Positions 1-64,000 of a stretch of 64,000 bases of DNA are shown here, piece after piece. The notes beneath the pieces were generated by a model. That model did no database searches. It saw only the letters and a list, made by a program, of their open reading frames with translations, and was not told the origin of the DNA. The number at the start of each line of letters is the position of its first letter. Position 1 is the first letter of the stretch. Both the position numbers and the translations under genes were made by a program. The stretch comes from Photorhabdus noenieputensis (GTDB lineage Bacteria > Pseudomonadota > Gammaproteobacteria > Enterobacterales > Enterobacteriaceae). Location of the stretch: positions 1-64,000 of the forward strand of contig NZ_RCWC01000016.1 in the NCBI RefSeq assembly GCF_018448935.1. The letters run 5' to 3'.

Positions 1-159
1 GGCAACCGCCTGAGCATTGATGAGCGGCTTAATGCGTATAATTGGCATTATGTCTTGCGCCCCCGCGGGTTAGCATCGAAGGGTGTGGCGCACAAGGCTG
101 ACGCCTTCTGCTGTCAGCCGCTGAGCCGGCCATCGGCAAAAACCCGTGTTCTTCTTTAG
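1..159 (+). CDS. C-terminal end of an unidentified protein (partial)
   Basis: Frame 1 is open from the window edge to a TAG at 157-159, giving 52 residues that include an aromatic, basic stretch (AYNWHYVLRPRG). I do not recognise a family. It lies upstream of the CDI fragments and could be the tail of a mobile-element or surface-protein gene. It could also be chance, since this GC-rich stretch is open in several frames. Confidence 0.25.
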   Translation, partial: GNRLSIDERLNAYNWHYVLRPRGLASKGVAHKADAFCCQPLSRPSAKTRVLL

Positions 160-659
160 CTGCCGTGCCAACGTCCGGCCAACAACCCTGAAGGCAGGTC
201 GGCCTGACGGCCTCCGTTATTTACTTCCCCCCGCCCCAACCCCGCTGCACTGGCTGCGCCCGGCTCGCAGTCGCAGGCTCCTTGCTCATTCCCGTGCTCG
301 CCATCTCCGCCCCGTGCAGCCCCCTGGGGCTTCCCTGAACAAAACAAAACCGCGTGGTCATGCAAGGTCATACGCAAACCGAAGCCACAGTGCCTCAGAG
401 CGTCGCAGGGGCGCCGCTTGCGGGCTCTGTGCCGCCCGCGCCCGCAGAACGGGCGTCCGCCGCCCAAGCAAGTTGGGCGACGTTCGCCCGTTGCCGAAAA
501 AGGCGCGACACTGACAATGGCACGGCGGGAAAAACCGGCCTTTGGAGGCGAAAAGCGCGTCAGGGGGTTTTGGGTCCGGCGGTGAACGCACATTGGAAAA
601 AACGGGTGGTAACTGACTGAGGGCATTGGGAAAATCGGTGTCCGGTAATCAACGTCGCA
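160..659. other. GC-rich stretch without a supported gene
   Basis: This 500-bp stretch is clearly more GC-rich than its surroundings and has overlapping open frames on both strands, none with a convincing start, ribosome site or recognisable protein. The frame of the downstream CdiA fragment opens only at about 621. It probably reflects foreign or rearranged DNA at the junction in front of the first orphan toxin module. No function is assigned. Confidence 0.4.
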
Positions 660-1820
660 ATGGAATGCGTTGTTGTGGAGAACAACTTCCTGACGGCCAA
701 AGATGTCTACGAACTGAAAGAAGAACTCCTGGAAGCAGAAAAGACTGGCGCAAACAAGCAGACAATTTACGACAAGTTTAAGGAGCGTAGCGAGAAAAAC
801 CGTCAGGAAGGCGTGGCAGATGACTGTTCCCATAATCCGGGCTGTGTGGTGTCTGTTTGGGAAATGATGAACTCGGGAACAGACGCTGCCAGTGGCCTGA
901 ACCGGACTTCATTCTTCTCTAGCCTCAGTAGCGAGGAGATGGCGCAGTTAAACCGCTTTGTACAGGCGGAGAATACGGAAAGTGCCCAGGCGATTTACCA
1001 GTCGCTACCAGATGTGGTAAAGAAAGTTGTTGAAGGCAAGGAGTTCGCAGAGCAGTTTGGTGTAATGCCGAAAGTGGGCAGCAACGGGATGATTGGGCTG
1101 GGGATAGCCGGGAAGAAGCCTCGGTCACAAGATACCCCAGAATCTGCTACTAAACCGGGGAATCATTCGGGTACGGAAACCGCGCAAACACCGCATAACC
1201 AGACTGGAAATGCAGAGGCAAAAGGGACTAACTCATCTACAAATCAACAGGGTAATGCTAGAAATGGGGAGTCAAAAGCACCTAATACCCAAAATGTAAA
1301 ACATGCGAATAAGACTTTTGAAATTAAGTCACTTCCTGATATGCACGGTAAAGAGCATATTACTGCCATAAAAGGTGATGCTAGCATTCCTGTTAGCAAA
1401 ATTGAGTCATGGTTGCGAGGTAAGGCTGCTGGAGATTTAGAAGCTCTAAAAGCTCGTGAAATGGTCTTGATAAATGAGAAAAGAGATAACCAAAGAGCTT
1501 TTGCTAAAGACCCCTCTAAGGCAGACGAATTGAAGAAAATTCAGAAGCATATAGAAGGCATTGGTCGTTCTCGTACGATGGCTAAAGATTTAGAGATAAT
1601 AGGTGTTCATGACACGAAAGAAAATAACACATTGATAATGAATAAATTGCTCGATTCAGCGAAAACGGCTACACCAGAAAATCGTTGGACTTCTATCGTA
1701 TTGAAAAGCAGAAATGGCAATGATGAATCTGTTCGCATAAAAGCAGTATGGACAATTCTACCTGATGGATCAAAACGTCTTTCTACAGTGACAACCGGAA
1801 GATTTAAGGAACCAAAGTGA
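660..1820 (+). CDS. Orphan CdiA C-terminal fragment: VENN pretoxin region plus toxin domain
   Basis: This encodes the 3' end of a CdiA/TpsA haemagglutinin, not a full gene; there is no signal peptide, TPS transport domain or haemagglutinin repeat. A VENN motif (VVVENNFL, residues 5-12) marks the conserved pretoxin region that precedes the variable C-terminal toxin in CdiA proteins. A low-complexity Asn/Thr/Gly linker (about 165-215) leads to the toxin domain (about 218-386), which starts FEIKSLPDMHGKEHITA. The same toxin type, clearly homologous, ends the CdiA fragment at 2440-5991. I do not recognise its enzymatic class. The stop overlaps the start of the acidic downstream protein by 4 bp, the usual toxin/immunity arrangement. 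As it stands it is probably silent until recombined onto a cdiA 5' part. Confidence 0.7.
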   Translation: MECVVVENNFLTAKDVYELKEELLEAEKTGANKQTIYDKFKERSEKNRQEGVADDCSHNPGCVVSVWEMMNSGTDAASGLNRTSFFSSLSSEEMAQLNRFVQAENTESAQAIYQSLPDVVKKVVEGKEFAEQFGVMPKVGSNGMIGLGIAGKKPRSQDTPESATKPGNHSGTETAQTPHNQTGNAEAKGTNSSTNQQGNARNGESKAPNTQNVKHANKTFEIKSLPDMHGKEHITAIKGDASIPVSKIESWLRGKAAGDLEALKAREMVLINEKRDNQRAFAKDPSKADELKKIQKHIEGIGRSRTMAKDLEIIGVHDTKENNTLIMNKLLDSAKTATPENRWTSIVLKSRNGNDESVRIKAVWTILPDGSKRLSTVTTGRFKEPK

Positions 1821-2305
1821 TGAAAAAAGATGCAAATAAGTTAAAAAAACAATTAGATAGCTATATAGAGAATGGTTATCTTGATATTCATTCTTTTGAT
1901 AATCCTGAAGATGAGGCGTCTGAGGCACTTATCAATTTATTCGCTGTTGATGAGGCATTATGTGAACAATATTGTAAGCTTATTTTAGAATCTCCAAAGG
2001 TAGGTGATGCTTTCCTTGATTCGGGATGTCTTTTACATTTATTTGATTTAAACAAAGAATATAGCCTTAATTATGTTCGAAAAAATGTCTTAAGTCTGGC
2101 TGCTCCTGTATTAGGAGCAGCCATGATTGGACTATTTGAATATAGCAATACACCATTCAGAGATCATTTTTCAGCGGAACTTATTACTAATGTTAAGAAA
2201 CGCTATGATGAATTGGTATCTGAAGATGATTTTACTAAGGAATTATTGGATAGTCGTTATTCATTGTTTGAAAAGGAATTTTTAATATCGAAAGAACCGA
2301 TTTGA
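1817..2305 (+). CDS. Putative CdiI-type immunity protein
   Basis: A 162-residue acidic cytosolic protein with no signal peptide or membrane segment. Its ATG overlaps the toxin stop codon (ATGA). It is distantly similar to the protein at 5988-6479: both begin with a Lys-rich helix, then an SYIENGY or SYLEHGY motif followed by a DNPEDEA or EDPSDDA acidic patch. Each sits directly after a copy of the same toxin domain, so each is inferred to neutralise its own toxin variant. No family name is recognised. Orphan immunity genes can protect against siblings that still carry the matching toxin. Confidence 0.6.
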   Translation: MMKKDANKLKKQLDSYIENGYLDIHSFDNPEDEASEALINLFAVDEALCEQYCKLILESPKVGDAFLDSGCLLHLFDLNKEYSLNYVRKNVLSLAAPVLGAAMIGLFEYSNTPFRDHFSAELITNVKKRYDELVSEDDFTKELLDSRYSLFEKEFLISKEPI

Positions 2306-2354
2306 AATTAATTCTAGTTCAAATATAAATGTTAATTACAGATCCCAGCCTGAA

Positions 2355-2439
2355 TGAACTGCCCTCCGAAAGTTGGACATCCAACAAGTAGGGGGAAGTT
2401 CTGCATGAAGAAGTACAGGAAGCATCCGCTCACATTTAA
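2355..2439. mobile_element. Remnant of an IS3-family-like left end
   Basis: The segment opens with a terminal-inverted-repeat-like sequence (TGAACTGCCCTCCGAAAGTT, then GGACA) resembling the ends of IS3/IS150-type elements. A purine-rich ribosome site and ATG at about 2405 start the first twelve codons of what looks like orfA. The element then breaks off and cdiA sequence begins at 2440. A shorter, diverged copy with the same break in cdiA sits at 6499-6559. Only the end survives, and the family is inferred from the repeat. Confidence 0.5.
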
Positions 2440-5400
2440 GTGGATACCGCTTCATCAGACCTGGTAGAACACAGCAAACAGACCAGTAAAGGCTTACTCT
2501 CCAAATCCTCCGTCGAAACCCACGACGAAGTGCATGAACGCCGGGCACAGAGCACCACGCTCAGCGGCGACAGCGTGACCGTACAAGCCGGGAATGACCT
2601 CAACATCATCGGCAGTAACGTGGCAGGCACTCAGGATGTTAATCTGGCCGCAGGCAATCAGCTCACCATCACCACCGCTGATGAAGCCCGTCATGAAACG
2701 CACTTCAAACAAGAGAAAAAATCCGGTCTGATGGGCACCGGCGGTATCGGCTTCTCCGTCGGCAAAGCCAGCCAAAAATCCACTACCGATATCGACAGCA
2801 ACCTCAACAAAGGCAGCACGGTGGGCAGCAGCCAGGGCAGTGTGACATTCAGCGCCGGAAAACAGCTCAACATTCACGGCAGTGATGTCGTGGCGGGCCA
2901 AGATATGCAACTTTCCGGTCAAAACATTAACATCACCAGCGCGGAAAACAGTCACACCGCCATCACCAAAACCGAACAGAAACAAAGCGGCCTGACCGTA
3001 GCGCTGTCCGGCACCGCAGGCGGGGCCCTGAATTCCGCTGTTCAAACGGTTCAAGCCGCTAACAATGAAAGTGACAGCCGTATCAAAGCCTTACAGGGCA
3101 CCAAAGCCGCCCTTAACGGGATACAGGCAGTCCAGGCTGCCCGACTGGCCGACGCTAAAGGCGGTGGCGACAAAGCCAACAACAATCTGGTGGGCGTCAA
3201 CCTCTCCTACGGCAGCCAGTCCTCCCGGTCAGAGCTGAAACAGCACCAGACCACTCAACAGGGCAGCAGCCTGATGACTGGGGATAATCTCACCCTCACC
3301 GCTTCCGGCACACCAGACCAGAACGGCGATATCCGCATTCAGGGCGGCCAGTTGCAGGCGGGCAAAGACCTGCAACTCAATGCCAGCCGGGATATCCAGC
3401 TCTCATCCAGTCAGAACACCGAACAGACCACCGGCAAAAACAGCAGTCGCGGCAGCTCACTGAGCATCGGTTTCACTGCCGGACCGGGGGGCACGGGTAT
3501 CAACCTCTCCGCCAGCACTAACCGCGGTAAAGGCAGTGAAAGTGGCAACGGCGTCAGCCATAACGAAACTACGCTGGATGCGGGGCAAACCGTCACCCTC
3601 AACGCCGGCCGGGATGCCTCGCTCAAAGGCGCTCAGGTCAGCGGCGAACAGATTACCGCCGACGTCAAACGCCACCTGACGCTCAGCAGCGAGCAGGACA
3701 GCAACCGCTACGATATGAAGCAGCAGAACGTCAGTGCCGGTGTCAGTGTTACTCTCGGTCCACAACCGGGCGGTTCATTGAACCTCAGCGCCAGCCGCGA
3801 CAAAATCCACAGCAACTTTGACTCCGTACAGGAGCAGACCGGACTGTTCGCCGGCCAAGGCGGCTATCAAGTGACAGTGGGGGAACACACCCAGCTTGAC
3901 GGCGCGGTCATCGCCAGTACCGCAGACAAAGACAAAAACACCCTCGATACCGGCACTCTCGGCTTTGGCGATATCAAAAACAAAGCGGATTTTAAAACCG
4001 AACACCACAGCGTGAATATCAGCACAGGTGGCTCAGCAGGCGGCATGTTCCTCAGTAATCTGGCAGCCAATACCCTGGGCGGCGTTAACCGGGAAGGCCA
4101 TGACCAAAGCACCACTCACGCCGCGGTCAGCGACGGCACCCTGATTATCCGGGATAAAGACAACCAGCAACAGGATATCACCACCCTGAGCCGGGATACC
4201 GACCACGCCAATAATGCTCTCAGTCCTATCTTTGACAAAGAGAAAGAGCAACAACGGCTGAAACAGGCCCAACTGATTGGCGAAATCAGTGCGCAGGTGA
4301 TTGACATCGCCAGTACTGAAGGAGCAATTATCGCCACCAAAGCGGCCCACGCCAAACTGGAGAATATCAGTAATCCGGATAGAGAAGCGGCCATAAAAGT
4401 ACTGAAGGATAAAGGTAAAACCGACATCACCCCGGAACTCATTAAAGACCAGATTTACAAAACCGCCTATAACCAGGCATTGAATGAGTCTGGCCTGGGC
4501 ACCGGTGGGAAATACCACACCGCTTTACAGGCGGCTACCGCGGCCATTCAGGGACTCGCGGGCGGAAATATTGGTCAGGCACTGGCAGGCGGCGCTTCCC
4601 CTTACCTGGCCGGAGTGATTAAAGACCTGACTACCGACCCGAAAACTCACAAGGTCGATGTCGTCACCAATACCCTGGCCCATGCCATTCTGGGGGCAGT
4701 GGCCGCCGAAGTCAGTGGTAACAATGCGCTGGCGGGTGCGGCAGGAGCGGCGGGCGGTGAACTGGCCGCCCGAGAACTGATGAAGCATATTCACGGGGAA
4801 AATGCTAAAGTCAGTGACTTAAGTGAAGAGGAAAAACAGACCATCAGCACTCTTTCTACCCTGGCAGCAGGGCTGGCAGGCGGCATTGCCGGTGACTCCA
4901 CCGGCAGCGCCGTCACCGGGGCCCAGGCTAGGAAGAATGCGATTGAGAATAACTATCTGAGCGTGAAAGATATCGAGGAATACCTGGATAAATCGTCGAA
5001 AGCCAAAACCGAGGATGAAAAAGCCCGGTTACTCGATGCGTTGAAACAAAAGGATGCGGAGAACCAAGCACTCGCGGAAACAACCAATATCTCCATGAAT
5101 GACCAGAAAAAGGAACTGGCGGCATTAAAAGCGAAACGAAACGCAGCGGATTGTAATGCCCAATGTCAGGCGTTGGTTGATTATTCGATTGCGCAGCTTG
5201 AGCCTGTGACGAATGATCAGGAACGTTATAAATATAATATGGGGATAGGGGCATTGTTAGGGGCTGTTGAGGGGTTGACTGAACTCAATGGGGCAGGGAA
5301 GTCCAATAAAGGGACATCATCGGCAGTAAAACCCGAAAATAGCTCAGCGCTGGATAAAATAGCGAAAGGCAGCAACTGGAGTGTGGGCGAAGGGAAATAC

Positions 5401-5991
5401 AGTCCGAAGAATCAAGGCACGGTAACGAATGTTGAACATCCGACAGGTAAATTTGATGGGAAGTCATTACCTAATAACCAACTTGTAAAAAATGTAGATG
5501 AAAAGTTTGAAATCAAAACATTACCGGATATGCATGGAAAAGAACATATCACTGCGGTAAAAGGTGATGCCAAGATACCAGTTGATAAAGTCGAACTTTA
5601 TATGCGAGGTAAAGCAGCGGGTGATCTTGATGCGCTCAAAAAAGAATACAATGCATTGAAAGAGTTAAGAATTAAAAGCCAGAAGGAATTTGCTAAGAAT
5701 CCAGAAAATAAGGCGAATTTATCTATTTTGGAGAAGAAAATTCACAATGTTGAGCGTTCTCAAGAAATGAATAAGGTGCTAAATAATGCAGGTCTTCCTG
5801 ATACTAAAGTTAATAACCATATGATAATAGATAAACTGCTGGATTCAGCAAAAAGCGTTACACCTGAAAACCGAAAAACGTCTGTCGTTATTTCAGGAAA
5901 TAATGGTGAGGTTAGAGTTTATGCAACTTGGACAATTTTGCCTGATGGTTCGAAGAGGTTAGCGACTGTTCAAACAGGAACTTTCAAATGA
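2440..5991 (+). CDS. CdiA/FhaB-like haemagglutinin, N-terminally truncated, with C-terminal toxin
   Basis: A 1183-residue fragment of a two-partner-secretion exoprotein. Residues 1 to about 560 are beta-helix haemagglutinin repeats rich in G/N/S/T (motifs such as GDNLTLTASG and AGKDLQLNASRDI). They are followed by a helical, Ala/Gly-rich segment (about 730-830) typical of the region before the pretoxin domain. A VENN-like motif (IENNYLSVKDI) lies near residue 830. The toxin domain (about 1020-1183) is homologous to that at 660-1820, starting FEIKTLPDMHGKEH. The reading frame begins at a GTG exactly at an IS-end junction, and the signal peptide and TPS domain are missing, so this is a displaced 3' part rather than a functional exoprotein, unless joined by recombination. 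The 4-bp overlap with the next gene supports a toxin/immunity pair. Confidence 0.75.
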   Translation: MDTASSDLVEHSKQTSKGLLSKSSVETHDEVHERRAQSTTLSGDSVTVQAGNDLNIIGSNVAGTQDVNLAAGNQLTITTADEARHETHFKQEKKSGLMGTGGIGFSVGKASQKSTTDIDSNLNKGSTVGSSQGSVTFSAGKQLNIHGSDVVAGQDMQLSGQNINITSAENSHTAITKTEQKQSGLTVALSGTAGGALNSAVQTVQAANNESDSRIKALQGTKAALNGIQAVQAARLADAKGGGDKANNNLVGVNLSYGSQSSRSELKQHQTTQQGSSLMTGDNLTLTASGTPDQNGDIRIQGGQLQAGKDLQLNASRDIQLSSSQNTEQTTGKNSSRGSSLSIGFTAGPGGTGINLSASTNRGKGSESGNGVSHNETTLDAGQTVTLNAGRDASLKGAQVSGEQITADVKRHLTLSSEQDSNRYDMKQQNVSAGVSVTLGPQPGGSLNLSASRDKIHSNFDSVQEQTGLFAGQGGYQVTVGEHTQLDGAVIASTADKDKNTLDTGTLGFGDIKNKADFKTEHHSVNISTGGSAGGMFLSNLAANTLGGVNREGHDQSTTHAAVSDGTLIIRDKDNQQQDITTLSRDTDHANNALSPIFDKEKEQQRLKQAQLIGEISAQVIDIASTEGAIIATKAAHAKLENISNPDREAAIKVLKDKGKTDITPELIKDQIYKTAYNQALNESGLGTGGKYHTALQAATAAIQGLAGGNIGQALAGGASPYLAGVIKDLTTDPKTHKVDVVTNTLAHAILGAVAAEVSGNNALAGAAGAAGGELAARELMKHIHGENAKVSDLSEEEKQTISTLSTLAAGLAGGIAGDSTGSAVTGAQARKNAIENNYLSVKDIEEYLDKSSKAKTEDEKARLLDALKQKDAENQALAETTNISMNDQKKELAALKAKRNAADCNAQCQALVDYSIAQLEPVTNDQERYKYNMGIGALLGAVEGLTELNGAGKSNKGTSSAVKPENSSALDKIAKGSNWSVGEGKYSPKNQGTVTNVEHPTGKFDGKSLPNNQLVKNVDEKFEIKTLPDMHGKEHITAVKGDAKIPVDKVELYMRGKAAGDLDALKKEYNALKELRIKSQKEFAKNPENKANLSILEKKIHNVERSQEMNKVLNNAGLPDTKVNNHMIIDKLLDSAKSVTPENRKTSVVISGNNGEVRVYATWTILPDGSKRLATVQTGTFK

Positions 5992-6479
5992 CAGCAAGAA
6001 TAAAACTTATTGAATTGATTGCAGGATTAAATAGTTATCTTGAACATGGCTATGTGAATGCAAATTCATACGAAGATCCTTCTGACGACGCGATAGATTA
6101 TTTAGGCGAGTTGTTATTGAAAGATTCTGAATGTTGTTTGAATTTTTGTATAGAAATTCTAAACGTAAATCTTTTGCATAGTGAGCCAGTCAAATCTACT
6201 GCTTTGGATTTTTTGATGTTATCGGAGTCCAATTGGCAAGATGCTTTTGATTACTTGCTCAATAAAACTGAAGCATTGTCTATTCCCGAATTAGAAAAGG
6301 CATTGTTCTACTTCTATTGCGCACAAAATGAACCTAAACCATATCCTGTACCTGAGGGGCTTTTTGAGAAATTGGTAGGGAGATATCAGGTATTAAAAAC
6401 TGAACCTGATGCAAATTTTTATCATCTACATGAAACTTACAATGATTTTGTTAAAGCATATTCATTGAAATTTGATTAA
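5988..6479 (+). CDS. Putative CdiI-type immunity protein, second paralogue
   Basis: A 163-residue acidic soluble protein whose ATG overlaps the toxin stop (ATGA). It resembles the immunity candidate at 1817-2305 in its first 60 residues (LNSYLEHGY, then an acidic EDPSDDA patch) but diverges afterwards. That is the expected pattern for cognate immunity proteins tracking diverged toxins. AT-richness is higher than in the adjacent haemagglutinin repeats, a common sign that toxin/immunity cassettes are exchanged horizontally. The biochemical family is not recognised. Confidence 0.6.
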   Translation: MTARIKLIELIAGLNSYLEHGYVNANSYEDPSDDAIDYLGELLLKDSECCLNFCIEILNVNLLHSEPVKSTALDFLMLSESNWQDAFDYLLNKTEALSIPELEKALFYFYCAQNEPKPYPVPEGLFEKLVGRYQVLKTEPDANFYHLHETYNDFVKAYSLKFD

Positions 6480-6498
6480 TGGAGAATCCCAAGCCAAG

Positions 6499-6559
6499 TG
6501 AACTGCCCCCGAAAGTTGGACTCCCAACAAGTAAGGGGAAGTTCTCCGTGAAGAAGTAG
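6499..6559. mobile_element. Second copy of the IS-end remnant
   Basis: This is a diverged copy of 2355-2439, again beginning TGAACTGCC and running to a GTGAAGAAGTAG, where cdiA sequence resumes. It lacks about 24 bp present in the first copy. Its position right after the second immunity gene mirrors the first copy, which sits shortly after the first immunity gene. Confidence 0.5.
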
Positions 6560-6704
6560 TGGGTACTGCTTCATCAGACCTGGTAGAACACAGCAAACAG
6601 ACCAGTAAAGGCTTACTCTCCAAATCCTCCGTCGAAACCCACGATGAGGTGCATGAACGCCAGACACAGACACCACGCTCAGTGGCGACAGCGTGACTGT
6701 ACAG
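6560..6704 (+). pseudogene. Duplicated cdiA fragment
   Basis: This matches 2441-2586 (inside the haemagglutinin repeats of the fragment at 2440-5991) almost base for base over about 145 bp. A 1-nt deletion near 6667 shifts its frame, and the similarity stops near 6704. It is the scar of a duplication or recombination that placed successive toxin/immunity cassettes behind the same stretch of cdiA. Confidence 0.75.
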
Positions 6705-6741
6705 AAGGGATATCCACCCCAGTCACGCCCAAGGAGAGTTG

Positions 6742-6933
6742 TCAGGTTAACACCGAGATAATACGGTTAAAAATCAAGGGAATATCATTATGAAGTGACG
6801 CACTCCCCAACAGACGATCTACACGTTTTATTTTGTTTTTAACCTGAGTCCGCCCCGGCAAAAATCGCCCACTTCTAGTCAATGTCAGTGATGCCCCTCT
6901 GGTCAACACGACAGTAGCTTGACGAACAGGCAT
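6742..6933 (-). pseudogene. N-terminal fragment of an IS4-family transposase
   Basis: The minus-strand translation contains LTRSGRFLPG followed by KNKIKRVDRLLGSASLH. The RVDRLLGN/S-x-x-LH block is characteristic of the region ahead of the catalytic domain in IS4-type transposases. Only about 63 residues remain and no DDE catalytic region is present. It is an inactive leftover next to the CDI scar. Confidence 0.6.
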
Positions 6934-7042
6934 GGCAGTGATTTCGCTGAAATTATTGGCGCTATCAGTAGATTACATCACGTCATGCCTGCCCCATTTT
7001 TTCTGAGTATTCCTCAACGCACGGCGGCGGGGAGATTAAGTT

Positions 7043-7507
7043 TTATTTGTTTATTCTATGGAATGTATCAGTTCCTGAGTTTATTGATGCCCATTGGTCT
7101 TTAATATCATCAGGCCTACTGGTCATCATCCATAAGGTAGTAATTTTTTCTGGAAAACTATTTTTGGCCGTTGTTGGCTGCGTTGTTACAATGAAAGGTG
7201 AATTTATATCAATTTGACCTACCCATGAAGTTATCGCAGCATATTCATCCCAATTCACAAGAAAGACAATGAGGTTTCCACATATGTTCCCTGTGATACT
7301 TCCTGTTGTTGAATCTCCTCCTGCGCTTACAGCGCTAGTATATTTACCTGTAAAAAATGCGCTTTTATTTGGTTGTATAATTTCTATTGTAGAACCAAGT
7401 TCGTTAGCCCATTTTCCCGATATGTCTGCATTGTTACTATCTATGTTATCTAAGCCGATCATTCTCTTTGTAGCGACAGATTTTCTAATTATTTCTTCAA
7501 GTAACAT
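7043..7507 (-). CDS. Avidin/streptavidin-family protein
   Basis: A 154-residue protein with an avidin-type beta-barrel pattern from about residue 28. Blocks line up with streptavidin: GKWANELGS (its GTWYNQLGS), GKYTSAVS (GTYESAVG), a W-D-E-Y...T-S-W-V-G-Q strand pair, TTLWMMTS (NTQWLLTS), and QWASINSGTDTF (AWKSTLVGHDTF). Residues matching biotin contacts are kept: N35, L37, S39, Y56, S58, W86, T93, W95, W126, W139 and D147; the tyrosine beside the first tryptophan is Ala34. Unlike secreted avidins it has no signal peptide, only a 27-residue charged N-terminal extension, so it is inferred to be cytosolic. The start is supported by GGAGAGG six bases upstream. Fold assignment is strong; actual biotin binding is inferred. 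A disrupted paralogue follows at 7843-8385. Confidence 0.8.
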   Translation of the reverse strand: MLLEEIIRKSVATKRMIGLDNIDSNNADISGKWANELGSTIEIIQPNKSAFFTGKYTSAVSAGGDSTTGSITGNICGNLIVFLVNWDEYAAITSWVGQIDINSPFIVTTQPTTAKNSFPEKITTLWMMTSRPDDIKDQWASINSGTDTFHRINK

Positions 7508-7800
7508 AGGTCCTCTCCACTAAGTATGATTGAACTTTTTTTGGTGTCTTAATGACAATTATAAGTATAATTCATATCTTTTATCTTTCGTGTTGTTTTG
7601 TTGAAGAAAATTAATTTGCTGATATATATGGATTTATAATCTAATGACACGCTGATAAATATATATTATGTAGAGTAATTTATTATATAAATAATGGCAA
7701 AATGGTTTTATTTAATTAGAAAATTATTTTCTTCCATAGTCGGAATGAAACATTGATTTTTTTAGCGATTAAATATGTTTCACTACATTGAAAGTAATAA

Positions 7801-7822
7801 AACCCCGTATGATAACGGGGTT
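7801..7822 (-). terminator. Rho-independent terminator of the second avidin-like gene
   Basis: Eight perfect base pairs (AACCCCGT / ACGGGGTT) around a 6-nt loop, lying about 20 bp past the minus-strand stop at 7843 and followed on that strand by a T-rich tract. It separates the two tandem avidin-like genes. Confidence 0.75.
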
Positions 7823-7842
7823 ATGAAGAAAATAATTTGATT

Positions 7843-8385
7843 TTAATCTTTAGCTTTGCGGAAAAATGTATCAGTCCCGGAGTTCATTACTGCTTTCCTC
7901 GAAGATACTTTTTCTAATTTTAAATCTTTTAAATCTACTTTTTCTGAATTTTTTGTTACTGTATAGGAACTAGTATGGCTAGTCATCATCCACAAGGTAG
8001 TGATTAGATCTACTATTTTTTCTGGTTTATCTTTCATAAGTATTTGATAATTATCATCTAAAACACTAGGATTATATTGACCTACCCATGTAGTTAATGA
8101 AGTGTATTTATCCCAATTTACAGTAAAAATGATGAGATCTCCTTTGATTTGACCTGTAACATTACCATTAATACTACTAGGAGTAGGATTACCAGTATTA
8201 TCAACTTTACTGGAATATCGGCCTGTGAATAAGCTTACATCAGGTGTCGTAGACAGATCATATGGATAAATTATTATCCTAGACCCACGCTGGTTTTACC
8301 ATTCTCCTGATATGTCTATTTTGTTAATTTGATCGTCATCTTTTTCTGCTTCGTTGAGTAGTTCAAACATATTTTCAAGTAGCAT
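7843..8385 (-). pseudogene. Second avidin-like gene, interrupted by one in-frame stop
   Basis: Reading minus from an ATG at 8385 (GGAGAG eight bases upstream, as in the sister gene) gives a full avidin-like protein of about 180 codons in one frame. It is broken only by TAA at 8296-8298. The stop falls right after SGEW and before NQRGS, the position of the conserved Tyr in streptavidin's GTWYNQLGS, so a TAT/TAC to TAA change is the simplest origin. Downstream blocks are intact: TGRYSSKV, VNWDKYTSLTTWVGQY, TTLWMMTS and NSGTDTF. It is a tandem duplicate of 7043-7507 with a longer loop before the last strand. A recent pseudogene, a sequencing error or readthrough are all possible. Confidence 0.75.
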
Positions 8386-10136
8386 ATATTCTCTCCATCA
8401 AGTAAGTGTTATTGGACATTCTTAAATGTTGTAATGGCAATTGTAAGTATTTCTATATTTCATATTATTTCTCTGAAGAAAATTAAATAACTTTCCAAAA
8501 TAGTGATACATTTATCACAATTTCTTGTTATGAGGCTATGCATAGCAGAGCCACGAGTTAGTTAATATTATCAAACATCAGACTTGTTCTGTTCAAATAT
8601 CAATTAAATAGATCCACTGTATCGGTTTGATGAAATTCTATTTGACTTGATAAACATATGTTTATGGGTGTGATTTATTTTATAAAAAATCACTCTTTTT
8701 AATCTAAAAATAGTTTCATGAATTAATTGAATTTATTACATTAGTTTATTGTTTTAATATCTTTGAATATGATGTGCGTTAATTGATTTTAATCCCAGTT
8801 CACATTAAAGACATAAAAAGCAGCATAGTTTAAATCAAATCGTAGGCTAGACTGATTAAAACAATGTAAAGCCGTTTAATCCAGCGTATTTTACAGTTTT
8901 ACATAATAAATGAAAAACAATAACACCACAATTAACCAGACTTGTATTCTGTTAAATCATTCACTTGAACTTTTTTATTACCGATTATTTAACTGGTTTA
9001 TGGCAAAGTTTATACCATTTAAAAACGTTATTAAAGTCGGTTCCTTTGAGAAAATAGATTGTTTGATTAAATTATTCATATGTTTATCTACCTTTTTTCC
9101 AGGAATATGAATATTAACAAAACCCATTTTTTCTTATTTTTCACTAAAAGATTTATGATGGGCAGGTTTTAAACCACTATTAAAAGTCATTTTTTAATCT
9201 CCGGTTTTAATCGGCATAAGGTTTTAACCATTATTTTTATCCTCTCTGCATTTTATTTTTACTGGCTCTATTTTACTGGTAATCCTGAGTGGTTTTTATA
9301 AATCAGCCAGTAAATAGCCTGACGATATTAAAAATATCCCTTGATGTTTTCTCGGATAGCCCCTCTTTTTTAAAAAAGCTTAAATCCTGCCAAATTAACC
9401 GTTTTATCTCTTTTTTATTGCATTATTTTTATAGCTTAAGTCTTAAAATGACGGTGAGAAAATATCTAATTTTCAGTTCATTAAAAACTTTCCCTATCGT
9501 GCTGATTTCTTTTTAACTTGCCGTTAATGGTTAATGGATTTCGATTAAATGTCATTAATCGCTCTGCTAAAAAGTGGCATTTATTATGTTAAATAAATCT
9601 GTTATATAAAAATTTAATCTCTCTGTATTCGTGCTTTTAAATGGTTATGGCAGTAAATAAGCCACCGATAAAAAGGATTTTACGATCGCTAGAAAAGATT
9701 TAATGAATGGTATTTACGTTTTATATCCCCCATTTATCCTCCCCATTTTCATTAAATTGTCATTCAGTTTCCTCGTTTTTCCTTTTCCTGTATTTTATTT
9801 TTCAGGTTTAAAACCATAGAAGGTAACAGATCAACTGATGGTATTAAGATCAAAACCCATTTTTTAAAGCATTTTTAAAATCCGGTTAATCCTGTTAAAT
9901 GTTTTGAATCAGTTCAGGGATATATAAACACTAAGATTTTTCAGAGGCTAGCTGATGATGGTAAAAATCCTTTTGAAAATAACTCATCACTTTTTTCCTA
10001 ATTAAATGGAAGTCACAGAAAACAGGAAAAACTTCATAAACTATGTGAATAAAACACGTTTCCGTTTAACTCGAAGGCCCTCTCCCGTTTATCTATGAGG
10101 TTGCTTGCCAATCTGTATTCATTTTATTATATTGAA
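8386..10136. other. AT-rich region without a recognisable gene
   Basis: About 1.75 kb of strongly AT-rich sequence with only short, low-quality open frames on either strand (for example at 8910 and 9289), none with a plausible ribosome site or protein. Several motifs recur loosely (TTTTAAA runs, CCGGTTTTAA-like words), suggesting decayed repeats. I see no RNA gene, IS end or clear operon promoter beyond the avidin start region at 8386-8400. Confidence 0.5.
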
Positions 10137-10149
10137 TGCATTGTATGCA
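10137..10149. promoter_or_regulatory. Palindromic operator candidate of the toxin-antitoxin pair
   Basis: A perfect palindrome TGCAT-TGT-ATGCA lies 18 bp before the antitoxin ATG, next to its ribosome site (TAGGAG). FitA/VapB ribbon-helix-helix antitoxins bind short palindromes at their own promoter, so autoregulation here is a reasonable inference. Confidence 0.5.
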
Positions 10150-10166
10150 AATATAGGAGATGAATT

Positions 10167-10421
10167 ATGGCAATGATGACTGTCAGGAACATCCCTGATG
10201 AAGTACACCGTGCTTTACGAGTACGTGCTGCTATTCATGGCCGCAGTGCTGAAGCCGAAGTACGCGCCATTCTGGAAGAAGCCGTAAAAGCCGAAGGTCG
10301 GATCAAGTTAGGATCGATGCTAGCTGAGATTGGCCGCCAATCCAAGTTAACCGATGAGGAGTTTACAGCCATTGAGCAAATACGTGACAAAACCCCTGCT
10401 AACCCAATGAATTTTAAATGA
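10167..10421 (+). CDS. FitA/VapB-type ribbon-helix-helix antitoxin
   Basis: An 84-residue protein beginning MAMMTVRNIPDEVHRALRVRAA, the typical Arc/MetJ-like ribbon-helix-helix start (beta strand, then two helices with GRSAEAEVRAILEEAV). The C-terminal 35 residues would wrap the toxin. It overlaps the PIN toxin by 4 bp (ATGA), as usual in these operons. The ribosome site AGGAG is 8 bp from the ATG. Role: neutralises the PIN RNase and represses the operon at the palindrome just upstream. Confidence 0.85.
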   Translation: MAMMTVRNIPDEVHRALRVRAAIHGRSAEAEVRAILEEAVKAEGRIKLGSMLAEIGRQSKLTDEEFTAIEQIRDKTPANPMNFK

Positions 10422-10837
10422 TTATACTGGATACTAACGTGATTTCGGAACCACTGCGTCAGGCTCCTGAATCACGTGTTATTAAGTGGCTAGACGCACA
10501 ACCGATTGAAACCCTATATCTGTCGGCAATAACCGTAGCCGAACTGCGCTTTGGTTTGGCTTCACTGCCCATAGGGAAACGCCGCGATAAATTGCAGGAG
10601 AACCTGGAAAAGCAGGTATTACCCTTGTTCACAGGACGTGTATTATCATTCGACATGTCAGCGTCACAATCTTATGGTGAACTTATGGCAAAAGCCCGGA
10701 TCGCCGGTTTGGCAATCAGCGTGGCCGATGGATATATCGCTGCAACTGCCGCCGCAAATGGCATGATAGTTGCCACACGAGATGTTAGCCCGTTCGAGGC
10801 AGCTGGTGTGAACGTGATCAATCCCTGGGAGAATTAG
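10418..10837 (+). CDS. FitB/VapC-type PIN-domain toxin
   Basis: A 139-residue PIN domain: the N-terminal MIILDTNVISE carries the first catalytic Asp; VAELRFG supplies the conserved Glu; and the C-terminal part has SVADGYIAATA and ATRDVSPFEAAG, holding the remaining acidic residues and the NPW ending typical of FitB proteins. These toxins are Mg-dependent ribonucleases that cut tRNA or rRNA sites; the target here is unknown. It is intact and translationally coupled to its antitoxin. Confidence 0.85.
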   Translation: MIILDTNVISEPLRQAPESRVIKWLDAQPIETLYLSAITVAELRFGLASLPIGKRRDKLQENLEKQVLPLFTGRVLSFDMSASQSYGELMAKARIAGLAISVADGYIAATAAANGMIVATRDVSPFEAAGVNVINPWEN

Positions 10838-10932
10838 CAGGCAACTTTATTTGGCACCGTGACTTTTAGCATAACCTCGGTGCCGCCGGTGTAATCCTTC
10901 CGCTTTTTCGGAGAAAATCTTTTAATTTCCAC

Positions 10933-12701
10933 CTAGTTTTCAATGTATATCTTAGCTATTTTCTCAAATAAAGAGCTTTTACTGACTTCCCTTAACCTTA
11001 ATATATCGTTGGTAAAAGAACGTAGGAAAATAGATGTGATATTTTGTTCCATAGCGTTTATCTGTTTGCCTTCTTTATCCATAGTCAGAATATTGTAAAT
11101 TAAGTTCTCTTTTGCAATCGTTTGATTAGGTGAATTACATGGTGATACAAAATACAATAAGTCATCTCCCCTCGGTTGAAGATAAATATGTTCATACTGG
11201 CTATTCTGTTTAGGCGCTAAGTAATAGGGCAAAACTGTTTCAATCGGATTACATACCCTATTTACTAAATTTTCATCTTCCAAAGCATACTCAATATTAT
11301 CTATTTTCTGATTACCGATGATCCTGGGAATTCTATCCGAGTGATATCGGCCAAGAAAAATTTCTTCAACATTATCAAATAAATAAAAAGAATCATTATA
11401 AAGACTTGATATTTTCTTCATAAATTCGCATTTTTCCTCAAGGGCCGTCTTACTCTTTACAAGTGCATGCTCATTGATGAAAAGCGTTTTATTATGAATA
11501 TTAATACCAACTATTGAAGCCAGTATTTCCTTATTTTTCTTATATTCTTCTGGAATCCTAATATACACAAGAGTTATCTCTAAATCAGGAAGGTCAATAT
11601 TTTCAATTTTTTTCTCTTTGAAAACTCTCTCTTTTAGCCAAAGTTCACTCTTGATCTTTTGGATTTTGTACGTATTTTATTGCTCAGTTTTTCCAGGCCG
11701 GTCTCCTTATCGTTTTCCACAATATTATTATCTAAATCTATACCCTGAATAACTGTTTCAACTTGCGCTTTAAACCTATAGTATTTCAATTCCGAATAGT
11801 AATCCAATTCAGCATCTTCTATTCCTTTTTCTCCAATATGCTTAAATGCATCCCATGTCGTGTTTTTAATTTCACCTTTGACCAATATACTGGTTTTAGC
11901 GCCATCATCCAATGAATTGAGAACTAAATAGTTTTTATTTTTATCCAATGCATTAAAATCTTTAGCAGAGGAATAAGTTAATTCTTTTAGTTCAAATACT
12001 TCCTTAATCTCTTTTTCCAAAAACATTTTGGATTTACTATCAGCAAAATCCTTTGTAATTCTGGCATCTATTAATACCAGAGGATGCAATAAATTTTTAT
12101 TAACCGTGATAAAATCATGGAGGACATAATCAGCTTTAAAATATCTTTCACTAAAAGAGATCTCAGCATGATTTAATAGTTCTTTTATTTTTTGTATAAT
12201 CAAGTTTTGAACATAATTTTTACTATTTCGATATCCTTTCATAAATCGCATGAATTTTTTCTTAGAGTGTTCATTGGTATTGATATTATCTGTTACCTGA
12301 AAATTATTTTCTTTAGTTCTAAATAACAATTGAATTTCTTCTGTATTATATGAACCCACATTGTATGAGTTCACTTTTTTTTCAACTCTAAAGACCTTTC
12401 TATGTAAATTTACAACTAACTCTTTTTGACAAGTGAAATAAAAACGCGGATAAAAAGAATCAATTATATTACCATATTTTTCTGCTGATAAATAAATTCG
12501 TGAATTATAAAATTCAGGTTCTATTTCATAATTCTCTTCAAGCTCTTTTAGAAAAATTCTTTTAATATGCAATCCCACAATCGCAGAAAAAACATTGCAT
12601 AAAAATTTGCTATTTTCTTCAAATTTATCAATAAACCCTTTTATGTCATATTCCTGGTCGGAAAGATAAAAAAAGTGAACTACTTTACAGACCGCTGACA
12701 A
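10933..12701 (-). pseudogene. Broken gene of unknown function (truncated 5' end plus frameshift)
   Basis: Two minus-strand reading frames, 12701-11634 (355 codons) and 11568-10933 (211 codons), look like pieces of one protein of about 590 residues. The second frame remains protein-like for more than 30 codons upstream of its GTG (LKERVFKEKKIENIDLPDLEI), overlapping the end of the first; this points to a frameshift near 11650-11680. The first frame starts with TTG inside a palindromic repeat (12672-12740) and has no native Met for some 150 residues, so the true 5' end is missing. The protein is Lys/Glu/Asn-rich and soluble, with a block LHPLVLIDARITKDF. I do not recognise a family. Confidence 0.5.
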
Positions 12702-12740
12702 ATCCCATTCAAGATAATGAGGTTTGTTTTTTCATTATGA
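12672..12740. repeat. Palindromic repeat, left copy (related to 18102-18169)
   Basis: AAAGTGAACTACTTTA (12672-12687) is followed by CAGACCGCTGACAAATCCC and, after a spacer, AATGAGGTTTG. The reverse complement of 18102-18152 has the same order (CAGACCG..TGACAAA..CCC, then AATGAGGTTTG), and the 16-nt block is identical at 18154-18169. This copy has a decayed second arm. It cuts off the 5' end of the neighbouring broken gene. Confidence 0.55.
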
Positions 12741-13039
12741 AAAATGCTGTGTCCATTTTTTCTCACTAAGCTGGTCTGAACACTAACCCAAATGCCATTT
12801 TTGACCCTACTACACTGAATATCCTCCCATCCACAGATAAAAATAATAAAGCCTTGTTATCAGCAACTCTATCTGCTTGATATTTTGAACTGTTGCTACC
12901 AAAAGGCATTGTATTTTCACTTTCAGCAACCCACAAAAACGGGCCTAATGGTGCCCATGATACTGCTTTAATAAGTACAGGGGGGCACAGCTCGCTGTTC
13001 GTTCCTTGATTTGTGCCGATTGACACTGGTTTTCAGACA
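12741..13039. other. Non-coding or decayed stretch
   Basis: A minus-strand frame (13026-12766, 86 codons) is open and looks vaguely protein-like (SKMAFGLVFRPA at its end), but it has no good ribosome site and sits between a repeat and an IS remnant. It may be a fragment of a lost gene. Nothing else is visible. Confidence 0.3.
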
Positions 13040-13485
13040 GGTGCTGTCAGTACAGAGTACCCGTCCACCGACCAATCTCTTGGCAATCGCTTACTCAACA
13101 ATGTTGTAAAAAATTTGCCGGAAGACCTCGCTGTGACTGAAACGACGACGACATTTCTGACTCAGGGTTGAGGAATCGGGGACCTTCTCTGTCAGTCCGA
13201 GGCGCAGAAACCAATGGTAAGCCACATTAACCTGAATTTCCTGTACCAGACAGCGTTCACTGGAAATACCAAATAAAAATAGTCCAGTAACATCATCTTG
13301 AGCAACATAACTGGATCAATAGCCGGTCAGCCATTATTGTGGCAATACAATGGAACTACTAATTCGCGGATAAATTCGAAATCAATGACGACATTGACTT
13401 GACGGACCAAATGATTTTTAAGGACCAGCTCGTCAAACAAGAACGTTTCTGGTGGGAAAGTCTGGAGAGGGGGTGTTCTTAACAT
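13040..13485 (-). pseudogene. Decayed IS1182-family transposase, N-terminal part
   Basis: The minus strand from ATG 13485 reads MLRTPPLQTFPPETFLFDEL, then HLVRQVNVVIDFEFIRELV..LYCHNNG and PAIDPVMLLKMMLLDYFY. These are the standard N-terminal blocks of IS1182-type transposases (drop-in phrases such as DPVxLxKMM). Stops and frame changes interrupt it, and the catalytic part is missing. It lies directly upstream of the methanobactin-type operon. Confidence 0.7.
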
Positions 13486-13590
13486 GGCGGCAAGCCCCAT
13501 TTGGTGAACGGATCTTAATTAAAGCAAATTGCGGGGTGAAAAATTATAACTTTGTCAATAACCTGATCATAACATATTATTAACATTTAT

Positions 13591-13606
13591 TGTGATGTAA
13601 ATCACA
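13591..13606. promoter_or_regulatory. CRP site and promoter of the methanobactin-type operon
   Basis: TGTGATGTAAATCACA is a perfect CRP half-site pair (TGTGA-N6-TCACA). A promoter-like pair follows: AAGACA at 13624-13629, 17 bp, then TTATAT at 13646-13651. That puts the expected start near 13659 and the CRP centre near -61, the class I activation distance. A short hairpin (GACTTT/AAAGTC, 13660-13675) follows in the leader. Carbon-source control of the operon is inferred. Confidence 0.6.
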
Positions 13607-13704
13607 ATTAAAAAGAAAATAAAAAGACACTGTGAATATTATAAATTATATAGTGGGGTGACTTTATGAAAAGTCATTTTTAAAACTAAATCGAGGATAT
13701 AAAC

Positions 13705-13782
13705 ATGCAAAAGAAAACATCTGTTGAAATTGAGGTTGAAGTTGAAGATAAAGAAATGACCTGCGGTTCATACAATAAATAA
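13705..13782 (+). CDS. mbnA: Methanobactin-type RiPP precursor peptide (MbnA-like)
   Basis: A 25-codon gene with ribosome site GAGG eight bases upstream. The peptide has a Lys/Glu/Val-rich leader (KTSVEIEVEVEDKE) and a short C-terminal core around MTCGSYNK with a single Cys. Non-methanotroph methanobactin precursors, notably the Vibrio caribbeanicus type, have the same design: short charged leader and a TCG-x-x-N-K tail. In that family MbnBC oxidises the core Cys to an oxazolone/thioamide pair, giving a copper ligand. The assignment rests on this pattern and on the DUF692 genes immediately downstream. With one Cys, the mature product could hold only one such group. Confidence 0.8.
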   Translation: MQKKTSVEIEVEVEDKEMTCGSYNK

Positions 13783-13840
13783 AAATATTGGCGTATGGCT
13801 AACCAATTTGGTTGGCCATGTTCTACATAAGGAAGCAGAC

Positions 13841-14917
13841 ATGAGAATAGCATGTGGTTTTAATCCTAATTTTCTTAGCGGTGAAATACACATACCGAGT
13901 AAAGTATCGATGATAGAATTAGGGATTACTGCATACAATATTTTATCAGTTGCAGAAAAAAGAACTCCATTCGAAAGATACAATGGAAAATTCTCTCTTC
14001 ATATCGCCAGAAGTGCAATAACAGAAGATATTCAATCAGGCTGTAACTATATTAATAACATTATGCCACGAATAATCAACACAGAAAAAACAATTAGCAT
14101 TGGTTTTCATTTGTGTGGAAGTAGAAAAGATAACATTGGTAAGTATGGTTTTACTCCCCATTATGAAAGAAGTAAAAGGAAAGAAAGAAATGCTATAAAT
14201 TTCTTAAAAAGGGTTTCTCACACATATCAGATAGATACATGGATAGAAAATTCAAACTTTTACTCTGGTGAACCAAGTGAGATCTCTAACGCGATAATAA
14301 GCGCGAATTACATAAGTAAAGAAAGTAATTCTAAACAAATAGTTGACCTAGCTCATCTAATCATCAATTCAGTAAATGCAAAAGTTGATCCTCTTATATT
14401 TATTGGAATGATAGATTGGGATAATGTAGTCGAAGTTCATCTATCAGGAATAATTGAGGGAAAGGATGGGACATTTCATGATGGACATTCAGAAAGAGTT
14501 CATCATATTGTTTGGGATTCTTTTGAGAAAATAGTTTCCAGCAAATTAATCAAAAAAAATTGCTATATAAATATTGAGCACACAGAAAATTCTTGGTTAA
14601 AGAACTTATCTGGTTATAATAATGACTTTGAAAAGTTGAATTCAATATTATTAAAAAATAAAGAAACAAGTAAACCCTCAAATACCAACATGAGCAATTA
14701 TGCGAAATCATACCTATCAAAAACTCTGCTAGCAGCCATAAAAAACAAGAAGGAAATTGAAATCGCTAAGTCGGAAAACATTGAGTCGATTATATCTAGT
14801 TGGATATTAAGTATAGAAGAAAGTGAAGTAAACCTATGCCTAACAAAAGAAGAGGAAGATGAAACTATAAATTCAGTTCATTACTTAAAATCATTCGAAA
14901 GTTTTGTGAATAGGTGA
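13841..14917 (+). CDS. mbnX: MNIO (DUF692) family protein, MbnX-like
   Basis: A 358-residue TIM-barrel-type protein related to the DUF692 multinuclear non-haem iron oxidases but distinct from MbnB. Visible blocks: IGFHLCGS (about residue 90), TWIENSNFYSG (metal-ligand-type Glu-Asn), VVEVHLSG followed by DGTFHDGHSE (the His/Asp/His region), and NIEHTENSW (the usual C-terminal ERD region, here changed). The C-terminal 90 residues are a Lys/Ser-rich extension. The ATG at 13841 is preferred over an upstream TTG because AAGGAAG precedes it. It lies between precursor and MbnB-like gene, as in the Vibrio/Photorhabdus-type methanobactin operons, where this second DUF692 gene is called mbnX. Its reaction is unknown to me. 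Confidence 0.7.
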   Translation: MRIACGFNPNFLSGEIHIPSKVSMIELGITAYNILSVAEKRTPFERYNGKFSLHIARSAITEDIQSGCNYINNIMPRIINTEKTISIGFHLCGSRKDNIGKYGFTPHYERSKRKERNAINFLKRVSHTYQIDTWIENSNFYSGEPSEISNAIISANYISKESNSKQIVDLAHLIINSVNAKVDPLIFIGMIDWDNVVEVHLSGIIEGKDGTFHDGHSERVHHIVWDSFEKIVSSKLIKKNCYINIEHTENSWLKNLSGYNNDFEKLNSILLKNKETSKPSNTNMSNYAKSYLSKTLLAAIKNKKEIEIAKSENIESIISSWILSIEESEVNLCLTKEEEDETINSVHYLKSFESFVNR

Positions 14918-14920
14918 ATC

Positions 14921-15700
14921 ATGAAAATAGGAACCAATTGGTCTGGAAATAGAGAACTAAGCATTCTAAAGGAGATAATATCACTAAGAAAGGTCGATTT
15001 CATAGAGATATTAATAGATAACTTTTTGCAGTGCACTCCTGACTCAATACTTGACATAAGCAAAGGATTACCGATAGCGTTTCATATCATGAACTCTAAA
15101 TATATGCACAGAAGCAAACAAGATTTAGAGAGTATAGGGAAAAGAATAAGATTACTCCAAAAAGAACTAAACCCCATATATATATCTGATCATGTTGGTA
15201 TTTTTTATCATAATAGCTATCCTTTACCAACAATGGGTGAAATAGATTACTCTTCTGAAAAAGATAAATACTTCGATTCAGTAAGCCTTTGGCAAGATAT
15301 AATTGGCGAAAAAATTTATTTAGAAAACTTCCCTTCAATACTTGATGAAAACGCCAAGCTACAACCAGATTTTTTTAAAGAAATGACAAAAAAATGCGGT
15401 AATGGACTTTTGTTTGACATATCAAATGCTGTGATTGCACAAGAAAACACGGGAACCCCATTTGAAGAATGGCTTGATATAGAAATGAACCATCTTCACA
15501 TTGGTGGTTATGCAGAAACATCATTACTCCCTAGTTTCTTGGTTGACACTCATGCAGATAGAATATCTAATCTTTCATTAGAGTATTTTAATAAATTGGG
15601 AACAGAAAGTAAGGAAAACCTTACATCACTATCTGTTGAAAGAGACGATAATTTTGTATTAGGAGACTGGATTAATGACATCGAATTATGCAGACAATAG
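14921..15700 (+). CDS. mbnB: MNIO (DUF692) family oxidase, MbnB-like
   Basis: A 259-residue DUF692 protein. Expected iron ligands are visible in order: H55 (AFH), H91 (SDHVG), E135 (YLEN), D166/N169 (FDISN), H193 (HLHIGG), D209 and H211 (VDTH), E240 (SVERD). MbnB enzymes work with MbnC to convert precursor Cys into an oxazolone with an adjacent thioamide, in the cytosol, using O2 and iron. The gene starts 3 bp after the MbnX-like stop, and its end overlaps the MbnC-like gene by 26 bp, so the block is one operon. The identification is supported both by motif and by the neighbouring precursor. Confidence 0.85.
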   Translation: MKIGTNWSGNRELSILKEIISLRKVDFIEILIDNFLQCTPDSILDISKGLPIAFHIMNSKYMHRSKQDLESIGKRIRLLQKELNPIYISDHVGIFYHNSYPLPTMGEIDYSSEKDKYFDSVSLWQDIIGEKIYLENFPSILDENAKLQPDFFKEMTKKCGNGLLFDISNAVIAQENTGTPFEEWLDIEMNHLHIGGYAETSLLPSFLVDTHADRISNLSLEYFNKLGTESKENLTSLSVERDDNFVLGDWINDIELCRQ

Positions 15701-16181
15701 AAATTGTTACTCTTATGTTGTAACTGGAGAATCCGCATTAGAACTACCAAAAAATAAATCAGACTCTCTATCTAAGCTAATGATTTATAACATAACTAAT
15801 GTACTAAACAACCCTCTGAGCAGATCTAAAGCTGAAGTTTCTTTTGAAGAAGTAGAAGAATTTATACGTTGGGCAAACAAAAGGAAATATCATCTCGATT
15901 GGAGAATATTTGCATACTTTTTATCTTTCAGACATGAAAGTAAAAAGCACCTTACAGATGAGATGATTAATGATTTGTTAATCTTCTCAGCAAGCCAATG
16001 GACTTATTTTGATAAAAGCGATAAAGAAGAGATAATAATATACTCAAAGATCGTAGAAGGATATAAGTTTATAGCAAAAAAGTCAAAAAAAGCGTCAATT
16101 GCAAGAAAATTATACATAGCTAAGATTGATATTATGGATGATGGACCTCATGATAGAAGAAAAGAAATTATATATATTTGA
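15675..16181 (+). CDS. mbnC: MbnC-like partner protein
   Basis: A 168-residue soluble protein without membrane segments, starting inside the end of the MbnB-like gene with GGAG twelve bases before its ATG. A central block (VEEFIRWANKRKYHLDWRIFAYFLSFRH) and position directly after the MNIO gene fit MbnC, which forms a complex with MbnB and helps bind the precursor leader. Sequence conservation in this family is low, so the call rests largely on context, length and order. It overlaps the following transporter gene by 32 bp. Confidence 0.7.
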   Translation: MTSNYADNRNCYSYVVTGESALELPKNKSDSLSKLMIYNITNVLNNPLSRSKAEVSFEEVEEFIRWANKRKYHLDWRIFAYFLSFRHESKKHLTDEMINDLLIFSASQWTYFDKSDKEEIIIYSKIVEGYKFIAKKSKKASIARKLYIAKIDIMDDGPHDRRKEIIYI

Positions 16182-17379
16182 CAAGGATATTATATTGCCA
16201 TCGATAACAATGTTTAAGAGTAGAATGTTAAACATGGCAATGCAACTTATTATTACCGCACTAATATATCAATTGTCTACAGACGATGCCGGATTTTTTT
16301 TACTATCATCCCAATTGGTTCAGATATTTGTTGTTGCTTCATGTACCTTTTTCATCGGCATTAATATAAAGTCAGACATTAAAAATAAAAACTACACTTA
16401 CGAAAACTACACTTGGCTTTTAATAACAGGGACGATAACAGGCTTATTAATAACTTTAATATCTGTGATATCAATACATTATTACAGTGACCATACAGTA
16501 ACAAAAAAAATAGCATTGATACTATCAATCGGCATTATACCATTGTGTATATATTCTGTTAACTGCGCAATTCTAGAGTCTACAAAACAAGAAAGGTACA
16601 TGGTAAAAGTCAACTCATTCAGTATATTAACAAATGTATTCGCCATGATTGCATTATACCTATTTACTGGTAATTTAATATTTTCTATTGCTCTTGCTAT
16701 CAGTATCTCAAGGGCATACATGGCCATCTCATCTTCAATCCCATTAATAAAATTTATAAAATGGAAAAAAGTTGACTTACCTTACATTAAGGGTATTGTG
16801 AATATAGGAATAAATGAGGCTTTAACATCTACATCATTAGTAATATTGATGTCTATTTTAATAAGGTTTGTATCGACATTAATTTCAAACATAGAATTAT
16901 CAAAATTATTTGTTTACATGGGGGTTATGAATTACCTATTTGTCACGGGCTTTTCTGCTGTTATTTCATTGGCTACAAATTACAGAAGTGATGAAAACAA
17001 TTTTTTAAATATAGCGATAGGTACCAACTTATTTTACCTTATTATCTTTTCAACCGTCTCACCATTAATCAGTTTGATGGTATTCAATACGCTAACAGAA
17101 ACAATAGATATAATAATTTGTGCATTAGTCATATTCTTTGACTTGATTTCCGTATCTATTATTAACAGAATAAGGAGCAAATCACCAAATTCAAAATCTG
17201 TATATCTTAAGGTGATTCCCATTACCACTGTACTTGTAGTCACCTCTACATTAATTAGCCCGACATCATTCGAAATCTTATTGACTTTTGTATGCAGTAA
17301 TATATTGTATACTCTAATCTCATTAATATGGTACTCGCTATGGAAAAAAAAATCTTTATTTTTAGAGAAGTTAACGTAG
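16150..17379 (+). CDS. mbnM: MATE/flippase-type exporter (MbnM-like)
   Basis: About 409 residues with roughly twelve hydrophobic segments, typical of MATE/Wzx-like export proteins of the inner membrane. In methanobactin operons a MATE protein (MbnM) exports the mature peptide, and its place here after MbnC suggests the same. ATG at 16150 gives a natural N-terminus (MIEEKKLYIFDKD); in-frame ATGs at 16138 and 16141 are alternatives. The gene overlaps both neighbours, so export is translationally coupled to synthesis. No TonB receptor or periplasmic copper-import gene is visible in the window. Confidence 0.7.
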   Translation: MIEEKKLYIFDKDIILPSITMFKSRMLNMAMQLIITALIYQLSTDDAGFFLLSSQLVQIFVVASCTFFIGINIKSDIKNKNYTYENYTWLLITGTITGLLITLISVISIHYYSDHTVTKKIALILSIGIIPLCIYSVNCAILESTKQERYMVKVNSFSILTNVFAMIALYLFTGNLIFSIALAISISRAYMAISSSIPLIKFIKWKKVDLPYIKGIVNIGINEALTSTSLVILMSILIRFVSTLISNIELSKLFVYMGVMNYLFVTGFSAVISLATNYRSDENNFLNIAIGTNLFYLIIFSTVSPLISLMVFNTLTETIDIIICALVIFFDLISVSIINRIRSKSPNSKSVYLKVIPITTVLVVTSTLISPTSFEILLTFVCSNILYTLISLIWYSLWKKKSLFLEKLT

Positions 17380-17882
17380 AAGATGCAAACAATCTCATTG
17401 TTTTTTTTAATGATTTGGATAATACATCGGAATTTATGTTGCTTGAGCCGGAAGAAAGAAAAACAAGTGTTGAAGAACAGACGAATATAATAAAAGGATT
17501 CGGAAAAGACAGGCAAATGTTAATATGCGAAGATAGCAAAAACATTGTTGGATTTATTGTTATATCTAGAGGGGTGTTCAATAGGAACAGGCATCTGGGT
17601 TCTATTGTTCTTGGAGTAAAAAAAGAATATAGAAATAAAGGCATAGCAAGAACCCTACTCAACAAAGCGCAAGATTGGTCACGGAAAAATGGAATTAGTA
17701 GACTTGAATTAACCGTTGCAATAAAAAACACATTGGCAATAAAGCTATATTTGTCATCAGGTTTTATTTTTTCTGGCATCAGAACTAGCTCACTATTTAT
17801 AAATGGTGAACTGATAGATGAATACTATATGACTAAAGGAATATCTGAAACAGTAATAGACAATGTGGCAAACAACCGGTGA
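17340..17882 (+). CDS. GNAT-family N-acetyltransferase
   Basis: A 180-residue acetyltransferase with the acetyl-CoA loop (VKKEYRNKGIARTLL, matching Q/R-x-x-G-x-G/A) and the C-terminal block ELTVAIKNTLAIKLYLSSGF usual in RimI-like enzymes. It starts within the exporter gene (ATG 17340; 17328 also possible) and is the last gene of the operon. Possible roles are acetylation of the product, for example the new N-terminus after leader removal, or self-protection; neither is shown. It is not a standard methanobactin gene. Confidence 0.75.
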   Translation: MEKKIFIFREVNVEDANNLIVFFNDLDNTSEFMLLEPEERKTSVEEQTNIIKGFGKDRQMLICEDSKNIVGFIVISRGVFNRNRHLGSIVLGVKKEYRNKGIARTLLNKAQDWSRKNGISRLELTVAIKNTLAIKLYLSSGFIFSGIRTSSLFINGELIDEYYMTKGISETVIDNVANNR

Positions 17883-18101
17883 TTAAGCTAAGATTTTTTG
17901 TGGAAGGAACGACATATGGGGAGTATGTGATGATTACGCTATTAAGCATAAAGAGAAAATTAGTCAGAATACGCGTCTTGCTGTGTTATCAATAAGGGAT
18001 TTAGGTGAAGAATTTCCGTGTAAATAGCATTTTTCAGATCGTCGGGGTACTCCTACATTAGATGAGAGTTAACAGAGTCTTGAAGCTGATTTCTAATCAA
18101 C
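17883..18101. other. Intergenic stretch after the methanobactin-type operon
   Basis: No gene is supported here. Short open frames contain fragments that look like decayed coding sequence (around 17900-18030), but none reads cleanly. Confidence 0.4.
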
Positions 18102-18169
18102 TCAGACCGTTGGCAAACCTCATTGAAAATAACGGGGTTTGTCAACGGTCTGAAAAGTGAACTACTTTA
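18102..18169. repeat. Long hairpin repeat, right copy (related to 12672-12740)
   Basis: An 18-bp stem (18102-18119 with 18135-18152, one mismatch) around a 15-nt loop, followed by AAAGTGAACTACTTTA, identical to 12672-12687. It could also work as a terminator for the upstream operon, although the run of T is poor. Together with the left copy it brackets the IS1182 remnant and the whole methanobactin-type operon. Confidence 0.65.
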
Positions 18170-18406
18170 TTATTCCAAAAATCATCGTTTTTATTCTGAT
18201 TAGCTCCTGACTGTAAATTAAATGGTTTTATTTATTTCACACTTTAATAAATCTGGAAATCTAAACGTCTATACTTCTTCACATCTAAAATAAAACTAAT
18301 ATATTCCTTTTGGCTATATATGGTTGCTATTCATTCTTTCAAACAAATACATATACAGAGTTATCCTCCATAACTATCTGAATACAACGGATTATCTGGA
18401 TATGAT

Positions 18407-19774
18407 ATGACCACATCACGCTCTGTTCTCGATATGATTGGCAATACCCCATTGCTGGAGTTAACGCATCTGAATACCGGTCAATGTCAATTATTTATTA
18501 AGCTGGAAAATCAAAATCCCGGTGGCTCTATTAAAGATCGCGTCGCTCTTTCCATGATCGAGCAGGCGGAAGAACAGGGATTACTTCAACCTGGTGGGAC
18601 AATTATCGAAGCCACGGCTGGCAATACCGGCATTGGATTGGCACTGGTTGCCGCCTTGAAAGGCTATAAATTGATTCTGGTCGTTCCAGATAAGATGAGC
18701 CGGGAGAAGGTGTTTCATCTGCGTGCACTGGGCACCGATGTACGTCTTACCCGTTCTGATGTCAGCAAAGGCCATCCAGAGTATTATCAAGATTATGCCC
18801 TGCGTCTGGCGCAAGAGATCCCCGGTGCTTTTTATATCGATCAGTTCAACAATCCAGCTAACTCAGCAGCGCACACTACCACTACCGGACCGGAAATCTG
18901 GCAGCAAATGGACCACAATGTCGATGCAGTGGTGATTGGTGTCGGGTCTGGCGGTACACTTGGCGGTTTGAGCCGCTATTTCGCTCAAGTTTCGCCGGAA
19001 ACTGAGTTTGTTCTGGCCGATCCAAATGGTTCTATTTTGGTGGACTATATCGAACGCGGCAAATATGGTGAAGCCGGGAGCTGGCAGGTAGAAGGCATCG
19101 GTGAAGATTTTGTCCCTCCTCTGGGCGATTTTAGTCGAGTGCACCATGCATATCGCGTCAGTGATGCAGAAGCTTTTTCCAATGCCCGTGATTTGTTGCT
19201 AAAGGAAGGTGTGCTGGCAGGCTCTTCCAGCGGTACTTTGCTCGCCGCCGCACTGCGCTACTGCCGTGCTCAAACCACCCCCAAACGTGTGGTTACGCTA
19301 GCATGTGACAGTGGAAACAAGTATCTGTCAAAAATGTTTAACGATTATTGGATGCTGGAGCAGGGATTCCAATCGCGTGTGCAACAGCACGATCTCAGCG
19401 ATTATATTACTTACCGCTATCAGGATGGCGCTACGGTTTTTATATCGCCAGAAGATACGTTGAAAACCGCTCATACCCGCATGCGCTTATATGAGATTTC
19501 GCAACTACCGGTACTGAAAGGAGAACAAGTAGTCGGCATTATCGATGAGTGGGATTTGATGCATTCCGTGCAGGCTGATCCACATAATTTTAGTCTGCCC
19601 GTTAGCCACGCTATGACTCATCAGGTGAAAACGTTAGATAAGAACGCTTCTTTGCAACAATTGATGGCAACTTTCGACGCCGGACATGTGGCGCTGATCG
19701 TCGATAATGGCCGCTTTCTTGGGCTGGTAACTCGCACAGATGTGCTGAACGCCTGGCGTCAGCAACTTAATTGA
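18407..19774 (+). CDS. Cystathionine beta-synthase, PLP domain plus CBS pair
   Basis: A 455-residue fold-type II PLP enzyme. NPGGSIKDR near residue 38 holds the PLP lysine, TAGNTGIG the substrate loop, and GSGGT the phosphate loop. Two CBS domains (about 330-455) would bind an adenosyl-type effector. The length and CBS tail distinguish it from CysK/CysM. It condenses serine and homocysteine to cystathionine, step one of reverse transsulfuration. It is followed after 18 bp by the gamma-lyase gene, so the two form an operon making cysteine from methionine-derived homocysteine. Confidence 0.9.
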   Translation: MTTSRSVLDMIGNTPLLELTHLNTGQCQLFIKLENQNPGGSIKDRVALSMIEQAEEQGLLQPGGTIIEATAGNTGIGLALVAALKGYKLILVVPDKMSREKVFHLRALGTDVRLTRSDVSKGHPEYYQDYALRLAQEIPGAFYIDQFNNPANSAAHTTTTGPEIWQQMDHNVDAVVIGVGSGGTLGGLSRYFAQVSPETEFVLADPNGSILVDYIERGKYGEAGSWQVEGIGEDFVPPLGDFSRVHHAYRVSDAEAFSNARDLLLKEGVLAGSSSGTLLAAALRYCRAQTTPKRVVTLACDSGNKYLSKMFNDYWMLEQGFQSRVQQHDLSDYITYRYQDGATVFISPEDTLKTAHTRMRLYEISQLPVLKGEQVVGIIDEWDLMHSVQADPHNFSLPVSHAMTHQVKTLDKNASLQQLMATFDAGHVALIVDNGRFLGLVTRTDVLNAWRQQLN

Positions 19775-19792
19775 TTTTTTAGGAATGATTTT

Positions 19793-20947
19793 ATGACCAA
19801 GTTTGATACTAAAACTGTTCACGCTGGCTATACACCGGATCACACTGGCGCAATAATGCCGGCAATTTATGCAACATCGACTTACGCCCAATCAGCCCCC
19901 GGCCAGCACACTGGTTATGAATATTCCCGCAGTGGCAATCCGACTCGTGATGCTCTGGAAAGCGCGATAGCCGAACTGGAAAACGGTAGCCGAGGTTACG
20001 CTTTTAGTTCAGGGCTGGCTGCCAGTTCTACGGTGCTAGAACTTTTGGATAAGGATAGCCATGTGGTGGCCGTCGATGATTTGTACGGCGGCACCTATCG
20101 GCTACTCGAAAGAGTACGTAGCCGCACTGCCGGTTTGCGTGTCACTTACGTGGAAGCCAATGATATTACCGGCCTTGAAGCAGCTATTCGTCCCGACACA
20201 AAAATGATTTGGGTGGAGACACCCACCAATCCGTTACTGAAACTGGCTGATCTGTCTGCTATCGCACAAATAGCGCAACGCCACGGTATTATTAGTGTGG
20301 CGGATAACACTTTCGCTTCACCGTATCTCCAGCGCCCACTTGATTTGGGATTTGATATCGTCGTGCACTCCGCCACTAAATATTTAAACGGTCATTCTGA
20401 TGTGATCGCAGGGCTGGCAGTTGTCGGAAAAGATGCAGAATTGGCAGAAAAACTTGGTTTCCTGCAAAACTCTGTCGGCGGCGTGCTCGATCCATTTAGT
20501 AGTTTCCTGGTACTGCGCGGAATACGGACACTTGCGCTGCGTATGCAACGCCACATTGACAGCGCATCAAAGATCGCACACTGGCTGGAACAACAGCCTC
20601 AGATCGAGACCGTCTTCTATCCCGGCCTCGCTTCCCATCCACAGCATGAACTGGCGAAACGTCAAATGAAGGGCTTTGGTGGTATGATTTCTGTTCACTT
20701 AAAAGGTGATGATGATTATGCCCGCCGGTTAATTCAAGAGCTAAAGCTATTTACATTGGCAGAAAGTCTGGGTGGAGTGGAAAGTCTGATCGGCCAACCA
20801 TTCAGTATGACTCACGCCTCTATTCCATTGGAAAAACGCCTTGCTTCTGGGATCACACCACAGTTGGTACGTATTTCTGTGGGTATAGAGGATGCCGAGG
20901 ATCTCATCGCCGATTTGGCTCAGGCGTTGGAAAAAGCCGCTCAATAA
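19793..20947 (+). CDS. Cystathionine gamma-lyase / gamma-synthase family enzyme
   Basis: A 384-residue Cys/Met-metabolism PLP enzyme: YEYSRSGNPTRDALE near the N-terminus, DDLYGGTYRL (PLP-binding Tyr region), SVADNTFASPYLQ with the PLP-contacting Asp, and SATKYLNGHSDV with the PLP lysine at about residue 198. Pairing with cystathionine beta-synthase favours gamma-lyase activity (cystathionine to cysteine, 2-oxobutyrate and ammonia) over MetB synthase activity, though sequence alone does not separate them. Ribosome site AGGA lies upstream of ATG 19793. Confidence 0.85.
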   Translation: MTKFDTKTVHAGYTPDHTGAIMPAIYATSTYAQSAPGQHTGYEYSRSGNPTRDALESAIAELENGSRGYAFSSGLAASSTVLELLDKDSHVVAVDDLYGGTYRLLERVRSRTAGLRVTYVEANDITGLEAAIRPDTKMIWVETPTNPLLKLADLSAIAQIAQRHGIISVADNTFASPYLQRPLDLGFDIVVHSATKYLNGHSDVIAGLAVVGKDAELAEKLGFLQNSVGGVLDPFSSFLVLRGIRTLALRMQRHIDSASKIAHWLEQQPQIETVFYPGLASHPQHELAKRQMKGFGGMISVHLKGDDDYARRLIQELKLFTLAESLGGVESLIGQPFSMTHASIPLEKRLASGITPQLVRISVGIEDAEDLIADLAQALEKAAQ

Positions 20948-20954
20948 AAGAGCA

Positions 20955-20985
20955 ATGCCAGCCAATTTTCTCAACCGGCTGGCAT
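20955..20985. terminator. Bidirectional terminator between transsulfuration and deo genes
   Basis: ATGCCAGCC and GGCTGGCAT pair perfectly around a 13-nt loop, between the convergent gamma-lyase gene and deoD. T-rich sequence flanks it on both strands. Confidence 0.7.
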
Positions 20986-21038
20986 TTAAATAAAAAGCGG
21001 TTCTTTTTATGCAATTAAAAGCAAATGTAGAACCAGAA

Positions 21039-21755
21039 TTATTTATCACCCAACAGAACAGATTCCAGGGCGATTTCAATCATTTCATTGAAAGTTGTCT
21101 GGCGTTCCTCGGCGGTCAATTTTTCATGAGTACGGATGTGGTCAGAAACGGTACAGATAGTCAGTGCTTTGGCACCATATTCAGCCGCAACACCGTAAAA
21201 ACCCGCTGCTTCCATTTCTACACCCAGAATGCCATATTGTTCCATTACATCGAACAGTTGTGGATCAGGTGTATAGAACAGCTCAACCGAGAAGATGTTA
21301 CCTACACGTACATTGATGTTTTTTGCTTTAGCCGCATCAACCGCGTTACGGACCAGATCGAAATCAGCAATCGCCGCAAAATCGTGATCTTTAAAACGTA
21401 TACGGTTAACTTTGGAATCAGTACATGCCCCCATGCCAATAATCACATCACGCAATTGAACATCTTGACGTACTGAACCACAGGAACCGACACGGATAAG
21501 GACTTTAGCACCGAAATCGGTGATTAGCTCTTTCGCATAGATAGAACAGGATGGGATACCCATACCATGCCCCATCACAGAAATTGGGCGGCCTTTATAA
21601 GTACCGGTAAACCCCAACATACCGCGTACGTCGTTTACCTGCCGCACATTTTCCAGAAAAGTTTCAGCAATATATTTCGCACGTAATGGATCGCCAGGCA
21701 TCAGAACAACGTCTGCAAAATCACCCATCTCAGCATTAATATGAGGCGTGGCCAT
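21039..21755 (-). CDS. deoD: Purine nucleoside phosphorylase
   Basis: A 238-residue low-molecular-mass hexameric PNP, full length and nearly E. coli-like (starts [38 protein letters not shown] phosphate loop; [10 protein letters not shown] ribose site; TVSDHI with the catalytic Asp). It splits purine (deoxy)nucleosides to base and (deoxy)ribose-1-phosphate in the cytosol. It is the last gene of the deoC-deoA-deoB-deoD operon. Confidence 0.97.
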
Positions 21756-21831
21756 AATTAAATTCCTTATTTTTTTATTTAATGGTTATTTTAGTCATAC
21801 ATGGCTGCTCGAAAGCAGCCAGTCAGTAGGT

Positions 21832-23055
21832 TCAGAGCATTGATTTGCCATATTCCATTGGTGACAGTGCAAAATATTTAGCGACTGTCTGTCCAATATC
21901 AGCAAAAGTTTCGCGGTGCCCCAATGAACCAGGTTGTACTTTTGGTCCATAGATCAGCACCGGAATGTGCTCACGAGTATGATCAGTACCAGCCCACGTT
22001 GGATCACAACCGTGGTCGGCAGTCAGGATTAAAATGTCATCATCTTTCACCCGTTTCAGCATTTCAGGCAGACGGCGGTCAAACAGTTCCAATGCCGCCG
22101 CATAACCCGGAACATCACGACGATGACCATAAGAAGAGTCGAAATCGACAAAGTTAGTAAATACGATGGTGTTGTCACCCGCTTTTTCCATTTCCACCAG
22201 CGTTGCATCAAACAGTGCATCAATGCCAGTCGCTTTTACTTTTTGCGTAATGCCGACATTCGCATAGATGTCGGCAATTTTACCGATAGAAACGACTTCA
22301 CCATTTTTCTCATCGACTAATTTTTTCAGCACGGTAGGAGCAGGTGGCTCTACAGCTAAGTCGTGACGATTACCGGTACGCTGGAAGTTACCCGCCTTGT
22401 CTCCAACAAATGGGCGCGCAATCACCCGACCGATATTGTAACCACCATCAGTCAGTTCTTCACGGGCGATTTCGCACAGCTCGTACAGACGATCTAAACC
22501 AAAAGTCTCTTCGTGACAAGCAATCTGGAATACCGAGTCAGCAGAGGTATAGAAAATCGGTTTACCCGTTTTCATATGCTCTTCACCCAGTTTATCCAGA
22601 ATAACCGTGCCAGAAGAGTGGCAGTTACCGAGATAACCTGGCAGATTTGCGCGTTCTACCAGTTTATCCAACAATGCCTGCGGAAAGCTGTTTTGTTCAT
22701 CTTTGAAGTAACCCCAGTCAAACAGCACCGGGACACCGGCAATTTCCCAGTGACCTGACGGTGTATCTTTACCAGAAGAGAGTTCACTGGCGTAAGCGTA
22801 AGCACCAATAATGTCCGCGTCTTTATCCAAGCCTACAGGGAAAGTTCCACAGGATTCCTCAGTCGCTTTCCCCAAACCTAAACGGCTTAAGTTCGGCAAA
22901 TACAGAGGCCCTTTGCGACCGACATCAGCATCACCACGAGCACACGCTTCTGCAATGTGCCCCAAGGTGTTAGATCCTTTATCACCAAATTTTTCGGCAT
23001 CTTCACTGGCTCCAATGCCAAAAGAATCCAATACCATGATGAATGTTCGTTTCAT
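21832..23055 (-). CDS. deoB: Phosphopentomutase
   Basis: A 407-residue alkaline-phosphatase-superfamily mutase converting (deoxy)ribose-1-phosphate to the 5-phosphate. Metal motifs are visible: [14 protein letters not shown] at the N-terminus, [11 protein letters not shown] with the phosphorylated Thr, and [21 protein letters not shown] at the C-terminal metal site. Full length. It is separated from deoA by an ERIC element rather than the usual short spacer. Confidence 0.97.
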
Positions 23056-23081
23056 AAATTTTCTCCTGCGTCAAATCACGC

Positions 23082-23208
23082 TATACCCGTTATCTTTCAA
23101 GTTGCTTCTTTGTTGGCTGCATTCGCTCACCCCGATCACATAGTTCGCTATGCTCCCGGGGAGCCACTCCCTTGCCGTCGTGATACATCTTGAAATCCAT
23201 AGGGTATA
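23082..23208. repeat. ERIC (127-bp intergenic repeat), copy 1
   Basis: A 127-bp element bounded by TATA on both sides, starting TATACCCGTTATCTTTCAAG and ending TGAAATCCATAGGGTATA. It contains the central GCTCCCGGGG palindrome region of enterobacterial ERIC/IRU repeats. Other copies in the window are at 47975-48101 (opposite orientation) and 63904-64000 (cut by the edge). It sits between deoA and deoB, so it is transcribed as part of the deo messenger. Confidence 0.85.
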
Positions 23209-23251
23209 ACCATGCGAAAATGTCACCATTATCTAATAATAAGTAGGGTTA

Positions 23252-24574
23252 TTATTCGCCAATTCGGCGATAAACCATCGGTGTGGCTGGTTTGGCTTCT
23301 GTACCCAGAACGATAGCGTTACGTACTGCCTTTGCCGCTTCCTGCCATTCATTCTCATTGTTGGCATGAATAATAGCTAAGGGTGTACCGACATTAACTT
23401 CTGAACCCAGAGCAACGATATTGCTCAGCCCAACACTATAATCAATGCGATCTGTTGCCTTACGACGCCCTCCACCAAGGGAAACGACAGACATGCCTAA
23501 AGCACGGGTATCCATATGCGCAATAAATCCATGCTGTTCAGCCAATACGGGTTTGCTAAAAACTGCGGTTGGCAAGTAACTGTCATAACGCTCAACGAAA
23601 TCCGTCGGGCCTTGTTGGGCTGCGACCATGCGACCAAAGATTTCGGCTGCTTTACCGTTATCTAAGACAGACTGGAGTTTATTGCGTGCGTCTTCACGGT
23701 CTGTTGCCAAATGGCCGGATACCAACATTTCAACACCCAGTGCGATTGTCACTTCGAGTAAACGTGGATTACGATTTTCCCCCGTCAGAAAGCGAACAGC
23801 TTCACGAACTTCAAGCGCATTACCCGCGCTGGATGCCAGAACCTGATTCATATCCGTCAACAACGCGGTCGTTTTACAACCTGCTCCATTAGCCACGCTA
23901 ACAATTGATTCCGCCAGTTGCTGTGACGCTTCATACGTTGACATAAACGCACCAGAACCCACTTTGACATCCATTACCAATGCATCCAGCCCCTCAGCCA
24001 GTTTTTTGCCAAGGATAGAAGCGGTGATCAAAGGAATAGAATCCACCGTCGCGGTAATATCGCGAGTTGCATAGAAGCGTTTGTCTGCCGGGGCCAGCGA
24101 ATCGGTCTGACCAATAATCGCCACACCAACATCCTGAATAATGTCACGGAAACGCCGCTCATCAGGAAAAATATCAAACCCCGGAATCGCCTCCAGCTTG
24201 TCCAGCGTCCCCCCGGTATGACCTAAACCACGGCCGGAAATCATTGGAACATAACCGCCGCAGGCCGCCACCATCGGGCCAAGCATCAGGGAGGTCACAT
24301 CACCAACCCCACCGGTTGAGTGTTTATCCACAATCGGGCCATTCAGATTCAGGCTTTGCCAGTTCAATACGGTACCGGAGTCACGCATAGCCAACGTCAG
24401 AGCAACACGTTCTTCCATCACCATATCCTGGAAGTGGATAGCCATCGCCAGCGCAGCAATTTGTCCTTCGGAAACGGTATTGTCACGCACGCCATTAATG
24501 AAGAAACGGATCTCTTCTTCACTCAGTGGATACCCATCACGTTTTTTACGGATAATTTCCTGTGCCAGAAACAA
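23252..24574 (-). CDS. deoA: Thymidine phosphorylase
   Basis: A 440-residue type II pyrimidine nucleoside phosphorylase, full length. The glycine-rich phosphate loop [14 protein letters not shown] and the [21 protein letters not shown] region are clear. It cleaves thymidine and deoxyuridine to base and deoxyribose-1-phosphate. It lies 73 bp downstream of deoC on the same strand. Confidence 0.97.
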
Positions 24575-24647
24575 AGCATTCTCCTAATCATGATTAAAAT
24601 CGGGAAAAATTCGACAGTTATACAGTAACTGATACAGTGCTCAATTC

Positions 24648-25427
24648 TCAGTAATTGCTGCTTTGCTCTTGATTCTGATGCCCCAGAGTGGTTAGCAAAC
24701 TGCCCAACAAGCTGGAAGCCCCAAAACGAAAATGACGGGCATCGGCCCATTTGTCACCCATGATATGACCAGCTAATGCCAGATATTGGGCAGCCTCTTC
24801 AGCGGTACGCACGCCACCAGCCGGTTTGAAGCCAACCGTTTCACCCACGCCCATCTCATGAATCACCTTCATCATGATTTCAGCACTTGCCAGTGTGGCG
24901 TTAACCGGCACTTTACCTGTAGACGTTTTGATAAAATCAGCACCCGCGTTAATTGAAATTTCAGATGCTTTACGGATCAGAGAGGCTTCTTTCAGTTCAC
25001 CGCTTTCAATAATAACTTTTAGCAGCACACCCGCTTCCGCGCAGGCAGCTTTACACGCTTTTACCATGTCAAAACCGACTTGTTCATTACCGGCCATCAA
25101 TGCACGGTATGGGAAAACCACATCGACCTCATCAGCGCCATAAGCGATAGCAGCACGAGTTTCGGCTAAAGCGATATCAATATCGTCATTACCATGTGGG
25201 AAGTTTGTTACTGTTGCAATACGGATTTCAGGCGTGCCCTGTTCACGTAATACCTTACGTGCCAAAGGAATAAAACGAGGGTAGATACAGATAGCCGCAG
25301 TATTACCCACCGGGCTTTTCGCCTGATGGCAAAGCGCCGTCACTTTTTCATCGGTATCATTATCATTGAGTGTCGTTAAATCCATCAAACTTAGCGCACG
25401 CTGCGCTGCTGCGGTTAAATCGGTCAT
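24648..25427 (-). CDS. deoC: Deoxyribose-phosphate aldolase
   Basis: A 259-residue class I aldolase, first gene of the deo operon. The Schiff-base lysine is in FIKTSTGKV, the second lysine in [11 protein letters not shown], and the proton-relay Asp in [13 protein letters not shown]. It splits deoxyribose-5-phosphate to acetaldehyde and glyceraldehyde-3-phosphate. The start at 25427 ([10 protein letters not shown]) is chosen over an upstream codon because GGAGAG precedes it and it matches the E. coli length. Confidence 0.96.
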
Positions 25428-25439
25428 AAAACTCTCCAA

Positions 25440-25720
25440 CGTTATTATCGCGGCTAGCTTCTGCTAGAGCCACACATGCTGTTAAACGATTGTTTGTTGG
25501 CGAGCGGACTTGTTCCCTAAAGATGTCGCGATAATATGCCTACCACGACGATTGAATTCCTTTTCACCGCACTATGCTCTCTTCGGCTTATGGTCCTTAA
25601 TGCGAGCCTCGCCTTGATCCTTGAAATTTGGCATATCTTATATTTGAACATTTCAACGTTCAAAAAATTGTGCTAACAATCACACTAACTACATGTAATT
25701 TGCAAGATAATAATTTCAAA
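25440..25720. promoter_or_regulatory. Leader/promoter region of deoC
   Basis: About 280 bp with no gene, between deoC and the CRP site. AT-rich stretches suitable for promoters lie around 25620-25700. By analogy with E. coli, DeoR and CytR control would be expected, but I cannot point to clear operators by eye. Confidence 0.4.
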
Positions 25721-25736
25721 TGTGATTTTTATCACA
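25721..25736. promoter_or_regulatory. CRP site upstream of the deo operon
   Basis: TGTGATTTTTATCACA is a perfect TGTGA-N6-TCACA palindrome about 295 bp upstream of deoC. CRP activation with CytR antirepression is the known deo regulation in enterobacteria; that this site serves deoC is inferred from direction. Confidence 0.7.
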
Positions 25737-25892
25737 TAAAACTATATTTATCATGGGATTTACCGGCAAATCCAACTTACTTATCATCAAATAATACACG
25801 ACAAAAAATATAACTCACGTCTAATAAACAAAGAGTATGAAGGCGCGGCTTTTTCATCACGAATTAAAGATAAACCGGTAGGAAAATAGATT

Positions 25893-25915
25893 GCAGGCGG
25901 GATTATCCCACCTGC
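25893..25915 (-). terminator. Terminator after the nucleoside transporter gene
   Basis: A hairpin of ten or more pairs (GCAGGcGGGAT / ATCCCaCCTGC) lies 15 bp past the minus-strand stop at 25930, followed by a weak T-rich tract. It separates the transporter gene from the deo promoter region. Confidence 0.6.
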
Positions 25916-25929
25916 CTATTTCAACAACG

Positions 25930-27207
25930 TTACAGAGCCAGGAAGAAGCCTGCGATAGTTGCACTCATTAAGTTAGATAATGTGCCCGCTATTATGGCTT
26001 TCATTCCCAAACGAGCAACATCTCCGCGGCGGCTCGGTGCCATACCGCCCAGACCACCTAGCAGGATAGCAACGGAAGAAAGGTTAGCGAAGCCACACAA
26101 TGCGAAGGAAATAATTGCTTTGGTGTGATCTGACAGCACCTGCAAACCAGCAGCCGCAACCACATCATCCGGTTTCAAATACTCACCGAAATTCATAAAG
26201 GCAACAAATTCGTTCACAACCAGTTTTTGACCGATGAAAGAACCCGCAACGGTTGCTTCATTCCACGGAACACCAATCAGGTAAGCAATCGGTGCACAAA
26301 TCCAACCCAACATCAGTTCAAGAGAAAGTTGTGGATATTTAAACAAACCACCGATACCACCGAGAATACCATTTAACAATGCAATCAGAGCCACAAACGC
26401 CAATAACATTGCACCGACGTTCAATGCCAATTGCATACCAGAAGCGGCACCAGAAGCGGCTGCATCAATAATGTTAGCAGGACGCTCCTCTTCAGCGACC
26501 AGTGACATCGCATCAACAGTATCGCGTGGCTTTTCAGTTTCAGGCACCATCAATTTCGCGAACAACAGGCCACCTGGTGCCGCCATAAAGGAAGCCGCAA
26601 TCAGATATTCCAAAGGAACACCCATTGATGCATAACCCGCCAGTACCGAACCCGCAACGGATGCCAGACCACCACACATTACCGCAAACAGTTCAGATTG
26701 AGTCATGGTCGCAATATAAGGGCGAACAACCAGTGGTGCCTCAGTTTGGCCCACGAAAATATTCGCTGTCGCAGACAAAGATTCTGTACGAGAAGTTCCG
26801 AGAATTTTTTGCAGACCACCACCCAATATTTTGATAACTAGCTGCATAACGCCAATGTAGTACAACACAGCAATCAATGAAGAGAAGAAAACAATAATAG
26901 GCAGTACACGCAGGGCGAAAACAAATCCCCCGCCACCAAACAGTTCAAACATTTTGGGGGAAACTAATCCACCAAAAATAAAATCCATTCCTTTCTGACC
27001 ATACTGGATAACACTGGAAACTCCCTCAGACATCCCTATTAATATCTTCTTACCTGCGGGAACATAAAGTACGAAAGCACCGATAGCGACCTGAATCAAA
27101 AAGGCACCAAGAACAGTACGAAGTTTAATAGCACGATAATTACTGGAAAAGAGTACTGCGATCAAGATCAGCACTGCCATCCCGACCAGGCTCATAAGGA
27201 GTTGCAT
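25930..27207 (-). CDS. NupC/CNT-family concentrative nucleoside transporter
   Basis: A 425-residue inner-membrane protein with the CNT family layout: repeated re-entrant/helix blocks with [15 protein letters not shown] and [17 protein letters not shown] (the two G-Q-x-E/N-x-P/F nucleoside/cation motifs), and the C-terminal [20 protein letters not shown]. It imports nucleosides with H+ or Na+. It most resembles the NupX/PsuT branch rather than E. coli NupC by eye, so no symbol is given. Position ahead of deoCABD and its own CRP site fit coordinated nucleoside use. Confidence 0.9.
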
Positions 27208-27366
27208 TGGAAGAATCCCTGTTCACTTAATAATAAATTAAATATGCCAGTTGAACGTAAATCATTCACTGACGATGAGTCGGCGCTGATTATACTCAGT
27301 CATCAGAATGAACAAGCTATTGACATCACAAATATCTACTGAAAAAAGCGATAAAAAAATGATAAA

Positions 27367-27382
27367 TGTGATGCAAATCACA
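27367..27382. promoter_or_regulatory. CRP site upstream of the nucleoside transporter
   Basis: TGTGATGCAAATCACA is a perfect CRP palindrome, 160 bp upstream of the transporter start codon on the minus strand. It suggests cAMP-dependent expression, as for the deo genes. Confidence 0.7.
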
Positions 27383-27485
27383 CAAATTACAAAAATAATC
27401 TGCAATGAATAATCTAATCTAGGAATGGCAAAATAATCGACAATTAAGGAATAATTATCAGGTAAGCGTAATTAAAGGATAGGAA

Positions 27486-27520
27486 ACAGATAACAGAAGA
27501 CAGAAGACAGAAGACAGATA
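27486..27520. repeat. Five tandem 7-bp units
   Basis: ACAGATA, three perfect ACAGAAG units and a second ACAGATA run without gaps, 30 bp before the HD-hydrolase start. A repeat of this size next to a start codon could vary in copy number by slippage and alter spacing. Confidence 0.8.
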
Positions 27521-27550
27521 ACATATTGTATCTTTGAGTAAGTGAAAATA

Positions 27551-28207
27551 ATGAAAGCCAATATATTAGAAGAGCGCTTAAGAGCGTTTTTAAAATATCG
27601 ACTCGCAAACTCTAATGATAATGCTCATGATATTGGGCATCTGATCCGTGTCGCAAATAATGCGAAAAGAATCATGGAGAAAGAAGGAGGTGAGCCTTTA
27701 ATCATCATTGCCTCAAGTTATTTACATGACATCGTGTCATTACCAAAGAATCATCCAGAGAAAAAACAGTCCTCAAAGCTTGCAGCACAGGAAGCCGTAG
27801 AAATTCTATCTATTGAATTTCCAGAGTTCCCAAAAGAGTTTTATAGTTCGGTAGAGCATGCCATTCTAACCCATAGCTACAGTGCAAACTTACCGCCTAA
27901 AACAATAGAAGCGAAGATACTCCAAGATGCAGACCGATTAGATGCGTTAGGAGCCATTGGGATCGCTAGAGTATTTTACATAGCGGGTATGCTCGGCCAG
28001 GGGCTTTTTCATCATGATGATCCCTTTGCGCTTAATCGCCCGTTGGATGACAAATCCTATACAATCGATCATTTTCAGACAAAATTATTGAAGCTCCCTG
28101 AAAAGATGAATACCACAGAGGGCAAGAAGATCGCACAATCGAATGCCCAATATTTGGTTGACTTTTTGAGTAAATTATCGAGCGAGATTAAAGGCGATTT
28201 AATTTAA
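27551..28207 (+). CDS. HD-domain phosphohydrolase, YedJ-like
   Basis: A 218-residue protein with the HD superfamily metal set: NAHDIGHLIRV (first His), SYLHDIVS (the HD pair), an EHAILTHSY region and KILQDADRLDALGAIGIAR (final Asp), plus ALNRPLDDKSYTIDHF typical of the YedJ group. These are metal-dependent phosphatases or phosphodiesterases; the substrate here is unknown. ATG at 27551 is preferred to the GTG at 27542. It stands alone, convergent with the LysR gene. Confidence 0.8.
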   Translation: MKANILEERLRAFLKYRLANSNDNAHDIGHLIRVANNAKRIMEKEGGEPLIIIASSYLHDIVSLPKNHPEKKQSSKLAAQEAVEILSIEFPEFPKEFYSSVEHAILTHSYSANLPPKTIEAKILQDADRLDALGAIGIARVFYIAGMLGQGLFHHDDPFALNRPLDDKSYTIDHFQTKLLKLPEKMNTTEGKKIAQSNAQYLVDFLSKLSSEIKGDLI

Positions 28208-28232
28208 TGGATTAATTTTTTGATCAATATTC

Positions 28233-29126
28233 CTATCGCTCCTGTGGGAATAAGTTATCTACCATGAAATCAACAAAAACTTTGACTTTGGGAAGTACCC
28301 AGCGGTTAGATGGCCATAGAACACGGAAAGTACTCGAAGTATCAGACCATTTATCCAACACGGTTAATAATGTACCGTTAGCCAATGCTTGCTTAACGGT
28401 AAAATCAGGCAAACAGGCAATGCCGTGACCTTGCAGTGTCATGTAAAGTAGTGTTTCGACATGATTGCAGGTCATCTTTGCTTGAAGATGTATATCCCCT
28501 CCAGACTCTCCTAAGCATAGCGGCCATTTCTCCAAAAGATTGGTTGTTGGAAACCGGTGCATCAAGCAGGCGTGATGGAGTAAGTCTTTAGGTTGTGATG
28601 GCTTACCATATTGTGCAAAGTAACTGGGAGCGCCAACGTATAAAAAACGGCTAGATCCGATACGTTTGTTCATCAATCGTGAATCATTGAGTTCTCCTGT
28701 TCGCACCACAGCATCAAACCCTTCATCAATGACATCAACGAGTCGATCACTAAAGTCCAAATCCAATTCTATCTGTGGATAACGTACAGTAAAGGCTGAC
28801 AATACGGGCAGCATCAGGCTGCTGACTAATGGCAGGCTCACCCGCAAACGGCCTTGAGGTGCAGAGATAGAACTCAATAATTCATTTTCTGCCGAGGTGA
28901 TTTCGTCCAAGATGCGCTTGCAACGTTCAAGGAATAGAGTGCCTTCTGTCGTTAAACTGACGCTGCGAGTGCTACGTTGGAGCAGGCGTACCCCCAATTT
29001 CTCTTCCAACCGGGAGATGCTTTTACTGATGGACGAAGGGGATAACCCAAGTTGATTGGCCACGGCTGTGAAACTACGAGCTTCGGCTACACGAATGAAA
29101 ATCATGAATCTACTCAAACTATTCAT
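28233..29126 (-). CDS. LysR-family transcriptional regulator
   Basis: A 297-residue regulator: winged helix-turn-helix at residues 1-60 (ARSFTAVANQLGLSPSSISKSISRLEEKLG), linker helix, and a periplasmic-binding-type effector domain. It resembles the group that controls drug and aromatic-compound responses. It is transcribed away from the MFS exporter gene with 170 bp between, the standard layout for a LysR regulator and its target, so it is inferred to control the exporter. The effector is unknown. Confidence 0.9.
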   Translation of the reverse strand: MNSLSRFMIFIRVAEARSFTAVANQLGLSPSSISKSISRLEEKLGVRLLQRSTRSVSLTTEGTLFLERCKRILDEITSAENELLSSISAPQGRLRVSLPLVSSLMLPVLSAFTVRYPQIELDLDFSDRLVDVIDEGFDAVVRTGELNDSRLMNKRIGSSRFLYVGAPSYFAQYGKPSQPKDLLHHACLMHRFPTTNLLEKWPLCLGESGGDIHLQAKMTCNHVETLLYMTLQGHGIACLPDFTVKQALANGTLLTVLDKWSDTSSTFRVLWPSNRWVLPKVKVFVDFMVDNLFPQER

Positions 29127-29296
29127 CTGGATTTCCTGGGCTTTTTTAGATCACGATTAATGACAAAATAGTCACTTCAGAAATGATTATAGACCTATTT
29201 ATCTGCCATTAGTGAATCTGTAGTATGAAATAAAATATCTCTTGCTCTAGCTGCTATACAGCGACAAGCCATACGTACTCAGGGCAGAAAATCGAA

Positions 29297-30820
29297 ATGG
29301 TGATGAAATCTCAAGTAAATATTGGATCAAGCGCAAATAAAGGGCCGCTGGTCTTGACTGCCTGTCTTACCGCCGCGGTGATTCCTTTGAGCATTGCAGG
29401 ACCTGCCGTCGTGGTGCCTTCGATCAACAAAGCGCTTGGTGGAAGTGCGGTAGAACTGAGTTGGGTCATTAACGCTTACATTCTTACTTATGGCAGTGCA
29501 ACAATGGCTGCGGGTAGCTTAGCCGATACTCATGGGCGCAAGAAACTCTGGCTATTCGGTTTATTTCTCTTTGCTGTTGTTACTGCGGCGATACCTTATA
29601 TGCCGTCCGTGTTTTGGGTTGATATTTTACGGCTCATACAGGGGTTGGGAGCGGCGGCGGCCTTTGCGGGTTCAATGGCAGCGTTGACTCAGGAATTTGA
29701 GGGTCATCAACGTACACACATTTTCAGCCTGATTGGCACAACATTTGGGGCAGGAGCAGCTTTTGGTCCTTTTTTGGCCGGGCTACTTATTGATTCGTTA
29801 GGATGGCCTTGGGTTTTTTGGCTACCTGCTTTGGTGGCATTAGTTGCCAGTATATTGGTGAGTATTTATGCACGAGAAACACGCGATCCCGACGCAGAAG
29901 GGCTGGATTGGCCCGGCGCAATAACATTTACCTCATCTTTAGCTGCTTTTACCTATGGAATCATTCTGGCTCCGGAAAAAGGATGGGGAAACAGTACGGT
30001 GCTTGCAACACTGATCTGTTCCATTATTATTTTCATCATATTTATTATTATTGAACGACAACGTTCAAGGCCCATGTTAGATCTCTCGTTATTTGCCAAT
30101 GCGCGCTTTGTCGGTGTGCAACTTCTCGCCATCGCGCCAGCCTATGCTTATGTTGTCTTGCTCGTTATATTGCCGGCACGTTTTATTGGTGTCGAAGGGT
30201 ACAGCGCATTCGAAGCCGGCCAAATGATGATTACCTTGTCCGCGCCGTTGCTAATAGTCCCCTTTATTGCCGGTCAATTAGCTCGCTGGATTAATGTCGG
30301 TGTCATTTCAGGTATGGGGCTTCTCATCGCTGCTGGTGGCCTATTCTGGCTAGGTTATGGGATCTCTGGCAATACGACGGCTGAAAGATTATGGCCAATG
30401 TTGGTTATCGGCATCGGAATTGGCCTGCCTTGGGGATTGATGGACGGTTTGGCGGTGAGTGTCGTACCTAAAGAGCGAGCGGGTATGGCGACTGGAATTT
30501 TCAATGCTGTCCGTTTAGCGGGAGATGGTATCGCCTTAGCGGTGGTAGGCGCGATTCTCTCTGCTCATATATCTTCGGGTTTAAGTACATTAAGCAATAT
30601 TCCGGCTGATATTTTATCTGAAATATCTACACGTCTTGCAATGAGCGATTTAAGTAATGCTGTTGCTATTTCCCCTTCATTAGATAAGTCATTGCTCCAT
30701 AAGGTATACGAAGAAGCATTTCGATATCAATTCATTGCACTTGCAGTAGCGGCAGCAATTACCGCAATGTTAGTGTTTATTTTATTGGGTAAAGTAAAAT
30801 CCCACGGTGAAAGTAAATAG
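29297..30820 (+). CDS. MFS exporter, DHA2 (14-helix) drug:H+ antiporter family
   Basis: A 507-residue inner-membrane transporter with about 14 hydrophobic helices. Motif A is seen as GSLADTHGRKKLW after helix 2, and the antiporter motif C region as GAAFGPFLAGLL. Such proteins expel toxic organic compounds using the proton gradient. Placed immediately upstream of the aminohydroxybenzoate cluster on the same strand, it could export its product, but a 335-bp gap and its own LysR gene leave this open. Confidence 0.9.
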   Translation: MVMKSQVNIGSSANKGPLVLTACLTAAVIPLSIAGPAVVVPSINKALGGSAVELSWVINAYILTYGSATMAAGSLADTHGRKKLWLFGLFLFAVVTAAIPYMPSVFWVDILRLIQGLGAAAAFAGSMAALTQEFEGHQRTHIFSLIGTTFGAGAAFGPFLAGLLIDSLGWPWVFWLPALVALVASILVSIYARETRDPDAEGLDWPGAITFTSSLAAFTYGIILAPEKGWGNSTVLATLICSIIIFIIFIIIERQRSRPMLDLSLFANARFVGVQLLAIAPAYAYVVLLVILPARFIGVEGYSAFEAGQMMITLSAPLLIVPFIAGQLARWINVGVISGMGLLIAAGGLFWLGYGISGNTTAERLWPMLVIGIGIGLPWGLMDGLAVSVVPKERAGMATGIFNAVRLAGDGIALAVVGAILSAHISSGLSTLSNIPADILSEISTRLAMSDLSNAVAISPSLDKSLLHKVYEEAFRYQFIALAVAAAITAMLVFILLGKVKSHGESK

Positions 30821-31155
30821 AAAAAACAATTGATATTAATAATAAAATCACAAATGTTAATTATTCTGTAATTTGAGAAACTGTCTTTTATCATCAGGAG
30901 AAATGCCGACACTATCTATATACCCTTAAACACAGAGTGAAACTTTTCTACACATTTTCCCACATTGGAAAAACAATAAATAACATATTCAGGAGAATAT
31001 AATTACACACCTTTTTAATATTATTAAATAAAAATTTAAAGTTTGGGTGTTTATCGACATGAGAAAAACCGAAGATATGATAACAATTTATTATTATTTA
31101 TTAAAAAAATTACCAATTGAAGAAATTATCTTATATTTTACGGGGGATTTTGAAT
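30821..31155. promoter_or_regulatory. Leader region of the aminohydroxybenzoate cluster
   Basis: A 335-bp, very AT-rich gap between the exporter and the first biosynthetic gene. No clear terminator or operator palindrome is seen. A ribosome site (CGGGGGA) lies at about 31141-31147 before ATG 31156. This is the most likely place for the cluster promoter. Confidence 0.4.
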
Positions 31156-32463
31156 ATGAGCAAAAATATCGTTAGCGTACCAAAGGAGGCAGTTAGTATC
31201 ACGTCTGAAAATTTTGAAACGTCTGAAATAATTGCCAAAAGGGCATCTATAAGATTAAATAGTCCAGGCAAAGAGTATAATTCCAAGCGTGAAGATTTAA
31301 ATGGGCCAGTCATTTGGTTTGATACTGCAAAATTGTCAGCCCAGAGGCCAGACGATACTATTTTCATCAGGGTGATAAATTCTCTTTATAGTGGTATAGT
31401 TTTATATCCAAATAATATTTCAACTTTCATCAATGCAATACCCAAAAGAATGCAAATAGTTCTGAAAGTGAGAACACTTGAAGAGCTTAATAAATTTAAA
31501 GAGAGCGAACATTTTGCTTTATTTAAATCTTCTGATACCAACTCGAATAAATGTATTTGCTCCAACGACATAGCCACTTTGAAGAAACTTAAAGCAGAGT
31601 CTATTGCGACCTGCTATGAAAGTTATGTTGATGATCAAGATAGTCTGCTTAAAACAATCAATGAAGGAATGGAATTCAATTTTCTTTGGATTCTTTTTCG
31701 TGATCCAACCAATATTCCTCTTGAGCTGGTAATTGCATCATTACAGTCTACCGGGACTATTTTATTAAAAGAAATTAGCGATCCTGATGATGTTGATGAT
31801 GCAATAGTCTCTTATGGTGTGATGGAATATGGTGCTGAAGGTGTTATTTTCTCACCCAATAAACATGATGTTATGAGCGACTTTATCGATCGTTTATCAT
31901 ATAACAAAAAAGAATCACTGCAACTGCAAGTCGGAATCATTACAGAAAGTCGTCCTGTCGGTATGGGATATCGAGCTTGTATTGATACATCCACGTTATT
32001 CAGCGAGAACGAAGGCATGCTGGTAGGTAGTACCTCCCAAGGTGCCCTGTTGTGCTGCCCGGAAGTATTCTTTCTACCTTATATGGAACTGAGACCATTC
32101 CGTATTAATGCCGGAGCGATACACTCCTATGTATATAACTTTAATAACCGAACAGATTATATGAGCGAATTAAAAGCCGGCTCATCGGTAATGGCGGTTA
32201 ATTCGAAGGGTGAAGTACGGCATATAACGGTTGGGCGCGTCAAAATAGAACAACGCCCTCTTCGGTTAATTGAAGCAGAGTTTCCAGGGAACAAACGGGT
32301 GAATGTTTTGATGCAAGATGATTGGCATGTGAGAATTTTCTCTAGCGAAGCAAAACCTTTAAACATCTCTGAACTTAAACCTGGAGACAAGGTGCTTGGT
32401 TATATTACCGAGCCTGGTCGTCATGTTGGCATTAAGATTAATGAATCTATTATTGAAAAGTAG
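31156..32463 (+). CDS. DHQ synthase II-like enzyme (GriH-type 3-amino-4-hydroxybenzoate synthase)
   Basis: A 435-residue member of the archaeal-type 3-dehydroquinate synthase II family. Family blocks: VIWFDTAKL near residue 60, LKAESIATCYESYVD, LLKEISDPDDVDDA, EYGAEGVIFSP, and the C-terminal VGSTSQGALLCCPEV, LRPFRINAGAIHSYV and PLRLIEAEF. In actinomycete grixazone and related pathways the homologue GriH turns the GriI product into 3-amino-4-hydroxybenzoate (3,4-AHBA); in archaea the homologue makes dehydroquinate. The aldolase directly downstream is the other half of that route. Start 31156 has a purine-rich ribosome site; an upstream in-frame start at 31117 is less likely. Confidence 0.85.
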   Translation: MSKNIVSVPKEAVSITSENFETSEIIAKRASIRLNSPGKEYNSKREDLNGPVIWFDTAKLSAQRPDDTIFIRVINSLYSGIVLYPNNISTFINAIPKRMQIVLKVRTLEELNKFKESEHFALFKSSDTNSNKCICSNDIATLKKLKAESIATCYESYVDDQDSLLKTINEGMEFNFLWILFRDPTNIPLELVIASLQSTGTILLKEISDPDDVDDAIVSYGVMEYGAEGVIFSPNKHDVMSDFIDRLSYNKKESLQLQVGIITESRPVGMGYRACIDTSTLFSENEGMLVGSTSQGALLCCPEVFFLPYMELRPFRINAGAIHSYVYNFNNRTDYMSELKAGSSVMAVNSKGEVRHITVGRVKIEQRPLRLIEAEFPGNKRVNVLMQDDWHVRIFSSEAKPLNISELKPGDKVLGYITEPGRHVGIKINESIIEK

Positions 32464-32466
32464 GTG

Positions 32467-33261
32467 ATGATTATGGGATACGTCGGAAGAAAATTAAGAG
32501 AAAGCAGATTGTTATTTCCCAAATCAAACCGCGGATTAATAGTGCCGATTGATCATGGGTTAACTCTGGGGCCCATCTCTGGTTTACAAAGTGTTTATGC
32601 GGTTGAATCGTGGATTAATAGCAACTATGTGAGCGCTGTTCTGGCCCATAAAGGAGTATTGGAAAAGCTCATTCTGCGTGGAATGTTGCGCCCTTCGACA
32701 GGTATTATTCTTCATATGAGTGGCATGCCATCGATATCAGAATCACCGGATACGAAGATATTAGTGGCGAGTATAGAAGCCGCTCTTCAACTCGGTGTAG
32801 ATGCCGTTTCTATACAGGTAAATTTCACCGAAACAAATTTCGAACACAATTTATCTATATTGGGCTCTGTCACAGATATCGCACATGAAGCAGGGCTGCC
32901 TGTACTCACAATGCTATATGACAAAGTTATTTCCGCGTCGTCAGAAATAAAGATGGAAAGGCTTCATCATCTTATCAGGATTGTCACCGAACTGGGATCT
33001 GATGCAATAAAAATAGGTTTTCCTGACTCAGAATCCGCTATTGCAGAAATCGTGGAACTTCATGGTTCTGATATTAAAATTTTCTTCGCCGGGGGAGAAA
33101 AAACGTCTGACGAAATACTGATTAATAATACCAAAGCCGCTATTTCGTCCGGAGCTTGCGGATTATGTGTTGGTAGAAATATTTTTCAAAATCTCAACCC
33201 ACAATCCCTGCTTCACCATTTATATGAATGTATAAATTCAGAATCAATATCTTTGGCTTGA
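32467..33261 (+). CDS. DhnA-type class I aldolase (GriI-type)
   Basis: A 264-residue TIM-barrel aldolase of the DhnA/ADH-synthase family: RGLIVPIDHGLTLGP at the N-terminus, GSDAIKIGFP with the Schiff-base lysine, FFAGGEKTSDEI, and GACGLCVGRNIFQN at the phosphate site. GriI condenses aspartate semialdehyde with dihydroxyacetone phosphate to a seven-carbon amino keto-acid phosphate, the substrate of GriH. The gene begins at the stop of the upstream GriH-like gene (ATG at 32467 or 32473), so the two are coupled. This pair makes 3,4-AHBA the predicted core of the product. Confidence 0.85.
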   Translation: MIMGYVGRKLRESRLLFPKSNRGLIVPIDHGLTLGPISGLQSVYAVESWINSNYVSAVLAHKGVLEKLILRGMLRPSTGIILHMSGMPSISESPDTKILVASIEAALQLGVDAVSIQVNFTETNFEHNLSILGSVTDIAHEAGLPVLTMLYDKVISASSEIKMERLHHLIRIVTELGSDAIKIGFPDSESAIAEIVELHGSDIKIFFAGGEKTSDEILINNTKAAISSGACGLCVGRNIFQNLNPQSLLHHLYECINSESISLA

Positions 33262-33305
33262 TATCATAGATTTCACGCAGTTGAATATGACTAAAAGGGT
33301 TTATC

Positions 33306-35741
33306 ATGGAACTCGCTATCAATACTCAAAACGAACCTAAAAAAGAAACAGGCTATTCTTTATCACCATTATGGGAAGACATTTTTTCTAAAGAGTTATT
33401 GGAAGAAATTAATACCAATGTATTTTTGGTGGCTTGCCGTTCTGGGAAAGCCAACCAGAATTTACTCAGAAAATTCATGATCCAGCACCAGTACTATTCA
33501 CAATATTTCACCCGATATCTGTGCTCGTTGATGGGAAATTTAATTGATCAAAATGATTTTACGCTTCTTTCGCATAATTTGCTGGAAGAGCTAACAGGAA
33601 CTGATGCGGCAAAGATATCTCACGTAGAATTATATAAAAAGGCGATGGCGGCAATTAATGCGGTTCCTAAAAGTTATCCGATGCTTAAAAGTACTCAGCA
33701 ATTGATTAATATTATGTTTGAGCATTGCCGAAGTGATAATTCTTTAAGGGGACTCGCTGCTCTATGTTTGGGTGCCGAGGCAATCGTGCCTTTGATTTAT
33801 GGTCCAGTTTTAGATGCATTGCGAACAATGAAAGCGCCTGATGACGCATTGCATTTCTTCAAAATCCATGTTGAGGAGGATGAAGAACATGCCATAGTGA
33901 TGAGGAAAATTATTGATCGCATGATTGAAGGAAACCCCCGCGGCAAGGCAGAAGTGATGGCTTTTGGTGCAGAAGTAATACGTTTTCGGATGACGATGCT
34001 AAATGAGATATATCAAAGTAGTGTTGGGATAGATCCGAATGTAACGACCCTTTTATCTGAACGTGATTTATTCTGTTTGCGTAATGATAACATGTTAGGT
34101 AGCGGTAATTTTCTTGACCGCTGTTTATCGCTAAGTAGTACCCCGAATGTGGATTTTATTTTTACAGATAAACCTATAACCATAGCGAGTCAACGTAATA
34201 TCCAACAATTCAGCCTGGATACCTTGGCAAATATTAGACGTGAACTGGCAGGTTGGTATTTGGCTAATGGGATTAAAACCGGGGATGTCGTTGCTGTTTG
34301 TCTGCAAGATGGAATTGGCCCATTTCTGCATTACATTGCAATCACGAGTATTGGTGCCACAATTGCGTTAATTAATCCGGCGATGCCGTCGGATATTGGC
34401 ATCTCTTATATCAAAGAGAACGGTTTTAATAAACTCGTCACCGATGAATTTTCTGTTAATCATAATTCACTGATAAAGAGTTTACGGAATGCCGGTGATA
34501 TATGTGAAATTCTCAATATTTCAAATTTCAATACCGAGGTGGAATATAACTTGCCTTCCTGGTGGCCGTATATTCCTGCGGATACAACATTACTGATGTT
34601 GAGCCATACTTCTGGTACGACAGGCGTTCCTAAAGCGGTAAAATTTGAACATCGTCAATTCTTTATGGGAAAACGTGCAAGGCTTGGACGTTTTATCGAA
34701 TCACCAGACGAGCGTTTGCTAACTGTTTTGCCGCAGTCTCACTCCTCTGCTATTAGTCACCTTGAAACGGCTATATTGCATGGTCTCCCAACTTATGTAC
34801 TTAGTAGCCAAGAGGGTGAACCGGTAAGAGAAGCGATAAAAGATTTTTCTCCTACAACGGTTGTTGCGTTTCCCAAAAGCTACGTTTCTTTGCTGGAACA
34901 CGAAGTATCGTATGCGGAATTCCCGTCAGTACGACGCTGGTTTAGCATGGGTGATGCAGCCCATCAGAGTCATATTAGCCGTTTACTGGTAGGTTCGCCG
35001 GGGGCGCGTTTTATCGATGCGTTTGGCAGTTCGGAACTTGGTATGGCTCTGTTTCAAAGTGTATCCACGGCAGATCAAATTGCACCGTCTCGTTCAATTG
35101 GACGTCCTGTTGATATCGTCACAGCCAAAATAGTGGACATGACTTCTGGTGATGAGATGTCGCCAGGAAGTGTCGGAGCGCTCGCGGTATGTTCACCAAC
35201 AATTACTTCTGGCTATTGGAAACAGCACCAGAAAACCGCTGATGCATGGCGAAATGGATATTTATTGACCGGAGATGTCGGATATTGCAAAGACAATGTT
35301 TTTTATCAGATTGATCGTGTGGTTGATGTTGTTCATACCCCTGACGGCCCGTTGTATACCCTTCAACTGGAAGAGGCGATACAGACAATCGAAAGTGTAT
35401 ATGATGCAACAATTATAGGATTGAATTTACCTTGTGCTGAAAATGGAAAAATAACATTAGTTGCATTGATTCTATTGAGTAAGAAATTAGCTGAGGATGT
35501 CGATATTGTTGCAGAAAAAATTCTTCAACTCATGCAGGAAAAGAATGGAATCGGGAACTCTATTGGAGAATATATTGTTATTGTTGTTAATAGTTTCGAG
35601 CAAATTCCTATTGGCGTAACCGGTAAGGTTTTGAAACGCAGATTAAGGGATCTTCTGCCTAAAATTCTTGAGGAATATGAAACAAGTAAAGAAATTCCAA
35701 ATGGAATTTTAAAAATCACTCGCTACATACCCACTAATTAA
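33306..35741 (+). CDS. Fusion of haem-oxygenase-like diiron domain and AMP-forming ligase
   Basis: An 811-residue two-domain enzyme. Residues about 20-240 are a helical haem-oxygenase-like diiron oxidase/oxygenase (HDO) domain with a full ligand set: E94/E95, H106 (ISHVELY), E158 (GAEAI), and H188-x3-D192-x2-H195 (HVEEDEEH). This is the pattern of SznF, UndA and CADD-type enzymes. Residues about 280-811 are an adenylating enzyme: phosphate loop HTSGTTGVPKAVK (433-446), GSSELG, LLTGDVGY, and the C-terminal catalytic lysine in TGKVLKRR. No carrier-protein domain follows. HDO enzymes carry out N-oxygenation, C-C cleavage or desaturation; AMP ligases activate carboxylates, and one relative (CreM) forms diazo groups. 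Which applies is unknown. I do not know this fusion from the literature. Confidence 0.8.
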   Translation: MELAINTQNEPKKETGYSLSPLWEDIFSKELLEEINTNVFLVACRSGKANQNLLRKFMIQHQYYSQYFTRYLCSLMGNLIDQNDFTLLSHNLLEELTGTDAAKISHVELYKKAMAAINAVPKSYPMLKSTQQLINIMFEHCRSDNSLRGLAALCLGAEAIVPLIYGPVLDALRTMKAPDDALHFFKIHVEEDEEHAIVMRKIIDRMIEGNPRGKAEVMAFGAEVIRFRMTMLNEIYQSSVGIDPNVTTLLSERDLFCLRNDNMLGSGNFLDRCLSLSSTPNVDFIFTDKPITIASQRNIQQFSLDTLANIRRELAGWYLANGIKTGDVVAVCLQDGIGPFLHYIAITSIGATIALINPAMPSDIGISYIKENGFNKLVTDEFSVNHNSLIKSLRNAGDICEILNISNFNTEVEYNLPSWWPYIPADTTLLMLSHTSGTTGVPKAVKFEHRQFFMGKRARLGRFIESPDERLLTVLPQSHSSAISHLETAILHGLPTYVLSSQEGEPVREAIKDFSPTTVVAFPKSYVSLLEHEVSYAEFPSVRRWFSMGDAAHQSHISRLLVGSPGARFIDAFGSSELGMALFQSVSTADQIAPSRSIGRPVDIVTAKIVDMTSGDEMSPGSVGALAVCSPTITSGYWKQHQKTADAWRNGYLLTGDVGYCKDNVFYQIDRVVDVVHTPDGPLYTLQLEEAIQTIESVYDATIIGLNLPCAENGKITLVALILLSKKLAEDVDIVAEKILQLMQEKNGIGNSIGEYIVIVVNSFEQIPIGVTGKVLKRRLRDLLPKILEEYETSKEIPNGILKITRYIPTN

Positions 35742-35768
35742 CATTAATAATAGAGAAGGTAAATTACA

Positions 35769-36464
35769 GTGAATGAAGATCTTTATGAAAAACCGGTTAT
35801 CGACACTATAAAACAAAAACTGATTCTTGCTGAATCCTCCGGTATTTCTGAGTTTGAATGTATGGGAAAGCTATTTAACATTCATAAAAATGTGTTCCCT
35901 CCCACTCATTTCCAGTCCACCGGTATTTTTACCCGGCATATTCCTTATGTGCGAAATAGCTCTTTTTTAGAATTAGGCTGTGGTGCGGGAGTGACCGCTA
36001 TTACCGCAGCACTAGAAGGGTGTTACCCAGTTGTTGCTTCCGATATTAGCGAGGAGGCAGTGAAAAACACCTTATTTAATGTGACTCGGCACCGGGTAAA
36101 TAATTTAATTTCTGTCAGGCATGGAGATTTATTTGACATATTAAAAGACGGTGAAAGTTTTGATATTATTTTCTGGAACTCTAATTTTTTATTTGTTCCT
36201 GAAAATTATTCTTTTAACGAGGAAATTTATCATGCATTTTACGACCCAGGATATATAACCCATAAACGCTTTCTTCAGGAAGCGAGAAAATATCTTAATC
36301 CTCAGGGCAAGATACTTATCGGGTTTAGCAGCCAGGGCAATGAAGCCGCATTTAGTGAGTTACTCTCAGAGCATGGCTACAACTATGTTGTTTTATACGA
36401 GGAAAAAGGAAAAGGTGAAAATGCACAGATATATAAAATCTTCCAACTGACATCTTTAATCTAA
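35769..36464 (+). CDS. Class I SAM-dependent methyltransferase
   Basis: A 231-residue Rossmann methyltransferase: LELGCGAGVTAITAALEG (SAM motif I, about residues 66-83), VVASDISEEAV (motif II acidic residue), and IIFWNSNFLFVPE in the place where HemK/PrmC-type enzymes have NPPY. The altered tetrapeptide (NSNF) suggests an amine or hydroxyl acceptor other than glutamine, but this is only an inference. It starts 27 bp after the fusion gene, with GAAGG upstream. Likely N- or O-methylates the aminohydroxybenzoate scaffold. Confidence 0.8.
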   Translation: MNEDLYEKPVIDTIKQKLILAESSGISEFECMGKLFNIHKNVFPPTHFQSTGIFTRHIPYVRNSSFLELGCGAGVTAITAALEGCYPVVASDISEEAVKNTLFNVTRHRVNNLISVRHGDLFDILKDGESFDIIFWNSNFLFVPENYSFNEEIYHAFYDPGYITHKRFLQEARKYLNPQGKILIGFSSQGNEAAFSELLSEHGYNYVVLYEEKGKGENAQIYKIFQLTSLI

Positions 36465-36504
36465 TCGGTTTATTGCCACGGGTCATGGTTAAGGAGGGTT
36501 AATT

Positions 36505-38166
36505 TTGACTTTAGAAAATGAATCACCAGTAGCCATCGTCGGCGGCGGACCCGTTGGCTTAATGCTGGCTTTATTTCTGGATTTATACGGTATTCGTTCC
36601 GTTATTTTCAATTTGGACGAGGAAACTCGATGGCACCCTAAGGGTAATACCCATAATGCTCGCACGATGGAACATTATCGTCGTTTAGGAATATCTCAGT
36701 CTATTCGGGCATTAGGGTTGCCAAAAGAGTTTCCTTTGGATGTATCATATTTTACCCGGCTTAATGGATGGGAACTCGCCCGTATCAATATGCCGTCGGG
36801 AATGCAGAAAATATCCAGACTCAAACATGCTGTTTCAACCGATCCCGTTCCAGAGCCATTAATGCGGGTCAACCAAATGTATGTTGAAAAATTTTTACTA
36901 CAGCATGCCCGTAGTCGTCCAAATATCACTATGAGATATGGCTGGCGCGTTAAAGATTTTATCCAGTTTAAAGATCAAGTAAAACTTTATGCGGAGTGTA
37001 TTAAGGGAAAACATTCCGATGAGGTCTGGCACACCAGCTATATGATCGGTTGTGATGGTGGGCAAAGTTTTGTTCGTTCCAAGCTTGGTATCGCATATGA
37101 AGGAACAGTTGAAGCCAAAATAGGTTTTCTGACTGGCGGCATGATATCCAGTTATATCCGTATCCCTGAACTTCACCAAGGGATATTAAAAGACCAAAAG
37201 TCTTGGATGTACAATATTATTTCGCCCACGTTGAGAATGTTATTTATCAGCCTGGATGGCAAAGATGAATTTTTACTTATGACTCAGAGTGAACATGGAA
37301 AGTCTATCAATGAGTCGGAATTAATTCGTATAGCTCAGGCAGGAATAGGCTCAGATATTGAAGTATCCGTTCTGAGTAATTCGGTATGGAAAGGTGGCGT
37401 GGCACTTGTCGCTGAAAGATTTTCTGACGGCAAAATATATTTGGCGGGCGACTCCGCTCATCTATTTTCTCCTACCGGTGGTTTTGGCATGAATACTGGA
37501 ATCGACGACACAAGCAATTTAGCCTGGAAAATTGCTGCGTCTCTCAAGGGTTGGGCAGGTAATGCATTAATGGATTCTTATGAAAGCGAGCGCCGTCCAA
37601 TTGCATTGAGAAATACCGCTGCCGCACGTTTTTTAACTCAGCGGGTCTCATCGTTATCCATACCGACAAATCTAGAAGATGCAGATTTCGCAGGGAATTT
37701 GGCCCGTAAAAAAATGGGAATTGAGCTAAGTGCATTCCGCAATCAATTTTCTTCTATCGGTGTTGAACTTGGTGCCCGATATGACCACTCTCCTCATATT
37801 ATTAATAGCGCGCCAATACCGGATGATGACTTTATTCATTATCAGCCAAGTCATGTGCCAGGAGGCCGATTACCGCACCTGTGGCTCACACCCGCTCCAG
37901 GAACAAGAATATCGCTATTCGATATTTTAGGCACTGGATTTAGCTTACTTCGGGTAGGGGCCTATTTTCCAGCAGTATCCGAACTATTAGATCAGGCATA
38001 TCAACGTAAAATTCCGATCAAGATTATTGATCTTTCCGGTAGTGATGCCTGGCAATTGTATCAAGCAAGGCTCCTTTTGGTACGTCCTGACCAATATATT
38101 GCCTGGAAAGGCGATGAGGTGCCGCACAATATAGGTTCAATACTGGATAAGATTATAGGTAATTAA
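36505..38166 (+). CDS. Class A flavin aromatic monooxygenase (first)
   Basis: A 553-residue FAD/NAD(P)H hydroxylase of the PHBH/phenol-hydroxylase group: dinucleotide motif VAIVGGGPVGLMLALFL at the N-terminus, the DG motif in MIGCDGGQSFVRSKLG, and the GD motif in YLAGDSAHLFSPTGGFGMNTG. A C-terminal thioredoxin-like domain (about 430-553) is typical of longer members. Start is TTG 36505, seven bases after a strong AAGGAGG. It probably hydroxylates, or oxidatively decarboxylates, an aminophenolic intermediate. Confidence 0.88.
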   Translation: MTLENESPVAIVGGGPVGLMLALFLDLYGIRSVIFNLDEETRWHPKGNTHNARTMEHYRRLGISQSIRALGLPKEFPLDVSYFTRLNGWELARINMPSGMQKISRLKHAVSTDPVPEPLMRVNQMYVEKFLLQHARSRPNITMRYGWRVKDFIQFKDQVKLYAECIKGKHSDEVWHTSYMIGCDGGQSFVRSKLGIAYEGTVEAKIGFLTGGMISSYIRIPELHQGILKDQKSWMYNIISPTLRMLFISLDGKDEFLLMTQSEHGKSINESELIRIAQAGIGSDIEVSVLSNSVWKGGVALVAERFSDGKIYLAGDSAHLFSPTGGFGMNTGIDDTSNLAWKIAASLKGWAGNALMDSYESERRPIALRNTAAARFLTQRVSSLSIPTNLEDADFAGNLARKKMGIELSAFRNQFSSIGVELGARYDHSPHIINSAPIPDDDFIHYQPSHVPGGRLPHLWLTPAPGTRISLFDILGTGFSLLRVGAYFPAVSELLDQAYQRKIPIKIIDLSGSDAWQLYQARLLLVRPDQYIAWKGDEVPHNIGSILDKIIGN

Positions 38167-38223
38167 GAAATGATTTTCCGGGGATATGAGTATTAACATG
38201 AATTAAATACGGAACACAATATT

Positions 38224-39948
38224 ATGATTGAGACAGATGTTCTTATCGTAGGTAGCGGTCCTTCTGGCTCCGCAGCAGCTTTGTTTCTGAGTACTTATGG
38301 GATTAATACAATGGTCATCACCAAACATCGGTGGTTGGCTAATACACCTCGTGCGCATATAACAAATCAGAGAACAATAGAAATATTATCAGAGTTTGGT
38401 GTTGGTGATGAATTAATGGCGAGCTCGGTACTAAATGAGGTGATGGGCAATAGTATATTCTGCGAGACGCTAGCAGGAAACGAAATTGCGAGAATAAAAT
38501 CATGGGGAGCGCATCCAGAACGTTTGGGTGACTATAAAATAGCGAGCCCATTTAGTATCTGTGATATACCGCAAACTTATCTTGAGCCGATATTGATTGG
38601 CCGAGCTATTAAAAATGGAGCACATGTTAAATTTTCGTCAGAATATATACAGGCTACACAAGATAAACAGGGGATTACGGTAACGGCTTTTGATCGTTTA
38701 GAAAAACGGGAATATAAAATACGGGCTAAATATCTTATTGGCGCTGACGGTGCCAGAAGTAACGTTTGTTCCGATGCACAATTGCCTATGAAAGGCGAAT
38801 TGAATCTTGCTGGCTGTATAAATATTTTCTTTGACGCTGATCTATCTGCTTTAGTTTCTCATCGGCCCGGAGCGTTATTTCTCATTTTCAATAATGAGGC
38901 TATTTCTGGTGGCATTGGCTTGGGTGCATTAAGGATGGTGCGTCCGTGGAAAGAGTGGTTAGGGGTGTGGAATTACGACATCGCTAAACCACCGCCCATA
39001 ATTACAGAGAATGATGCGGTCAATATTCTTAAAAAGCTTATCGGTGATTATGATGTGGATATAGATATTAAGTCGATATCGACCTGGACGGTAAATAATA
39101 TGTATGCGGAAGAGTATTCTAATCAACGTATATTTTGTGTTGGCGATGCTGTTCATCGGCATCCACCAAATAATGGGTTGGGATCTAATACCTCTATTCA
39201 AGATTCTTATAATTTATGTTGGAAACTTGCCTATGTTCTTAAACACTATGCGGGACCGGAATTGTTAGAAACTTATAGTCAAGAGAGAGTTCCAGTAGGA
39301 AAAGCGGTTGTTGCCCGGGCAATGCAAAGTATAAGTGAAAGCCAAGAACTGAGTCTTTCATTGGGGCTGGATAAACCTACCATTTCTACCGCAGAATTTC
39401 TTTCCGCTGATGATGATATTGGTATAGCGAGAAGAAATAGATTTTATAAAGCATTAAGATTGAAGAATTATGAGCTTAATGGACACGGAGCTGAGCTAAA
39501 TCAGCGCTATAGATCGGCAGCTATTTTGAACGAAAAAATTTCTAACGAAGAAGAAAAAAGTGATGATCTATTTTTCATGTATCACTCTACATTTACACCT
39601 GGTGCACGAATTCCACATGTTTGGTTAAGCCAAAAGGGAAAAATTATATCCTCAATTAATTTAGTTGGTCATGGGAAATTTTCATTGTTCACCGGAATAG
39701 CGGGGAAGAAATGGATTTCAGCAGTAGAAAAATATAACCAAGAACATGCTGGCAAAATAAATGCATATATTATTGGTCCTGGCGAGGAAATTGACGATAT
39801 TTATGGTGATTTTTATGGTCGCTGTCATTTTGATGAAAACTCCTGTGTTCTTGTCAGACCTGATGGACATATCGCATGGTATTGCCGAGATAATAGAGAG
39901 CATGATAAGCGCCTGGCAGAAAATATGACTAAGTTACTTTTAAAATAA
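38224..39948 (+). CDS. Class A flavin aromatic monooxygenase (second)
   Basis: A 574-residue homologue of the preceding enzyme: VLIVGSGPSGSAAALFLS, LIGADGARSNVCSDAQ and CVGDAVHRHPPNNGLGSNTSIQD, followed by a thioredoxin-like C-terminal domain. The finger RHPPNNGLG resembles 2,4-dichlorophenol/resorcinol-type hydroxylases (HRHPPxNGLGxN). Two different aromatic hydroxylases in one cluster suggest two successive ring oxidations. It follows the first after 57 bp in the same direction. Confidence 0.88.
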   Translation: MIETDVLIVGSGPSGSAAALFLSTYGINTMVITKHRWLANTPRAHITNQRTIEILSEFGVGDELMASSVLNEVMGNSIFCETLAGNEIARIKSWGAHPERLGDYKIASPFSICDIPQTYLEPILIGRAIKNGAHVKFSSEYIQATQDKQGITVTAFDRLEKREYKIRAKYLIGADGARSNVCSDAQLPMKGELNLAGCINIFFDADLSALVSHRPGALFLIFNNEAISGGIGLGALRMVRPWKEWLGVWNYDIAKPPPIITENDAVNILKKLIGDYDVDIDIKSISTWTVNNMYAEEYSNQRIFCVGDAVHRHPPNNGLGSNTSIQDSYNLCWKLAYVLKHYAGPELLETYSQERVPVGKAVVARAMQSISESQELSLSLGLDKPTISTAEFLSADDDIGIARRNRFYKALRLKNYELNGHGAELNQRYRSAAILNEKISNEEEKSDDLFFMYHSTFTPGARIPHVWLSQKGKIISSINLVGHGKFSLFTGIAGKKWISAVEKYNQEHAGKINAYIIGPGEEIDDIYGDFYGRCHFDENSCVLVRPDGHIAWYCRDNREHDKRLAENMTKLLLK

Positions 39949-40020
39949 AGTGTTTTTAACGTTATTTCAAAATAGTAAAAAATAAAAATTTTGGCATAAG
40001 AGATGATATCAGAGGTAATT

Positions 40021-40473
40021 ATGGTGAAAAAGAGTTATTTCTCCTCTGGAGACTTTAATAAAGTTCCCGGTGAATTAATTGAAGATAAACCAACGCAATT
40101 AATTCATGAAAATGTATTGAATTCTGACGTTAGCCAAGATTTGAATTTCTCAAATGAAAGACGTCATAAAGTAGCTATGGTTAATTTACCCAGTAAAGTT
40201 TTGAGTATGACATTAGGAGGATTACAACCTGGAGAATCCACTCGTAAACACCGACATAGCTATGAAACGATAATCTATATCGTGAATGGCGAAGGATATT
40301 CATCAATTGGCGAGCAACATGTTTCATGGAAAGCCGGTGACGCGATATATGTGCCTGTGTGGGCATGGCATCAACATACAAATAGCAGTGTCACTGATGA
40401 GGCTCTTTATATTGCATGTGAGAATGCCCCCATGTTGCAAAACTGGGGCCTTGCCGTTCGTGAAGAACTTTGA
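40021..40473 (+). CDS. Small cupin protein, probable metal dioxygenase
   Basis: A 150-residue single cupin. Motif 1 is G-x5-HRH-x3-E-x6-G (ESTRKHRHSYETIIYIVNG) and motif 2 ends GDAIYVPVWAWHQHTN, so two His plus Glu plus His are available for one metal. Small cupins of this kind act as dioxygenases or isomerases on catechol- or aminophenol-type compounds, or as quercetinase-like enzymes. The start at 40021 is chosen for the AGAGG eight bases ahead. Context suggests action on the hydroxylated aminobenzoate, for example ring cleavage. Confidence 0.8.
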   Translation: MVKKSYFSSGDFNKVPGELIEDKPTQLIHENVLNSDVSQDLNFSNERRHKVAMVNLPSKVLSMTLGGLQPGESTRKHRHSYETIIYIVNGEGYSSIGEQHVSWKAGDAIYVPVWAWHQHTNSSVTDEALYIACENAPMLQNWGLAVREEL

Positions 40474-40541
40474 ATTTAGCAGGATATACATCAATTAAAA
40501 GCCTATCCCAGTAGGCATTTTCTAAGAGGAATGAAGCAATC

Positions 40542-41288
40542 ATGTTTAGACTATCGGGGAAATATACATTAATTACCGGAGGAACAACCGGTATTGGTTT
40601 CGAAACGGCAAAAAAATTTCATGCCGAAGGAGCTCATGTTGCAATTACTGGAAACAATCCAGAGACATTAGATTTTGCCCAGAGATTCTTTGGCAAGGAT
40701 GTTTGGGTTATACCCAGTGACGCAGGGTCTTTGGCATCACAAGTCATCTTAAGGGATACAATTAAAGAGCGTTGGCCGCAGATTGATGCTCTGTTCCTAA
40801 ATGCCGGAATTGTGACGAGCCATAAATTAGAAGAAGAAAGTGAAGAAGGTTTTGATCGCCTGATGTCGATTAATTTAAAAGGGCCGTTTTTCCTCTTACA
40901 ATCTCTGCTCCCTCTTCTCGCGAGACCATCTTCCGTCATTTTATCCGGCTCAGTGAGTGGTCATATTGGTAAAAGTGGCACAAGTGCGACTTATTCAGCA
41001 AGCAAGGGAGCTTTATTAGCGATGGGACGTGCTTTGGCTGCGGAATTTGTCGATCGTCAGATTCGGGTTAATAGTATTAGCCCCGGCCCAATCATGACTC
41101 CGGCATTCGACAAACTAGGGATAAATAATACTCAACGTGTATATCAGGAAGTGAGCGCGATGATTCCAACTGGGCATCTAGGAACCCCGGCTGATGTCGC
41201 AGATGTAGCCGTTTTCCTCGCGTCAGATGAATCTAAGTTTTTGTTGGGAACTGATATTATTATCGATGGCGGTATGGTTAATATTTAA
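40542..41288 (+). CDS. Short-chain dehydrogenase/reductase
   Basis: A 248-residue classical SDR: TGGTTGIGFETAKKF (cofactor loop), LFLNAGIV, catalytic Ser in ILSGSVSG, and YSASKG with the Tyr-x3-Lys pair, ending in the IDGG-type tail. Cofactor preference is not obvious. It is the last gene of the cluster on this strand; a terminator-like hairpin follows. It probably reduces or oxidises a carbonyl/alcohol or a quinoid in the pathway. Confidence 0.9.
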   Translation: MFRLSGKYTLITGGTTGIGFETAKKFHAEGAHVAITGNNPETLDFAQRFFGKDVWVIPSDAGSLASQVILRDTIKERWPQIDALFLNAGIVTSHKLEEESEEGFDRLMSINLKGPFFLLQSLLPLLARPSSVILSGSVSGHIGKSGTSATYSASKGALLAMGRALAAEFVDRQIRVNSISPGPIMTPAFDKLGINNTQRVYQEVSAMIPTGHLGTPADVADVAVFLASDESKFLLGTDIIIDGGMVNI

Positions 41289-41370
41289 ATAAAAGCAGAT
41301 TTTACGAATAACTGTATCGTTGGTTTGTGCAATACACGGATAAAATTTTTCAAGATTACTTAGCAAATGA

Positions 41371-41422
41371 GCGGCACCTCAAATATTGGGAACTAAATCT
41401 CACAGTTGGGGTACCGTTTTTT
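41371..41422. terminator. Terminator between the cluster and yjjV
   Basis: Imperfect stem CGGCACCTCAA / TTGGGGTACCG with a T7 run on the plus strand. It lies between convergent genes and would end cluster transcription. Confidence 0.5.
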
Positions 41423-41433
41423 TAATCTCTCAA

Positions 41434-42225
41434 TCATATAACCAATCCAAATAGTTCAACACTGTTATGATAAAGCTGGTTAGCAATTTCATCAGGAGAT
41501 TCGTGACGAATCTCACATAACGAAGCAAAAACTTCGGCAACTCTTTCCGGTCGGTTAGGTTCTCCCTGAAAGCCGAAAAGTGGCATATCCGGGGCATCGG
41601 TTTCCAACACAAGAGACGTTAACGGGAGTTCAGCCATTACGCGACGTGTTTTCTGTGCTCTTTCATAAGTAATGGTCCCCCCTACCCCAATGTAATATCC
41701 CAAACGGATAAAAGCCTCCGCCTGCGATAAACTACCCGCAAATCCGTGTACTACTCCGGTACGGCAAAGGTTGATTCTCCTTAAGATCGCTGCCAGTTGA
41801 TCATGGCTTTTGCGGGAATGGAGGATAACCGGTAATTCATACTGTTTTGCTAACCGTAATTGAGCAGATAACAACGCTTTCTGCTTTTCAAACTGCGGTT
41901 CAGTCATATAGAGATCAAGCCCTATCTCCCCAACCGCCACCAGCTTTTCATGTTTCTGTTTCAGAAATTGTTCCAGATCCGCAAGATGCGCCTCCTGATG
42001 TTGTTCGATATAAAGAGGATGCAAACCCAATGCGGCATAAATCGCTGGATAAGAATGAGCCAGCTCAGATACCCGTTGCAAATTTGCCCTACTGATAGCA
42101 GGGACAATAATTTTATCCACACCAACCTGTGCTGCCCGTTGCAAGCTCTGCTGTTCATCACTACAAAACGGAGGGAAATCAAAATGGCAGTGGGTATCAA
42201 TAAACATCAAACTATCCGTTATCAA
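41434..42225 (-). CDS. yjjV: TatD-family metal-dependent hydrolase YjjV
   Basis: A 263-residue TatD-type DNase/hydrolase: FIDTHCHFDFPPF (first metal His pair), VGEIGLDLY (Glu), LHSRKSHDQL (His), VVHGFAGS (His) and LETDAPDMPL (Asp). Close in sequence and position to E. coli YjjV, partner of yjjU. It overlaps the end of yjjU by 14 bp if started at 42225; a start at 42207 without overlap is possible. The 14-kb gene insertion ends at its 3' side. Confidence 0.92.
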   Translation of the reverse strand: MITDSLMFIDTHCHFDFPPFCSDEQQSLQRAAQVGVDKIIVPAISRANLQRVSELAHSYPAIYAALGLHPLYIEQHQEAHLADLEQFLKQKHEKLVAVGEIGLDLYMTEPQFEKQKALLSAQLRLAKQYELPVILHSRKSHDQLAAILRRINLCRTGVVHGFAGSLSQAEAFIRLGYYIGVGGTITYERAQKTRRVMAELPLTSLVLETDAPDMPLFGFQGEPNRPERVAEVFASLCEIRHESPDEIANQLYHNSVELFGLVI

Positions 42226-43276
42226 TCTGTTCTGACAATGCAGCTAAGTCAGTCGGCAACGTAACCAACGTGCTATTTTCTTCATTCTGGCACAAGGTGC
42301 TACCGCTTAAATGATCGTTGTTATCCTTAGCAAAACTAAATTTATTACCAATAAATAAGTGACCAACTGTTTCCAGGAAATAGCGCCCACAACGACGCCC
42401 AAGGTGATAATCCCGATTCAACGCCGGCAAACGGCTACCTAATGCACTGCTAGTTAAGGGCGCAGGCGGATAGATCTCAAAAATCTGTACATCATCAGGT
42501 GGATTTTCAATAAATTTCTGGATGCGGTAGTAGCTTTTCGCATGTTGTTGTAGCATCCGTACCATCTTTTGCAGACCACTATCTCCCAACCAACGTTCCA
42601 TTCGTTGTACCCAATCAGGCGTGTAATAGAGCTGTGAAGGGACTGTGCGGATCACTACGATAGTATCAGCACCACGCCGATACGCCTCTTCTACCGGAAT
42701 AGCGTCACTGATGCCACCATCATAATAAACAACATCATTGATCGTCACACCATTGCGATAAAACCCAGGAATGGCGCTTGATGCCTTAATCACTTCCAGC
42801 CAGTTGTGCTCATCAGGCTGAAAATAGGTAGGTTCAAAATTATCTGAACGACATGCACACGTATAAAATTCACATCCAGCCGCAAATTTACGTAAAGCTG
42901 CCGGGATATCCAGTGGCAGGTCCTGAAAAGCGGTCTGCACAAACCAATCTAAATCAACTAAATGACCTCCACGTACAAAACGTAAAGGGTTAAAGAAAGC
43001 TGGATTAGTTGTATAGCGACTAATAGCACGCCGGGCATATCCACGCTGCCCACAAATATAAGCTGAAAGGTTCTGAGCGCCTGCCGAAGTGCCAAGCAGT
43101 AGATCAAACGGGTTGAATCCGACACGCATAAATTCATCCAACACACCTGCGGTAAAAATGCCGCGTTGCCCTCCACCTTCACAAACAAGCGCAACCTTTC
43201 CAGATTTAATAGACGACTTATATTTATAGGATAACAGATCAATATTTCCCAACGTTATCGGTATACGTTTCCCCAC
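42212..43276 (-). CDS. yjjU: Patatin-like phospholipase family protein YjjU
   Basis: A 354-residue patatin domain: oxyanion loop CEGGGQRGIFTAGVL, nucleophile GTSAG (LLLGTSAGAQNL), and the dyad Asp in YYDGGISDAIP. YjjU-type proteins are cytosolic lipases of uncertain substrate. Upstream of and overlapping yjjV on the minus strand, as in E. coli. Confidence 0.92.
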   Translation of the reverse strand: MGKRIPITLGNIDLLSYKYKSSIKSGKVALVCEGGGQRGIFTAGVLDEFMRVGFNPFDLLLGTSAGAQNLSAYICGQRGYARRAISRYTTNPAFFNPLRFVRGGHLVDLDWFVQTAFQDLPLDIPAALRKFAAGCEFYTCACRSDNFEPTYFQPDEHNWLEVIKASSAIPGFYRNGVTINDVVYYDGGISDAIPVEEAYRRGADTIVVIRTVPSQLYYTPDWVQRMERWLGDSGLQKMVRMLQQHAKSYYRIQKFIENPPDDVQIFEIYPPAPLTSSALGSRLPALNRDYHLGRRCGRYFLETVGHLFIGNKFSFAKDNNDHLSGSTLCQNEENSTLVTLPTDLAALSEQIDNG

Positions 43277-43403
43277 ACAGCCCCCAAGAAAATAAATGAC
43301 GGATAGAGAGCATAACTTGGAAAGTTATTATCCGTCATCATATTATGGTGCTACGTGGTCAATATTTTAGTAAAAGTACCCCTGGTGAGGGCGCATATCT
43401 GGT

Positions 43404-43453
43404 TAGTACTATCCGGTCAGTGCTATCCGGTTTAGTACTATTCGGTTTAGTAC
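43404..43453. repeat. Three imperfect tandem copies of a 15-bp unit
   Basis: TTAGTACTATCCGGT recurs three times with small changes (ending in an ATTCGGT copy and TTAGTAC) in the gap between the osmY-like gene and yjjU. Function unknown; it may be a degenerate operator array or slippage repeat. Confidence 0.6.
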
Positions 43454-43502
43454 AACGTAAAATTATCTGAATGGAAAACAACCATTCGATTAACAAAATA
43501 TA

Positions 43503-43880
43503 TTATTTTTTTATAGTCAGACCGTTTTGAATCGACTTGACCCCTTTCACTTTAGCGATAATCTCTATAATTTCTCTGGATTGTTTCTCGCTTTTCACAA
43601 AACCAGAAATATAAACGATTCTCCCCTCTGTTTTTACCGAAATATCACTACTGTTGATCCCTTTTGCTGCCAACAACTCACTTTTAATCTTTGCTGTGGT
43701 AGCACTATCACCCATATAACCATCGATGCTTTTCATTGAATCATCGATTTTCTGACCAGCACTGTCGAGTGCTTGTGTCGCTTTATTTTTAAAAGACTCC
43801 TCCGCCAGTACACTATTGCTAACTAGAGTGGTACCCAAGGCAATAGCCACTAACAAGTGAGCCAATTTAACATTCTTCAT
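43503..43880 (-). CDS. OsmY-like periplasmic BON-domain protein
   Basis: A 125-residue protein with a signal peptide (cleavage after SNSVLA, about residue 26) and one BON domain (about 55-125: DSATTAKIKSELLAAKGINSSDISV...GRIVYISGFVKS). E. coli OsmY has two BON domains and about 200 residues; this is a one-domain version at the same place in the genome, next to prfC and yjjU. BON proteins bind envelope phospholipid or stabilise the periplasm under stress. Confidence 0.85.
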   Translation of the reverse strand: MKNVKLAHLLVAIALGTTLVSNSVLAEESFKNKATQALDSAGQKIDDSMKSIDGYMGDSATTAKIKSELLAAKGINSSDISVKTEGRIVYISGFVKSEKQSREIIEIIAKVKGVKSIQNGLTIKK

Positions 43881-44172
43881 TCTATACCTTCCTTAATTGT
43901 CGGTTAGATTTCTGAATCTATAAAGCCATTCAAGCTGTCTTTACACATCTCTTTACACAACATAACCTAAGTAAGCTAAACAGAATCACAATCCTCATTA
44001 GCATTAAAAAATAGGTTATTACTTCCAATAAAATCGGAAAATAAAAACGTCAATCCAGTAAAGACCGGGGAAATAATAACAGGAAAATAAAGCAAAGCGC
44101 TATAAAAGTAAGACGGATCTTGCCGACTAAATTATAAATTATTCTTGTGTTACATATATTTTTGTAAAGAAA
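43881..44172. promoter_or_regulatory. Upstream region of the osmY-like gene
   Basis: About 290 bp without a gene, containing AT-rich stretches. The osmY-like start has AAGGAAG a few bases ahead. No specific operator is recognised; a stationary-phase or osmotic promoter would be expected by analogy. Confidence 0.35.
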
Positions 44173-44195
44173 AAGGCTAACTCATTGTTAGCCTT
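44173..44195 (-). terminator. Terminator of prfC
   Basis: AAGGCTAAC / GTTAGCCTT, nine perfect pairs with a 5-nt loop, followed on the minus strand by TTTTTCTTT. It lies just past the prfC stop at 44203. Confidence 0.85.
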
Positions 44196-44202
44196 AAAAA
44201 TA

Positions 44203-45792
44203 TTAATGTTCCCGCGTCTTGCGGAAATTGACGTCAGGATAACGTTCACCCGTCAAATTTAGGTTAACCATCGTTGGGGCAATATAGGTCAGGTTGTCAC
44301 CACCATCGAGCGCCAGATTTTGCTCATTCTTACGCTTAAACTCTTCCAGCTTCTTAGCGTCATGACACTCAACCCAACGTGCCGTTGAGACGTTTACCTG
44401 TTCATATAAAGCTTCAACGTTGTATTCGCTTTTTAAACGGGCAACAACCACATCAAACTGGAGAATACCAACAGCTCCCACAATCAAATCGTTATTTGTC
44501 AGTGGACGGAATACCTGTACAGCACCTTCCTCAGATAATTGAACCAATCCTTTCAGCAGTTGTTTCTGTTTCAGAGGATCACGCAAACGAATACGACGGA
44601 ACAATTCCGGAGCAAAGTTAGGAATACCGGTAAATTTCAGATCTTCCCCTTGAGTAAAGGTATCACCAATCTGAATTGTCCCGTGGTTATGCAGACCGAT
44701 AATATCTCCCGGATAGGCATGATCCACATGAGAGCGATCACCCGCCATAAATGTCAGCGCATCAGAAATCACCACATCTTTCTTAATTCTTACTTGATGC
44801 AGTTTCATGCCTTTTTCATATTTACCTGACACGACACGCAAGAAAGCCACGCGGTCACGGTGTTTAGGGTCCATATTGGCCTGGATCTTAAAGATAAATC
44901 CGGTAAATTTATCTTCCTGAGCGGAGACTGCGCGAACATCTGTCTGACGCGGCATCGGCGCAGGTGCCCATTTCACTAAACCATCCAGCATGTGATTAAC
45001 GCCGAAGTTACCCAGCGCAGTACCGAAAAATACTGGTGTCAGTTCACCTTGCAAAAATGCCTCATGATCAAATTCATGGGAAGCACCCTGCACCAATTCC
45101 AGTTCCTGACGCAATTGTTCAGCCAAATCTTCACCAATCGCGGCATCCAGTTCAGGATTATTCAGCCCCTTAATTGCGCGGACTTCCTGAATCGTGTGGC
45201 CCTTTCCGGTTTGATACAGGTAAGTTTCATCAAGATAAAGGTGATAAACCCCTTTAAAAGACTTACCACACCCAATCGGCCAGGTAATCGGAGAACAAGC
45301 GATATTCAACTCATTTTCCACTTCATCCATCAGTTCCATTGGATCACGGATATCGCGGTCAAGCTTGTTCATGAATGTTAAAATCGGGGTATCGCGCAGA
45401 CGGGTCACTTCCATCAATTTACGTGTCCGATCCTCAACCCCTTTAGCGGCATCAATGACCATCAAGCAACAGTCAACCGCTGTCAATGTACGATAAGTAT
45501 CTTCGGAGAAATCTTCATGCCCTGGCGTATCCAACAGGTTAACCAGACAATCTTGATAAGGAAACTGCATCACAGAAGTGGTAATGGAAATACCACGCTG
45601 TTTCTCCATTTCCATCCAGTCAGATTTCGCGTGCTGGTTTGAGCCACGACCTTTCACCGTGCCAGCTTTCTGAATCGCCTGTCCAAACAGCAACACTTTT
45701 TCAGTAATCGTTGTTTTCCCTGCGTCAGGGTGAGAAATGATAGCAAAAGTTCGCCGTTTAGCGACTTCCTGCTGAAAAGGGGAATTTGACAT
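44203..45792 (-). CDS. prfC: Peptide chain release factor 3
   Basis: A 529-residue translational GTPase that recycles RF1/RF2. G1 is [10 protein letters not shown]2 region [10 protein letters not shown]3 DTPGHEDF, G4 NKLD. Full length and highly similar to E. coli RF3. Start taken at 45792 ([10 protein letters not shown]); the upstream in-frame codon adds three residues only. Confidence 0.97.
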
Positions 45793-45948
45793 CAATAACA
45801 ATCTTCTGCTTTATATACGGGCTTGTATTCAACATCAGACGCTTCCCCGCAAGGAAAACAGTTGCCAAACCCGTGGGTGAATGAAAAATTGACGCTCATT
45901 TTCGCTGAAATTGGTGTTATAAACAATCAATCAATTTTATAGCACTTA

Positions 45949-46395
45949 TTAGACAAACAGCGGCAACGCCATGATGATGGCATCTTCTTTACCTGTCGCA
46001 GTAGGATAGTAACGCTTACGAACAGAGACTTGGTTAAACCCTGATTGTTCATATAACCTAATAGCGGAATGATTCGATTGTCTAACTTCAAGCCATAAGG
46101 TATTCGCCCCTTTACCCGGCAGAATTGATATTAAATACGCTAATAATGCTTTACCATAACCCTTACCTTGGTAGTCAGGGTGAATAGCAATATTAAATAA
46201 GGTTGCTTCATCTAATACCATTTGGGTTATCGCAAAGCCAATAAGTTGTTCATTAATCACTATTTTATAATTCAAATACCGCTCACCCTGATTACTGAAA
46301 AATGTTTTCTCACTCCACGGAAACGCATGACTGGCTTTCTCAACCAGAAAAGCGGACGGGAGATCAGCGGGAGTTAATAGAGAAATGTTGTTCAT
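45949..46395 (-). CDS. rimI: Ribosomal protein S18-alanine N-acetyltransferase
   Basis: A 148-residue GNAT enzyme with the acetyl-CoA loop HPDYQGKGYGKALL and the C-terminal LEVRQSNHSAIRLYEQSGF. Start at 46395 (MNNISLLTPADL) matches the family length; the frame runs open further upstream. It overlaps holD by 32 bp, as in E. coli. It acetylates the N-terminal Ala of S18. Confidence 0.95.
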   Translation of the reverse strand: MNNISLLTPADLPSAFLVEKASHAFPWSEKTFFSNQGERYLNYKIVINEQLIGFAITQMVLDEATLFNIAIHPDYQGKGYGKALLAYLISILPGKGANTLWLEVRQSNHSAIRLYEQSGFNQVSVRKRYYPTATGKEDAIIMALPLFV

Positions 46396-46777
46396 GTTGA
46401 AAAATTTGTTGCCAGAGAGAACGTTTTGCCTGTCCATCACAATATAAATCATTTAATGCCGGGCTTCTCAAAGAAATTCCCTGCCATGATAGTGTAATAT
46501 CCACACCTAACAACCAATATGGGCACTTAACCTGTTCCGCTAACATTGCGACATTATTTGCTGTAATGCAGTAAACAGAGGATTTATCCAACCCCATAGC
46601 GGTGAAAATATCTATTAATAATGAATTAGTTAAATCAATGTGGTCATTGGTAATAATCAGCAGGCGGGTGGTGTCAGGTAAGTGAACAGCTAATTCACCT
46701 TGTAAAACCGCTGGGTTACGTAAGGTCCATTGGGTAATCCCCAGTTGAGCTAATAACCTGTCGCGCCGGGTTACCAT
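46364..46777 (-). CDS. holD: DNA polymerase III psi subunit
   Basis: A 137-residue protein matching HolD by its N-terminus (RRDRLLAQLGITQWTLRNP) and C-terminal ALNDLYCDGQAKRSLWQQI. Psi bridges the clamp loader to chi and SSB. It is divergent from rsmC and overlaps rimI, the classic enterobacterial arrangement. Confidence 0.93.
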   Translation of the reverse strand: MVTRRDRLLAQLGITQWTLRNPAVLQGELAVHLPDTTRLLIITNDHIDLTNSLLIDIFTAMGLDKSSVYCITANNVAMLAEQVKCPYWLLGVDITLSWQGISLRSPALNDLYCDGQAKRSLWQQIFQHEQHFSINSR

Positions 46778-46904
46778 ATCTATTTACCTGCTGTAAAAAA
46801 CAATCGGTAATATGTTATCAGAGGCCACGATCTGCGCCAATATTAGGTGTTAGATTTATCATTCCTGATACTTGGACACAGAACATGAAGGAGCTTATAG
46901 ACAA

Positions 46905-47921
46905 ATGTCTGCGTTAACCCCCGCCAGTGAAGTTATTTTGCGTCACCGTGAGCAACTTAGCTCTCATCATCTGCTCTTCGCCGGTGATATTCAGGACACA
47001 TTGGCAACCCAAATTGATGCTGCCAGTGTGCGAGTGCACACTAACCAATATCATCACTGGCAATCACTGATCCGCACTCTAGGTGATCATGCCTGGTTTG
47101 GACTGGTAGCCGAAAAAGCATTTACTCAGGGTTGTGACACCCTGATCTACTATTGGCCTAAAAGTAAGCAGGAAGCTCGCTTTCAATTACGCAGCCTGTT
47201 CTCTATTTTGCCAAAAGGTATCAATATTTTTATTGTCGGAGAAAACCGTAGCGGAGTACGCAGTGTAGACAAACTGATGGAAGGCATGGCGACGTTTCGA
47301 AAAATCGACAGCGCCCGTCGTTGCAGCCTGTTCTACGGCCAGTTAGAACACGAAGTGCTGTTCGAACAAGATAACTGGTGGAACAGTTATCAAGTGGAAA
47401 ACGTCATAGTGAATACATTGCCGGGTGTATTTAGCCAGGATGAGCTGGACGTTGGTAGCCGTTTATTGCTTTCTACCTTTGACAAACCTCTCTCTGGCAA
47501 GTTACTGGATATCGCCTGTGGTGCGGGCGTTCTGGCCGCGGTATTGGGTAAGAAAAATCCTGAGTTAGCACTGACTCTCAGTGATGTTAATGCCGCAGCC
47601 ATTGCATCCAGTAAAGCAACCTTAAAAGCTAATAAACTGGAAGGTCATGTGGTTGTCAGTAACGTTTATTCCAATATTGAAGATAAATTCGACTGGATTA
47701 TCTCTAATCCTCCTTTCCATGATGGATTAAAAACCAGTTTACTGGCAGCCGATGATCTAATCCGCCAAGCCCCCAACCACCTCAAACCCGGAGGAAAATT
47801 ACGGATTGTGGCCAATGCCTTCCTGCCTTATCCCGATTTACTGGATAAAACTTTTGGCACTCATGAAGTCATTGCTCAGACAGGGAAATTCAAGGTTTAT
47901 CAAGCAACAAAAAAATTCTAA
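46905..47921 (+). CDS. rsmC: 16S rRNA (guanine-1207-N2) methyltransferase
   Basis: A 338-residue tandem-domain methyltransferase: an inactive N-terminal copy, then [16 protein letters not shown] (SAM site) and the catalytic ISNPPFHDG. Start 46905 ([10 protein letters not shown]) is preceded by AAGGAG. It methylates G1207 in the 30S subunit. Confidence 0.96.
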
Positions 47922-47930
47922 TTGACTCAG

Positions 47931-47953
47931 CCTGTCCTTGATTCAAGGACAGG
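47931..47953 (+). terminator. Terminator of rsmC
   Basis: CCTGTCCTTG / CAAGGACAGG pairs perfectly with a 3-nt loop, 10 bp after the rsmC stop, followed by TTATCTTT. Confidence 0.85.
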
Positions 47954-47974
47954 TTATCTTTGATAAAAACATAG

Positions 47975-48101
47975 TATACCCTATGGATTTCAAGATGCAT
48001 CGCGGCGGCAAGGGAGCGAATCCCCGGGAGCATAGGTAACTATGTGACCGGGGTGAGTGAGTGCAGCCAACAAAGAGGCAACTTGAAAGATGACGGGTAT
48101 A
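47975..48101. repeat. ERIC (127-bp intergenic repeat), copy 2
   Basis: A 127-bp copy in the opposite orientation to 23082-23208, bounded by TATA, with GAATCCCCGGGAGCATA and the end CTTGAAAGATGACGGGTATA. It lies between rsmC and the tRNA genes. Confidence 0.88.
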
Positions 48102-48186
48102 TAATAAATAATGATTGACGCCGACTACAAAACCTCTAAAATGCGCCTCCATGCTATCAATCAACAGATTGATAGTGTCTGAATTT

Positions 48187-48273
48187 GCGAGGGTGGCGGA
48201 ATTGGTAGACGCGCTAGCTTCAGGTGTTAGTGTTCTTACGGACGTGGGGGTTCAAGTCCCCCCCTTCGCACCA
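48187..48273 (+). tRNA. tRNA-Leu (CAG), first copy
   Basis: An 87-nt class II tRNA with encoded CCA: acceptor GCGAGGG...CCTTCGC, D-loop region, anticodon CAG within GCTTCAGGTGT, a long variable arm (GTTCTTACGGAC) and TTCAAGTCC. Almost identical to E. coli leuQPV genes, which are also near rsmC. Confidence 0.97.
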
Positions 48274-48342
48274 AATCAGACAACCGCTGATTAAATTCGG
48301 CCAATATTAAGTTAGGCAATAAAAAGTTAAATGACAGTACCT

Positions 48343-48429
48343 GCGAGGGTGGCGGAATTGGTAGACGCGCTAGCTTCAGGTGTTAGTGTCCTTACGGACG
48401 TGAGGGTTCAAGTCCCTCCTTTCGCACCA
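48343..48429 (+). tRNA. tRNA-Leu (CAG), second copy
   Basis: An 87-nt tRNA nearly identical to the first, differing at a few paired positions in the variable arm, T arm and acceptor arm (for example GTGAGGG for GTGGGGG before TTCAAG). Anticodon CAG, CCA encoded. Genes unlike the E. coli backbone begin downstream, so it may mark an integration-prone site. Confidence 0.97.
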
Positions 48430-48491
48430 ATCTGTTCATTTTCTATATTTCTATAATCGCACTGCTCATCCATTCTTTCTGCGATAAAACA

Positions 48492-48767
48492 TCAAAAACA
48501 GCCAAACCGGTGCATGCCAGCCAATAAAGCACACAACACAGCAAACCCTGATGGTATCAACAGAAAATGACGTGACTTCTGGTTTAGCAACATAAATAGC
48601 GTCAGCAACATCGCTAATACCACCCCAATTTTGAACTGCTCAATTCCAGGATTAACGATGACGAACAACATGCCAGCCAGGCTAGATAAACCTATGCCCC
48701 ACAAGCTGGTAATGCCCTGCCAGAAAAGCGATCTCTCTCTGTCTTTAATTCTGACCATAACTTGCAC
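48492..48767 (-). CDS. Small inner-membrane protein, possibly Fur-regulated
   Basis: A 91-residue protein with three likely hydrophobic helices (about 18-40, 47-62, 68-85) after a short charged N-terminus (VRIKDRERS). The family is not recognised. A strong Fur-box-like sequence (48778-48796) ends 11 bp upstream of the start, which would place the promoter under iron control. In E. coli the iron gene fhuF lies near the same tRNA genes, but this protein is not FhuF. Confidence 0.6.
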   Translation of the reverse strand: MQVMVRIKDRERSLFWQGITSLWGIGLSSLAGMLFVIVNPGIEQFKIGVVLAMLLTLFMLLNQKSRHFLLIPSGFAVLCALLAGMHRFGCF

Positions 48768-48777
48768 CCAGTCAAAT

Positions 48778-48796
48778 GATAATGATTACCAATATC
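48778..48796. promoter_or_regulatory. Fur-box-like operator
   Basis: GATAATGATTACCAATATC matches the 19-bp Fur consensus (GATAATGATAATCATTATC) at 16 of 19 positions. It lies immediately upstream of the small membrane protein on the minus strand, so iron repression of that gene is inferred. Confidence 0.65.
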
Positions 48797-48915
48797 ATAT
48801 ACAAAAAAGTGTGAAGTACAAGCCAGTTGCAATTGCTAATCTGGCAGATCAAATCAATATCCTGTGACACCAGTTCAAACTATTCCGATTCAACATACTA
48901 CAGAGTTGAAAAATC

Positions 48916-49119
48916 GTGGTTCGAAAATATTACAAAGCACTAACTCAAGCACTTAATAGGAGAGCTCCTACAGTCAATGAATATCATATTAATTGCGGCA
49001 AACCCAGATGTAGCAAGGCGTTCAGTGAATTATGCAGAGGGTGCACAGCGAAGGAGGCGAAAAAGATTTTTAGGGGGTATTTCTGGCAGGCAAATAAAAG
49101 CCGGATGAGTCTGGGATAA
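48916..49119 (+). CDS. Small basic Cys-containing protein, unknown
   Basis: A 67-codon frame starting GTG with a Cys pattern C-x4-C...C-x2-C (INCGKPRCSKAFSELCRGC) that could bind a metal, followed by a basic tail. It could be a phage or mobile-element protein. No family is recognised, there is no strong ribosome site, and the start is uncertain. Confidence 0.35.
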   Translation: MVRKYYKALTQALNRRAPTVNEYHINCGKPRCSKAFSELCRGCTAKEAKKIFRGYFWQANKSRMSLG

Positions 49120-49348
49120 TAAATTTAGTGCATAATTTTTTTATTATGGTAAGACTGAAATTAAAATTAAGTAATTGTCTGATTTTGCTTAAGAATAGAG
49201 ATTCATCACAAATTTAAAGGTGGATCTTTTCCATGCTGGAATGGGTAAGCATTGTTGTTATATCCTGCTTAATTGATGCTACGTCGGAAATCTTGACACA
49301 AGTCAATCAATTATTAATTTGATATTGAGTGCTACGGAGAATTGAGGA

Positions 49349-49528
49349 ATGACACATAAAAAATATAATCCCACTTGGGATGGTTATATGGGCGATTTTT
49401 TAAGGGGCAATGTAGGGATTAATCAGCTAAAACCCCAGCATGAATTTAAAGAAGAAATGAAGAGAAAGCCAAGAACACCGGAAGCAGACTTACAATATTT
49501 TTTTAATACGATGGGAAGAATTAGGTGA
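49349..49528 (+). CDS. Small hydrophilic protein, unknown
   Basis: A 59-residue protein (MTHKKYNPTWDGYMGDFLRG...) with TTGAGG upstream. Its TGA overlaps the GTG start of the next gene by 4 bp, so the two are coupled. The proline and charged content suggests a soluble partner of the downstream membrane protein. Function unknown. Confidence 0.5.
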   Translation: MTHKKYNPTWDGYMGDFLRGNVGINQLKPQHEFKEEMKRKPRTPEADLQYFFNTMGRIR

Positions 49529-49920
49529 ATAGCAAATATTTAAAAGCCTTGGGTGGAGTAATATTGTTGTTATTCCTTACATTTCTGATGTGCTTCATTA
49601 TTAAATCTGCTGTTTCATTAGTATTAATGAAAGATGAAATAACATTCTCCAGCGCAGTTATTATAAGTATTCTATCTTTCCCTATAATATTTTACTCTTT
49701 ATCAGGTTCTATTTTTTTCTTTATATTTGATAGATTACCTAAATACAACAAGATACTTGTTAAGTACCTGAGTAGATTGATGATTACATCATTTGTCATT
49801 AGCTTACCTATCTCTTTTTATGTTGATTATAAGTTAAAAAATGATGGTTATTTGACATGTGATAAAATATCGTGGATGTCACCAACAACCTACGTAAAAA
49901 ATTTATTACTTTGTAAATGA
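49525..49920 (+). CDS. Small membrane protein, possibly DUF1240-type
   Basis: A 131-residue protein with three hydrophobic helices (about 8-33, 41-66, 85-103) and a C-terminal, probably periplasmic, tail GYLTCDKISWMSPTTYV...LC with two Cys that could pair. The tail resembles the DUF1240 group seen in Yersinia/Photorhabdus relatives; this is a recollection of pattern, not a search. GTG start overlaps the preceding small gene. Confidence 0.5.
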   Translation: MNSKYLKALGGVILLLFLTFLMCFIIKSAVSLVLMKDEITFSSAVIISILSFPIIFYSLSGSIFFFIFDRLPKYNKILVKYLSRLMITSFVISLPISFYVDYKLKNDGYLTCDKISWMSPTTYVKNLLLCK

Positions 49921-50044
49921 AAAATTTTGTAAATATTTTGTCTTCATGTTTCCCCTTGTTTAGCCTCTAAATCACAGAGGCTTTTTTATTATTTTTCACG
50001 GTGTTAAATAGTGTTTTAAAGAAAATAACTATTCCAAAAACACC

Positions 50045-50272
50045 ATGAAAAAACTACTCGAATTACACCAACATAAAACCGATTTAACCCAACAAATGCG
50101 CTCGTTGCTTACCAAAGCCGAAGACGAAAAGCGCTCACTGACTGCCGAGGAAGCCAAACAGTTCGACGAATTGCGCAGCCAATCCGATACGCTCAATACA
50201 GAAATTGCCCGCTATGAAGCCTTGTTTGATGAAGAACGCAGTCAGGCGGGTAAAAACCCAGCCGACCAGTAA
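50045..50272 (+). pseudogene. Phage HK97-type major capsid N-terminal fragment
   Basis: A 75-codon reading frame for a coiled coil (MKKLLELHQHKTDLTQQMRSLLTKAE...LTAEEAKQFDELRSQSDTLNTEI), the layout of the N-terminal scaffolding (delta) domain of HK97-like capsid proteins. The capsid fold itself is absent. It is a leftover of a prophage near the tRNA-Leu genes. Confidence 0.55.
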
Positions 50273-50378
50273 AAAACTCAGCAATGACGAACTAGGAGAG
50301 CATAAAAAAGTCTGGGGCACTTGAGTTATTTAGCGGTAAAGTGGGCAACTCAACCGGACTATTACCCATTATCGGACC

Positions 50379-50987
50379 ATGAATACTTATACGTTAAAGT
50401 GGCTTCTTTAGTTGCTTTGCTACATAAATGCCCCACACTTTTTTACGCTCTCCCTATTATCTTTTGGATTGAAGATAAACTGGAAAAAATTACAAAAAAC
50501 AATAATTATTGTAATGTTAGGATATTTAATTTCCGTTAGTATCTTAGGTTTCACATTAACATTTATTTATTCATATTTCCCTTGGATTAATGTTTTGCTA
50601 AAAATTTTATCTGCAATTTACATTGCCTTTTTATCAATAAAAATTTGGAAATCCTCATTAACCACTGATTGCTCAGATGAAATAACTCTCAAAGACATAT
50701 TTATAACAACATTACTTAGCCCAAAAGCATTCGTACTGGCTTCTTATATTATTCCCTCTTATGCTTTCGAATTACCAACTATATACTTACCCTCAATGGT
50801 AATTTTACTTTTAACTCTATATCCAGTTTCCTGCTTATGGGCACTATTAGGCAAGGCTTTACATTTTGCACACATGCAAAGTAGCTATATACAACCTAAT
50901 TATTTCTTTAAAATTGCATCGCTGATTTTAATGGCTTTTTCCATATCACTACTTTATTCATCAAATCTAGACTATATCTCTAAATAA
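50379..50987 (+). pseudogene. LysE/RhtB-type exporter, broken by an early stop
   Basis: From ATG 50379 the frame reads MNTYTLKWLL, then TAG (50409-50411), and continues open for 191 codons with a LysE-like pattern: INAPHFFTLSLLSFGL in the place of the usual PGP-N motif, an Ile/Leu helix, a central LLSPKAF segment (LysE 'NPKA') and C-terminal helices. The stop makes it a probable pseudogene, unless TTG 50412 starts a shorter protein. A/T-rich like nearby foreign DNA. Confidence 0.55.
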
Positions 50988-51061
50988 CGTTGTTGAGTTC
51001 GCAGTCGTATTTTTCCACTGGTAGAATGAGAGAAAAATATATATTAAAAAGAAAAAAATCA

Positions 51062-51082
51062 AGGCCGGATAATATCCGGCCT
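51062..51082 (-). terminator. Terminator of phoA
   Basis: AGGCCGGAT / ATCCGGCCT, nine perfect pairs with a 3-nt loop, followed on the minus strand by a T-rich run. About 40 bp after the phoA stop. Confidence 0.85.
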
Positions 51083-51124
51083 AACTCTTTATTCCTCAAC
51101 TACTCAAAACATCATCTGACCGAA

Positions 51125-52567
51125 TTACTTTAACTGCATCGCATCACGTATCGTGAAGAACAGATCTGTCTGGTCAGTCAGCCCCACAACATTGGCTGCC
51201 TGAGGGCCGTAAGCGGCCACTCGGAGTTGAGTGCCAGTATGCTCTTGTTCCTTACCCTCAGAAGTACCGTAGCTAACCGCCATCACTCCACCATCTTTAG
51301 TGATTAACGCCTGAGTCAGCCCCGGAGCTTTTATATGAGCTTCAATAATTTGGCTGGAGTGAGCATGATCAGCGGTGACGATAACTAATGTATCACCGTG
51401 TTTACGCGCATATTTCAAGCCAACTTGTACCGCTTCATCCAATGCGACAGTTTCACCAATCTGTCCACAAGGATTAGCTTTGTGATCCTGTTTATCAATA
51501 GAAGCGCTCTCCACTTGTAGGAAGAAACCTTTCCTATTCTCTTTTAACAGATCAATGGCTTTCTCCGTCATCTGAGCCAACGTCGGCGCATCAGGATTGC
51601 GTTTCGAGTTGACTTTACAAGTCACTGGGGGATTATCAATATTACCGTGATAAACGGCTTTAGGTCCTTCCCAAGAAATGTCCATATTGTCTTCATGGAA
51701 CAGGCCCAACAGCGGTTTTTTCTGATCCGCTCTAGTCACGGATGCCAGTGACTTAGCATCCTTAGCTATCTGATAACCCTGCTCCTGTGCCTGCTGTTCC
51801 AGCGTTTTATCCTTGCCAGCACCGGCAACCGATTTCTGAGCGAAAAACTTGGCACCTCCACCTAATGTGATATCAGCACGAGCCACTAATAATTGCTCGG
51901 TGATGGAACCACGCCCGCCATTTTCTAGCGCATCAGTTGGACATTTTTTTATCGTCTCTTGTGGACCATAACAGTCACGATCAGTGATATGCGCATACAG
52001 TGCTGCTGGCGTTGCATCCTGTATCCTTGCCGTCGTTACGTTACCTGTTGCTTTACCATTCACTTTTGCCAGCTCAAGCAGAGTTTGATGATCTTTACCA
52101 AATACATCGACACCCAACGCGCCATTATAGGTTTTTACACCAGTAGCCCAAGCTGTGGCAGAAGCGGCTGAATCAGTCGCATAGTTGGGTTTATGACTCT
52201 TTTTATCCAGAGAATAGTGAGTGTACTGGCCGGTAAATGGCAAGGCATCAATTCCTTTGAAAAATCCACCCGCGCCTTCCGCATAGTTACGAGCAATAGT
52301 AATTTCAGAATCCCCCATACCATCACCAATAAACAAAATAACGTTCTTAGCTTTATGGTTATTTATCGCTGCTTTTAATGCCTCAGTCTGGTTTTGAGTC
52401 ATACGGCGAGCACCACCAAATTCCGTAATATTACCTTTTACCGCCCGACTTTCCGCCATAATTTGATTAGCACTTTGATCATCAGCCGCCAATACCGGTA
52501 AGCTGACACCTGAAATTAAGGCTGAGACCACGACTGCAACCAAACTTTTCGTATACTTGTTCGACAT
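51125..52567 (-). CDS. phoA: Alkaline phosphatase
   Basis: A 480-residue periplasmic phosphomonoesterase. Signal peptide about 1-28 ([21 protein letters not shown]). Metal and catalytic residues are visible: IGDGMGDSE (Asp), the nucleophile serine in [23 protein letters not shown] (zinc site) and [11 protein letters not shown]. Two Cys pairs ([16 protein letters not shown] and CGQ) match the disulfides. Start 52567 has AAGGAAA ahead. A canonical pho box is not obvious by eye in the upstream 100 bp. Confidence 0.95.
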
Positions 52568-52671
52568 TAAGGTTTCCTTATTAAAACGCAATCGGAATAA
52601 AAATCATCGTTATCTGATAAAGGGATACTAAATAAACTATGTGACAATTATGTGAAGAAAATAGAATTAAC

Positions 52672-54240
52672 TCACCATTTCGCTACCAACGACCGGGTTC
52701 CGTGGTACAAGGTTTCACACCACGAAATATAATTATGACCACTAGAAACTTCACTGGATTCAACTGGATAACCTTTCTGTAATAACGTCTCTTTCAGGCG
52801 ACGATTATTATATAAAATGCCCTCCAATTCCCCCACACGGGTTTCAAACAATCCCGCTTGTAAATAGAAACGCAGCGGTTTTCTCTCTGCTTTGGCAAAT
52901 TCACGGATCAACCATTCAGGTTTTTCCCCCTGAGGAGCCCACCAATATGAACCAGACATACTAAGAACATTGCCAAACAACTCAGGATGATTAAATGCCA
53001 CCCATGAAGATGCCAATCCACCATAACTGGACCCTGAAATAATAGTACGTTCTGCCGGTGCTTTAATACCTTGACCGGCCAGCCACGGTATCAATTCACT
53101 CGCCATAAATTCAGCAAAATTAGGATTGGGCGGCAATTCCTGGCTCCGGCGTACACTATCCAGACTATCAATAAACACCACATACATAGGAGGGATCTTG
53201 CCCTGTTCAATCAGGGAATCGAAAAATCTATCAATGTAGTACTGCTTACGGTAAATCTTCCCATCAAACAGCACCAACATAGCGGGTTGCTTCATCGGAG
53301 TAACCGGTTGATAAATCGCAATCTCTCGGCTATTACCCAGAATCTTACTTTCAAGCTGATGAAGCTTAGTCGCGCCATGAGAAGGCGATTGCTTAAATTG
53401 TGCGATATCACATAGAGTTGGTCTTAGTGCCAGCAATGAATCATGGTTAAACACGTCTTCGGATACAACCGGTACTACATTTTTATTCAACGGATCGGCC
53501 TGTGCCGTAATCAAAATCGATCTACGCTGTTCGTCAGCCGTGCCTTCGACTCGCGGCAAATCCGGTGCCAATTTATATTGCATCAAGGTATCTGACGGAA
53601 CGATATAGCTGCGAAACCAAACATCAGTACCTGACAAATGTGACATCGGATCGTGATCGCCACTCGGCGCACCCAGAATAAAGACATTCGCTTTCGCTCC
53701 ACGCCACAGGAAAGTGACGCGCTTATTTTTATCATCATAATCTTCAATTAACGGCGCACCCTTACGGGTTATTTCTCGCCAGAAAGCATGGGTACCTTTT
53801 CCTTGCGCGACTTCAACTTGGAGTTGTTTCAGGCGTGGACTCTCTGGCGGCTGACTATAATCATTATCCCTAGGAGTATAAGGTGGAAATGACAATGTAA
53901 GCTGCCACGGCTCTCCTGCTTTACCTTTGGCTGCCAATCGATATTTTCCTGCCTGAGGAACAGTAAAGTCAATTGACTGACGAGCATCCACCGGGCTATT
54001 AGTGAGAAGCGTACGAATATGTTGTTGATTACCCTTCTGCACCACCAATTTCTGCATACCCAGTGTCAATCCTTTTACATAATGTTCAGCCTGAATTTTA
54101 AACTCAATACATGCTACCCCTTGAGAATTAAATTTTCCGGCTATTGCTTGCTGATCTTGCTGAAATTTTATTTGATGACACTGAGAGGCAAAGACATTAA
54201 AGGAAGCCATAAGAGCACATATCATTATGTTTACTTTCAT
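52672..54240 (-). CDS. Exported Fes/IroE-like siderophore esterase
   Basis: A 522-residue alpha/beta hydrolase with an N-terminal Fes-type beta domain (about 150-270) and a C-terminal catalytic domain: oxyanion region MLVLFDGKIY, nucleophile elbow ISGSSYGG, and a final GHNYISW with the catalytic His. A signal peptide (MKVNIMICALMASFNVFA) suggests a periplasmic enzyme, unlike cytosolic Fes. It may hydrolyse enterobactin-like ferric trilactones or other esters. Start 54240 is chosen for the signal peptide and upstream AGAAG. A weak Fur-like AT palindrome lies near 54330. Confidence 0.85.
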   Translation of the reverse strand: MKVNIMICALMASFNVFASQCHQIKFQQDQQAIAGKFNSQGVACIEFKIQAEHYVKGLTLGMQKLVVQKGNQQHIRTLLTNSPVDARQSIDFTVPQAGKYRLAAKGKAGEPWQLTLSFPPYTPRDNDYSQPPESPRLKQLQVEVAQGKGTHAFWREITRKGAPLIEDYDDKNKRVTFLWRGAKANVFILGAPSGDHDPMSHLSGTDVWFRSYIVPSDTLMQYKLAPDLPRVEGTADEQRRSILITAQADPLNKNVVPVVSEDVFNHDSLLALRPTLCDIAQFKQSPSHGATKLHQLESKILGNSREIAIYQPVTPMKQPAMLVLFDGKIYRKQYYIDRFFDSLIEQGKIPPMYVVFIDSLDSVRRSQELPPNPNFAEFMASELIPWLAGQGIKAPAERTIISGSSYGGLASSWVAFNHPELFGNVLSMSGSYWWAPQGEKPEWLIREFAKAERKPLRFYLQAGLFETRVGELEGILYNNRRLKETLLQKGYPVESSEVSSGHNYISWCETLYHGTRSLVAKW

Positions 54241-54488
54241 TTTTTTCTCTTCTTTAATTGTTGATTGTTGGTATTCAATTTTTTTGACACGGCAAATCAT
54301 GCACTAAATTTTTATTTAATAATAAGAACAATTACTATTATTAATAGCATAAATTGTGTGTTAACTTTCATTAAAACAACTCTCTAACAAGACGAAATAA
54401 TTTATGGGTGGATACATAAATAATTCAATATGTTAATATGATATTAGTCGCACCATCCTATCTTTCAAAAGATTAAATAACAAAAAAA

Positions 54489-54507
54489 CGGGATATAATC
54501 TATCCCG
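54489..54507 (-). terminator. Terminator of the HpaB-like gene
   Basis: CGGGATA / TATCCCG hairpin with a 5-nt loop, followed on the minus strand by T7. It lies 60 bp past the stop at 54566. Confidence 0.8.
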
Positions 54508-54565
54508 CCTCTTCAAATTTGATAAAAATAAAACGGGTTAGTTGCATCAGAATTAAATACAGAAT

Positions 54566-56011
54566 TCAACTAACATCCATAGAATCTAAAATACCCCGGC
54601 TCATACTTTTAGCAAAATCCCAATCATATACATCATAAAGACGGGACAAAGCAACATAATGCGCCCCTGAATAAAACATTTCATATTGAGTATGACGTGA
54701 TGCAAACTCAGAACCGATAGCATCCCACACTAATTTCAGTAATTTAACTCGTTCAATGGGTGCCAGTAGGGTTGAATATTGCGTTTTTTCTATTAAGTCA
54801 CGAATTTCCGGGTTTGCTAAGTCAATATAATTTGACGGCAACATAATCACACCACCACCAGAAAGTTTTCTGATGCTTTCTATCACCTTTGGATAAGTTG
54901 ATTGTAAGGCAACCTGGCAAGCATATAGTTGTAATCGATTGGGAATATAATATTCATTATGCCGATCAGGATTACTAATCAAACCACGAAACAACCCTTC
55001 AATATTAGTGGCATAGCAAGCCAGCTCAGCTAATGATTCACGAACAGCGGGAAACTCATTGACGCCAGTAGCTTCGGTAAGCTGATGGGCCAAACCCGTT
55101 AAGAAATGTAGCTTAACGGCATACCGAGCCATACCCTGAACATCCATTAAAACGTCAGCGCCAGTTGCCAGAAATTGCCGACGACACATATCCGTATTTT
55201 TATACACAAAAACTCTTTCCCACGGAACAAAAACATCGTCGAAATAAATTACCGCATCATTTTCGTCAAATTGATGTGCTAAAGGGGAGTCAAATTTATT
55301 ACTGCCTATTTCATAGGACTTTCTGGAAAGAATTTTTATTCCCTTAGTATTCAGCGGTAATGCAAAAGACACCGCATATTTATCATCAACGCCCTCTTTA
55401 AGTGGATTAAACACACCAACAACCACTTCCTCTGCAAGGACGGCCGCTGTTCCTAACATCTTTGCCCCGCGAACAATGATTCCTTGCGGTTTTTCTTCCA
55501 ATACACCAAGAGTATGAAATTCGTTTTTTATATGCTCACTGGGCGTTTTGGAACGATCACCTTGTGGATTGATTAATGTGAAAGCCAAATAAATATCTTT
55601 ATCGCGGGCATATGAATAGTAATTTTTCAATGCCTCAGCCCTATCCTTAGAATATTCCTCAAATACTTCCAGATGAGTCATTATTCCGGTAAAAGCGGCA
55701 GAAACATGATCTGGACTTCTACCTAGCCAGCCACAACTCTGCATTGCCCAGGCATACGCAGCCTCACCTCTGGCAATTAATTTCTCTCGGGTAGTAGGAA
55801 GTTCCCAACATAAACCAACACGCTTACCACCAGGTGTTTCGAACGTCATCCGATCAGCGTGTGCTGCCTGATAATCATAAAGTGAAGCTACGGTTCTAAT
55901 TGCATTCCGAAAAGCAGGGTGATCCACGTGATTAGTGATCTTTTCTCCATTCAGAAAAATGGTTCTTCCATCACGCAAGCCTTCAATATATTCCTCACCG
56001 GTCTTAGACAT
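54566..56011 (-). CDS. HpaB/PvcC-family flavin-dependent aromatic hydroxylase
   Basis: A 481-residue 4-hydroxyphenylacetate 3-monooxygenase-type oxygenase: GEEYIEGLRDGR at the N-terminus, central FTLINPQGDRSKTP (flavin/substrate loop), FDENDAVIYFDDVFVPWERVF, and the C-terminal ASRHTQYEMFYSGAH. Such enzymes ortho-hydroxylate phenols with FADH2 from a separate reductase (HpaC). No HpaC gene is adjacent, so a general flavin reductase must serve. No substrate can be assigned; tyrosine-derived phenols are typical. Confidence 0.9.
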   Translation of the reverse strand: MSKTGEEYIEGLRDGRTIFLNGEKITNHVDHPAFRNAIRTVASLYDYQAAHADRMTFETPGGKRVGLCWELPTTREKLIARGEAAYAWAMQSCGWLGRSPDHVSAAFTGIMTHLEVFEEYSKDRAEALKNYYSYARDKDIYLAFTLINPQGDRSKTPSEHIKNEFHTLGVLEEKPQGIIVRGAKMLGTAAVLAEEVVVGVFNPLKEGVDDKYAVSFALPLNTKGIKILSRKSYEIGSNKFDSPLAHQFDENDAVIYFDDVFVPWERVFVYKNTDMCRRQFLATGADVLMDVQGMARYAVKLHFLTGLAHQLTEATGVNEFPAVRESLAELACYATNIEGLFRGLISNPDRHNEYYIPNRLQLYACQVALQSTYPKVIESIRKLSGGGVIMLPSNYIDLANPEIRDLIEKTQYSTLLAPIERVKLLKLVWDAIGSEFASRHTQYEMFYSGAHYVALSRLYDVYDWDFAKSMSRGILDSMDVS

Positions 56012-56267
56012 TAGCAACTTCCTCCGAAATAGAATTAATTTTAGGTAAATCGATCTTCAAAGGCATAGCAATTCCCTACCCTATTGCCGGGCATTGCCAT
56101 TTAAATTTTTCTATCTAATTATTTTCTACGTATCCAGTATAGATTGAATCACAATGATTCAATAAAAGATTTCAGTAAATTTGCTTGAGTATCTGTGATC
56201 TCTCTCTTAATTTGATGAATAAGTATACGATTTACCTTCCTACTACTCTATCTCAACCATCAACTGA

Positions 56268-56480
56268 TTAAGGACCGGTTGCCGGTTCAGGTATCATAAT
56301 CCCACGCTGCACTGCGGGCCTTGAAGCAATACGATCATGCCAGGTACTTAAATATTTATGATGACTAAAATCAAAGTCAATAATTCTGGTAACATGGGGC
56401 CAGCCAAAATTGGCAATATCAGCAATGGAGTATTCCTCTCCAGCTAAAAAGGGGCGATCACTCCAGCGTAGAGAAAGCCT
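56268..56480 (-). pseudogene. C-terminal fragment of a glutathione S-transferase
   Basis: The minus strand reads WSDRPFLAGEEYSIADIANF, then WPHVTRI, STWHDRIASRPAVQRG and a stop at 56268, the standard C-terminal GST helices. The N-terminal thioredoxin domain is missing, and the frame is lost upstream of about 56480. A dead remnant. Confidence 0.75.
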
Positions 56481-56602
56481 CTTCCGTTAGGCGATGATGT
56501 GATTTTATATCCATTTGGAGAATTATCAGTGTATAAGTAGATCATCTTTCTATATCTCCCTTCAATACTAATATTTAATAATTTAACTAGGTAGATTAAA
56601 AT

Positions 56603-56943
56603 TATTTATTCCTCTGGCTATTCTTGGCCTAAATGGATTTAGAAATATGATTGATTATCAGATCAATCTCGCTGATTATTTAAGATCACAACTTGCTGAA
56701 AATGATTGGCAGATATTTAATCCCTCTGCTCTATCTGTTATTTGCATCCGTGATAATGGGGATTTTGATGTTAATAAAATTTTATAAAAAGTATTAGAGA
56801 CGAACAAATACTGGATCTCGATTACTACCTTTTCCAATACAAAAGCCCTGCGCCTTTGTATATCCAGTTTTAGAACCAGCAAATCAGATATTGATCAGAT
56901 TATCAATACTTTAAATATGGCGAGAAATTCTATCACAATATAA
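56603..56943 (+). pseudogene. C-terminal remnant of a PLP-dependent decarboxylase
   Basis: A plus-strand frame with one internal TAA reads GFRNMIDYQINLADYLRSQL, SALSVICIRD, stop, then WISITTFSNTKALRLCISSF and a final helix (DIDQIINTL). This matches the C-terminal domain of aromatic-amino-acid or glutamate-type decarboxylases (group II). The catalytic part with the PLP lysine is absent. It adds to the decay zone beside the GST fragment. Confidence 0.6.
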
Positions 56944-57217
56944 ATACCTATTTAACTCACATCACCATCGAGTTCTTGAATAAAGATCGGTAGTTTTGTA
57001 AGTCCAATTACGATTCATACTTTACTTACTGATAATGGCATTAAATTTATCCACTGAAAACAGGATTAATACGTTTTTGGGCATCTCTTTGACTAGTCTG
57101 CCGGGAATAGGGAAACAGGTTATATTGCTGACCAAAAAACACCTAATTTATCTCTTAAAGCTCTTTTTTGCTAACGATAACCGATATCCATGTAAACAAG
57201 TTCATCGATCAGCCAGT
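56944..57217. other. Gap without a supported gene
   Basis: A short open frame (57035-57244, plus) lacks a ribosome site and protein-like composition and overlaps the end of the AbiEii-type gene. Nothing else is recognised. Confidence 0.4.
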
Positions 57218-58187
57218 TTAGTTCAACATATCCAGAACAGATAAAGCCGTCTGCCGAAAACAATCGTAAGCTTCTTCCCAGGGAATTCTACTGTGTTCAA
57301 AGACCATTGGGATCACAAATTGTTGATAACGTTGCCGATAGATAGGATTATTCCCCAACTCTTCTAATCCAACTCTCAGTTCATTAACCGATGAAATCTG
57401 GAACTGAGGATATTGGCGGCCATAGCGCTGAATATCCTGCGCTATGGTCTGCTGTACAAAACTAGCAAGCTGACGGATATCCGTTCCTTTCGCATTCACA
57501 ATGCAGTAGTTATCATGTAAATGGCGAACCAATGACTCGTCATCTTTTCTATCAATATTACGCATAAATGCAGCCGTCCGTCTCAACATAGCTACCAGTT
57601 TTTCAGCTTGGGTACTGATAATCGTCGCACAGGGGAACGCCTCAACCGCCAGTCCTTTTCCTGTCAGTTGCGTGACAAATGAACGAATATCGCGTTGTTC
57701 TGCCGCTTGCAGCAAATCAGACTCCATCAACTCCAGTTTGATAAATGGCCTTAGATAGGGAGCCTGTACAACATGTTGGGGATAACGGACCGAAATATTA
57801 TTGTAGCGATATTCATCCCTCGTGATCTTCTGATTATTATCGTCAACCCCCAAAAAATCAGATGCTGCAATAGTCGCTAATATCGTCTGAACAATATCCT
57901 TTCTGATATTTTTACGCTGAGTTCGGGAATACCGAACATCTACTAAAAATTCAGGCTGTGGAACCAATTTGATATCCACATCTTCCGACATCCGATCAAG
58001 TGAAATTCCAGCTTTTGCTAGCGCGGTTCCACCAGCAAATATCAATTTATGGGTATCAAACGCTAAAGGCTGGAGGCTGGAGCAGACGAAGTAGCTCAAC
58101 AATATAGTAATCTTTTTCCACAATAGAGATAGCGCCGATACCTAGCACATCGGCAACGTCAGCAAACAAATCTGATAAATTATCCAT
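57218..58187 (-). pseudogene. AbiEii-type nucleotidyltransferase toxin, frameshifted
   Basis: From ATG 58187 the minus strand reads MDNLSDLFADVADVLG..., then KDYYIVELLRLLQP, where a 7-bp tandem duplication (58067-58080) shifts the frame. The remainder continues LAFDTHKLIFAGGTALAKAG (nucleotide-binding GG), SEDVDIKL (the two metal Asp) and about 270 more residues. Removing one 7-bp unit restores a full protein of about 320 residues. AbiEii toxins transfer nucleotides to tRNA or other targets. The ATG overlaps the antitoxin's stop by 8 bp. The toxin is thus switched off here, possibly reversibly. Confidence 0.85.
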
Positions 58188-58575
58188 TTAACCGACTGTT
58201 CCCCACCGATAACACCCGCTTAAAACGGAGTGTGGTTTTGATTTGGGTATAAGCGGGAATCTGTGTTGATTTACCACCAATATAGGCATCAGAAGCGCTA
58301 TCCAAACGGTATTTCACCTTTAAACGTTCCAGCGCTTCAAGAATGACCGCATCAGAGCCTCCGGGAGAAGCAGGCATTATTTTCCCGGTAATGCCGTTTT
58401 TCCGAGCTTTGGTGTAAACACCGTATCCTACTTTAATCAGTTGACCTTCTTTGACCAAGCCGCGCAGTATTCTTCCTACCTGATCGTAACCAGCAATGTC
58501 TTTAAAATCGTCACGGATGAACACATAACGTTTTGATCGTTTCAAACGCGCCTGAATACGTTCTTTAATCATCAT
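58180..58575 (-). CDS. AbiEi/DUF6088-type antitoxin
   Basis: A 131-residue protein with an N-terminal winged helix-turn-helix (IKERIQARLKRSKRYVFIRDDFKDIAGYDQVGRILRGLVKEGQLIKVGYGVY) and a C-terminal neutralising region. Start 58575 is supported by GGAG 8 bases upstream. It is first in a two-gene operon with the AbiEii-type toxin, as in type IV toxin-antitoxin systems, and probably represses the operon. Confidence 0.8.
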   Translation of the reverse strand: MMIKERIQARLKRSKRYVFIRDDFKDIAGYDQVGRILRGLVKEGQLIKVGYGVYTKARKNGITGKIMPASPGGSDAVILEALERLKVKYRLDSASDAYIGGKSTQIPAYTQIKTTLRFKRVLSVGNSRLNG

Positions 58576-58607
58576 AGGTTGTCTCCAGAAATCATGCTCA
58601 ATAAGCG

Positions 58608-58647
58608 TAGCAAACATACGACATTTTTACTAGCAAACATACGACAT
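58608..58647. promoter_or_regulatory. Direct-repeat operator candidate of the AbiE-type operon
   Basis: A 17-bp sequence (TAGCAAACATACGACAT) is perfectly repeated at 58608-58624 and 58631-58647, 23 bp apart, just upstream of the antitoxin start. AbiEi proteins bind repeated sites at their own promoter, so this is the likely operator. Confidence 0.65.
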
Positions 58648-58663
58648 CTCATTCTGTAAAATA

Positions 58664-59314
58664 TTAGATCTTTTCCATGAGTTGACTAAACATCAGTAAG
58701 GTACTGAGCAACAAATAGCGCTGCTCCGAAGTCAAACGCAAATAACGACGGCTGGCCGGCAATCGGCTGACAACCTCAGAAGCAGCAAAATGTTCCACCT
58801 CAAGTTGCCATTGCCCTTGATGAATATTTAATGCCAGATCCCGGAAATCCAACTCTGCTAATGTTTCTCCAATTAATGGATATTGATTGAGTAAATCAAT
58901 AATCTGTTGCCCAAACTCTGCACCATGACAACAGTAATAAGTCACGGTCTTTCGCCGAAATATTCCCTTTACCCTAGCTCTAATAACGATTTTTTCCTTG
59001 AGTGAAGTGATTCCCTGCAAACGAAAACAACAACTGACAATATAGGCCAGAAACAGCGTCTTCGGCTTTTCACAAACTTCAATCTGCAATCCATCAGGTA
59101 ACGTCACTTGCAAACTTTCTGCTGATAAACGCTCACAACAGTAAGGCAGCAAATTCTGTCCCAGACGATTTAGCGTTATACCAACCTGATAGCCAGTAGG
59201 ATAGCGGGGTTTATTCAACCGCCGCCAAATACCATCAATTAAGGGAACGAAGTGGCTCAAGTTGCACCCCCGGCAGTTCACCCTTAACAAAAGTATGCGA
59301 AAGTACCTGCTCAA
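58664..59314 (-). CDS. DUF3156-like protein
   Basis: A 216-codon frame following the permease, overlapping it by 80 bp if read from 59314; the true start is probably further in. The region RYPTGYQVGITLNRLGQNLLPYCCERL and the C-terminal LPASRRYLRLTSEQRYLLLSTLL recall the DUF3156 group, which tends to occur beside amino-acid permeases; I hold this from memory of pattern. Soluble, function unknown, probably in an operon with the permease. Confidence 0.6.
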   Translation of the reverse strand: MSRYFRILLLRVNCRGCNLSHFVPLIDGIWRRLNKPRYPTGYQVGITLNRLGQNLLPYCCERLSAESLQVTLPDGLQIEVCEKPKTLFLAYIVSCCFRLQGITSLKEKIVIRARVKGIFRRKTVTYYCCHGAEFGQQIIDLLNQYPLIGETLAELDFRDLALNIHQGQWQLEVEHFAASEVVSRLPASRRYLRLTSEQRYLLLSTLLMFSQLMEKI

Positions 59315-60728
59315 CGGGTACAGGCTTAAACGGATTCACCCGTTGTACACAGAGCGTCCAAAACAGGGCATAGCTGGCGGTCAAACCTAATATAATAGCG
59401 AATGGAATATACACATCACAGGGATTCATTCCCGGAGGTGTGATATGAATGATCGCCAAAATAATTCCTGCACTAGAGATAATTTGAGGTAATGGGAAAA
59501 AAGGTGATTTATAGGCACGATGTAAATCAGGTCTGCGGATACGCAGCAATATCACAGAACATGTCACCAGCAAATAAGCAATACACCAGGCACATACGGC
59601 TGCTAATACCAAAGGCATAATCTGGTTCAAATCACCTTGAATAATAAAGGTATGTAAACAGGGAATCATTACCGCAACCAAAATTCCAAAGATTGGCGTT
59701 TTAAAACGTGGATGTAGATAAGCAAAAATACGCGGTAACGCGCCATCCAATGCCATACCATAGAGAATACGCGGCACCGCCGCCATCAGGGTATTAATCG
59801 TCGCCGCTCCCGCCAGTAATAACCCGATACCAATCCAATATTTACCAAAATCCCCCATCACCTGACCGGCAAAAGCCGGAATGGCCATTGGCGTTTCTAG
59901 CAAGCGAACGTTATTTTCTACATCCACCAGCACATTTTCTACCTGATGGCTGATTGACGCTCCATACAGACCCATACATAAAGCCACCCCACACAGGCCG
60001 GTTATCATTGCTCGCGGAAGAACTTTGGCAGAATTTTTAATTTCAGGGGCCATTGGCGTCACCAGCTCACAACCGACAAACATAAACATCGCCATTCCCA
60101 CCAAACTCAGCACCGCCAAGGGTTCGCTCAAATTAAGCCCTTCACCAAACCAGCTCTCCATCGGCACGGCAAATGGCATTAATAATCCACAAATACTGAA
60201 AATAACCAAAGTACTCCACATGCAGAATGTCAGCACAATTTCGACTTTACCGAACGCTTCAATACCCAACGCATTAAGTAATCCGAATATAATCACTAAC
60301 CCAACACCAACCATCCATGAAGCGTTATAACTTTCCACCACCGTATTAAGGCTGTCAAAATTCACTAATGCCATAACACCGGAGAGGATAGTTTCTGCTG
60401 TACCCGCAAAAATATGAACAATCAAATAAGCCGAAAGCGCACCGGTAATCGCCCAGAATCGCCCCATTCCACAAGAGATATAGTCATAGACAGAGCCAGA
60501 AGTGGGCAAAATAGCCGCCGCCTCAGCAAACGTCGTCACTTGGGCCTGCATCATAATAAAACTGATCAGCATTGCCAGTACGAAAGTATCACCACCAATC
60601 CCGAAACCACTGGTCACCGTCAGAATAACCGGGCTTGCCATGATCACCCCGACGGAACTTGCCAGTGCGGTAGGAAACCCCACCACTCCCTTTTCAATAT
60701 GCGAAGTCAGTCGTGTTGACATATTCAT
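59235..60728 (-). CDS. APC-superfamily amino-acid permease
   Basis: A 497-residue inner-membrane transporter with about 12 helices: TSGFGIGGDTFVLAM near the first helix pair, TFAEAAAILPTSGSVYDYI (helix 3 motif), and the MFMFVGCELVTPMAPEIKNSAKVLPRA block typical of the family. Substrate is not predictable. A hydrophilic DUF3156-like gene follows. Confidence 0.9.
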   Translation of the reverse strand: MNMSTRLTSHIEKGVVGFPTALASSVGVIMASPVILTVTSGFGIGGDTFVLAMLISFIMMQAQVTTFAEAAAILPTSGSVYDYISCGMGRFWAITGALSAYLIVHIFAGTAETILSGVMALVNFDSLNTVVESYNASWMVGVGLVIIFGLLNALGIEAFGKVEIVLTFCMWSTLVIFSICGLLMPFAVPMESWFGEGLNLSEPLAVLSLVGMAMFMFVGCELVTPMAPEIKNSAKVLPRAMITGLCGVALCMGLYGASISHQVENVLVDVENNVRLLETPMAIPAFAGQVMGDFGKYWIGIGLLLAGAATINTLMAAVPRILYGMALDGALPRIFAYLHPRFKTPIFGILVAVMIPCLHTFIIQGDLNQIMPLVLAAVCAWCIAYLLVTCSVILLRIRRPDLHRAYKSPFFPLPQIISSAGIILAIIHITPPGMNPCDVYIPFAIILGLTASYALFWTLCVQRVNPFKPVPVEQVLSHTFVKGELPGVQLEPLRSLN

Positions 60729-61177
60729 TTATCTTCCCTCTTAACTTCTAGTCGTAAAAATAACGCTCACAGCGATTCATTTGTGAATTTTTTGTAAACT
60801 TTATTGAGGATAAATACACTATAGAAAGTGAAGAGGAATACCGACCATCGTCCTAAAGAACGATACCTAAAGAGGGATTAATAACGGAAAAGGTGTAACG
60901 AAAAATACCAGAAAACAGAAAAAAGCAAAAATAATCACTTAAATATCAATCAATAAAAATAAAATCGCTTAGTTAATGCATTAAGAAATTATTTCAGATA
61001 TATACCAAAACACCTGTTCTTAGCCAGTGATCATCACGTTGAGAAATTTCATTTATTGCAATCCATATCACGTTATTAATATGTTTGTTTTGTGTTAATT
61101 CGGCATTTTAATTAGCATTTGATTAATTTTCAGTATTGATTTATCCAATTAGATATTATTCTAAAGGGAGAACTTTC
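60729..61177. promoter_or_regulatory. Divergent intergenic region, permease / LuxR gene
   Basis: A 449-bp gap, strongly AT-rich near 60900-61140, between divergent genes. No gene, hairpin or clear operator is recognised. GGGAGA lies just before the TTG start of the LuxR gene. Confidence 0.4.
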
Positions 61178-61837
61178 TTGTCTACTGTACTACCGAATAG
61201 CCGTGAAAATGCGTTAATCCAAAGTTGCTTAAATACCATCGCACATCTGGTTCCTATCTCAGCCGCAGCATTCTATCTGGTGAATAATGAATTACGCCCC
61301 GAAAATTACATTCTGTACGGCATCTCAGACGAAACCCACCAGAATTATCTGGCTCATTTTCAGCATTTAGACCCACTAAAACCGGCTAATTATCAACAAG
61401 GTGATATTAATATGGTTGGCATGGATCAGAAAACACTGACGAAACATAATAAATATTACCATGAATTTATGCAGCCAAATAACATACAAGACATCGCCGA
61501 AATATTTATCCGTCAACATAACCGAATTATTGCTGGCGTCTCTTTATTACGAGATACTCCATTTACACCAAAAGACTTTAACCGCCTCAGTGTTATTCTA
61601 CCATTAATTGAATTAGCAGTCAGAGACTTGCTTCCTGAAACACCAACTATTCTGACAGCTAAAGAGCAAGAAATTATTAATTTGATAAGGGAAGGATCAA
61701 GTAACAAACGTATTGCACAGATACTTAATATTTCCCTGTCTACCGTCAAAACCCACCTGCGCAATATCTTTGCCAAAACCAAAGTGACTAATCGCACCGA
61801 ACTCGTTTCCAGCGGGTTTATTACTCGGTATTTGTGA
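61178..61837 (+). CDS. PAS-type LuxR-family regulator
   Basis: A 219-residue regulator with an N-terminal sensor of PAS size (about 1-145: LVPISAAAFYLVNNELRPENYILYGIS) and a C-terminal LuxR helix-turn-helix (LTAKEQEIINLIREGSSNKRIAQILNISLSTVKTHLRNIF). Photorhabdus genomes carry many such PAS4-LuxR 'solos' without a cognate LuxI. Start is TTG 61178 behind AAAGGGAGA; an upstream in-frame TTG at 61136 is less likely. The ligand is unknown. Confidence 0.85.
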   Translation: MSTVLPNSRENALIQSCLNTIAHLVPISAAAFYLVNNELRPENYILYGISDETHQNYLAHFQHLDPLKPANYQQGDINMVGMDQKTLTKHNKYYHEFMQPNNIQDIAEIFIRQHNRIIAGVSLLRDTPFTPKDFNRLSVILPLIELAVRDLLPETPTILTAKEQEIINLIREGSSNKRIAQILNISLSTVKTHLRNIFAKTKVTNRTELVSSGFITRYL

Positions 61838-61917
61838 TTTACAGGATTATCTTGTGCAATCCAATCGCCGATTTCTTCAAGGTCGTGTTCTGCCAGAGGC
61901 GAAATACTCAGTTTCAT
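61838..61917 (-). pseudogene. ParE toxin N-terminal stub
   Basis: From ATG 61917 the minus strand reads MKLSISPLAEHDLEEIGDWI..DNP, the standard start of a RelE/ParE toxin, then breaks off at the LuxR gene's 3' end; the open frame that continues is antisense to the LuxR gene and not ParE. The toxin is lost. Confidence 0.8.
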
Positions 61918-62183
61918 TTACCCTGACTATCTTCGGTCATGTTCTTGTATTTTTGAGTGAGGCGGTCAAAAACCTCTCCCGCATCTCTACTTTCACCGCT
62001 TTGGATGCCAGCCATTATGGCGCTTTTGAGTGATTCAACTTTTACTTGCTGCTCTCGCTCTTCTAACGCACGAAGACCGGCGCGAATGACTTCGCTTATA
62101 TTGTTATAATGACCGCTATCAATCTGATTGCGGATAAATGCTTCAAAATGAGGGCTTAGTGCTACACTTGTTGGCATAGTCAT
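61914..62183 (-). CDS. ParD-family antitoxin (toxin lost)
   Basis: An 89-residue CopG/ParD protein: TSVALSPHFEAFIRNQIDSGHYNNISEVIRAGLRALEEREQQV is the typical ribbon-helix-helix start, followed by a disordered toxin-binding tail. It overlaps the ParE stub by 4 bp. With the toxin truncated, it stands as an orphan that may still repress its promoter or neutralise related toxins. Confidence 0.88.
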   Translation of the reverse strand: MTMPTSVALSPHFEAFIRNQIDSGHYNNISEVIRAGLRALEEREQQVKVESLKSAIMAGIQSGESRDAGEVFDRLTQKYKNMTEDSQGK

Positions 62184-62731
62184 TCCTCCAGTGTTTTTAA
62201 TATCTATTAATAACTATTAGTATAATTTGGAGGCATCATTTCGGCAATATTTTGACAGGCAATTAGACTAGTGGGAGTATTCGATCAAAAACTTATTGTT
62301 TCATCGTTTATCCAAACCGTAAGTCTCTGCTTAAATTCTCCTGCTAAATAAGATTCCAAAATAGCGCTACATCTTATACCACTCATAATTCTATGTATAA
62401 CAATGGGTTGAAGAAGGCCATGTGTAACAGAATTACGAAACGTTATTTAGTCCGAGTTGAAGCGGCCCATAACATAAAACAAATTAAATAGTTATATCGT
62501 CATTAACCATTAACGGTCATCTTTAATTAAGCAATTCTCACGCTTAACGCTTATTCTGATCGCTAAAGAACCAGCACACAGAGGCTTAATTATTTCCCGA
62601 TATTGGTGATTTCACCTCATGTTGACAAAATACCAGGCGAAAAGCTCAGAATGAGGCAAATGACATTGCTATTTGCCTCATTTGATGAGTAGAATAAAAG
62701 CCTTATTTGACTCACAGGTGAAGCGAAGCCA
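62184..62731. other. Intergenic region before the Fic gene
   Basis: About 550 bp without a supported gene. It holds the ParD promoter (around 62195-62225, with repeated TATTA words) and the Fic gene leader. No hairpin or IS end was recognised. Confidence 0.4.
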
Positions 62732-63829
62732 ATGTGGATATGGGAACAACCGAACTGGCCGGAATTCCATTGGAATGCCGATACTATTGCACCATTACTG
62801 CGAGATGTGCACTTCAACCAAGGATTGCTATTAGGTAAATCTGATTATGAAGATACCAAGCAGGCAACGCTTGATAGCCTTCTATCCAGCATACTCTATT
62901 CAAGTGAAATTGAAGGAGAAAGATTGAATGCGGCTTCGATACGTTCATCATTGGCAAACAGATTAGGCATTACGGAAAAAAAACCTTATCCAACAATCGA
63001 GAAAAGTGACGGCATTACAGAGGTCGCCCTCGATGTGATAGAAAATAGTCACTCCGATTTAACTCTTGAACGTATCCTCAGATGGCACCAGTTGATATTC
63101 CCTGAAGGCTATACCATGTTTAATCCGATACAAGGTGGTAAATTACGTGAAGGGATGATAGAAGTGGTATCCGGTCGTTTAGATAAGCCAATTGTTCACC
63201 TTGAAGCACCATCGCCAGAAAAAATAGTCGACGAAATACCCCAATTCATAGAGTGGTTCAACCAATCCCGAACAAATGCCAGTCTCGATCCTATCATCAG
63301 AGCAGCAATTGTTCATTTATGGTTTGTAACAATTCACCCTTTAGAAGACGGAAACGGACGCATTACTCGATTTCTAACAGACCTTGCACTTGCTCAAGCC
63401 GAAAACCGCTCAATCCGTTTCTATGCAATGTCGGTAAGTATCTGTCATCATCGTAAGGCGTATTACGAAGTCCTTGAAAATACTCAGCGCGGCGGCTTAG
63501 ATATTACTGATTGGCTGGTTTGGTTTCTGAAAATATTGAATGAGACCTTAATAAACAAACTGCAAGAAATTAATCAGGTTGTGCAAAAAGCTAAATTTTG
63601 GCGTCGGATAGACCAGACCCAACTTACCGCAGAGCAAACGAAGGTGCTTAACCGCATGCTGGACGGCAATTTTGAGCAAGGCATTAGTAGCAGCCAATAT
63701 CAAAAGGTGGCAAAGGTAAGTCGCGCCACTGCAACCAGACACTTGACACATTTGGTTGAACTAAGTTGTTTAGAAAGCACCGGGGCCGGTGGTCGTAGCA
63801 CTCGTTACCTTATTAATCACAAAGGTTGA
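62732..63829 (+). CDS. Fic-family AMP transferase with self-inhibitory helix
   Basis: A 365-residue three-part protein: DUF4172-like N-terminus (MWIWEQPNWPEFHWN) with an inhibitory helix motif (SSEIEGE, S-x-x-x-E-G), the Fic core with the catalytic loop IHPLEDGNGRITR, and a C-terminal winged helix (SSQYQKVAKVSRATATRHLTHLVEL). Class II Fic proteins of this kind AMPylate proteins such as topoisomerases or modify themselves; the target is unknown. It is complete and stands alone. Confidence 0.9.
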   Translation: MWIWEQPNWPEFHWNADTIAPLLRDVHFNQGLLLGKSDYEDTKQATLDSLLSSILYSSEIEGERLNAASIRSSLANRLGITEKKPYPTIEKSDGITEVALDVIENSHSDLTLERILRWHQLIFPEGYTMFNPIQGGKLREGMIEVVSGRLDKPIVHLEAPSPEKIVDEIPQFIEWFNQSRTNASLDPIIRAAIVHLWFVTIHPLEDGNGRITRFLTDLALAQAENRSIRFYAMSVSICHHRKAYYEVLENTQRGGLDITDWLVWFLKILNETLINKLQEINQVVQKAKFWRRIDQTQLTAEQTKVLNRMLDGNFEQGISSSQYQKVAKVSRATATRHLTHLVELSCLESTGAGGRSTRYLINHKG

Positions 63830-63903
63830 ATCTCGGAATCAGTAATAAATACTGTTGTGATACTTACAGATAACGAGCTAACCTCGCTGTAAAAAAATAT
63901 AAC

Positions 63904-64000
63904 TATACCCGTCATCTTTCAAGTTGCTTCTTTGTTGGCTGCACTCACTCACCCCGGTCACATAGTTCTCTATGCTCCCGGGGATTCGCTCCCTTGCCGC
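63904..64000. repeat. ERIC repeat, copy 3 (cut by window end)
   Basis: The first 97 bp of the same 127-bp repeat in the orientation of copy 1, beginning TATACCCGTCATCTTTCAAG and running to CTCCCTTGCCGC at the edge. Confidence 0.85.

What the first reader, a model, noticed from the sequence alone, without database searches (positions are those of the whole stretch)
33306..35741. Fusion of a haem-oxygenase-like diiron domain with an AMP ligase
The N-terminal domain keeps the complete HDO ligand set (E94/95, H106, E158, H188, D192, H195) and the C-terminal 530 residues keep all main adenylation motifs and the final lysine. HDO enzymes include N-oxygenases; an AMP-ligase homologue, CreM, forms the diazo group of cremeomycin from an aminohydroxybenzoate and nitrite. 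A single protein joining N-oxidation with ATP-dependent activation in a 3,4-AHBA cluster could make an N-O or N-N bond. The fusion is seen directly; the chemistry is speculation.
Basis: partly seen in the sequence, partly recalled or inferred. Interest (0 to 1): 0.9.

Follow-up and report, generated by a model that had tools for sequence, protein, structure and literature searches.

The report
Diiron oxygenase fused to diazotase-like ligase
A Photorhabdus antibiotic-style gene cluster encodes one protein that joins an oxygen-using metal enzyme to a relative of enzymes that make nitrogen-nitrogen bonds, and the same joined protein occurs in Burkholderia and Pseudomonas, so the two halves probably work together in an untested reaction.

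Summary
Window 33306-35741 is one uninterrupted 811-codon gene in a Photorhabdus 3,4-AHBA cluster: a haem-oxygenase-like dimetal (HDO) domain with all six ligands, then an ANL ligase with its catalytic Lys and Glu. The fusion recurs as one frame in three more Photorhabdus species, three Burkholderia genomes and, up to a contig end, Pseudomonas alcaligenes; P. khanii has it as two overlapping genes.

The ligase is not an ordinary acyl-CoA ligase: with 100/100 support it joins Tri17 and ligases beside nitrosuccinate lyase, the ATP-dependent nitrite-using clade. The HDO is nearest CADD but lacks CADD's sacrificial Tyr and Lys.

New points: (1) of 11 compared loci with this ligase plus the shared flavoenzyme FMO1, three (Streptomyces) carry CreE/CreD-like nitrite genes and eight carry the HDO, none both; (2) four Photorhabdus genomes tested lack CreE matches and CreD, NarG or NapA over cut-off; (3) at a second, decayed locus the HDO, without ligase or 3,4-AHBA synthase, stays under strong purifying selection.

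Best reading: a diazotase that carries its own N-oxygenase to supply oxidised nitrogen in place of CreE/CreD. The HDO reaction is inferred, not shown.

The parts
33306..35741 (+). Fused gene: HDO domain + diazotase-clade ANL ligase, 811 aa
33306..34025 (+). HDO (haem-oxygenase-like dimetal) domain, residues 1-240; ligands E95, H106, E158, H188, D192, H195
34026..34076 (+). Linker, residues 241-257; the stretch where the HDO frame ends in P. khanii and P. tasmaniensis and in six decayed-locus copies read
   Evidence: low pLDDT 241-250 in the poor model
34077..35660 (+). Diazotase-clade ANL ligase domain, residues 258-785; TSGTTGVPK 435-443, GDAAHQSHI 549-557, E577, K774
31117..32463 (+). 3,4-AHBA synthase half: DHQS-II (BagC/FevH-like)
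32464..33261 (+). 3,4-AHBA synthase half: DhnA-type aldolase (BagB/FevI-like)
35769..36464 (+). SAM methyltransferase, 52% identical to the gene after the fusion in one Burkholderia genome
36505..38166 (+). FMO1, group A flavin monooxygenase; 43-47% identical to the FMO beside the ligase in three Streptomyces clusters that also carry CreE/CreD-like genes
38224..39948 (+). FMO2, second group A flavin monooxygenase
40003..40473 (+). Small cupin, nearest solved relatives gentisate 1,2-dioxygenases
40542..41288 (+). SDR oxidoreductase
29297..30820 (+). MFS exporter, present in the four other intact clusters compared
28233..29126 (-). LysR regulator, also kept at the decayed glnS-locus copies

Best explanation
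The protein is a diazotase that carries its own nitrogen-oxidising partner. The C-terminal domain adenylates nitrous acid with ATP and passes the nitroso group to the amine of a 3,4-AHBA-derived o-aminophenol (probably first hydroxylated by FMO1 and methylated by the adjacent methyltransferase), giving an o-diazoquinone of the cremeomycin kind or a cryptic diazo intermediate. The N-terminal HDO uses O2 at a dimetal site to oxidise an amine of a common metabolite and so provides the nitrous-acid-level nitrogen that CreE/CreD supply in Streptomyces. Shown here: the fusion, its conservation, ligand and catalytic residues, diazotase-clade kinship, and no CreE match and no CreD/NarG/NapA over cut-off in four Photorhabdus genomes. 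Inferred from the family: adenylation of nitrite and a diazo product. Inferred only from gene content: that the HDO makes the oxidised nitrogen. My separate estimates: ligase is a nitrite-activating N-N enzyme 0.75; HDO is an active dimetal oxygenase 0.85; HDO feeds oxidised nitrogen to it 0.4.
For: Ligase: top four PDB chains 199-225 bits, fifth 83 bits; two of the four entries are Tri17, an ATP-dependent nitrite-using enzyme that also forms diazo compounds from anilines (PMC11705231, passages); best NCBIfam model is the AvaA6 diazotase, 258 bits against 182 for the next; one 100/100 clade of 12 rows apart from 4 other ANL; GDxxHxxH motif in 12 of 12 clade rows and 0 of 4 others. Fusion kept in four Photorhabdus species (window, L040, L041, L042), 3 genomes of the genus of B. 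multivorans (stop-to-stop frames of 838, 838, 837 codons) and P. alcaligenes to its contig end. Swap pattern: of 11 loci with FMO1 and the ligase, the 3 without HDO have CreE- and CreD-like genes and the 8 with HDO have neither. Nitrosuccinate lyase over cut-off in 0 of 9 genomes with the fused, split or broken pair; CreE-like match in 1 of 9; NarG and NapA over cut-off in 0 of 4 Photorhabdus. HDO copies without ligase: dN/dS 0.10, 28 pairs, so the HDO has a use apart from the ligase. The HDOs HrmI/BelK and SznF are N-oxygenases (PMC13108848, parts 1-3 of 6); HrmI stands at rank 7 of the Foldseek list.
Against: Lack of CreE/CreD is common: 72 of 134 ava-type clusters lack them (PMC10777205, passages), and 5 of 9 HDO-less loci here lack them too, so another nitrite source needs no HDO. 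The swap rests on two lineages, in effect one event; the loci compared differ in length (8-32 kb), and B. multivorans has CreE-like matches elsewhere in its genome. The HDO's nearest relatives by sequence and fold are CADD/pABA synthases, not N-oxygenases. The window ligase is far below the AvaA6 equivalog cut-off (258 of 975), so its substrate is unknown. FMO1 and cupin survive with the HDO at decayed loci, which hints that the HDO may work with them on an aromatic compound. No product is known.
Confidence: 0.35

Rival explanations
1. The HDO oxidises the aromatic amine itself (3,4-AHBA or its hydroxylated or methylated form) to a hydroxylamine or nitroso group, and the ligase activates the product or joins it to a second nitrogen; the first reader's version.
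For: The fusion lies in a 3,4-AHBA operon. HDO relatives include an azomycin N-oxygenase (title and abstract start in the listing only; that it acts on a heteroaromatic amine is recalled). FMO1 stays with the HDO at 5 of 8 decayed loci compared (one of the other three is a 5-kb contig), as if both used an aromatic substrate.
Against: Four Photorhabdus genomes keep the HDO but give no match to the 3,4-AHBA synthase half DHQS-II (G001, G002, G007, G009). Diazotases of this clade use the free amine plus nitrous acid, so an oxidised amine would be the wrong substrate.
Confidence: 0.25
2. The ligase diazotises with nitrite from outside (host nitric oxide chemistry in the insect, or medium), and the HDO performs another step of the same pathway (C-H, C-C or decarboxylation chemistry); fusion only fixes stoichiometry or passes an intermediate.
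For: 5 of 9 HDO-less ligase loci also lack CreE/CreD-like genes. The HDO is closest to CADD and also resembles UndA and BesC, which do not oxidise nitrogen. P. khanii has the two parts as separate overlapping genes.
Against: Does not explain why, among the 11 FMO1-bearing loci compared, HDO and CreE/CreD exclude each other.
Confidence: 0.25
3. The ligase is an ordinary acyl- or aryl-CoA ligase or an adenylation enzyme and no N-N bond is made.
For: ANL motifs are shared with these enzymes; AvaA6 equivalog cut-off not met.
Against: Tree and score gaps; FMO1 and ligase neighbours shared with clusters that carry nitrosuccinate lyase.
Confidence: 0.1

Closest known systems
CreM / AvaA6 / CmaA6 / Tri17 ATP-dependent nitrite-using N-N enzymes (ANL superfamily)
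   Same: Sequence clade (with Tri17), ANL motifs, 3,4-AHBA context as in cremeomycin and avenalumate
   Different: The characterised ones I read of are not described as fused and are fed by CreE/CreD-type enzymes; here an HDO is fused in front and no CreE/CreD-like genes lie beside it
CADD / NePabS self-sacrificing pABA synthases (HDO superfamily)
   Same: Nearest sequence and fold; six metal ligands
   Different: Sacrificial Tyr27 and Lys152 are Leu41 and Val168 here
HrmI/BelK and SznF N-oxygenases (HDO superfamily)
   Same: Fold (HrmI) and ligand pattern; E-H-D-H spacing of 30/4/3 as in SznF E281/H311/D315/H318
   Different: Not among the PDB sequence hits; SznF is fused to a cupin, here to a ligase; N-oxygenase activity untested
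SpiED (fused CreE-CreD of spinamycin)
   Same: A fusion that bundles nitrous acid supply in a diazo pathway (PMC11705231, passages)
   Different: SpiED joins the two nitrite-making steps; here the putative supplier is joined to the diazotase itself and is of another family
Cremeomycin and crexazone clusters
   Same: 3,4-AHBA synthases, CreM-like ligase, methyltransferase (PMC11429834, passages)
   Different: They have CreD/CreE-type genes; here none, with an HDO fused to the ligase and proteobacterial hosts. No cre or crx sequence was compared

Membership tests
ATP-dependent diazotase clade (CreM/AvaA6/Tri17) | Groups with characterised members rather than other ANL ligases | tested here: met
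   100/100, with Tri17; only 4 other-ANL rows; CreM and AvaA6 sequences themselves not available
ATP-dependent diazotase clade (CreM/AvaA6/Tri17) | Mg-binding Glu (CreM E352) and A10 Lys | tested here: met
   E577 in GSSELG and K774; the match to CreM E352 (named) is by motif, not by alignment with CreM
ATP-dependent diazotase clade (CreM/AvaA6/Tri17) | ATP- and nitrite-dependent diazotisation | not testable with these tools
   needs enzyme assay
AvaA6 3-aminoavenalumate diazotase (NCBIfam NF058622) | Score over equivalog cut-off 975 | tested here: not met
   258.5 bits; the two Streptomyces and the Klebsiella relatives also fall below
HDO superfamily | 3 His / 3 carboxylate ligand set | tested here: met
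HDO superfamily | Haem-oxygenase-like helical fold | tested here: met
   AlphaFold2 pLDDT 87.4, pTM 0.85; Foldseek best CADD, TM 0.84 by target length
HDO superfamily | Binds Fe or Mn/Fe and activates O2 | not testable with these tools
   needs purified protein
HDO N-oxygenases (HrmI, SznF) | Oxidises an amine or guanidine nitrogen | not testable with these tools
   inference only
CADD-type pABA synthase | Sacrificial Tyr27 and Lys152 | tested here: not met
   Leu41 and Val168
SznF-type HDO-cupin | HDO fused to a C-terminal cupin | tested here: not met
   cupin is a separate gene, nearest to gentisate dioxygenases
Cremeomycin-type 3,4-AHBA diazo cluster | 3,4-AHBA synthase pair | tested here: met
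   homologues, below the BagC/BagB exception-model cut-offs
Cremeomycin-type 3,4-AHBA diazo cluster | CreE/CreD nitrous acid pathway | tested here: not met

The most novel reading that the evidence does not exclude
A self-supplying diazotase: one polypeptide in which an HDO makes nitrous acid (or an enzyme-held nitroso equivalent) from an ordinary amine and hands it to the diazotase domain, a route to nitrite for natural products independent of aspartate N-oxygenase, nitrosuccinate lyase and nitrate reductase, spread through Photorhabdus, Burkholderia and Pseudomonas; in several Photorhabdus the HDO has been kept alone for another use.
Probability: 0.3. Interest if true: 0.87.

Novelty: new variant of a known kind. 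Interest (0 to 1): 0.76.

Why it matters
How bacteria without CreE/CreD next to a diazotase obtain nitrous acid is open: for about half of the clusters it surveyed, the Kutzneria paper leaves undecided whether the genes lie elsewhere, another route exists or nitrous acid comes from outside (passage). A physically fused oxygenase-diazotase is a concrete candidate for another route and gives a one-protein test with a simple read-out (nitrite, or rescue by nitrite). It would also add a function to the HDO superfamily, of which about a dozen members are validated, and points to an uncharacterised diazo-type metabolite of insect-associated Photorhabdus.

Tried and rejected
Considered and rejected: (1) annotation artefact or sequencing error joining two genes: rejected, since uninterrupted fused frames recur in other assemblies at 56-95% identity. 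(2) CADD-like pABA synthase: sacrificial residues missing. (3) SznF-like HDO plus cupin: the cupin is closest to gentisate dioxygenases. (4) Ordinary acyl-CoA ligase: tree and scores.

Led nowhere: the full-length fusion model is poor (mean pLDDT 52, residues 423-688 under 50), so nothing is claimed about domain contacts or a tunnel; VIA-align library not on the machine. Literature: no paper with 3-amino-4-hydroxybenzoic acid and Photorhabdus, none with 'heme oxygenase-like diiron' and diazotase, none with Photorhabdus, biosynthetic gene cluster and nitrous acid; (any two of Photorhabdus, diazo, aminohydroxybenzoic acid) found 65 papers and listed 20, none of those about it by title or abstract start, the other 45 not seen; one search listed 8 of 17 papers, none used. 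That Photorhabdus does not reduce nitrate is recalled, not looked up. The two cremeomycin papers I asked for are not held. Plasmid search: 0 of 31 matching records cover 80% of the query. In an even sample of the class, 2 of 369 genomes matched at E<=1e-50, one being the window's own, the other a ligase only. Not tested: assimilatory nitrate reductase by its own model, NO synthase, the CreM and AvaA6 sequences in the tree, CreE/CreD in the whole P. akhurstii genome.

Weak points of counts: the GDxxHxxH motif was seen in the alignments before it was counted; the other-ANL set is four rows, with long branches (warning); dN/dS is a Nei-Gojobori count of my own script, pairs are not independent; the HDO-less loci are 9 of the 31 plasmid records, chosen by rank and spread, and its 9 HDO loci are part of those fetched.
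Full report
WHAT IS THERE. Window 33306-35741 (+) is one open frame of 811 codons. Pfam finds Haem_oxygenas_2 at residues 55-219 and AMP-binding at 299-638, both well over cut-off. It lies in an operon-like row: LysR (divergent), MFS, DHQS-II, DhnA-type aldolase, the fusion, methyltransferase, two FAD_binding_3 monooxygenases (FMO1, FMO2), a small cupin and an SDR. The DHQS-II and aldolase match the 3,4-AHBA synthase models BagC/FevH and BagB/FevI (247 and 140 bits, below those models' strict cut-offs). Titles of the nearest records name the genus as Photorhabdus; the window's own contig is unnamed.

IS THE FUSION REAL. Yes. In a search of 97 genomes around the window, 10 match at E<=1e-30, all in the same genus. 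Of the 12 genomes held of that genus, 3 have the full fused frame (G000, G004, G006), 1 has two overlapping genes (G008), 1 has the HDO with pieces of ligase (G005), 4 have the HDO without a ligase at that threshold (G001, G002, G007, G009), 1 has only the distant HDO-aminotransferase protein described below (G010), and 2 have no match (G003, G011). The genome-contig scan (17 loci, reached through two short peptide patterns, so distant relatives may be missed) adds P. akhurstii with an uninterrupted fused frame and gives HDOs 58% identical in Burkholderia multivorans and Pseudomonas alcaligenes. In P. alcaligenes the frame runs from HDO into ligase to the contig end and the rest of the ligase starts on another contig. 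In the genus of B. multivorans, 6 of 65 genomes match: three with the whole fusion in one frame (56-57% identical), B. multivorans with the ligase frame interrupted in that assembly, and two with the ligase alone at 40%. The three keep the order DHQS-II, aldolase, fusion, methyltransferase, FMO1; one examined further has a cupin-domain protein and an SDR next, though that cupin has no BLAST match to the Photorhabdus cupin. B. multivorans also has FMO2, cupin and SDR relatives (66%, 57% and 62-64%). The same fusion in three distant genera makes it the older state; P. khanii (two genes overlapping by 26 bases, with a 4-base difference at the junction) is then a secondary split. This polarity is inference.

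THE LIGASE. Against the PDB the four best chains score 199-225 bits and the fifth 83. Two of the four are Tri17, proposed to adenylate nitrite and able to turn anilines into diazo compounds (PMC11705231, passages); the other two I could not identify. The best NCBIfam model is AvaA6 diazotase (258 bits, next 182), though far under its equivalog cut-off of 975. In a maximum-likelihood tree of 16 rows the window ligase, its Photorhabdus, Pseudomonas, Burkholderia, Klebsiella and Sinorhizobium relatives, Tri17, 9xb8, 8ztz and two Streptomyces ligases form one side of a 100/100 branch from four other ANL enzymes. Those two Streptomyces ligases lie beside a nitrosuccinate lyase that passes its curated cut-off (789 and 774 bits, cut-off 650). 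All 12 rows of that side carry GDxxHxxH, none of the four others.

THE HDO DOMAIN. AlphaFold2 on 18 sequences gives pLDDT 87.4 and pTM 0.85; Foldseek's best matches are CADD structures (TM 0.84 by target length), followed by proteins of unknown function, TenA-like proteins, HrmI, FlcD, UndA and others. Profile search also puts CADD and pABA synthases first. All six ligands are kept in 19 of 19 cluster-type HDOs; CADD's sacrificial Tyr27 and Lys152 correspond to Leu41 and Val168 (CADD facts from PMC13108848, parts 1-3 of 6, and PMC11965152, passages). So it should bind a dimetal site but should not be a CADD-type pABA synthase. Its reaction cannot be read from sequence: HDOs oxidise N, cleave C-C, desaturate or rearrange.

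WHERE DOES THE NITRITE COME FROM. Diazotases of this clade use nitrous acid, often from CreE and CreD. Nitrosuccinate lyase is over cut-off in 0 of 9 genomes with the fused, split or broken pair (the strongest per genome is 47-48 bits in Photorhabdus and 360-376 in Pseudomonas and Burkholderia against a cut-off of 650; the latter look like PcaB, an inference). A CreE-like protein is found in 1 of the 9, B. multivorans, at 33-43%. NarG and NapA are over cut-off in 0 of the 6 genomes tested, among them 0 of 4 Photorhabdus; weaker matches to other molybdoenzymes exist. I compared 18 loci: 9 with the HDO, none with CreE/CreD-like neighbours; 9 without the HDO, of which 4 Streptomyces have both CreE- and CreD-like genes and 5 (Klebsiella, Sinorhizobium, Streptomyces KN37, Embleya, Leisingera) have neither. 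Among the 11 loci that carry FMO1 with the ligase, the 3 without HDO all have CreE/CreD-like genes and the 8 with HDO have none. FMO1 is 43-47% identical between Photorhabdus and these Streptomyces (50-52% for one Burkholderia), so the two kinds of cluster look like one pathway with two nitrogen supplies. Against this: it is in effect one evolutionary contrast, the stretches compared differ in length, and 72 of 134 ava-type clusters also lack CreE/CreD without any HDO being mentioned in the passages I saw (PMC10777205).

THE DECAYED SECOND LOCUS. Next to glnS, eight Photorhabdus records keep LysR and HDO full-length; FMO1 is full-length in 5 of the 8 and the cupin in 7 of 8 (the record without cupin, also without FMO1, is a 5-kb contig). 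MFS, DHQS-II, aldolase, ligase and SDR give no match at E<=1e-20, and the methyltransferase only partial matches in 7 of 8; at a looser threshold weak pieces of ligase, MFS or FMO2 remain in some. In the six such HDO ends read out, the frame runs into the start of the former ligase and ends at the same TGA. The HDO evolves at dN/dS 0.10 (28 pairs, mean dS 0.27), FMO1 0.16 (10 pairs), cupin 0.14 (21 pairs), LysR 0.07 (28 pairs), with no internal stops. Four of these genomes show no DHQS-II match anywhere (G001, G002, G007, G009). The HDO therefore does something useful without the ligase and probably without home-made 3,4-AHBA. That fits an enzyme acting on a common metabolite, and speaks against 3,4-AHBA as its only substrate; but retention of FMO1 and cupin leaves room for another aromatic substrate.

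MECHANISM PROPOSED. Shown: architecture, conservation, residues, clade. Inferred from family: the ligase adenylates nitrite and diazotises an o-aminophenol. Inferred from gene content only: the HDO supplies that nitrogen. Rivals are an HDO acting on the aromatic amine, and an HDO doing an unrelated step while nitrite comes from outside, for instance from insect nitric oxide. The result that separates them is nitrite rescue of an HDO-dead cluster.

VERDICT. Observation confirmed; interpretation partly supported and sharpened. New domain architecture built from known families; no paper on it was found in the searches named under Tried and rejected, in an open-access library only. Interest 0.76.

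Noticed in passing
L033 10591-14118 (G007), L034 9726-11789 (G010); open frames of 1159-1175 aa in G002, G007, G009; L058 11938-13938 (Pantoea agglomerans plasmid): Another HDO (36-40% identical) continues into an aminotransferase (annotated ectB in Pantoea) and, in G007, on into an ATP-grasp-like region, next to ThiF/E1-like, TauD-like and CapA-like genes. These names are by eye from the translations of L033 and L034, not from a family search, except Pantoea's label. In G010 the HDO lacks four residues in the H-xxx-D-xx-H ligand stretch. A Xenorhabdus griffiniae HDO of this kind (L053) was aligned but its frame not examined.
   Followed up: partly
L030, L032, L045-L050: Decayed copy of the cluster at glnS with LysR, HDO, mostly FMO1 and cupin kept under purifying selection.
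   Followed up: yes
L031 8250-9515 (G000:C19): A shortened second diazotase-clade ligase (421 aa) beside a MocR-like gene (by eye) on the opposite strand, resembling Klebsiella michiganensis plasmid NZ_CP048110 (L025), where a full ligase follows a 3,4-AHBA synthase pair without HDO.
   Followed up: partly
L057 11962-12678 (Burkholderia stagnalis plasmid): Stand-alone HDO (37%) in a row with paired ketosynthases, carrier proteins, an annotated diiron oxygenase, a ferredoxin and an AMP-binding protein.
   Followed up: no
L080 1961-2800 and 14974-16680 (Leisingera plasmid): Diazotase-clade ligase relative (27%) about 12 kb from a formate/nitrite transporter gene and near pabB; possibly a nitrite-importing neighbour.
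   Followed up: no
L062 (Sinorhizobium medicae plasmid pWSM1115_3): Diazotase-clade ligase (709 aa) with 3,4-AHBA synthase homologues beside a large adenylation-domain (NRPS-like) gene.
   Followed up: no
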